DNA from: a virus
Length of the DNA stretch: 26,563 bases
Virus record (IMG/VR): IMGVR_UViG_3300038359_000069
Location: 1-26,563 of that record
Reading direction: 5' to 3' (one strand)
Shown here: in pieces, positions 1-26,563 of the stretch
Numbering within the stretch: position 1 is the stretch's first letter
How the letters are laid out: every line of letters starts with the position of its first letter
Made by a program: the position numbers and the translations under genes
The notes under the pieces: model-generated
Told to the model about the DNA's origin: nothing
The model's input: the letters and a program-made list of their open reading frames with translations, nothing else
Databases searched by the model: none

Positions 1-48
1 CTTTTGGGTATTAAGAATTGGTACATCTTCAAATTTGTTTGCATTCAT
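1..48 (-). CDS. Partial gene, N-terminus only, runs off left edge
   Basis: Reading leftwards from an ATG at 46-48, 16 codons are open to the window edge (MNANKFEDVPILNTQK). The ATG lies one base after the stop of the small membrane protein gene, and a GAGGG purine stretch sits about 10 nt upstream, so the two genes are probably translated from one transcript. Too little is present to name a function. Confidence 0.5.
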   Translation of the reverse strand, partial: MNANKFEDVPILNTQK

Positions 49-49
49 T

Positions 50-259
50 TTATTTATCCCTCATGTGAAAATCATCACAAACATATTCAGTTACCTCTAA
101 AGGAACTGCGGTTCCACCAATTACAGATGTAACAGTTTTAACTTCGGAATGAAATGAATCACAAATAGTATTCATCTGTGGAGTATCGTCAGCCATAAAG
201 GAACCGATACCTACTCCGAGTAGTCCGCCTAACAAGAGAGCAATAAAAATTGTAACCAT
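50..259 (-). CDS. Small single-pass membrane or secreted protein
   Basis: This is a 69-aa protein of unknown function. The N-terminus is a hydrophobic helix rich in Leu and Gly (about residues 3-20, IFIALLLGGLLGVGIG), which could be a membrane anchor or signal sequence. The rest is polar and has two Cys residues (ICDSF near 33 and VCDDF near 61) that could pair outside the membrane. I chose the ATG at 257-259 because the minus-strand TATA box at 286-293 would start transcription about there; a GTG at 263-265 would add two residues. The gene is followed immediately by the partial gene at the left edge. No family is recognised. Confidence 0.6.
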   Translation of the reverse strand: MVTIFIALLLGGLLGVGIGSFMADDTPQMNTICDSFHSEVKTVTSVIGGTAVPLEVTEYVCDDFHMRDK

Positions 260-283
260 ATCCACATGGTTAAATTAATAATT

Positions 284-295
284 TGATATATAAGA
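284..295 (-). promoter_or_regulatory. TATA-box promoter for the small membrane protein
   Basis: On the minus strand the sequence reads CTTATATATC. Its centre lies about 30 nt upstream of the ATG at 259, the archaeal TATA-to-start distance seen for other genes in the window. Confidence 0.45.
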
Positions 296-299
296 CTTA

Positions 300-1010
300 C
301 TAAGAGTTGTTACTTCTAATTTTATACCAGCCGGTCAACTGTTTTAATCTATGTGCAAACCCTTCTCTGATTCCTGCTTTTGCTTGTGCTCTTGTTATGT
401 CTTCCCCCGTGAAAAACTCTGCCATGAATGATTCATTACCACTCATGATTCTGGCTTCGCTTTGGGAATGAGGCAAACCGAATACACCATGACCAAACTC
501 GTGACGCAATACCTTGTCTAAATCCCATGTTTTACCCTTTGGATTGCTTGGGGTAGGAATTGGATAGTGTGTTGGGTCTATTTCATGCATATCCACCCCT
601 TTACCGTGGTTTGTCCAGTGAAATCGCTTATTTACGACACATTTGCCATCATTGATTCCTCCGAGTGGATAGTACATATACGCTAATGTATTTTTATCTA
701 AAAGTTCATCGTCCTCTTCTGAGTTGAATTGTACTGTAATATCTGCGTCTAATCGGTTTTTTACACGTCTAAACTTGATTGGAACGTGCAATCTCCACCC
801 GAAAAGTGCCATCGAAACTGCTCTTTTTACCTGTTTTTCTGTGATTTCTTTGTCATTATTGAGTATAATGTAGTTCAAAACACCGTTTTTTGGTGATAAA
901 AAGCCAAATTTTCTGTCATCTTCGATTTGTTGTTCAATTGTGACCCCAGAAACCCTTACAGAATCGTATTTTCCGTCTGATTTCGCTCTACAAATCATTT
1001 CTGTGACCAT
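300..1010 (-). CDS. Matrixin-like (metzincin) zinc metalloprotease
   Basis: This 236-aa protein resembles the catalytic domain of matrixin-type peptidases. Seen in the sequence: a strand motif ADITVQF (near 89-95), a glycine turn PLGGIN (115-120), the zinc-helix motif HEFGHGVFGLPHS (170-182) and a Met-turn-like RIMSG (187-191). Classical metzincins have HExxHxxGxxH; here an extra residue gives HExxHxxxGxxH, so the third ligand (H181) is displaced by one. I see no clear signal peptide or prodomain. Expected role by family is cleavage of proteins; in a virus this could be S-layer or cell-envelope degradation, or virion processing, which is inference. It is the upstream member of the leftward group with the small membrane protein. 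Confidence 0.8.
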   Translation of the reverse strand: MVTEMICRAKSDGKYDSVRVSGVTIEQQIEDDRKFGFLSPKNGVLNYIILNNDKEITEKQVKRAVSMALFGWRLHVPIKFRRVKNRLDADITVQFNSEEDDELLDKNTLAYMYYPLGGINDGKCVVNKRFHWTNHGKGVDMHEIDPTHYPIPTPSNPKGKTWDLDKVLRHEFGHGVFGLPHSQSEARIMSGNESFMAEFFTGEDITRAQAKAGIREGFAHRLKQLTGWYKIRSNNS

Positions 1011-1049
1011 ATTTGGTATTATTTGGTTACTAGTTAAGTTTAACGGTAT

Positions 1050-1090
1050 GTTATTGTTATATAAGTTATATATATAATATATATAAGTAT
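1050..1090. promoter_or_regulatory. AT-rich divergent promoter region
   Basis: Between the protease start (1010, minus) and the 42-aa gene (1149, plus) lies an almost pure A/T stretch of alternating TATA steps (TTATATAAG, TATATATAATATATATAAG). It offers TATA boxes in both directions. The plus-strand gene also has its own box at 1118-1127. Confidence 0.4.
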
Positions 1091-1117
1091 GAAAATGGAT
1101 AATAGGAATATCTCAAT

Positions 1118-1127
1118 CTTTTTATAA
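1118..1127 (+). promoter_or_regulatory. TATA-box promoter for the 42-aa Cys-rich gene
   Basis: CTTTTTATAAG is centred about 25 nt before the ATG at 1149, so the message would be leaderless or nearly so. Confidence 0.5.
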
Positions 1128-1148
1128 GAAAAGAAGCCTTTAAAAAGG

Positions 1149-1277
1149 ATGGCAGGTTCACGCGTAAAAGAATATGATGTAATTGATGAGGAAGTAGTCA
1201 TCAAAACTACAAAGAAAACAACATCTTGTAAATGTATCAAAGAAACTAGAGATATCTCATGTGAAAAACATGCCTAG
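1149..1277 (+). CDS. 42-aa Cys-rich small protein
   Basis: A short reading frame beginning MAGSRVKEYDV and ending with a C-x-C pair, then C-x2-H (SCKCIKE ... SCEKHA). The four C/H residues could bind one zinc ion. The case for a real gene is a TATA box at the standard leaderless distance, a charged and protein-like composition, and a convergent neighbour that ends within 4 bp: its stop at 1275-1277 overlaps the stop of the minus-strand gene at 1274-1276. A longer hydrophobic frame on the opposite strand looks like its shadow. Function unknown. Confidence 0.55.
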   Translation: MAGSRVKEYDVIDEEVVIKTTKKTTSCKCIKETRDISCEKHA

Positions 1278-1525
1278 TCTTTGAAGTTCATCAACCGCAT
1301 TATGAAATGTTCCCCATCTGCATCTATTTTTTCTTCTTCATGTTTTGCTCCCTCTGTAGCCCAATCAAATAGTCCATGCAACCATTCGTGAGTAACAGTA
1401 TCCATAAAATCGTGAGTACCTTCTATCATATTAGACATATAGTAATAAATTTTTAATTCATCTGACACATACTCTGCTCTAGGGTCTTCTTCCTCTGGGT
1501 ATAGGATATATTCTTCATAGAACAT
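1274..1525 (-). CDS. Small HExxH putative zinc metalloprotein
   Basis: This 83-aa protein has one clear signature, THEWLHGLFDWA (45-56), an HExxH zincin helix. A second acidic/His cluster follows (H62, E72, H73), any of which could supply the third metal ligand. The N-terminal half is acidic and Tyr-rich. At this length it is a minimal zincin domain, much shorter than SprT or ImmA proteins, whose general plan it recalls. It could be a peptidase, or a metal-binding regulator that lost activity. A TATA-like TTTTTATC on the minus strand near 1544-1556 precedes it. It is separate from the matrixin-like gene, so two zincin-type genes lie within 1.5 kb. Confidence 0.6.
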   Translation of the reverse strand: MFYEEYILYPEEEDPRAEYVSDELKIYYYMSNMIEGTHDFMDTVTHEWLHGLFDWATEGAKHEEEKIDADGEHFIMRLMNFKD

Positions 1526-1589
1526 GTAATTATTCCATCACAACTTGATAAAAAGATTACTAATTACACTTGACAAATCTTGACAGAAT

Positions 1590-1600
1590 CCTTATATAGT
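1590..1600 (+). promoter_or_regulatory. TATA-box promoter for the portal gene
   Basis: CCTTATATAG is centred about 26 nt before the portal ATG at 1622. On the other strand the same 97-bp gap holds a box for the HExxH gene, making this a divergent promoter region. Confidence 0.55.
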
Positions 1601-1621
1601 GTGACATAGTGACAATATCAT

Positions 1622-3580
1622 ATGGGTTTGTATGATAGTTTATCTAAAGGATTTAATTTCATTTCCAAACGTAATACTACACAAACTGTAAGACCTACAG
1701 TATCCACGCCTATGATGAGTACCGATACAGGTGCTAAATTACCAATTTTCCCATTCCCAATGGCTATGGTTGTTGAACTAGCCAAGACTGTAGACGCAGT
1801 GAGAATTCCAATTGATACTTTAAACAGAGAAATGTTCAAGAATGGATTTGAAATCAAAGAACGATTCAAATACAAATGTCAGGACTGTTCAAAACAATTT
1901 GAATATCCACCTCATGAGAAAAAGAAAGAAACTATATCAGTAGATGAGATGCCTAATTCAGATGTTCAAGATTTAAAAGACGACCCACTCATGTGTGATA
2001 CATGTGGGGGAAATAACATAGTAAAACCAGACCCAGCAAACAGAAAAAGACTAGAAGACCTAATGACAAAACCAATCAATGGAAACGAGCAGACATTAGA
2101 AGAACTATCTAGACAACTAGAACAAGACCTTGAAATATTCGACATGGCATTTATGCTTACTTCCCCTAAATATAAAATCAATGATGATACTGGAAAATCT
2201 AAAGTTAAAGAGTATACTGAATATATCAGAATAGACCCACCTAGCATTGCATTCATTGTTGACGCTGATGGTAGATTAGGTTATACTGATACTGGTGCTC
2301 AAGTTATGGTTTGCCCTGACCCTGCCCACCGAAAAGAAAATCTCATGTATACCAAAGATGGTGAAGAGGCAAGATGTCACATCTGTAATGCAATTGGATT
2401 ACCTGCATGGTTCGAAGTTAACACAGTTTATGGACTCGGTGTTCCTACACCAAAAAGAGTTGTTTATGCTAAAGGAGAAATCATATGGAAAGTTGGAAAA
2501 TACTCACCGGGATTACTTTATGGTTATTCACCAATTTATACCATCTGGTCAAAGGCAATGGCTTTGTCTCACATGGATGAATACATTAGAAAATATTTCG
2601 ACAAGATGAGACCTCCAAGAGGAATGCTTATTCTATCTTCAAGAAATTATGAAACTTTCAGAAAATCATGGGATGTATTACAACAAAAAGCATTAGAAGA
2701 CCCATATTCTATACAACCACTGTTAGTAGAAAATGATAAAGGAGCACAAGGTAAGATGGCTGAATGGCTTGACTTTACTGGCTCACTAAAGGAATTAGAG
2801 TTTACAGTTATTAGAAGAGAACTCAGAATGATTATCGGTGCATTGTATGGTGTCCTTCCACTTTACTTCGGTGAACTTCCTACTGGTTGGTCACAAGAAG
2901 GACTGCAAGTTACAATCACAAACCGTGCTGTCAAATGGGGTCAAGATATTTTATACAAATCATTCTTTAGAAAAATCGCTGACCATTTGGGTATTGACGA
3001 TTGGGATATCAAACTTAACGAAGGTGAAGAAACTGACAAACTCAGAGACCTACAGATTGAAGGTGTTGAAATTGAAAACATGAAAGCCTATCAAGAACTA
3101 GGATTCGAAGTTACCAGAACACCAACTGGAAAATTCGAAGTTTCACAAGAACCTGTGGTTACTTTACAAGACCAATTCAATCAACAGAATAAACAGCCGG
3201 GTGAAGAGAATCAGGATACAGTTTTAAAGCCGGGTGAACGTGGTAGAGGCAGTGCTGCTCCAAAAGAAGAACAGCAACGTATGCAAGGTGCTCCCGGAAG
3301 AAAGAGAACTGGAACTGAGGGTGGTAATCAAGGTGACCCAAGAGGAGCAGGTAGAGCAGGAGGTATCAGAAAGAATTTCCCTAATGGAATTACACCAAAC
3401 AATTACGAATTAGTTAAAACCACATTACAGACTTCACTTGATTTCGGTTGGAAGAAAACCAAGACAGTAGACGAATTAAGAAAGGTAACAAAGATGACAG
3501 TAAGAGACGCAAGAGAACTTGTAGATAATGAGTTTGATTCATTTAACAGATGGGAGAATGATAATGAAGAAACATCTTAA
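1622..3580 (+). CDS. Portal protein with two zinc-binding insertions
   Basis: At 652 aa this is a large portal-type protein; portals form the dodecameric DNA gate at the capsid vertex. Support comes from its place ahead of protease, scaffold and capsid genes, and from portal-like stretches such as KTVDAVRIPIDTLNREMF (55-72) and the RRELRMIIGALYGVLPLYFG region with the following GWSQEGLQ. Two Cys clusters are unusual: C-x2-C ... C-x2-C (near 85-88 and 125-128, with a charged spacer), and a C-x4-H ... C-x2-C group near 232-257. Each could hold a zinc ion. The C-terminal quarter is a Gly/Arg/Gln-rich linker, then a helical tail. The tail overlaps the next gene by 17 bp. No terminase gene is adjacent in this window. 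Confidence 0.8.
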   Translation: MGLYDSLSKGFNFISKRNTTQTVRPTVSTPMMSTDTGAKLPIFPFPMAMVVELAKTVDAVRIPIDTLNREMFKNGFEIKERFKYKCQDCSKQFEYPPHEKKKETISVDEMPNSDVQDLKDDPLMCDTCGGNNIVKPDPANRKRLEDLMTKPINGNEQTLEELSRQLEQDLEIFDMAFMLTSPKYKINDDTGKSKVKEYTEYIRIDPPSIAFIVDADGRLGYTDTGAQVMVCPDPAHRKENLMYTKDGEEARCHICNAIGLPAWFEVNTVYGLGVPTPKRVVYAKGEIIWKVGKYSPGLLYGYSPIYTIWSKAMALSHMDEYIRKYFDKMRPPRGMLILSSRNYETFRKSWDVLQQKALEDPYSIQPLLVENDKGAQGKMAEWLDFTGSLKELEFTVIRRELRMIIGALYGVLPLYFGELPTGWSQEGLQVTITNRAVKWGQDILYKSFFRKIADHLGIDDWDIKLNEGEETDKLRDLQIEGVEIENMKAYQELGFEVTRTPTGKFEVSQEPVVTLQDQFNQQNKQPGEENQDTVLKPGERGRGSAAPKEEQQRMQGAPGRKRTGTEGGNQGDPRGAGRAGGIRKNFPNGITPNNYELVKTTLQTSLDFGWKKTKTVDELRKVTKMTVRDARELVDNEFDSFNRWENDNEETS

Positions 3581-3998
3581 CTGTGAAGAGAACTGTACCC
3601 ATACCAAAAAGGTAAAAAGAAATATGGGAAAGAAAAAATCACCACTTGTAACAAAAACAATGGAAGCACAAGGAAAAATTAGAACAGTTAATTTAACAGA
3701 AAAACCAAAAATGGTACAATCATTACCAGATGATATTATTACAGGTTCAGATAATACAGTAACCGTAGAACTTAACAAAGACGAAACATTGTCAACAAAT
3801 TCATGGATGAATATTGCTTCAACAATGGTAGGTATACCATCAAATGTAACTAAACATAAAATACTTGAAGAGATTGACAGAATCTTTGGAGCAATCACAC
3901 TTTCTGACAATGTCGATGCACATACAGAATCGGTGTACATAATTGATGAGTGCTTAAGAAAACTAACCATTCTAAAGAGGGATAAAGAAATTGCCTGA
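3564..3998 (+). CDS. Hypothetical protein overlapping the portal 3' end
   Basis: A 144-aa protein of no recognised family. I chose the ATG at 3564, inside the portal gene, because GGGAG lies 7 nt upstream; the next in-frame ATG (3624) would remove 20 residues. The N-terminal 20 residues carry Cys and His (HLNCEENCTHTKK) that could bind zinc and are followed by a Lys-rich linker. The C-terminal part, about residues 65-140, looks like a compact alpha-helical domain (ILEEIDRIFGAI, YIIDECLRKLTIL). Its end overlaps the TTG start of the next small frame. It is the first gene of the accessory island between portal and protease. Confidence 0.6.
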   Translation: MKKHLNCEENCTHTKKVKRNMGKKKSPLVTKTMEAQGKIRTVNLTEKPKMVQSLPDDIITGSDNTVTVELNKDETLSTNSWMNIASTMVGIPSNVTKHKILEEIDRIFGAITLSDNVDAHTESVYIIDECLRKLTILKRDKEIA

Positions 3999-4104
3999 AT
4001 GTAAAGACGGTGAGTGCAGTTTGCTACCATGTGACTGTTCATGTCATCAATCTACTAGAGATGATTACGAATGTAATATGTGTGGGTGTAAACAGATTGG
4101 GTAA
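3991..4104 (+). CDS. 37-aa Cys-rich mini-protein (TTG start)
   Basis: A short frame with ten Cys in 37 residues, including CDCSCH and CNMCGCK. The competing frame through the same DNA has no such pattern, so this frame is the more protein-like. TTG at 3991 overlaps the stop of the previous gene (3996-3998), and GAGGG lies about 10 nt upstream. The frame ends in three consecutive in-frame stops, TAA TGA TAG (4102-4110). The Cys/His spacing suggests one or two zinc sites. It could instead be the N-terminus of the next gene displaced by a frameshift. Confidence 0.4.
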   Translation: MPECKDGECSLLPCDCSCHQSTRDDYECNMCGCKQIG

Positions 4105-4555
4105 TGATAGAAAAATCTCCGGTGGAGAACATAACGCTAACGAGAATCAACAGAGACTATGGAAAGCACACCAATCAAATGAATACCTACACGTAAACGA
4201 TGATAATGAAGCAGTATGTTTTGGTTGTTTTACTAAAGCAGCTTGTGCAGCAACACTTGTAGATATATGTGGAGACTGTGCAGGTAAGAAAGGTAGAGAG
4301 GCTTTATTGGCTGTTGTAGCCCCGAAATATTATGGACTATGTTATTTCTGTAGAGACTATCATTTTAATATCGAACAAATCAATTGTAGATTATGCAGAA
4401 CTTGCAACAGACGAGTTGCTGATACCACTAAAGCATATAACAAAGCAGGTGGACAATTCGGACATGACCCATTCTGGAAATCAATGCGTAGAAAACACGG
4501 TAAAGAATGGAAACAGATTATGACCGGTGAGGATACACGGAAAGTAAGACTCTAA
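4097..4555 (+). CDS. Cys-rich zinc-ribbon protein, function unknown
   Basis: The core of this protein is certain but the start is not. TTG at 4097 with GGTG 8 nt upstream gives 152 aa; in-frame ATG 4061 and GTG 4010 would run through the Cys-rich mini-protein in another frame and give an unconvincing sequence. Four CxxC-type knuckles follow in order: CFGC, CGDC, CYFC and CRLCRTC. The C-terminus is basic and aromatic (GHDPFWKSMRRKHGKEW). Paired knuckles suggest two zinc ribbons and nucleic-acid or protein binding. I do not recognise a catalytic motif. The DNA just before its stop holds the ribosome-binding site of the following sulfotransferase-like frame. Confidence 0.55.
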   Translation: MGNDRKISGGEHNANENQQRLWKAHQSNEYLHVNDDNEAVCFGCFTKAACAATLVDICGDCAGKKGREALLAVVAPKYYGLCYFCRDYHFNIEQINCRLCRTCNRRVADTTKAYNKAGGQFGHDPFWKSMRRKHGKEWKQIMTGEDTRKVRL

Positions 4556-5058
4556 AATTTGCAATTATAGGTGCTTACAAATGTGGACAGACTAGTTTAG
4601 TAGAATACCTTTACAGGAAATACCCCGGCTGTATTGTAGAAAAGATAGAATGTATTTATAGAAAAGGATTTCCCAATAAAGAATGGAGTGAGAAATACAA
4701 AGACTTTGAAAAGATTCTAATTTTTAGAAAGGATAGAAAACTAGCATTCTTATCTAACTTTTTATATTTTCATCCGGGTGTGAACCTATACACATATGTT
4801 AATTTTCCTAACAATGAAAATGAAATTAATAATATCTTTGAACAGTTAGATTATGACAGATGGATTAAACATTGGGCTTCTGAGAAACCAACTATTTATT
4901 ATCTTGAGGAAATATGCAACGACCCACTTTTCCCAAAACTGAACGTAAATTATCTAAAACCGAATTTTGCACATCTCCTAAAATTAGATTTATCCTATCT
5001 TGCTGAAAATCATAATATCGATAGTCATACTTTAAAAGATATTTCTGCTCGTCCTTAG
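4537..5058 (+). CDS. Sulfotransferase-like P-loop protein, start codon ACG
   Basis: The frame encodes a sulfotransferase-type fold of about 173 aa. Seen: an N-terminal strand and phosphosulfate-binding-type loop, FAIIGAYKCGQTSL (8-21); a middle motif ILIFRKDRKLAFLSNF, which matches the family's second cofactor-binding segment; and WASEKPTIYYLEEICNDP, like the family's later LxYExLxxDP motif. It would transfer sulfate from PAPS to a sugar, lipid or protein, if active. No ATG, GTG or TTG precedes the loop in frame after the stop at 4528-4530. A strong GGTGA (4526-4530) lies 6 nt before ACG at 4537, where ATG would be expected, so the start is mutated, non-standard, or the gene is broken. The last 167 bp overlap the convergent minus-strand gene. 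Confidence 0.6.
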   Translation, partial: TESKTLKFAIIGAYKCGQTSLVEYLYRKYPGCIVEKIECIYRKGFPNKEWSEKYKDFEKILIFRKDRKLAFLSNFLYFHPGVNLYTYVNFPNNENEINNIFEQLDYDRWIKHWASEKPTIYYLEEICNDPLFPKLNVNYLKPNFAHLLKLDLSYLAENHNIDSHTLKDISARP

Positions 5059-5425
5059 CACCACCAATAAATCTGTCTGCATGTTGTTTCATATCACATC
5101 CTCTAAATCGGGGGAAGAACTCAATATTACCACTCTTACCATTATACATAACCTTACCATGCTGAACAACTCTAACATTAAACTCATCATTACTAATAAC
5201 ACTAGGAACTAATGTCTCACTCCTAACATGTACAATGGTTCTAAAGAAATCTATATTGCGTTTCTGTGAATCCAAATCTTGGTTAGTAATGACAAACATC
5301 TTCTCTTTGTCTGTATCAACATACATATCAAGTATAGGTATTTGGTATATAAGTTGTTCATGTTTTCCCTCATAATACTTTTTGTATTCGGCTATGCTTC
5401 TATATACATATATTGATGACGCCAT
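4892..5425 (-). CDS. Hypothetical protein, minus strand in accessory island
   Basis: A 177-aa protein of unknown family. It is mixed alpha/beta by eye, rich in Tyr, Asp and Lys, with two Cys and no membrane segment or signal. Features of possible use are an aromatic stretch YLLKYDYRYYDFQQDR (about 130-145) and an N-terminal helix (AEYKKYYEGKHEQ). It has its own TATA-like box (TTATTAATAAG on the minus strand near 5444-5455), 25 nt upstream of the ATG, shared with the divergent gene at 5474. It is the only minus-strand gene downstream of the portal, and its 3' end overlaps the sulfotransferase-like frame. Confidence 0.6.
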   Translation of the reverse strand: MASSIYVYRSIAEYKKYYEGKHEQLIYQIPILDMYVDTDKEKMFVITNQDLDSQKRNIDFFRTIVHVRSETLVPSVISNDEFNVRVVQHGKVMYNGKSGNIEFFPRFRGCDMKQHADRFIGGAKDEQKYLLKYDYRYYDFQQDRINLILGDVQNSVLDNLRSVLGKVGRCIFPQDNK

Positions 5426-5443
5426 GACTGTAGTTTACATAAT

Positions 5444-5457
5444 ACTTATTAATAAAC
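5444..5457. promoter_or_regulatory. Divergent TATA-box promoter
   Basis: ACTTATTAATAAAC is nearly palindromic and lies 19-24 nt from the starts of both the minus-strand gene (5425) and the plus-strand gene (5474). One element may drive both. Confidence 0.4.
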
Positions 5458-5473
5458 TATTTGTAGTGTCGAT

Positions 5474-5701
5474 ATGCCAAAAAAGTTAAATAACGTGCCA
5501 ACATGCCAATTGGACAACTGTACGAGGAAAGGTAAGGATATGTACGTGTATTCAGACGGTGAATTCACAATAGCAATATGTTACGCATGTGGTGCATTTG
5601 ACGGCACAGGCTCACCAGAAGACCTATTAGAGCAATTTGTGTCTGAACCTGAAATCATACTAGCATTAATACATACAGGACATCTTATTGCCCTAAACTA
5701 G
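5474..5701 (+). CDS. Small zinc-ribbon protein
   Basis: A 75-aa protein with a C-x4-C pair (TCQLDNCTRKG, 10-20) and a C-x2-C pair (ICYACGAF, 35-42), the layout of a single zinc ribbon. The C-terminal half is a hydrophobic helix (LEQFVSEPEIILALIHTGHLIAL). Such small ribbons in archaeal viruses are often DNA-binding regulators or protein-binding adaptors; nothing in this sequence decides which. It is preceded by a TATA-like box and followed by a separate promoter for the coiled-coil gene. Confidence 0.6.
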   Translation: MPKKLNNVPTCQLDNCTRKGKDMYVYSDGEFTIAICYACGAFDGTGSPEDLLEQFVSEPEIILALIHTGHLIALN

Positions 5702-5715
5702 AACTCAGAAAGAAT

Positions 5716-5725
5716 ACTTAAATAG
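5716..5725 (+). promoter_or_regulatory. TATA-box promoter for coiled-coil membrane gene
   Basis: TACTTAAATAG is centred about 26 nt before the ATG at 5746. Confidence 0.5.
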
Positions 5726-5745
5726 AATAACAGTGGATTACACAC

Positions 5746-6027
5746 ATGGAAGATGACATAGCATTTAAACGTATATTCGAACGAATAGACGACATACAGG
5801 AACAAATCAACAAACTTGTCGAATCACAGGCAGATATATCAGGCAAGTTTGATACACACCTTTTAGTCGGTAAAGAACTCACACGTTATAAAAAAGAACA
5901 GGAACAAATTCTGGCTGGGCATAAAGCAGTAAAAAGAGAAACATCTCTAATAAAATTCAGAAAGATAGTATCCATATTAGGTGTAATTGTAGCAACAGCC
6001 GGTGTAGTCATAGCCATTATGATATAA
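5746..6027 (+). CDS. Coiled-coil protein with C-terminal membrane helix (XhlA-like layout)
   Basis: The 93-aa chain begins with an amphipathic coiled coil (IFERIDDIQEQINKLVES, about 10-27), continues as a charged helix, and ends in a hydrophobic helix (VSILGVIVATAGVVIAIMI, 75-93). This layout and size match the XhlA-type haemolysin/holin-partner proteins of tailed phages, although I recognise the architecture rather than residues. With the N-terminus in the cytoplasm it would be a tail-anchored membrane protein. The next gene encodes a two-helix membrane protein with its own promoter, so the two could form a lysis or membrane-remodelling pair. Alternatives are a superinfection-exclusion protein or a tail-associated membrane protein. 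Confidence 0.6.
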   Translation: MEDDIAFKRIFERIDDIQEQINKLVESQADISGKFDTHLLVGKELTRYKKEQEQILAGHKAVKRETSLIKFRKIVSILGVIVATAGVVIAIMI

Positions 6028-6038
6028 CTCTACATCAA

Positions 6039-6048
6039 GTTTAAATAC
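6039..6048 (+). promoter_or_regulatory. TATA-box promoter for the two-helix membrane gene
   Basis: GTTTAAATAC is centred about 27 nt before the ATG at 6070. Confidence 0.5.
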
Positions 6049-6069
6049 CTGATTAATGGTTGGATTTAC

Positions 6070-6303
6070 ATGGCTTTCACAAAAAATGAAATGGCTCTAG
6101 TTCTAGCATCATCAGTTATAATTCTGTTGATAGGAACAGCAGGAGTCGGAATTGCTACTGGATTTGTATACGGTGATATAAAAATCACACAAGAACAATT
6201 TAGTCAGGCATGGCAATTCAGCACAATATTTGCAGGTGCTGCACTAATGTATTTTGGATTTAGAGCAGGACAGTCAAACGGTAATACGACTACACAATCG
6301 TAA
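6070..6303 (+). CDS. Two-helix membrane protein, holin candidate
   Basis: A 77-aa protein with two hydrophobic segments: residues 8-30 (MALVLASSVIILLIGTAG) and about 50-65 (FSTIFAGAALMYFGF). A short polar loop separates them, and the tail is polar (GQSNGNTTTQS). Size and topology resemble small phage holins, and it sits next to an XhlA-like coiled-coil membrane protein. No archaeal virus holin signature is known to me, so lysis is an inference from topology. It could equally be a virion membrane or exclusion protein. A T-rich terminator-like tract follows within 5 bp of the stop. Confidence 0.6.
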   Translation: MAFTKNEMALVLASSVIILLIGTAGVGIATGFVYGDIKITQEQFSQAWQFSTIFAGAALMYFGFRAGQSNGNTTTQS

Positions 6304-6320
6304 CCCTCTTTTTTTATTAT
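6304..6320 (+). terminator. T-tract terminator
   Basis: CCCTCTTTTTTTATTATT directly follows the stop of the two-helix membrane gene. Archaeal RNA polymerase stops at such T-tracts without a hairpin. The next promoter begins 10 bp further on. Confidence 0.5.
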
Positions 6321-6326
6321 TAAGAA

Positions 6327-6337
6327 TATTTATAAAG
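6327..6337 (+). promoter_or_regulatory. TATA-box promoter for the prohead protease
   Basis: TATTTATAAAG is centred about 27 nt before the ATG at 6360. Confidence 0.55.
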
Positions 6338-6359
6338 CATTAGCGTCAACTAGATATAC

Positions 6360-8141
6360 ATGACAGACGAGATAACTGTGTCCAATTTTGTCACAAAACA
6401 ACTAGTTATTAAAGAAGATAATACAGACCGTTTCTTTGAAGGCATATTATCAGTAGAGATTAAAGACCGTCAAGGAGAGATTACAGATATAGATGAACTA
6501 TACAAGGCTCTTCCAATATGGATGGAGAGAAATGCACCAATGTCAGACACTCATTCAAATCGTATTGTAGGCAGAGGTATCAATTTTGAAAAAGTAACAC
6601 TTCAGGCTAAAAATGGTGAGAAACTCCCAGCAATTAAAATTTTAGGTAAAATACATTCAAACACAGCATTAGATGATTTCATTTGGAAACAAATAGTTGA
6701 TGGTACTTACAAAGGATTATCATTCGGAGGGGCAACAAAAGCAAACAGAATACCAGTACCACAATCAGATGGAACGATGGCATACAGATTAAAAGACCTA
6801 GAGATATATGAAGTGGCAGTATGTGAAGACCCAGCAGTTGCATTCGCATTAATTACAGATATAAACCCATTAGCAAAGGCAGTCCATGTAGAAAAAGATG
6901 GAGAAGAATTAAAAGCCAAATGTGATGGTACAAGTTGTTATATCAACGCAGAAGTAAGAAAAGCAGATATGGGTACTCCAATAGACCAAGACGATGTTCC
7001 TAAAGAAGTTGAAACTCATATTGGTGAAGCCAAAGGTTATAACCCAGAAGCAACTGAAGAAGGAGAAGAAAAATTAAAAATACATATGATTGATTCTAAT
7101 GGTACTATTTGGTATGAAGCAGGAAAAGATATTTACGGACAAGACGAGGAAGACTTTCCTGAAACTGATTTAAAGAGACCAGACGATAAGACTAAACCAT
7201 TACCTACTAAATATGGAAAAATGGAATTTGCAGCCTGTGAGGCACACGCAAAGAAAGACCCATCGGTACACAATGCCGGTGGATATTGTGGTTCAATTCA
7301 GCAACACGTAGATAAAGATACTAAAGTTCATGCCGGTCAAAAAGAATATGGTTCAACTGAATCTTGTATTTCTGGAGAAGGAAATAAAGATGACATTAGA
7401 GACGCTGAAGCATACTGTGGCTCACGTCATAATAATGAACATGGAATGAATCCTAATGCACCAAAACATAAAGCAGACCATGTAATGGGTTCAACAGGTG
7501 TAGGTAATCAATGTGATGAAAAAGCAAGTTGTTCTGAAAAACCAGACCTATCTGAAACAGGTGTAGACGAAGTAGCAAAACCTGATGGAGATAGACAATA
7601 CTTTAAGAAATCATGTGGATGTTCAATCATAATTCAGAAAGATATAGTCGGTACAGGCACTGAAAACCCAAGAGGGTTAGGTGCATATAACACGTCAGTA
7701 AACGGAACCGGGGGAAGCAACCAAGTAACATCATCAGAATCAGACCCTAAAGACGAGAAAAAGAAAGACGCAGACGCAATAACTCCAGAGAAACTAGGAG
7801 ACCCAACCAAACTAGGAAACAAGCCTACAGACCCTATTGCAAAGAAAGAATGTGAATTTGAGAAAGGAGTAAGAAAATATTGGGAGGAAAATAAAAACAC
7901 AGACAACAACTCAGAACTACACCTAGCAATAAAAGACTATATAGAAAACTACAAAGAAGAACCAATGCCTATACTAAAAGCAATTAAAAACAAAGCAGAA
8001 GAAGAATGGGTAATGGAAATGAACAAGTTTTCAACATCAGCAGAAGGAATAGCACAGTATGGTGACAATGTAGAAGTATCTCCTGAAGGACATTTAGTAA
8101 ATGGCGTAGGAAACATAATCTTTATAAACCCCTTTATATAG
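6360..8141 (+). CDS. Prohead maturation protease with long Cys/His-rich C-terminal extension
   Basis: The first 175 residues match the HK97-type prohead protease (herpesvirus assemblin-like fold), which trims scaffold and capsid proteins during head maturation. Candidate catalytic residues are H65 in SDTHSNRIVGRG, S121 in YKGLSFGG, and E151 or nearby in EIYEVAVCEDPA. The family is usually near 200 aa; this one has 593. The extension carries two copies of a C-x16/17-C motif (FAACEAHAKKD...GGYCGS, 291-312, and TESC...AEAYCGS, 333-355) like the Cys pair seen in other phage head proteins. Then come a CGC motif, a Ser/Asp/Lys-rich linker, and a helical domain ending in a hydrophobic GNIIFINPFI tail. 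It could be a protease-scaffold or protease-internal-protein fusion. Confidence 0.8.
   Translation: MTDEITVSNFVTKQLVIKEDNTDRFFEGILSVEIKDRQGEITDIDELYKALPIWMERNAPMSDTHSNRIVGRGINFEKVTLQAKNGEKLPAIKILGKIHSNTALDDFIWKQIVDGTYKGLSFGGATKANRIPVPQSDGTMAYRLKDLEIYEVAVCEDPAVAFALITDINPLAKAVHVEKDGEELKAKCDGTSCYINAEVRKADMGTPIDQDDVPKEVETHIGEAKGYNPEATEEGEEKLKIHMIDSNGTIWYEAGKDIYGQDEEDFPETDLKRPDDKTKPLPTKYGKMEFAACEAHAKKDPSVHNAGGYCGSIQQHVDKDTKVHAGQKEYGSTESCISGEGNKDDIRDAEAYCGSRHNNEHGMNPNAPKHKADHVMGSTGVGNQCDEKASCSEKPDLSETGVDEVAKPDGDRQYFKKSCGCSIIIQKDIVGTGTENPRGLGAYNTSVNGTGGSNQVTSSESDPKDEKKKDADAITPEKLGDPTKLGNKPTDPIAKKECEFEKGVRKYWEENKNTDNNSELHLAIKDYIENYKEEPMPILKAIKNKAEEEWVMEMNKFSTSAEGIAQYGDNVEVSPEGHLVNGVGNIIFINPFI
8120..8141 (+). 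promoter_or_regulatory. TATA boxes inside the protease 3' end
   Basis: CTTTATAAAC (8120-8129) and CTTTATATAG (8132-8141, which includes the protease stop codon) lie about 32 and 20 nt before the scaffold ATG at 8157. Scaffold and capsid can thus be transcribed separately from the protease. Confidence 0.5.
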
Positions 8142-8156
8142 AATTATTATAACAAC

Positions 8157-8744
8157 ATGACCACATTAGATGACATAAAAACCATAGCCAAAGCTGACGA
8201 AGAGGAAAAAGAAAATCCCTTCGAGAAAAAAGCAGAGGACGAGAAAGACGAAATCAAACCAGAAGTGAAAGCTTCTGACGATGATGACAAAGAAGAAACC
8301 AATAAGGCAATCCTAGAAGCACTCAAATCAATTGTCGCAAGACAAGACAAGATGGAGAAAGCAATGGAGACACCTACTGACCTACCACAAAGCCCAAAAG
8401 GCAATGCTGATAGCGAAGATATTGGTGACAAAGTCACTGCACCAAAAGACCCTTACCCAACTGGTGACCAATCCGGTATCCAAGATGCCAATGGAAAAGT
8501 CGAAGATAAACCAGAAGGAGATAAAGGTGACCTTAAGATGCAAGAGAAATCTATCTCATCTCATGTAACATCACCAGTCGAAAGACCAACCACAAACGTG
8601 TCAAAAGCACAAAATGCACAAGAAGACCTCTTGCCATACCAAATTCTCTCAAAATGCAGAAATGCAGGTTTTGAGAACTTGTCAATGGTAGGAAAAAGTC
8701 TATTGGACATTGCTGAAAAATACGATAAGGAGGGTACTTTATAA
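8157..8744 (+). CDS. Capsid scaffolding-like protein
   Basis: A 195-aa, strongly charged protein lying between protease and major capsid genes, the usual place of the scaffold. The first 60 residues are Asp/Glu/Lys-rich and helical (EEEKENPFEKKAEDEKDE), followed by a coiled-coil-like stretch (ILEALKSIVARQDKMEKAME, about 49-68). The centre is a flexible Pro/Asp/Gly linker, and the C-terminus has a short helical domain (LPYQILSKCRNAGFENLSMVGKS) that could contact the capsid protein. Disorder plus a helical end suits a scaffold that is cut away by the protease. Its stop overlaps the capsid start (TAATG), and the strong GGAGGG within its last codons serves the capsid gene. Confidence 0.6.
   Translation: MTTLDDIKTIAKADEEEKENPFEKKAEDEKDEIKPEVKASDDDDKEETNKAILEALKSIVARQDKMEKAMETPTDLPQSPKGNADSEDIGDKVTAPKDPYPTGDQSGIQDANGKVEDKPEGDKGDLKMQEKSISSHVTSPVERPTTNVSKAQNAQEDLLPYQILSKCRNAGFENLSMVGKSLLDIAEKYDKEGTL
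8728..8737 (+). promoter_or_regulatory. Strong ribosome-binding site of the capsid gene
   Basis: AAGGAGGGTAC lies about 9 nt before the capsid ATG at 8744 and inside the scaffold coding region. It is among the strongest Shine-Dalgarno matches in the window and suits a protein made in hundreds of copies. Confidence 0.6.
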
Positions 8745-9970
8745 TGGTGAACGGCATTAGAACTATGGACGAATTAGAGTCTCTATACTACGGTGGATTT
8801 AGCCGAAGCTTAATCTCCAAGACCAACAACCCAATGTTAACATCAACAGGAGGCGTTTTCAACGCAGTCTTTGGTGCATATGCATGGGCACAATTAAATC
8901 TTGAAGCAAACGCTTTCGGTATCTTACCAAAATATCCTTGGGATAAATCTGGATGGAGGGTTATTTCCGCAAGACCAACAGTCGATACAGCACAAGGCAA
9001 CACCTCTAAAGGTGGTGTCGCAGAAGGTGGTGTAATTCCTGACACAATCAAGCCTACAATTGCTGAGATTGATGTTAGACCAAAGACTATGGCACTAACT
9101 TTCAGTACATCTGAAGTTATGGAATGGCTCTCAAATCACAGTAAAGACGATATTTGGGGTGGACTCGGTTCATTAAGATTGTATATGGCTGTACAGCACA
9201 AAGAACTCATCAATCAAGCTCTCTTGAATGATGTAGCAACTGACGCTGCTGCTGCAAGTGCAAACTTTGCCGGTACTAATGACTTTGAATCATTGGATAG
9301 AATTATTTCTTCCGATGCTGAAGAAGACTCACAAGGCGGTACATACACAGACTATTATGACCCTTGGAAAGCAACTACCTCTGCAATTGACAGAGATAGT
9401 GGAACTACTTACGATGCAACAGTTGAATCAGCATCCGGTACTTTAGGTACTGATGGTGTCTTAACTGATGATGTAATTAGAACTCACCTCAGAAAAATCA
9501 GAATTGCTGCTGGTAAAGACCCAAATGTATTCTTAGGAAGCCACGAAGTTTACTCCGAAATTCAAGGCTTATACCTTCCACAAGTCAGGGTCGCAAACCC
9601 ATACGGTGAGAAGATTGTACAAGTCGATGTTAACGGAATCAAAACATTCGATGGAACTGGTGTAGGTATCCACGTAAACTCACTCTACGGCATACCATTT
9701 GTACCAACCAAAGATGCTCCAACTACTGGAGGAACTGAAGTCGGTAGACTATTTGCATTAGATACTTCTGATGCAGAAGGATTTGGTTATCCTAGATTAG
9801 GAATTCAAGTCGCAATTCCAACCGAGTATTACGAAGCCACAAGACGTACTCCGGGTTATCCATTTATCAACAGTAACACACTTGTTGAGAAAGCATTGTT
9901 CAGAACAATGGGAGAAACTGTCTGTAGACACTTTAAATCACAAGGCAAGATTAGAGACATTAAACTTTAG
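8744..9970 (+). CDS. Major capsid protein, HK97 fold
   Basis: At 408 aa this is the best candidate for the shell protein. It follows protease and scaffold, has the strongest ribosome-binding site nearby, and begins with a short helical arm (TMDELESLYYGGFSRSLIS) and then an alpha/beta body. Within it, an E-loop-like glycine-rich segment (near 82-100, TSKGGVAEGGVIPD) precedes a long helix (SEVMEWLSNHSKDDIWGGLGS). The DVATDAAAASANFAGTNDFESLDRII stretch and the later ITHLRKIRIAAGKDPNVFLGSHEVYSEIQ-type region resemble HK97-fold capsid proteins. I did not see an obvious protease cut site at the N-terminus. A T-rich terminator follows the gene. Confidence 0.8.
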   Translation: MVNGIRTMDELESLYYGGFSRSLISKTNNPMLTSTGGVFNAVFGAYAWAQLNLEANAFGILPKYPWDKSGWRVISARPTVDTAQGNTSKGGVAEGGVIPDTIKPTIAEIDVRPKTMALTFSTSEVMEWLSNHSKDDIWGGLGSLRLYMAVQHKELINQALLNDVATDAAAASANFAGTNDFESLDRIISSDAEEDSQGGTYTDYYDPWKATTSAIDRDSGTTYDATVESASGTLGTDGVLTDDVIRTHLRKIRIAAGKDPNVFLGSHEVYSEIQGLYLPQVRVANPYGEKIVQVDVNGIKTFDGTGVGIHVNSLYGIPFVPTKDAPTTGGTEVGRLFALDTSDAEGFGYPRLGIQVAIPTEYYEATRRTPGYPFINSNTLVEKALFRTMGETVCRHFKSQGKIRDIKL

Positions 9971-9980
9971 TCGAACCAAT

Positions 9981-10000
9981 TCCCACTTTTTCATTTTTTT
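9981..10000 (+). terminator. T-tract terminator after the capsid gene
   Basis: CCCACTTTTTCATTTTTTT lies 11 bp past the capsid stop and just before the next TATA box, fitting intrinsic archaeal termination. Confidence 0.5.
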
Positions 10001-10004
10001 AAAT

Positions 10005-10016
10005 CTTTATATATAA
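10005..10016 (+). promoter_or_regulatory. TATA-box promoter for the 122-aa head protein
   Basis: CTTTATATATAA is centred about 26 nt before the ATG at 10036. Confidence 0.55.
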
Positions 10017-10035
10017 TGACTTTCCACATATTTTA

Positions 10036-10404
10036 ATGACTCTCGCAATCGCAGTGAATTCCGACTACCAATCAGTATGTGGGAAAACACTATCAATACA
10101 AGCAGAACTATTATCCAAACTCAAAACAGCAATTGTAGACGTAACCTATACATCAGAAGATTACGATATTGCAGGAAACGTCCTAGATTTAACCCTAGAC
10201 GGCAGACTCACTACAATTATTGCAGTAACAGTTCTAGAGGTTTCAACAGGCAATATACCCCAATACGTTCCAGCAGCCCTAGGTGCAGCAGCAACAGGGA
10301 AGCTAAAACTATATGAATCAGGAACTGCAAGTGCAGTCCTCGATGAAGCAGATGATGCCGACTCTATCACTATGACCTGTAAACTACGAGTAGTAGGATT
10401 TTAG
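10036..10404 (+). CDS. Probable head decoration or minor head protein
   Basis: A 122-aa, beta-rich protein with one Cys near each end. The C-terminal half (TGKLKLYESGTASAVLDEADDADSITMTCKLRVVGF) is laid out as alternating strands and an acidic loop, typical of small capsid-binding proteins of marine tailed viruses. It sits directly after the capsid gene as a single-gene unit with its own TATA promoter and its own terminator, as expected for a protein needed in large amounts. No catalytic motif is present. Decoration is my inference; a head-completion protein is the alternative. Confidence 0.5.
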   Translation: MTLAIAVNSDYQSVCGKTLSIQAELLSKLKTAIVDVTYTSEDYDIAGNVLDLTLDGRLTTIIAVTVLEVSTGNIPQYVPAALGAAATGKLKLYESGTASAVLDEADDADSITMTCKLRVVGF

Positions 10405-10430
10405 TTTTTTACACCCTTTTTTCTTTTTTT
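10405..10430 (+). terminator. Double T-tract terminator
   Basis: TTTTTT, then CCCTTTTTTC and TTTTTTTCC, follow directly after the stop at 10404. No hairpin is seen. Confidence 0.5.
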
Positions 10431-10437
10431 CCAATAA

Positions 10438-10451
10438 CTTTATAAGGTAGA
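10438..10451 (+). promoter_or_regulatory. Promoter with shared 14-bp element CTTTATAAGGTAGA
   Basis: The TATA box CTTTATAAGG plus TAGA is centred about 26 nt before the ATG at 10468. The same 14 bases occur at 18503-18516 before another structural gene. Confidence 0.6.
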
Positions 10452-10467
10452 CTATACATAATTACGT

Positions 10468-10884
10468 ATGGCTCAGGAAGACCAACGTAGAGAGAAAACC
10501 ACAAATGATGGAAGTTCAATAGTTGGGCTACATAATAGAAATTTAGCATTAACATCAACTGACGCTTATGCAACATGTTTAGATATTGACTGTAGAAATG
10601 TCAGAACTTCAGTATTTACATTATATTGTATTACAAATGATTTAAAATATGAAATTTGGGCAACAGCAGATTGGTTACCAGACCACACTGATATGACCGG
10701 TACAGATGCCACAGATTATGGAAATGGCTGGGTACAAATAAAAGCAGAAACGACATTAACAGCAGCCGCAGCACCTGTAATAGAGACTTTAGACAATCCT
10801 TATAATAGATGTGTTGTTAGAATCAAAGCAGCCGTTGGGTCAAGTCAAGGTGTATTAGACATATATCACCGTGGCGAATCTTAG
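10468..10884 (+). CDS. Small structural protein, beta-sandwich-like
   Basis: A 138-aa protein of unknown family. After a polar N-terminal arm (MAQEDQRREKTTNDGSS) it consists of predicted strands rich in Thr, Val and aromatic residues (SVFTLYCITNDLKYEIWATADW, GWVQIKAETTLTAA), ending with CVVRIKAAVGSSQGVLDIYHRGES. The repeated strands and loops suggest a jelly-roll or Ig-like fold used on a capsid surface. It shares a promoter element with the structural gene at 18537, pointing to co-timed expression. Its stop is followed at once by a 27-codon frame. Confidence 0.5.
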   Translation: MAQEDQRREKTTNDGSSIVGLHNRNLALTSTDAYATCLDIDCRNVRTSVFTLYCITNDLKYEIWATADWLPDHTDMTGTDATDYGNGWVQIKAETTLTAAAAPVIETLDNPYNRCVVRIKAAVGSSQGVLDIYHRGES

Positions 10885-10968
10885 ATGGGTTTAGGCACTT
10901 TAGATACAGGCAAATTTAATGAACTAGCATCAAGTTCTGCCGGGCAAGAAGCAATAAAATCAGCTTGA
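10885..10968 (+). CDS. 27-aa peptide, hypothetical
   Basis: An ATG directly abuts the upstream stop (TAGATG) and reads 27 codons (MGLGTLDTGKFNELASSS, then AGQEAIKSA). It has an amphipathic, small-residue-rich composition. Tight coupling favours translation; its length makes it uncertain. No promoter of its own is seen. Confidence 0.3.
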   Translation: MGLGTLDTGKFNELASSSAGQEAIKSA

Positions 10969-11001
10969 AGTAAGGTAATACATGTTTAGTTACTAGAGCA
11001 A

Positions 11002-11011
11002 ACTTTAAAAG
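11002..11011 (+). promoter_or_regulatory. TATA-box promoter for the neck operon
   Basis: ACTTTAAAAG is centred about 27 nt before the ATG at 11034. Confidence 0.5.
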
Positions 11012-11033
11012 ATAGGAGCACATATTTAAGCAT

Positions 11034-11699
11034 ATGGTTACTCCTGTCTACTGTACTGTGCAAGATGTTGCAGATTTTTTGAGGGTAGATATAACAGACA
11101 CAACCACACCAAACAAAGCACAAGTAATTAAACTAATCAACAGAAAAGAAGATGAAATAGACAGAAGAACTGGTCACGCATGGCGTGAGGCAACTGCCAC
11201 TACTGAAGTACATGATATGCCTATTATATATGAATTTGGTTGGGGTACTCCTTTATTCCTCCGACATAGAAAAATCAGAACAGACGCAAACGGTGGACTA
11301 GTATCTAGTTCAGGAGATTCACTTGAAGTATACGATGGTGCTTCTGGAGGGAATACTGGTGGGTCTGCAAACTATAATGATATTACAGATAATGCTGATG
11401 GTGGGTTTGTACTTGACCCCGAATATGGAAGACTTTACATGAGAGGATTTATCTTTACAGTAATGAGAAAGAACAGAATGAGAATTACTTATCGTTATGG
11501 TGACACAACTGTTCCGTTAGACATTGAAGAGGCATGTGTAAAAATGGTAGCAGTAGAATTACTATCAACATCATTTAGAGCAGACATATTGCCTGTAGGT
11601 GGTTCAGGTGGATGGTCTTGGGGAGATTCAATAAACCAATGGAAAGAAGATATAGATAGAACCATACACCAACGTCAAGAGATTATTCCGATTGCATGA
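11034..11699 (+). CDS. Head-tail connector (adaptor) protein
   Basis: The 221-aa protein begins with a helical segment typical of the gp6/gp15-type head-tail connector family: VQDVADFLRVDIT, then KAQVIKLINRKEDEIDRRTGHAWRE (about 27-51). It ends with a helix that resembles the family C-terminus (IEEACVKMVAVELLS, then SINQWKEDIDRTIHQRQEI). Between them a beta-rich Gly/Ser insertion (about 85-130) is longer than in typical connectors of 100-150 aa. Such proteins bind below the portal and start the neck. It opens the neck operon and overlaps the next gene by 4 bp (ATGA). Confidence 0.6.
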   Translation: MVTPVYCTVQDVADFLRVDITDTTTPNKAQVIKLINRKEDEIDRRTGHAWREATATTEVHDMPIIYEFGWGTPLFLRHRKIRTDANGGLVSSSGDSLEVYDGASGGNTGGSANYNDITDNADGGFVLDPEYGRLYMRGFIFTVMRKNRMRITYRYGDTTVPLDIEEACVKMVAVELLSTSFRADILPVGGSGGWSWGDSINQWKEDIDRTIHQRQEIIPIA

Positions 11700-12370
11700 C
11701 CGCTCAGCCATTCGATGCTGAACTACAAGAAGAAGCAAACAGATATTTACAATCTATTAATGAAAAACGTGGGGAAGCAACAACAGCCAGACAAGAAGGA
11801 CAAAGAAAAAGAAGACTACGAGAAGCACTATACAAAATGTCTACAGTAGCAACAGGAATAAAAGAATTTTCAGATGACAGTGAAACTAGTTTTACACAGG
11901 CAGCGATAAGTGCAATTGTAGAATCTGCTAATATTAAAAATTCAATTGGTGCAGATATAGAACAGTATGGCTCCCCACCGGGAGGAGAACTTATAGATGA
12001 TACTAACTATGAAGAGGAAGCAGAAGAAGATGAGGAGATTGTTGGATACGTATTAAAGCCACAAACTGCATCATTATTTGGAACTAAGGATGGATTTTCT
12101 GATTGGATGAGAAATGTATATCTAAAAGAGAGACCTAATTTAGATAGAATGGTCAATTTTAATTATTGGAGAGTTAAGGACGGCTCATATCATTTTGGTA
12201 CAGAAAGGTCAAGGGCAGCAAAAATGAAGGCAAGAAAGTGGTTATCTTGGAAATTGAGGGAGAAAATATCAGCACAAGGAATACAACCAAACTCAGTCAC
12301 GTTCTCAAAGAACAGCACAATCCTTAACTATGATAACGGTTCACATACACTTGATAGAGGTAGAATGTAA
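11696..12370 (+). CDS. Neck-region protein, probable head closure or tail-completion
   Basis: This is a 224-aa protein with no motif I can name. It has a charged helical N-terminus (NEKRGEATTARQEGQRKRRLREALYKM, 18-44), an acidic linker (NYEEEAEEDEEIVGY) and a C-terminal basic domain with many Trp and Arg residues (RAAKMKARKWLSWKLREKI). In tailed viruses the position between connector and tail terminator is normally held by head-closure or HK97 gp10-like tail-completion proteins, so that is the working call. ATGA overlap with the connector and a TAATG overlap with the next gene imply translational coupling. Confidence 0.4.
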   Translation: MTAQPFDAELQEEANRYLQSINEKRGEATTARQEGQRKRRLREALYKMSTVATGIKEFSDDSETSFTQAAISAIVESANIKNSIGADIEQYGSPPGGELIDDTNYEEEAEEDEEIVGYVLKPQTASLFGTKDGFSDWMRNVYLKERPNLDRMVNFNYWRVKDGSYHFGTERSRAAKMKARKWLSWKLREKISAQGIQPNSVTFSKNSTILNYDNGSHTLDRGRM

Positions 12371-12795
12371 TGGGAGTAGGAACTTATGATGCAATTGACG
12401 ATATCATTAACATGATGAATGATGAATGGAACTACGATAACGATGATGTTCCAAAGCCTAAATTCACTGTAAACTGGGAAGAGAAAGCAACCGGTATTAT
12501 TGATGATACTCAGGATATAGTCGTACTCACACCCGGAAATGAGAAGATAGATTACTTTAGTTTATACGGTAGAGACCATTTACACTATCCTGTAGTCATA
12601 ATCGATATCCGGGGATATGGAACAGAAACAAGACATAGAAACGTAGTAGACCAAATAGACAAAATACTAAAAGCACAGGTAAGAAGAACAGGCTATACAG
12701 ACCTAAGAATCACTTCTACAAAGAATCTGAGTCATAACTACAGAAACATGCACAGATACGTTATGGAAGCCACATACAGAATCCTAAACCCATAA
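12370..12795 (+). CDS. Probable tail terminator protein
   Basis: A 141-aa protein with the size and alpha/beta outline of tail terminator (tail-completion) proteins, which cap the tail tube and join it to the neck. An N-terminal helix (YDAIDDIINMMNDEW) precedes a strand-rich centre (TGIIDDTQDIVVLTPG; YPVVIIDIRGYG), a helix (HRNVVDQIDKILKAQVRRTG) and a final strand (RYVMEATYRILNP). That order resembles lambda gpU/HK97 gp-type terminators. It is the last gene of the neck operon, directly before the tube protein, as in other siphoviruses. Confidence 0.55.
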   Translation: MGVGTYDAIDDIINMMNDEWNYDNDDVPKPKFTVNWEEKATGIIDDTQDIVVLTPGNEKIDYFSLYGRDHLHYPVVIIDIRGYGTETRHRNVVDQIDKILKAQVRRTGYTDLRITSTKNLSHNYRNMHRYVMEATYRILNP

Positions 12796-12877
12796 CGACC
12801 TAGCATTAGAGATAAGTAACGGAATTACCCTCTGTAAATCGTGTCATTGGGATTATCACTACTACAAGAATACTTAA
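12788..12877 (+). pseudogene. 3' remnant of an HNH endonuclease gene
   Basis: The gap between tail terminator and tail tube reads, in one frame, as a 29-codon tail with NGITLCKSCHWDYHYYKNT. The NGITLCxxCHxxxH pattern is the zinc- and metal-binding end of HNH homing endonucleases. An in-frame stop lies just upstream (12785-12787), there is no start codon, and the first HN of the motif and the protein body are missing. It looks like what is left after deletion of a free-standing endonuclease. Its end overlaps the TATA box of the tail tube gene (12871-12880). Confidence 0.6.
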
Positions 12878-12889
12878 ATACTTTAAAAG
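12871..12889 (+). promoter_or_regulatory. TATA boxes for the tail tube gene
   Basis: TACTTAAATA (12871-12880) is centred about 27 nt before the ATG at 12902, and ACTTTAAAAG (12880-12889) follows directly. The spacing marks 12902 as the natural leaderless start, although that frame stops after six codons. Confidence 0.55.
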
Positions 12890-12901
12890 AATACAGTACC
12901 T

Positions 12902-13922
12902 ATGGTGAATACCCTTAGTTAGGACAGGCTCTAGTGGCTATCTGCAATATGGACATGAAAACACATTTGGTGGAGGAGCCACACGGACTAGAGTTTTCGG
13001 TTTAGAACAAAAATTATCAGGTGTTACTTGGAAAAATAATCAAATCCCATTAAAAGCGTTAGGCGATATTGAAGTTCAATGTTTTGCTTATGGTAAAAAT
13101 GAAGGTACAGGTTCAGTAGAATTTGTTTTATCTAATCCTTGGATTTTCGGTTTTATGTTAGGTGAAAATGATGACGCTTCAGCAGGTATAGACACTTCAG
13201 GTTCTGCTTCAGATTATACACACGTATGGTCATCAAAATCTACAGACTTGACAGCCTCTAATACAGGTGTTGTAATTCCTAACACAATGCATATGGAATT
13301 TGGCTTGGATGCAGAGACAGAAGATGTTGTCAGAAATATGAAAGGAGTTGTATTAAATTCATTAAACTTAAAAGCCTCATTGGGAGAAACTGTAAAATGT
13401 TCTGCTGAGTTAGCATGGGGTAATGAAGACGCAATAGGAACAAGTGTTGATACAACAATTGCAGCAGATGATATTAAATTCCCATATACTTTTGCACATG
13501 CAACTATGGAATTACCTGATGGAACAGTAATAGCACAATTACAAGAATTTGAAATTAACTTTGGTATGAATACAGAATTACTTTATGGTATTGGTTCTGC
13601 CAGTGCAGTAGGAGCATACAGAAAAATATTCGAAATGTCTGGTAAATTTAAAACAGCAGTTGTAGACAAGACTCAAATTGAAAGAGTATTCGATGCAGCC
13701 GATGGAACTACAGCAAACACTGGTGTAGCAACATTACAAATTACATTAACAAATGGTTTAGCAACTACAGCAGAAAAAGCAATTATTCTTGACTTTACTG
13801 GAGTAGGTGTATCAGACCATTCAACAGAAATTTCACCGGGTGAACCAGTCTTTGAAGATTTGTCTTGGACTTTAAGAAGTGTTGACATCACAGCAAACAA
13901 CAGCATAGCATCTCCCCCATAG
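12902..13922 (+). CDS. Major tail tube protein, read through a +1 frameshift at CTTAGTT
   Basis: The large frame (from 12909) encodes a tail tube-type protein: GLEQKLSGVTWKNNQIPL, then a conserved-looking stretch VEFVLSNPWIFGFMLG, then beta strands with helices (about 255 aa after the first internal ATG at 13155). It has no ATG, GTG or TTG for its first 82 codons. The promoter instead points at ATG 12902 (M V N T L), which runs into TAG at 12920. A +1 shift at CTT-AGT-T (12914-12920) joins MVNTL to VRTGSSGYLQYG and gives 339 aa. Without the shift the conserved N-terminal region is lost. A single inserted base, natural or from assembly, is the simpler alternative. The protein should polymerise around the tape measure. 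Confidence 0.65.
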
Positions 13923-13923
13923 A

Positions 13924-13932
13924 CTTATATAC
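13924..13932 (+). promoter_or_regulatory. TATA-box promoter for the tail chaperones
   Basis: CTTATATAC begins 2 bp after the tube gene stop and is centred about 27 nt before the ATG at 13955. Confidence 0.5.
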
Positions 13933-13954
13933 TTCTGTTTTATTACTATTATTA

Positions 13955-14317
13955 ATGCCAGAGTTTAAAGTCAATATTAAAGGTGTAGATGAAGATGTAT
14001 CATTTATTGATGATTTAACGTGGGGAGATACACAAAAAATACTAAAAGCATGTATAGACATATCAGACCCAAAAGCAATCAGAGTAAATATACCACTATA
14101 CCAGCAAATGATATTACAAGCATGTATCACTAAATCACCAGTAGATGTAAAGAATCTTACTCTATTCAATCAATTACCATCAAAAGTAGTTACGAAAATC
14201 ATGTCTGAGGTCATGAAAGTGTTCCCTTTAGAAGAGTTAGTCAAACCGTGGATAACAGCGATGACAGGGGAGGACTCGATAGAATCACTGATGAAGTCTA
14301 CGTCTTCTGTGCCCTAG
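13955..14317 (+). CDS. Tail assembly chaperone (G-like)
   Basis: A 120-aa acidic helical protein between tube and tape measure genes, the place of lambda gpG-type chaperones that coat the tape measure during tail assembly. Features: an N-terminal strand-helix (FKVNIKGVDEDVSFIDDLTWGDTQKILKA), a helical centre (LYQQMILQACIT; LPSKVVTKIMSEVMKVF) and a short polar tail. The frame contains the slippery heptamer CCCTTTA at 14224-14230, whose 0-frame codons are CCT TTA. A second frame in -1 register continues to 14436, so a minority of ribosomes should make a longer fusion. Length and arrangement match G/GT systems. Confidence 0.7.
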   Translation: MPEFKVNIKGVDEDVSFIDDLTWGDTQKILKACIDISDPKAIRVNIPLYQQMILQACITKSPVDVKNLTLFNQLPSKVVTKIMSEVMKVFPLEELVKPWITAMTGEDSIESLMKSTSSVP

Positions 14318-14436
14318 TCTTCAAATGGGATAAAGAACAGGTAGACAGGCAACCAACAGAATATTTAAAAAGGACGGTTGAGCTATCTCAAGAGAGGATA
14401 AATGAAATTGTTGAAAATCTTTTCAAGGGGAAATAG
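14209..14436 (+). CDS. Tail assembly chaperone extension (T part of a G-T fusion)
   Basis: This frame is open from 14209 and lies -1 to the chaperone frame. It is best read as the C-terminal part of a fusion made by slipping at CCCTTTA (14224-14230): 92 residues of the chaperone and then 68 residues starting RRVSQTVDNSDD, 160 aa in all. The T part has a helical domain (YVFCALVFKWDKEQVDRQP; LKRTVELSQERINEIVENLF). An isolated start at GTG 14248 is possible but has no clear ribosome-binding site. In lambda the GT fusion recruits tail tube subunits to the tape measure; the same role is inferred here. Confidence 0.6.
   Translation, partial: GHESVPFRRVSQTVDNSDDRGGLDRITDEVYVFCALVFKWDKEQVDRQPTEYLKRTVELSQERINEIVENLFKGK
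14224..14230 (+). promoter_or_regulatory. -1 ribosomal frameshift slippery site CCCTTTA
   Basis: The 0-frame reads TTC CCT TTA, giving the canonical X XXY YYZ form (C CCT TTA). It sits 15 nt after the -1 frame opens (stop TGA at 14206-14208) and 87 nt before the 0-frame stop. I see no strong stem-loop after it. Confidence 0.65.
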
Positions 14437-14442
14437 TATATA

Positions 14443-15690
14443 ATGTCTGCTCAAGGACAGGCTGTCCAGATAGAATTCAAGATATCTTCTGACTCCCTAA
14501 ATAAATTACAAAAAGTAATGAGTGGTAAAGGCTCATCATCTGGTTCAGGGGGAGCAGGTGGATTAGGTAAAGGGATGGCTCAGATGCAAAAAATGGGTAT
14601 TGGTGGAATTGCCAAATTAGCAGGAATTGCAGGTGGTATAGGAATCTTAGTGGGATTAATTAAAAAGGTAACAAGTTTAATATTTGATTCATCACCAATG
14701 TTAAAACAAATAATGAATCTTATGAACTTTGGATTGATGTTGATATTCAGACCTATCGGAGACTTTATAGGATTCATGTTAAGACCAATTGTGGTATTAT
14801 TATTAAGACAGGTAATCATACCATTTTACAGAGACATACTTCCAATAGCAAGAGAGTTTGGAGATTTCTTAGGTGGAGGTCTTGTAGAACTATGGGAAGA
14901 CCCATCAACATTTATTGCAGATGCAATTAATGCAACAGGTGCATGGGCTCAAGAACAAGTCCTAAGTATGTTAGATGGTACATTTGATTGGGAAGGATTT
15001 GGTACTGCTGTATTAGAAGGTGCATTAACATTTATAAAAGCTTTGCCTATATACAAAATAGAGAAATTAATATTTGAAGTCTTACAGAAAATAGATTGGA
15101 GTGGAGTAACAAAGGGTCTTAATACTATAGGAGATGCATTTGGTAAAGCTGTTGGGGATAGATTGCAAGGAATATCAACAATGATTCAACAGCCATTTTT
15201 AATGTTTATAGGAAAAGTAAATATGTTATTATTGGTGACATTGCCAGCAGAATTTGCAAAGTTCCAACAAACCATATCAAATATTTGGATACAGATTCAA
15301 CAGCCATTTTTAATGTTTATAGGAAAAATAAATATGTTCTTTTTGGTGACAATACCAAATTGGTTTAAAAATATAGAATTCCCTGATATAGGGGAATTGA
15401 TAAGAGCAGGAGCGACAGATGCATGGGGAACATTTACTGGAGCAATTGGGTTTGCAGATGGTGGACAAATCAATGAGCCTATATTTGGTATGGGTAAATC
15501 TGGACAGACGTATACATTTGGAGAGAGAGGTTCTGAAACAATTATACCTAATGGTGAATCAGATGGGGGAGGAGGAACCACAATAAACATAAGCATAGGA
15601 AACATATCAAGTGAAGGAGACATGGCTGCATTTGAAAGACGTGTTACAGAGGTATTAGAATCTGTGAACAGTAGGAGAGGTAGAACATGA
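14443..15690 (+). CDS. Tape measure protein (short)
   Basis: The position after G/GT chaperones and the composition identify the tape measure, which sets tail length and is threaded through the tube. It has a Gly/Ser-rich N-terminus, strongly hydrophobic segments (about 52-75 and 85-130, including LMLIFRPIGDFIGFMLRPIVV) and a C-terminal glycine motif of tape measures (FADGGQINEPIFGMGKSGQ, then RGSETIIPNG). At 415 aa it is short; using the usual 0.15 nm per residue, the tail would be about 60 nm. A 24-residue segment with IQQPFLMFIGKxNM is duplicated at about 248-271 and 285-308. A purine-rich AAGGGGA site precedes the ATG. Confidence 0.75.
   Translation: MSAQGQAVQIEFKISSDSLNKLQKVMSGKGSSSGSGGAGGLGKGMAQMQKMGIGGIAKLAGIAGGIGILVGLIKKVTSLIFDSSPMLKQIMNLMNFGLMLIFRPIGDFIGFMLRPIVVLLLRQVIIPFYRDILPIAREFGDFLGGGLVELWEDPSTFIADAINATGAWAQEQVLSMLDGTFDWEGFGTAVLEGALTFIKALPIYKIEKLIFEVLQKIDWSGVTKGLNTIGDAFGKAVGDRLQGISTMIQQPFLMFIGKVNMLLLVTLPAEFAKFQQTISNIWIQIQQPFLMFIGKINMFFLVTIPNWFKNIEFPDIGELIRAGATDAWGTFTGAIGFADGGQINEPIFGMGKSGQTYTFGERGSETIIPNGESDGGGGTTINISIGNISSEGDMAAFERRVTEVLESVNSRRGRT
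15184..15350 (+). repeat. Direct repeat inside the tape measure gene
   Basis: Two near-identical copies of about 44 bp start at 15184 and 15295 (both begin ATTCAACAGCCATTTTTAA), a period of 111 bp or 37 codons. Each encodes IQQPFLMFIGK(V/I)NM and then a similar hydrophobic stretch, pointing to a tandem duplication that lengthens the ruler. Confidence 0.7.
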
Positions 15691-16499
15691 CAATAGGACA
15701 GGTACAAGATGTGTATTTACAAAAGGTATTGTTAGATAAATCAACTGGTAACTATTCAATATTAAAAGAATACAAAGTTCCAAATCTTAAAACCATAACA
15801 ATTTCATTGAACAGTCCTGTATCCCCAATGCCATTGCCTGAAGAAGGAGCAGATGACAATATACTTATTAAGATAGAAGGAAACTCTGCAACTATGGCAC
15901 TTGCATGGACTATTAAAAATGAGGCAACTTCACCAATAACATTTCCAGCCGCTTCAACAATAACTGAACCTATTGAACAGGTTAATTACTTTATGAACGA
16001 GCCCGGTGATGGAGCATTTCAACCATCAAGTATAGAGGATAACTACAGAGTTCAAATTAAAGAAGGTTCTACTGTTGTATATGAGAAACTAGGATTCTTT
16101 ACAAAGTTTGCAATCTCATCCGGGGGGTCATCACCTGTAACATGGGAAATAAATACAACACTAATAATAGGAGATGTAATAACATCATATGAAGAGAAAG
16201 TACCAAAGAAACCTACAGGACTAGCACAAAGTGGAAGCAATGGTTCAGGAGAAATAAAACTTATATGGAATGAACCAAGCATAACAAACGGTACATTGAC
16301 AGGAACTATAGTAGCACATAGAAAAGAAGGTAAAGGATTCTTTACAAATGTAGCAACTGCTACAACAGACCCAAATGTATCATCAGAATATACATTGAGT
16401 GGATTAACATCAGGTGCAAAATATGACATAAGAGTTGCCTCTAAAGTAACCAATCACGGAGACTGGTCTGATATATTAGAGGGTGAAACTGCTGGGTAA
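15687..16499 (+). CDS. Distal tail protein with C-terminal fibronectin type III domain
   Basis: A 270-aa protein placed after the tape measure, where the distal tail (Dit-like) protein is usually found. The N-terminal 170 residues are beta-rich (YLQKVLLDKSTGNYSILKEYKVPNLKTITI; then VTWEINTTLIIGDVITSYEE) and resemble a tail-tip ring domain without a clear family motif. From about residue 173, PTGLAQSG ... IKLIWNEP ... EYTLSGLTSGAKYDIRVAS is a textbook FN3 fold, an accessory binding module common in phage tail tips. It overlaps the tape measure by 4 bp (ATGA) and the hub gene by 17 bp. Dit is inferred from position; a baseplate-peripheral protein is the alternative. Confidence 0.6.
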   Translation: MTIGQVQDVYLQKVLLDKSTGNYSILKEYKVPNLKTITISLNSPVSPMPLPEEGADDNILIKIEGNSATMALAWTIKNEATSPITFPAASTITEPIEQVNYFMNEPGDGAFQPSSIEDNYRVQIKEGSTVVYEKLGFFTKFAISSGGSSPVTWEINTTLIIGDVITSYEEKVPKKPTGLAQSGSNGSGEIKLIWNEPSITNGTLTGTIVAHRKEGKGFFTNVATATTDPNVSSEYTLSGLTSGAKYDIRVASKVTNHGDWSDILEGETAG

Positions 16500-18492
16500 G
16501 GTTAAATTATTAGTAGAGAAATATGTATCTGGAGTAATAGATGACAGATTTCCAGTAAGAGTACTAAGAGCAAGGGTTAAACAGGACGGAGATAGAGCAG
16601 TAGATTCAGCAGAATTTACAATCCCTATGACAGAAGAAGTAAAAATAGGAGACAGAGTAAAATACATTCAAGATGATGTTGAAACTAATAACTTGGCAGC
16701 CTTGTGGAATTTTAATTGTAACACATTAGATGAATCTGGTTATAGAAATGATGGAAATGATGGAACTCATACAGCCTCATTAACTCAATCGGCATCATCA
16801 AATGAATGGGTTGATGATATTCCAATTGTTACTAAAATTGTAGGTGCAACTCAGAAAGTAACCGTGGCAAATGCAACACATAAGATAACAGGTACACCTA
16901 ACGTATTAGATTTCACTAAGGAATTTGACATATTTTTGAGGGCGATAGACATACAAAAAACAGCAGCCGTAGAAGTATTATTCAGCAAAAGAGATGCAAC
17001 AGACGGAATAGAGATAGGAAAAACAGCAGCATTAGTACCATACGTAGACATAACATCATCCTCAAGTACACAGACTATAACAGGAACAACCGACATATCA
17101 TTAGATTGGAGTTTAATACGTGTTAGAAGAGACTCAGCAGGACTAGTACAACTGTTTGTAGATGGTGTAGAGGAGGGAACATCAGTAACTGACACAGCAG
17201 ACTTGTCTGTTACAGGCAGTGCATACTTTGGAGCAGATTATCTAGGTGCAAAAGGTGTAGCAAACGCACAATTTGGAATGTTAAGAATATATGTTAAAGA
17301 GAATCTATCAGATATCGATGCAGCAGCACTGTTAAATAACTTTAGACAACCACATACTATGAAATTTTCTGGAATTGTGTGGAAAATTAAAGAGAAAACA
17401 CATAGTAAGACAATATTCTGCAAGGGAGATAATAAAGTATTTGCAGAAACAGAACTTAATAAAAACATATTAGATTTAAGAGATGAATCAGGTAGCAGTA
17501 ATGGTGAAGATAATATATTTTTGACTACTGGAGGTAGTCCACTTACAACTGAAATAATTTTAAATCAGATTTTAAGTGAGGTTGATTCAGAATATGCTGT
17601 ATGCCAAACTTCAAACTCTTCAACGGCTAGAAATTTTATAGGAACTGGAAATCTTTTGGCAAATATACAATTATTATTATTAGCTGATAATGATGGATTC
17701 TATACATTGCCAAGAAAAGTATTGATTGTTGAGGATACTTCAGACGGTGATACCACAAACATACTTTTTGAGAATGGTAGATATGAAATAACAGAAACAG
17801 GTGAAGATGATTCAACAATGGTTAATGATTTAGAGGTAGTATCTGACGCTATACACAGAACTAGGTTAGAAGAATTCAACGGAACCGGGGCACAAAAAGC
17901 ATTCGTATTAGCAAAAGAACCAGAATCAATAGTAAGAATATCCATAGGAGGAGCAGTAAGTACAGATGCAGATTACACAGTAACCAGACGAGATAAGACA
18001 GTTACATTTGGAGCAGCCCCAGCTTCAGGAACAAATAATGTTGATATAGAATATAAGTTTGTAGATGACACATCAAACGTATTTTTATCAAGAAGTGTAG
18101 AAAATATAAGTATTGCTGCATATGGTAGAAAATCAAAACGACTTGATGCTTTAGGAGTTGTTGATACAACAGATAAAACCGGCATAGCAACAAATTATAT
18201 AGCAGCAAATAAAGATGCAAACAAGAGATTAAAAGTAATTGCCCCAACATTACTAAATTCTATTCGTATAAATAATAGTGTACAGATAGTGAACTCAAAC
18301 CTAGGTATCAATTATATTACTGGACAGTCACCAGATAGTGTTAAAATCAAATCTATTGAATGGTTATATCCAGAGGGTAAGACTACAATGATGTGTGGTG
18401 AACATCAATTTGATTCATATGACTTGGACAAGTTCACTACTGAGGTCGTGAGGGGAACCAGCCAGAGAACACTAGGAACTCAAACCCTTTAG
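16483..18492 (+). CDS. Tail hub protein with an inserted LamG-like domain
   Basis: A 669-aa protein with tail-hub (gp27/Tal-like) features. Residues 24-60 (RVLRARVKQDGDRAVDSAEFTIP ... VKIGDRVKYIQDD) start a hub domain that resumes near 291 with HTMKFSGIVWKIKEKTHSKTIFCKGDN. Between them, about 68-288, is a concanavalin/LamG-like module (LAALWNFN ... DESGYRNDG ... LVQLFVDGVEEGTSV ... LRIYVKENLSD), probably a sugar-binding insertion. The C-terminal half is beta-rich and ends near a DSYDLD tail, with further domains (FNGTGAQKAFVLAKEPESIVRISIGG) that may bind fibres. The GTG start at 16483 lies inside the previous gene; its ribosome-binding site (GAGGG) is tight, so the exact start is uncertain. 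Confidence 0.65.
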   Translation: MKLLGKVKLLVEKYVSGVIDDRFPVRVLRARVKQDGDRAVDSAEFTIPMTEEVKIGDRVKYIQDDVETNNLAALWNFNCNTLDESGYRNDGNDGTHTASLTQSASSNEWVDDIPIVTKIVGATQKVTVANATHKITGTPNVLDFTKEFDIFLRAIDIQKTAAVEVLFSKRDATDGIEIGKTAALVPYVDITSSSSTQTITGTTDISLDWSLIRVRRDSAGLVQLFVDGVEEGTSVTDTADLSVTGSAYFGADYLGAKGVANAQFGMLRIYVKENLSDIDAAALLNNFRQPHTMKFSGIVWKIKEKTHSKTIFCKGDNKVFAETELNKNILDLRDESGSSNGEDNIFLTTGGSPLTTEIILNQILSEVDSEYAVCQTSNSSTARNFIGTGNLLANIQLLLLADNDGFYTLPRKVLIVEDTSDGDTTNILFENGRYEITETGEDDSTMVNDLEVVSDAIHRTRLEEFNGTGAQKAFVLAKEPESIVRISIGGAVSTDADYTVTRRDKTVTFGAAPASGTNNVDIEYKFVDDTSNVFLSRSVENISIAAYGRKSKRLDALGVVDTTDKTGIATNYIAANKDANKRLKVIAPTLLNSIRINNSVQIVNSNLGINYITGQSPDSVKIKSIEWLYPEGKTTMMCGEHQFDSYDLDKFTTEVVRGTSQRTLGTQTL

Positions 18493-18502
18493 TGAAAGTA
18501 AT

Positions 18503-18516
18503 CTTTATAAGGTAGA
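18503..18516 (+). promoter_or_regulatory. Promoter with shared 14-bp element CTTTATAAGGTAGA
   Basis: Identical to 10438-10451. It is centred about 29 nt before the ATG at 18537 and starts the distal fibre operon. Confidence 0.6.
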
Positions 18517-18536
18517 ATAGACCATATAATTTCAAG

Positions 18537-19148
18537 ATGGAAATTAAAGAAGCAAATTTTGATACAGTCGATGCAAGACTAGAAGCACATAAATCTTGGA
18601 AAGACCATCTACCTAACTTCTTATCAAGAGGAGTAGAATTAGACCCAGCAAATAACATCTGTATTGTAAGACAAAATATGGATACTTTAGACAAAACTTG
18701 GAATTATACTCATAATATTGTAACTAATGACGGAGATTTATACTATGCTGAAATGTCAGCAGCCGAAACACCAACTAGTGATTTTGATGGTACCTCCGGC
18801 AGACAAGAATTAAGAACTGGCTCTGCAACCCCAGCAAAAGCAGATACATATAACGAACTTACAACCCCTGTAACTGCTTCAAGAAAAGCAATTGATGGTA
18901 CTTATCCTTTAACTAATGACAGTGATACAGATAACACTGGTGCAGGAACTGATGTGGTTACTTGGTTAACAAGTTGGACTACTGGTGACTTTAACCAAAC
19001 TGCTATCATCGGTGGATGTGTTCACGTTGGTGGAGCAACTCCATCTGGAGCAACCAAAGTTTTGACACACTGGAGTATTTCTTCCTTTGACAAGACTGCT
19101 GCTGATACACTAAAGATATTCGTTAATCATACTTTTAACGGAGTTTAA
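18537..19148 (+). CDS. Structural protein of the fibre region, unknown family
   Basis: A 203-aa protein. Its first 65 residues form a helical and linker region (FDTVDARLEAHKSWKDHLP), resembling attachment domains of tail-associated proteins. The remainder is Thr/Gly/Asp-rich and beta-like (TPVTASRKAIDGTYPLTNDSD, then VVTWLTSWTTGDFNQTAIIGG, then TKVLTHWSISSFDKTAADTLKIFVNHTFNGV). The C-terminal strands look like a compact virion domain with a hydrophobic core. It has the second copy of the conserved 14-bp promoter and begins the operon that continues through the 50-aa gene and fibres. Function is unknown; a fibre connector or capsid-type fibre is plausible. Confidence 0.5.
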   Translation: MEIKEANFDTVDARLEAHKSWKDHLPNFLSRGVELDPANNICIVRQNMDTLDKTWNYTHNIVTNDGDLYYAEMSAAETPTSDFDGTSGRQELRTGSATPAKADTYNELTTPVTASRKAIDGTYPLTNDSDTDNTGAGTDVVTWLTSWTTGDFNQTAIIGGCVHVGGATPSGATKVLTHWSISSFDKTAADTLKIFVNHTFNGV

Positions 19149-19153
19149 CCCTA

Positions 19154-19306
19154 ATGCGTTTTAAAAATACGCTTGGTGGTTTATTTAAAATGTTAGAGAA
19201 AATTAACCGTGGTAATGGTATTGCTGAGAAAATTCAATTCAAAGAAGACATTAGAGTAACATTAAGAAATGAGTCAACAGGTAAAGTTAAGAGGATGACA
19301 GCATAA
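19154..19306 (+). CDS. 50-aa basic protein, hypothetical
   Basis: A small frame starting with ATG 5 bp past the previous stop and ending in a TAATG overlap with the fibre gene. The sequence MRFKNTLGGLFKMLEKINRG, then ...GIAEKIQFKEDIRVTLRNESTGKVKRMTA, is rich in Lys/Arg and has an amphipathic helix followed by strands. The tight coupling on both sides and protein-like composition make it likely real. It may be a structural linker or small fibre-assembly protein; no family is recognised. Confidence 0.6.
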   Translation: MRFKNTLGGLFKMLEKINRGNGIAEKIQFKEDIRVTLRNESTGKVKRMTA

Positions 19307-20484
19307 TGGCTCGAGTAGCAAAAGGTAAACACTCTACTACAGTAGTTGTAGCAGATGATGGTTCATCTCCGGTAGGAACAGATGAATGGAATGCAGCACC
19401 TCTTGATACAGGAATGGAGGGTAATACAGAATCAACTATTACAATCTCATCCGGGGAAATAACAGTAACAGACACAGTAACAATAGTAGCAGCAGAATCA
19501 GGAACAGCAGACGATTTAGACTTTGTAACTTATGCTAACACAAATGCAAACGACAGAATTTGGTTGTATGCAGACGCAGGAGATACTATAACATTAAGAC
19601 ATAATCAATCTCCGGGGGCAGGAGAAGGAGCATTCATAACAGCCTCAGCAGGAAGCATAACACTATCAGAAACAGTAGGAGTATTATTCATTAGAAGAGG
19701 AACTACATTCTACCAAGTAACAGAAGTCACAGTAGGAGCAGGAGACGCACTTGTAGCCAATCCTCTAAGTCAATTTGCAGCAACTACTTCAGCACAATTA
19801 GCAGGAGTATTATCTGATGAAACTGGTTCAGGTGCAGCAGTATTTGCAACTAGCCCAACACTTGTAACTCCAGTTCTTGGAACTCCATCAAGTGGAACTT
19901 TAACAAGTTGTACCGGATTACCAATTACAGGTATTACATCATCAACAAGTGCTGAATTTGCCACATTATGTAGTGATGAAACAGGTTCAGGTAGTCTTGT
20001 ATTTGCAACTAGCCCAACACTTGTAACTCCAGTTCTTGGAACTCCAACATCAGGTACATTAACTAACGCAACAGGATTACCAGCAGCAGGAGTTGTAGGA
20101 ACAGCAGCAGTATTGGGAGCAAATACTTTCACAGGAACTCAAGATTTAGGTGGACAAAATATAGATAACATTCAAAAAACAATATACGATATAACAGCAG
20201 TAACAAGTTCTACTACTATTACTATTGACTTTTCAACTGACGACCTTAATACATTAGCACTAGCCCACGATACTACTTTCAGTTCTTCTAACCTAGCAGC
20301 AGGTTTACAGATGGAAATTCATATAACAAGTGCAGCAGCACAAACACTAGCATTTCCAGCAGGTTGGACATTTTATGGAGATACACCTACTACTACTGTT
20401 GCAGGTAAGGATTCAATACTCTATCTAACTTCGCTTTCTACCACAGATGCAAGTGTAAAAGCTGTGTTTGTTGAGGAAGCATGA
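19306..20484 (+). CDS. Tail fibre protein with phage-type SPTLVTPVLGTP repeats
   Basis: A 392-aa fibre. The N-terminal 150 residues are Thr/Ala-rich beta structure ending with a binding-like domain (FVTYANTNANDRIWLYADAGD). Residues about 178-290 contain two copies of a module with FATSPTLVTPVLGTP(S/T)SGTLT and then GLPxxG. The same module is common in tail fibres of bacterial marine phages, suggesting exchange. The C-terminal 110 residues (IYDITAVTSSTTITIDFS ... LAFPAGWTFYG) form a beta domain, probably the tip. It overlaps the giant fibre gene by 4 bp (ATGA). Confidence 0.65.
   Translation: MARVAKGKHSTTVVVADDGSSPVGTDEWNAAPLDTGMEGNTESTITISSGEITVTDTVTIVAAESGTADDLDFVTYANTNANDRIWLYADAGDTITLRHNQSPGAGEGAFITASAGSITLSETVGVLFIRRGTTFYQVTEVTVGAGDALVANPLSQFAATTSAQLAGVLSDETGSGAAVFATSPTLVTPVLGTPSSGTLTSCTGLPITGITSSTSAEFATLCSDETGSGSLVFATSPTLVTPVLGTPTSGTLTNATGLPAAGVVGTAAVLGANTFTGTQDLGGQNIDNIQKTIYDITAVTSSTTITIDFSTDDLNTLALAHDTTFSSSNLAAGLQMEIHITSAAAQTLAFPAGWTFYGDTPTTTVAGKDSILYLTSLSTTDASVKAVFVEEA
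19840..20046 (+). repeat. 48-bp perfect direct repeat in the fibre gene
   Basis: Identical 48-bp blocks at 19840-19887 and 19999-20046 (starting GTATTTGCAACTAGCC), 159 bp (53 codons) apart. They encode VFATSPTLVTPVLGTP. Exact identity at the DNA level points to recent duplication or gene conversion. Confidence 0.75.
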
Positions 20485-23400
20485 CACATTACGTTCCACT
20501 CATTAAGACATTTCCAACCCAATATAACAAAATTGGTGTTATGGGATTCTTTGGTAGAGCAGGAGCAGCAGGTGCAGAATGGCTCACTTCATTATTAGAT
20601 TGGACTAAAAGAAAACCATTAACTATTGCAGGAGCAGAAAAAACAAACGCTGTATTTGGAACTGATGCAGACCAACAAATAGAAACATTTGCCACATATA
20701 CAGACCAAACAGATGCACAAGCTTCATGGGTAGCCAATGATGATTCAGACACACATAGGGTGGATGTTACAAATGATTTATTGGATTGCCACGCTGTATC
20801 AGATTTAACAAATGATAGTGTAGGTTATGATTTAGGATTAGTTGGTGACACTTGGACTTTAAGATATAAATGGAAAATGACAGCAAGAGCAGTTAATGGT
20901 ACTGGATGGGATATTTACACTATATTTGGTTTGTCAGATGATTCACAAGCAGTAAATGAAAGTACAGACCAACAAGGAATCGGATTTGGACATTACCAAG
21001 ATAATTTAATTAGAACATTCACTTCTACTTATGCCAATGAACATAATTTTAATGGTGAGATAGGTGCAACTAATAATAATAAAAATTTTACTCTTGTATA
21101 TTCGGCAGATGATATAACCGCTGGAACTGAATATTGGATTTCCCAATCACGATTAGATGCTACCCATGTTATAACAACAATTTATGGAGATTCAAATTAT
21201 ACAAATGCTATTGAAAGTCAAGTGATGGTAATACCTGATATTCAAAATCTTAGATATTTAGTGGCAAGAAATAGAATGAATGGTAATAATGTAAGTGGTT
21301 CGCAAACTATAGAAATTGATGATGTTCAATTTTGGAATAATGAGACAGTAGTAGAAAACCTACCTAGCCAACAAACAGCATTAGAAGAAGAAATAGGTAG
21401 TTTTACAAGTTACACAGAAACAGGGAGTGGTATAGATGTATCAAAAGGTACAAATGTAGTAGACTTTGATGTTAATAATACAACAATAAGAGATGATTCT
21501 GTTTGGAAAGATTTAACATCTATATCTGATACAATATGGAGATTTGATTTTGATATTGAAATAACATCATTAACAACAAACACAGACGTATCTACTCAAC
21601 AATTATTCGTGGCTCTTTCAAGTGTTGATGGCACTAATACTGTTGATTCGACTGCTGATACAATAGCATTTAGTATTAGAATGTGGAATAGTTCAACAAA
21701 ATTTACAGCTTCATGGGGAAATAATGAGAATTTAGTAATTAACCAAACAAATTCATCAATGACACCAGTGGTATCTACACCATATTATATTTCTATGGTT
21801 AGAACCAGTGATACTGCTTTTGACATTATTATTTATTCTGATAGTGCAAGAACAACAGTATTGGAAACAGTGTCAGTTACAGGTATGGATGCAAGTGGAG
21901 TCACATCATTACGATATTTAAAAATACAAGAACAAAATGATGATGCAACCTGTAACGGTACTTTAATCGGTACAGTGTCAAACGTCAAAGTATGGGAAAA
22001 TATTACAGAAGTAAACCCAACAACACTAACAGATTATGTACTCCCAGTTAGAATAATAGGAGATACTGATTTACAAAGAAAGACAGCAGGGGAATTGGAA
22101 GATACATTCACAGCAGATGATTGGACAAATGGTGTGGGAGATACAGTTTTTGTAACTACTGGAACAGGTATGATATGGGATGCTGGTGCAGTAGGTTCAG
22201 ATAGTGAATATATTGATATTGATGGTGCTACAATTAATGATACCAAATGGAGAATGGATTTTGATGTTCAAGTAGATAATGCAACACAAGGAGCAAGTGG
22301 GAGTAATTCAGAATTTTATGTCGGTATAGGTGCATCTAGTGGAAGTATATCAACTGCCCAAGACTGTATATACATGAGAGTGTTATTGGATAGTGGACAA
22401 GTATCAACCCGAATCTCAGCATCAACTAATGTTGCAATAGATTCTGGTGCTCCTACACATTCAGCGACATTACCATCATTTACAATGGGAGCAAGTAATT
22501 ATTATTTTACTTTACAAAGAGAGTCAGATGTATTAGCAAGACTAACAGTATTTGCAGATAAAGCAAGAACTATTGAATTGTCTACTATAACAGTTGCAAT
22601 TACAGCAAGTACAGTAACAAGTCTAAGATATGCCCATATTGGAACTAAAGATGAAGGTGGCGACCATACATTTGATGGAGTTGTTACAGCAGTTAGAGTT
22701 TGGGAAAATACATTAAATCCAGTTGACCAAGAAACAGCCACACATACAGAAGATTATGCTAGTGCTACTGGATGGACTACTGATGCAGGGAGTTTAGTAT
22801 CAATAACAGGTGGTATAGTTACTTATGGTGGAGCAGGTAATAATACAGACCACAGAATATCATATCCTATTTCAATGCCTGATGATAAATGGACTTGTGA
22901 TTTTGATTATAGATTTACAGATTCAGGAGTTGATGCAGCTGGATTTTATTTTAGTGATATTCAAGCAAAAATGTTAGGTACTGTAGATTATATAGGATTT
23001 AGAATAGATAACGGTGCAGGGCAAATGCAAATATCCACAAGAAAATCTACCACTTTAACTAATGGAAATGTATTAACAGCATTTACAGATGCCACTTGGT
23101 ATTATTGTAGATTATCTAGAAATGGTAAAACAATAAAATTAGAGGCATATACAGATAGTGATAGAACTATTTTACATGATTCTGATACCTTAGTAATTAC
23201 AGCAGATATTATAGGACTAGAATATATGAACCATGCAACTCCTGATAATGGTGCAACAGGTTCAGGTCAATCAGTTATAGATATGGATAATGTTTCAATT
23301 TGGAAAGGTATTGATTCTCCTAACGCAAATGGAAGAAAAATAGTATTCACAGATAATCTATTTGATACAGCAGGAACAGAGTATGCAAGTAAGACTATAT

Positions 23401-24932
23401 CTTATGACCCAATAGCAGGAGACCTAGAAGCAGAGGTTAGAATACCTACACTAACAATGGGTGCAGATACTACTATACAGATGTATTATGAATATGGTGC
23501 TACTACTCCAAGTTATGTACCAGAGGTTTTACCTACTTTGACAGCAGATGCAGAGTTTGGACTTAGTGGAACAGAGGTTATAGATGATATGACTACATAC
23601 ACAGACCAAACAGAAGCAAATCTTGGGTGGATTCCAAATAATAATGAAGCTGGTAACAGGGTTAACATTAGTTCTGATGAATTAGAATTTAATTTTACTA
23701 TGGATTCAACAAATGAAACAATAGTGCATGATTTAGGTGCTAGTATTGGTACTAATAATTTTGTTCTAAGATTTAAGACTAATTACTCTACTCTTACAGC
23801 AAGTGCAAATAATCAACATTGGTTCGGTCTATCAGATGGTGATGAAACAGAATCAGCATCAGATGCTCAAGACGGTATAGGTATAATACCTATTTACACA
23901 AGTGGTCATAAGAAATTCATTACATCATCACCTGACGGTGGAACTCCAATAAGTACAAATGATACTCTTGGAACTTATGCGTTAACCACTAGTGTAGACC
24001 TTTATGTAACTATTAGGAGAACAAGCACTACCACATATTTTGTAGAAATTAGAACTGGAAGTCATACAGGTACACTTGTAGAAGATTTTGGTGGAGTACA
24101 AACTTGTGAATCTACAATTACTGGATTAAGATATATTAAATTTGCTTGTCATGATTCACTATCAGAGAGTGGAGTACAACAAGGAATAATAGATGATGTG
24201 GAATTTTGGAGTAATGAAGGTTCAGTAACTCCTGTAAGAGAATCACATACTTATAACCCTAACTACAAAGGAGTTTATCACTTGAACGGTAATGCTTTAG
24301 ACAGTACAGTTAATGCTAATGATGCTGCAACTGAAAATGGTTCTCCAACTTCGACAGCATTATCAACAGGGGTAGGAATGAGTTTTGACGGTTCAAGTGA
24401 TTGGTATTCTGCTATTCCTGAATCCGATTTTGATTTTGAAAATACTGACCCAGTTGTAATAGAATTTCAAATTAAAACTACTGACACTTCTGCTGATATA
24501 TTTACTAAATTCGATTTATCAAATACAGGGTGGATAGTAGGAGTATCATCAGGAGCAATAATTGGTCAATGGTTAAACAATGATGCTTCCAATGCTTCTA
24601 AATGGATAGGAGATACAGCGATTAATGACGGAGAATTACATCATATATCATTAGTTTATTACGGAGATAAAGATACAGATTCAAACAGAATATTTATTGA
24701 TGGAGTTGAAGATACTTTTTCAAATAATCAAGACAATCTTACAAGTTCTACATTAAATGCAATATTACCATCTATTGGAGCTCGTTCAAATGGAAGTAAC
24801 CCATTTTTAGGCACATTAAGAAAACTATCAGCATACAAAGCATTACTTGGAACTTCTGCTATTCAATCAAGATACAACGCTGAAAAAGCAAATACTGATA
24901 TGATAACAAGTGGAACCGAAGTTACTCAATAG
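20481..24932 (+). CDS. Giant multi-domain tail fibre/adhesin (DUF2341 and LamG-like modules)
   Basis: At 1483 aa this is the largest protein. I see five repeats of a jelly-roll module of about 200 aa, most ending in an LRY ... (I/V)xxVxxW segment: near 65-300, 310-515, 535-755, 757-950 and 1033-1255. Pieces of a DUF2341-type domain lie between them: WTKRKPLTIAG (about 41-51), DYVLPVRIIGDTDL (near 518-531) and GRKIVFTDNLFDTAG with LTMGADTTIQMYYEYG (near 950-1015). A LamG domain follows (about 1265-1470, KGVYHLNGNALDSTVN). DUF2341-LamG pairs occur in surface sugar-binding proteins, so host glycan binding is likely. It is Asn/Thr-rich and lacks a visible enzymatic motif. Confidence 0.65.
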   Translation: MTHYVPLIKTFPTQYNKIGVMGFFGRAGAAGAEWLTSLLDWTKRKPLTIAGAEKTNAVFGTDADQQIETFATYTDQTDAQASWVANDDSDTHRVDVTNDLLDCHAVSDLTNDSVGYDLGLVGDTWTLRYKWKMTARAVNGTGWDIYTIFGLSDDSQAVNESTDQQGIGFGHYQDNLIRTFTSTYANEHNFNGEIGATNNNKNFTLVYSADDITAGTEYWISQSRLDATHVITTIYGDSNYTNAIESQVMVIPDIQNLRYLVARNRMNGNNVSGSQTIEIDDVQFWNNETVVENLPSQQTALEEEIGSFTSYTETGSGIDVSKGTNVVDFDVNNTTIRDDSVWKDLTSISDTIWRFDFDIEITSLTTNTDVSTQQLFVALSSVDGTNTVDSTADTIAFSIRMWNSSTKFTASWGNNENLVINQTNSSMTPVVSTPYYISMVRTSDTAFDIIIYSDSARTTVLETVSVTGMDASGVTSLRYLKIQEQNDDATCNGTLIGTVSNVKVWENITEVNPTTLTDYVLPVRIIGDTDLQRKTAGELEDTFTADDWTNGVGDTVFVTTGTGMIWDAGAVGSDSEYIDIDGATINDTKWRMDFDVQVDNATQGASGSNSEFYVGIGASSGSISTAQDCIYMRVLLDSGQVSTRISASTNVAIDSGAPTHSATLPSFTMGASNYYFTLQRESDVLARLTVFADKARTIELSTITVAITASTVTSLRYAHIGTKDEGGDHTFDGVVTAVRVWENTLNPVDQETATHTEDYASATGWTTDAGSLVSITGGIVTYGGAGNNTDHRISYPISMPDDKWTCDFDYRFTDSGVDAAGFYFSDIQAKMLGTVDYIGFRIDNGAGQMQISTRKSTTLTNGNVLTAFTDATWYYCRLSRNGKTIKLEAYTDSDRTILHDSDTLVITADIIGLEYMNHATPDNGATGSGQSVIDMDNVSIWKGIDSPNANGRKIVFTDNLFDTAGTEYASKTISYDPIAGDLEAEVRIPTLTMGADTTIQMYYEYGATTPSYVPEVLPTLTADAEFGLSGTEVIDDMTTYTDQTEANLGWIPNNNEAGNRVNISSDELEFNFTMDSTNETIVHDLGASIGTNNFVLRFKTNYSTLTASANNQHWFGLSDGDETESASDAQDGIGIIPIYTSGHKKFITSSPDGGTPISTNDTLGTYALTTSVDLYVTIRRTSTTTYFVEIRTGSHTGTLVEDFGGVQTCESTITGLRYIKFACHDSLSESGVQQGIIDDVEFWSNEGSVTPVRESHTYNPNYKGVYHLNGNALDSTVNANDAATENGSPTSTALSTGVGMSFDGSSDWYSAIPESDFDFENTDPVVIEFQIKTTDTSADIFTKFDLSNTGWIVGVSSGAIIGQWLNNDASNASKWIGDTAINDGELHHISLVYYGDKDTDSNRIFIDGVEDTFSNNQDNLTSSTLNAILPSIGARSNGSNPFLGTLRKLSAYKALLGTSAIQSRYNAEKANTDMITSGTEVTQ

Positions 24933-24942
24933 GTAGATTACA

Positions 24943-26547
24943 ATGGGTGCATTCCAACACAATGTTTTTCAGAAAGATGTTTTTCAGGGAGCAGACTCAA
25001 TAGCACTAACAATAAATGAAACCATAGAAGTACCAGATGACAAGCAAGGAGTATTTCAAAACAACATATTCCAATCAAATGTATTCCAAGGTACAGTAGG
25101 TGGACTTGTTAAAGTAATGTCTCTTGTAAGATTTATTAATGAAACTGAGGCAATATCTGACCCTAATGTATATGTTAGAGCATTTGTAAGAAAGATTAAT
25201 GAGACTGTTCAAGTTATTGATACTATTTCCCCACAACATGATTGGGTAAGAGCAATTAATGAAACCATGCAAATTTCAGAAGGAGTAAGAAAGACTAGAG
25301 ATTTGGGGAGAATAATAAACGAAACATTAGCATTATCAGAAAACATACACAAGGCAAGAACTTTGGTAAAAGAAGTAGCAGAGACAGTTAACCTATTACA
25401 ACCTATTGCTTTATTCCAGACCAACGTTTTCCAAGCAGGTGTGTTCCAAGGTGTGACTGGTAGGGGTGTTGTTAATTTGGTGGGCAAGACAAGATTTGTA
25501 ACAGAGACAGTACAATTTGCAGAAGCAATAGTAGAAGTACCACAAAGAATCAAGATATTATCAGAGACAGTAAGAATATCAGAGACAATTCCAAAGGCAT
25601 TAGCATTAGTTAGACGAGTGAATGAAACACTACAAATTTCCGAGGGAATAGTAAAAACAAGAGACTTGGTAAAAGAAATAGCAGAAACAATTGCAATATC
25701 TACATCAGTAGTAAGACCAATGACTATGGCAAAGGTTGTAGATGAGACAGTCCAAGTATTAATGGTAAATGCAAAAGTATTCCAGTCATCTGTGTTCCAA
25801 TCTGGAGTATTCCAAATGGGTACAGAAGTAGTTAAACTGTTAGGTATTAAACGTGCAGTTGATGAAACAGTACAAATCTCAGAAACAACAAGTAAACCAA
25901 TCAATGTGGTAAGAGTTGTCGATGAAACATTACAACTCATAGAAGCATATCTCATGTTATTACCTAACTTTATCAATAATAATGGTGCATTAATTCTCGC
26001 AGTGAATGAGACAATGAGGGTATTTGACGGTTTAAGAATGATTAAACATAAGAGATTCATTATTGATGAAACTGTGCAATTGGCTGAAACATTAGCCAGA
26101 CCTATTGTGATACTTCGAAACATAGCAGAATCTGTAGCATTATCCGAATCAATATTTAATCCAAAGACAATGTATAGAGTTATAGATGAAACTGTAGAAA
26201 TATCTGAATTCATTAAAAAGGTAGGATTAGTAAGAAAGATTATTAATGAAACAGTTGCCTTAACTGAAGCAAATGTAAGGTCAATGTCTATTGTTAGAGC
26301 TATCAATGAGATAGAACAATTGATTGAAATACACACATCTGATAACAGAATTCTCAATAACCTCAGAAAGATTATCAATGAGACAGTTCAGATTTCGGAG
26401 GCAAAGAATGAGATAAGAGAACTAGTAGGAAAGATAGGAAGAAAAGTAAAGACAGCAGCTACATCAGTAAACATACGTGTAAAGAACGTATCTGGTAAGC
26501 TTAAATCTGGTCAGGGTACTAAGAACGTGAGGACACCTAGTTCATAA
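24943..26547 (+). CDS. Repeat-rich tail-associated protein (ETVQISE and FQxxVFQ repeats)
   Basis: A 534-aa protein made almost entirely of repeats. About 20 copies of a 19-25-residue unit carry a core like INETVQISE, varied as VNETLQI, VDETVQV or VAETVNL; a hydrophobic/basic stretch (such as LVKEI or VVRVV) precedes the core. Four FQxxVFQxxVFQ blocks occur, at about 4-15, 36-49, 159-171 and 277-290. FQ-triplet motifs are also seen in structural proteins of bacterial tailed phages. Nine cores contain Asn-Glu-Thr, a match to the N-glycosylation sequon N-x-S/T. The C-terminal 40 residues are basic (GKIGRKVKT ... NVRTPSS). It lies 10 bp after the giant fibre and is probably part of the same adhesion apparatus. 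Confidence 0.6.
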   Translation: MGAFQHNVFQKDVFQGADSIALTINETIEVPDDKQGVFQNNIFQSNVFQGTVGGLVKVMSLVRFINETEAISDPNVYVRAFVRKINETVQVIDTISPQHDWVRAINETMQISEGVRKTRDLGRIINETLALSENIHKARTLVKEVAETVNLLQPIALFQTNVFQAGVFQGVTGRGVVNLVGKTRFVTETVQFAEAIVEVPQRIKILSETVRISETIPKALALVRRVNETLQISEGIVKTRDLVKEIAETIAISTSVVRPMTMAKVVDETVQVLMVNAKVFQSSVFQSGVFQMGTEVVKLLGIKRAVDETVQISETTSKPINVVRVVDETLQLIEAYLMLLPNFINNNGALILAVNETMRVFDGLRMIKHKRFIIDETVQLAETLARPIVILRNIAESVALSESIFNPKTMYRVIDETVEISEFIKKVGLVRKIINETVALTEANVRSMSIVRAINEIEQLIEIHTSDNRILNNLRKIINETVQISEAKNEIRELVGKIGRKVKTAATSVNIRVKNVSGKLKSGQGTKNVRTPSS

Positions 26548-26563
26548 TCCTTATTAAGTATGG

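Follow-up and report, generated by a model that had tools for sequence, protein, structure and literature searches.

Putative exchangeable modules nested in a split DUF2341-like domain of a predicted tail adhesin from an archaeal tailed virus

Background

Changes in the host range of tailed viruses are mostly thought to come about through mutations in loops or through swaps of terminal parts. Tail adhesins of the T2 gp38 type and of hafunaviruses, as set out in excerpts of PMC12892980 and PMC8651126, combine a constant frame with variable parts that contact the host, and the hafunavirus adhesin, which lies in a hypervariable region, governs host range. The protein considered here would share this plan. 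However, what varies in gp38, according to the same excerpts, is a set of loops flanked by glycine-rich motifs, whereas in the present family whole modules of ~200 aa appear to be exchanged; no glycine-rich motifs of the gp38 type were seen when the protein sequence was read by eye. The modular pilin PilC of S. sanguinis (Ig-like and ConA-like lectin parts) is also alike in that a beta-sandwich is followed by a glycan-binding ConA-like module. PilC is nonetheless a pilin, nesting of the present type is not described in the excerpted account of it (PMC9934059), and the likeness in fold lies mostly in the common LamG part (7oa7 versus residues 60-328 of a model of the DUF2341-LamG protein L162: Z 9.2, rmsd 3.8, 165 aligned residues).

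DUF2341 has been proposed, in an excerpt of PMC4858521, as an adhesin domain at the tip of archaeal type IV pili. Canonical DUF2341-LamG proteins (PF10102 plus PF13385) occur in archaea and viruses (e.g., L162 and L252) and resemble the present protein in strand order, in a YYG-type end, and in a (D)xNYKAVYHL-type entry into LamG. In them, however, DUF2341 is uninterrupted, whereas here it appears to be split twice, with a fifth module in the linker. Another viral DUF2341-LamG protein, L166, also has beta-sandwich-type nesting, an F5/8 type C-like domain (PF00754, E 4.3e-6, 27.3 bits, slightly below the cut-off of 28.2) lying within a DUF2341 loop; but there is one insert, in another loop (after strand 4, as judged by eye) and of another module family, and modules of the present type were not found in it. 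Among the matches listed from literature on nested or jelly-roll tail proteins, Nitrosopumilus tailed viruses, and gp38 adhesins, available in part, no nested adhesin was found. Modular tail adhesins as such are a known kind.

Architecture of the nested gene

The window, the whole stretch of 26,563 nucleotides that was analyzed, carries the gene of interest and its borders as follows.

19306..20484, +, fibre-like gene of 392 aa, which by synteny in relatives borders the variable adhesin locus on its upstream side
20481..24932, +, predicted nested adhesin gene, 1483 aa, one intact frame
20589..20648, +, core piece 1 (aa 37-56), putative DUF2341 strand 1, DWTKRKPLTIAGAEKTN; 10/19 identical to L247
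20649..21344, +, module M1 (aa 57-288), site A; module repeat
21345..21389, +, conserved M1-M2 linker (aa 289-303, ..VENLPSQQTA); 11/15 and 12/15 identical to orthologs
21390..22001, +, module M2 (aa 304-507), site A; module repeat
22002..22103, +, junction and core piece 2 (aa 508-541; putative strand 2 = LTDYVLPVRI); 22/34 identical to each of two orthologs
22104..22700, +, module M3 (aa 542-740), site B; module repeat
22701..22751, +, conserved M3-M4 linker (aa 741-757, ..NPVDQETATHTEDY); 8/17 and 11/17 identical to orthologs
22752..23300, +, module M4 (aa 758-940), site B; module repeat
23301..23522, +, junction and core piece 3 (aa 941-1014; RKIVFT..VRIPTL..MYYEYG), putative DUF2341 strands 3-6; 39/74 and 40/74 identical to orthologs; hhalign prob 92.9 to DUF2341
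23523..24233, +, module M5 (aa 1015-1251), site C, where L247 has another module family; module repeat
24234..24929, +, C-terminal Laminin_G_3 domain (aa 1252-1483) with conserved entry NPNYKGVYHLNGNALDST; Pfam PF13385 E 3.4e-9, 37.5 bits, cut-off 27.6
24943..26547, +, gene of INET(V/L)QISE repeats, which by synteny in relatives borders the adhesin locus on its downstream side

The core pieces proper (aa 37-56, 516-536, and 946-1012) are separated by gaps of 459 and 409 residues, so the domain is not continuous in the chain. The layout is 2+2+1, with two modules of putative LG type (laminin G/ConA-like) in the first DUF2341 loop, two in the second, and a fifth before the C-terminal LamG. A preliminary description of this DNA had placed module pairs between the DUF2341 pieces and had proposed a self-alignment of the modules as a check. 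That alignment recovered five repeats. The description had missed M5 as a third insertion and had overlooked the C-terminal Laminin_G_3 domain. The latter passes the gathering score when aa 1252-1483 are scanned alone (the E of 3.4e-9 above) and is absent from the scan of the whole protein, which returned weak sub-threshold Pfam matches only (among them Laminin_G_2 at aa 833-889, E 0.0051, 17.7 bits, below the cut-off of 22.9); PHROGs gave 0 matches. When 16 family modules, five of them from the window, were scanned with Pfam, one matched Laminin_G_3 (E 0.0017). Modules 1 and 5 had been described as most alike, and M1-M5 (29% identity, E 7e-17) indeed has the top z, 24.0, but M2-M3 (31% identity) surpasses this pair in BLAST E-value (3e-19). 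A recent tandem duplication was rejected as the origin of the modules, whose DNA is similar in short patches only.

The virus, the locus, and a predicted role in attachment

In tblastn the portal and the major capsid protein are related to those of HVTV-1 (E 2e-27, 24.2%, and E 1e-19, 25.6%, respectively), and a record with a 100% identical portal encodes MCM and Rad51. By its sequence the virus is an archaeal tailed virus related to the HVTV-1/HCTV types, and it probably infects archaea. The terminase matches, at 91%, a single contig that is assigned to a Bacteroidetes MAG; a Bacteroidetes host was set aside, that contig being taken for a misbinned viral one. The archaeal host may belong to marine Thaumarchaeota, a guess from a resemblance of the INET repeats.

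In records of tailed archaeal viruses the adhesin locus lies between the tail genes and the terminase region, and its gene content differs between relatives. Since the gene belongs to a variable locus and follows the tail genes of what is an archaeal tailed virus, receptor binding by the predicted nested protein is likely. The product might instead have a decorative or structural function in the virion, or it might be secreted and lectin-like; that neither a catalytic nor a binding motif was identified in it would suit this alternative. Against it stand the position of the gene within the tail-gene cluster, the differing locus content, and a frame of the type proposed, in the excerpt cited above, for archaeal pilus adhesins (PMC4858521), and we regard it as rather unlikely.

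Constant frame and variable modules in relatives

Relatives were found through the portal and then through the small gene that follows the INET gene. Two of them, L192 and L247, have the same 2+2+1 nesting where visible, and the nested family stands at three known members, one truncated; two further ortholog scans yielded no new nested member beyond these. Pattern scans with the whole protein or the core recovered the window's own virus only (L150 and L002, the latter repeating 23312-26563 at 100%). When the whole protein or the spliced core was compared with named phages by tblastn, there was either no match or a single weak one, in the LamG part (E 0.1). Over related contigs and loci, a core HMM matches the window, L002, and L192 only; six loci from one ortholog scan (L256-L261) match via modules alone, with no core by HMM. 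A frame pattern run against cellular genomes gave 57 matches and no relative. The one PF10102 match in 50 related records, which was below the cut-off and inside the PD-(D/E)XK nuclease homolog of G010, was dropped.

Between L192 and L247, the islands, which comprise the core pieces together with the linkers and the entry into LamG, are identical at 153 of 178 aa (86%), and the bodies of M2-M5 at 196 of 738 aa (27%). The DNA of this pair matches at a linker, piece 2, a linker, and piece 3 (78, 85, 86, and 91%), and the module bodies are without match. Four-fold sites differ at 13/64 in the islands versus 52/87 in M2-M5 (Fisher p 1.2e-6), or versus 38/65 when M5 is left out (p 1.2e-5), an approximately threefold lower divergence in islands than in modules within one pair of genes. 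Constancy does not extend to the whole frame, since LamG beyond its entry is itself variable (57% between L192 and L247, 19-20% to the window; four-fold sites differ at 20/48).

The modules look exchanged rather than diverged in place, because the best match is the positional counterpart in only 1 of 13 modules and because four-fold sites differ less in the islands. Several modules best match stand-alone genes of other viruses, and the other module family at site C of L247 has relatives at the same locus in other viruses. One core piece is 93% identical between two viruses whose downstream genes barely match. L217 and L214 share 6.2 kb at 99.5% identity, starting from a module boundary, upstream of which the modules differ, but since L217 begins close to this break point, it is possible that it reflects a chimeric assembly. 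Among near-identical strains of the window virus, no exchange was seen.

A single insertion of modules, followed by in-place divergence under strong diversifying selection and without exchange between genes, would account for a 2+2+1 plan common to all three members where visible, and B_M3 and A_M3 are indeed positional partners, at 30%. However, this history is quite unlikely given the threefold difference at four-fold sites within one gene pair, the non-positional best match of 12 of 13 modules, and the different family at site C of L247; these observations favor replacement. Growth by module insertion, which the preliminary description had suggested, needs refinement, as all three known members share one plan where it is visible: insertion into loops is retained, and in place of growth the data point to replacement of modules within a fixed frame.

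Evidence for a split DUF2341-like core

That three separated pieces belong to one DUF2341 domain had been claimed from the outset. Short ungapped DUF2341 strand motifs were scanned over the protein and compared with 500 shuffles. The strand-1 motif (WTKRKPLTI, aa 41-49) scores 19.0 bits, by far the protein's best site (shuffled maximum 6.8 +/- 2.4; 0/500 as high), and the VRIPTL..MYYEYG block scores 10.2 versus -3.9 +/- 3.6 for shuffles, with 1/500 as high. Taken alone, the motifs of strands 2 and 3 do not stand out from shuffled sequence (387/500 and 191/500 shuffles score as high as their best sites), and the sites that had been claimed rank fifth and outside the top six, respectively. A full-length DUF2341 HMM, derived from 19 domain sequences of viral origin, gives the pieces 27.2 bits when they are joined in order, compared to 13.5 for piece 3 by itself and 13.7 for the order 2-1-3. 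Random replacement, 2000 times each, never attained 27.2 for pieces 1+2 (maximum 22.8), for piece 1, or for piece 3, but did so 9 times for piece 2 (median 18.6), which is thus the weakest in this single-sequence HMM test. With an ortholog profile, pieces 1+2+3 score 76.7, compared to 58.2 without piece 2, 58.9 with the order swapped, and a maximum of 54.6 for 60 random splices, a result that bears out the original claim. The joined core of three orthologs matches the canonical DUF2341-LamG profile (hhalign prob 99.3-99.4, E 2e-20 / 4.9e-21) collinearly over 136 columns, and the match is order-dependent and additive and ends at the canonical NYKAVYHL junction. This collinearity with uninterrupted proteins, together with two orthologs split alike, supports the earlier view that the modules are inserted in loops of one DUF2341-like domain. 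PF10102 itself (gathering score 23.4 bits) found no match in the whole protein at E up to 1, nor in single pieces, spliced cores, or controls at E up to 10; on the profile evidence the core is a divergent, split DUF2341-like domain outside Pfam membership.

AlphaFold of the nested chain (aa 30-1014) from a three-sequence alignment gave a pLDDT of 50.2 and a pTM of 0.32, with pLDDT of about 23-30, 26-47, and 30-50 for core pieces 1, 2, and 3. Rows for single modules and DUF2341 were left out of this alignment, trial additions having scattered to wrong places. Because the nested chain reached a pLDDT of only 50, it is from sequence that we infer the packing of the split core into one domain. A Foldseek search with this pLDDT 50 model returned laminin LG domains first and then galectins (E 1e-10 to 1e-6). 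The canonical protein L162 was modelled with a pLDDT of 86-96 over its first 100 residues, the DUF2341 part being good and the LamG part poor, and on this model the insertion sites map to loops 1-2 and 2-3 and to a position after strand 6. Its matches among PDB structures fall mostly on the LamG part; they include lectin-like domains of sialidases and binding domains of neurotoxins, which are taken as common fold only; a sequence search of solved structures gave 3 matches, all on the LamG part. It is very improbable that the pieces are linkers resembling DUF2341 strands by chance in a plain string of beta-sandwiches, a reading that has on its side the failure of Pfam to detect DUF2341, the low pLDDT of the pieces, and the insignificance of the strand-2 and strand-3 motifs alone, but that is opposed by the order-dependent, additive match ending in a junction shared with uninterrupted canonical proteins and by the standing of the pieces among the best-conserved parts between orthologs.

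Model and implications

These results have led to a model that we consider probable: an exchangeable-module adhesin built on a DUF2341-LamG frame and associated with the tail of an archaeal tailed virus. In this model, the gene product would be exposed on the virion surface, and its scaffold would be the frame that other viruses carry without interruption. The loop between strands 1 and 2 and the loop between strands 2 and 3 would each hold two LG-type beta-sandwich modules, and the linker from DUF2341 to LamG would hold the fifth, these three sites being fixed. While the strands of the frame and the linkers between modules remain constant, the module bodies would be replaced by others drawn from the adhesin module pool of related viruses; homologous recombination within the conserved islands would be the simplest route. 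The modules would contact glycans or proteins of the host surface, and a module swap would thus change the attachment target. More tentatively, although the idea is a plausible one, the strand-coding DNA and the linkers could serve as fixed homology islands through which co-infecting archaeal viruses swap receptor-binding modules in the loops of the scaffold.

The exchangeable unit here would be a complete module inside another domain, a natural example of multi-site domain grafting. The module pool and the junctions are defined well enough for binding tests module by module, and the system may offer a way into how uncultured archaeal viruses choose their receptors. The same frame with different modules in relatives suggests a plug-in design for altering virus attachment; if this is true, the adhesin frame would be a structural and a recombinational chassis at once.

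The virus and the nested gene

The window is part of the genome of a tailed archaeal virus. Matches to haloarchaeal tailed viruses, HVTV-1 among them, are found for both the portal and the major capsid protein (24-26% identity). MCM and Rad51 are encoded in the related record G002, whose portal is 100% identical to that of the window. The last 3252 bases of the window recur at 100% in a second contig, L002, in which genes beyond the window end are visible, a PD-(D/E)XK nuclease and the terminase among them. A Bacteroidetes MAG includes a contig, L265 (JADFGB010000028.1), with a fragment 91% identical to this terminase; this contig is probably viral and misbinned.

Features of the window and the arrangement of the nested protein
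300-1010 (-), matrixin-type metalloprotease, Peptidase_M10 E 8.9e-18; HEFGHGVFGLPHS
1274-1525 (-), its small neighbour, with HEWLHG
20481-24932, nested protein, 1483 aa, flanked by a fibre-like gene and the INET(V/L)QISE repeat gene
M1+M2, loop 1-2 of DUF2341
M3+M4, loop 2-3 of DUF2341
M5, between DUF2341 and LamG
24943-26547, INET(V/L)QISE repeat protein, at the border of the adhesin locus

In relatives, the repeat protein has complete homologs of 417 to 3020 aa. The metalloprotease and its neighbour, whose orientation is opposite to that of the virion genes, strike us as unusual cargo for an archaeal tailed virus. In the related record G001, identity to the window is 99-100% for portal, protease, capsid, adaptor and the two genes that follow the tail module, but 28-41% for tail tube, tape measure, hub and the genes near them; the tail module looks to have been exchanged as one block between close strains.

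One DUF2341-like domain in three pieces

The preliminary description held that three separated pieces of the nested protein are parts of a single DUF2341 domain. The Pfam DUF2341 model matches neither the whole protein nor the spliced pieces. This model matched an approximate DUF2341 sequence from residue 40 of that sequence, and it seems to cover only the region from 'DGSDIRF' on; therefore, a full-length HMM was built from 19 viral DUF2341 domain sequences, part of them from one and the same protein and with L170 among the source loci. With this HMM, the three pieces in their native order score 27.2 bits, versus 14.5 for pieces 1+3, 13.5 for piece 3 alone, and 13.7 in swapped order. Random replacement of pieces 1+2, of piece 1, or of piece 3 never reached 27.2 bits (0/2000 trials each), and a random piece 2 did so in 9/2000 (median 18.6). 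Taken singly as ungapped motifs, strand 1 and the YYG block reach significance, unlike strands 2 and 3. Furthermore, when a profile of the joined core (window protein plus two orthologs) was compared with that of canonical DUF2341-LamG proteins, the match spanned the entire canonical alignment (E 4.9e-21) and took in the NYK(G/A)VYHL entry to LamG. Pieces 1+2+3 score 76.7 in this comparison; 60 random splices reach at most 54.6, the swapped order 58.9, and the core lacking piece 2 58.2. These results support the single domain, and we infer that the split core folds together. The nested chain itself was modelled poorly, with pLDDT 50.2 overall and values of about 23-30, 26-47 and 30-50 in the three core pieces.

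Insertions were placed by alignment to L162, a canonical uninterrupted DUF2341-LamG protein whose DUF2341 part was modelled at pLDDT 86-96 (strands at residues 6-12, 21-30, 48-50, 60-66, 71-81 and 87-93). One large insertion directly precedes strand 2, another precedes strand 3, and a third follows strand 6; the insertion sites are therefore loops, as had been proposed. Nesting has a counterpart in L166, where an F5/8C-like domain lies within a DUF2341 domain. In the tail protein at 16483-18492, a LamG-like stretch (Laminin_G_3 E 3.4e-4, aa 166-271, below the cut-off) also seems to sit within the chain; because, among 20 homologous ORFs from related records, most align with it at about the identity of the rest of the protein, it looks like an older, fixed insertion.

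The modules

The five repeats, each about 200-235 aa, are 15-29% identical in a multiple alignment, and the top Foldseek matches of the poor nested-chain model are laminin LG pairs (E about 1e-10), then galectins. M1 and M5, earlier regarded as the most alike, are indeed among the best pairs (29%, E 7e-17), but M2-M3 has the lower E-value (31%, E 3e-19); M3-M4 reaches 27% (E 1e-9), and for M1-M3 and M4-M5 the pairwise score is not significant (z -0.6 and 2.1). With an iterated module profile, the family is detected in 12 ORFs from the first related-contig set, counting the window's own and L002, and in 25 of 75 loci obtained via a downstream marker gene, identical or near-identical records included, usually with 1-3 modules per gene. 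Among these 75, the DUF2341-LamG frame is present only in L192 (DUF2341 HMM 14.1 bits, core HMM 212.7 bits).

Probable module replacement within a constant frame

Two orthologs from other metagenome records, L192 (1279 aa, 5' end missing) and L247 (1417 aa, complete), share the 2+2+1 plan where visible. Outside the nested gene, DNA matches between their loci amount to two short downstream stretches.

Amino acid identity of L192 and L247 by segment (limits drawn after the first window/L192 alignment had been viewed)
M1-M2 linker, 14/16
M2, 49/182
Piece 2, 27/34
M3, 59/192
M3-M4 linker, 12/17
M4, 46/188
Piece 3, 70/75
M5, 42/176
LamG entry, 30/36
Rest of LamG, 108/191

Within the same limits, the islands (core pieces 2 and 3, inter-module linkers and LamG entry) are 99/176 identical between window and L192 and M2-M5 185/774; for window and L247, the values are 104/176 and 147/723, with M1 at 59/196 and piece 1 at 10/19. 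The rest of LamG is just 35/184 and 37/181 identical in the two comparisons. A sliding window blind to these limits reaches at least 50% only at islands, piece 1 (window/L247), LamG, the C-terminus and one M3 stretch (aa 688-717), the last in both window comparisons.

The L192/L247 DNA behaves likewise: matching blocks cover a linker (85 bp, 78%), piece 2 (133 bp, 85%), a linker (56 bp, 86%) and piece 3 (246 bp, 91%) and continue for 877 bp (75%) across LamG, with no match between corresponding module bodies. An extra 40 bp match (85%) joins L192 M3 to L247 M1, which are non-corresponding places. At shared amino acids, 13/64 four-fold sites differ in the five islands versus 52/87 in M2-M5 (Fisher p 1.2e-6), a module figure that any misalignment would raise; with M5, which is non-homologous in L247, left out, it is 38/65 (p 1.2e-5). 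The rest of LamG is intermediate (20/48).

In a search of the 13 modules of the window protein (W_) and the orthologs (A_, B_) against one another and against 39 modules from other genes, the best match was the positional partner for B_M3 alone. Non-positional best matches include A_M3 to a stand-alone gene of L199 (37%), A_M4 to G021, W_M2 to G021 and G046, and W_M5 to L242. In addition, the DUF2341-LamG linker of L247 carries a different module family, whose relatives occupy this locus in the other viruses G017, G037, L191, L183 and G045/L223. Among stand-alone module genes, many pairs have in common just short islands located at termini and linkers (mostly 40-190 bp, 75-100% identity), and a few share a whole module at 81-90%. 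L217 and L214 are 99.5% identical over 6.2 kb from the last-module boundary, with islands only upstream, the L217 contig beginning near this breakpoint, where an assembly error is possible. Their last module is 100% identical and the others differ; short conserved linker islands flank divergent modules in related loci.

Given the conserved islands, unmatched module bodies, four-fold contrast, non-positional best matches, family swap at the linker and similar behavior of stand-alone genes, we conclude from sequence comparison that modules appear to be replaced within a constant frame. Thus, of the postulated growth by module insertion, the nesting in loops stands, but the variation is attributed to replacement. 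Homologous recombination in the islands would be the simplest route; the closest record, G002, encodes Rad51.

Putative function

Constant frames with hypervariable parts are already known from gp38 adhesins (PMC12892980). Judged by a narrow literature search, two aspects seem to be new variations on this theme: the nesting of several complete modules in two loops and the linker of a single scaffold, and the replacement of modules from virus to virus while the frame is retained. DUF2341 is proposed as a component of archaeal pilus-tip adhesins (PMC4858521), and host range in haloarchaeal hafunaviruses is described as set by adhesin genes in hypervariable regions (PMC8651126). The nested protein is probably a tail-associated adhesin; its frame would be anchored through DUF2341-LamG, with modules displayed on loops, and each module could contact a host glycan or protein.
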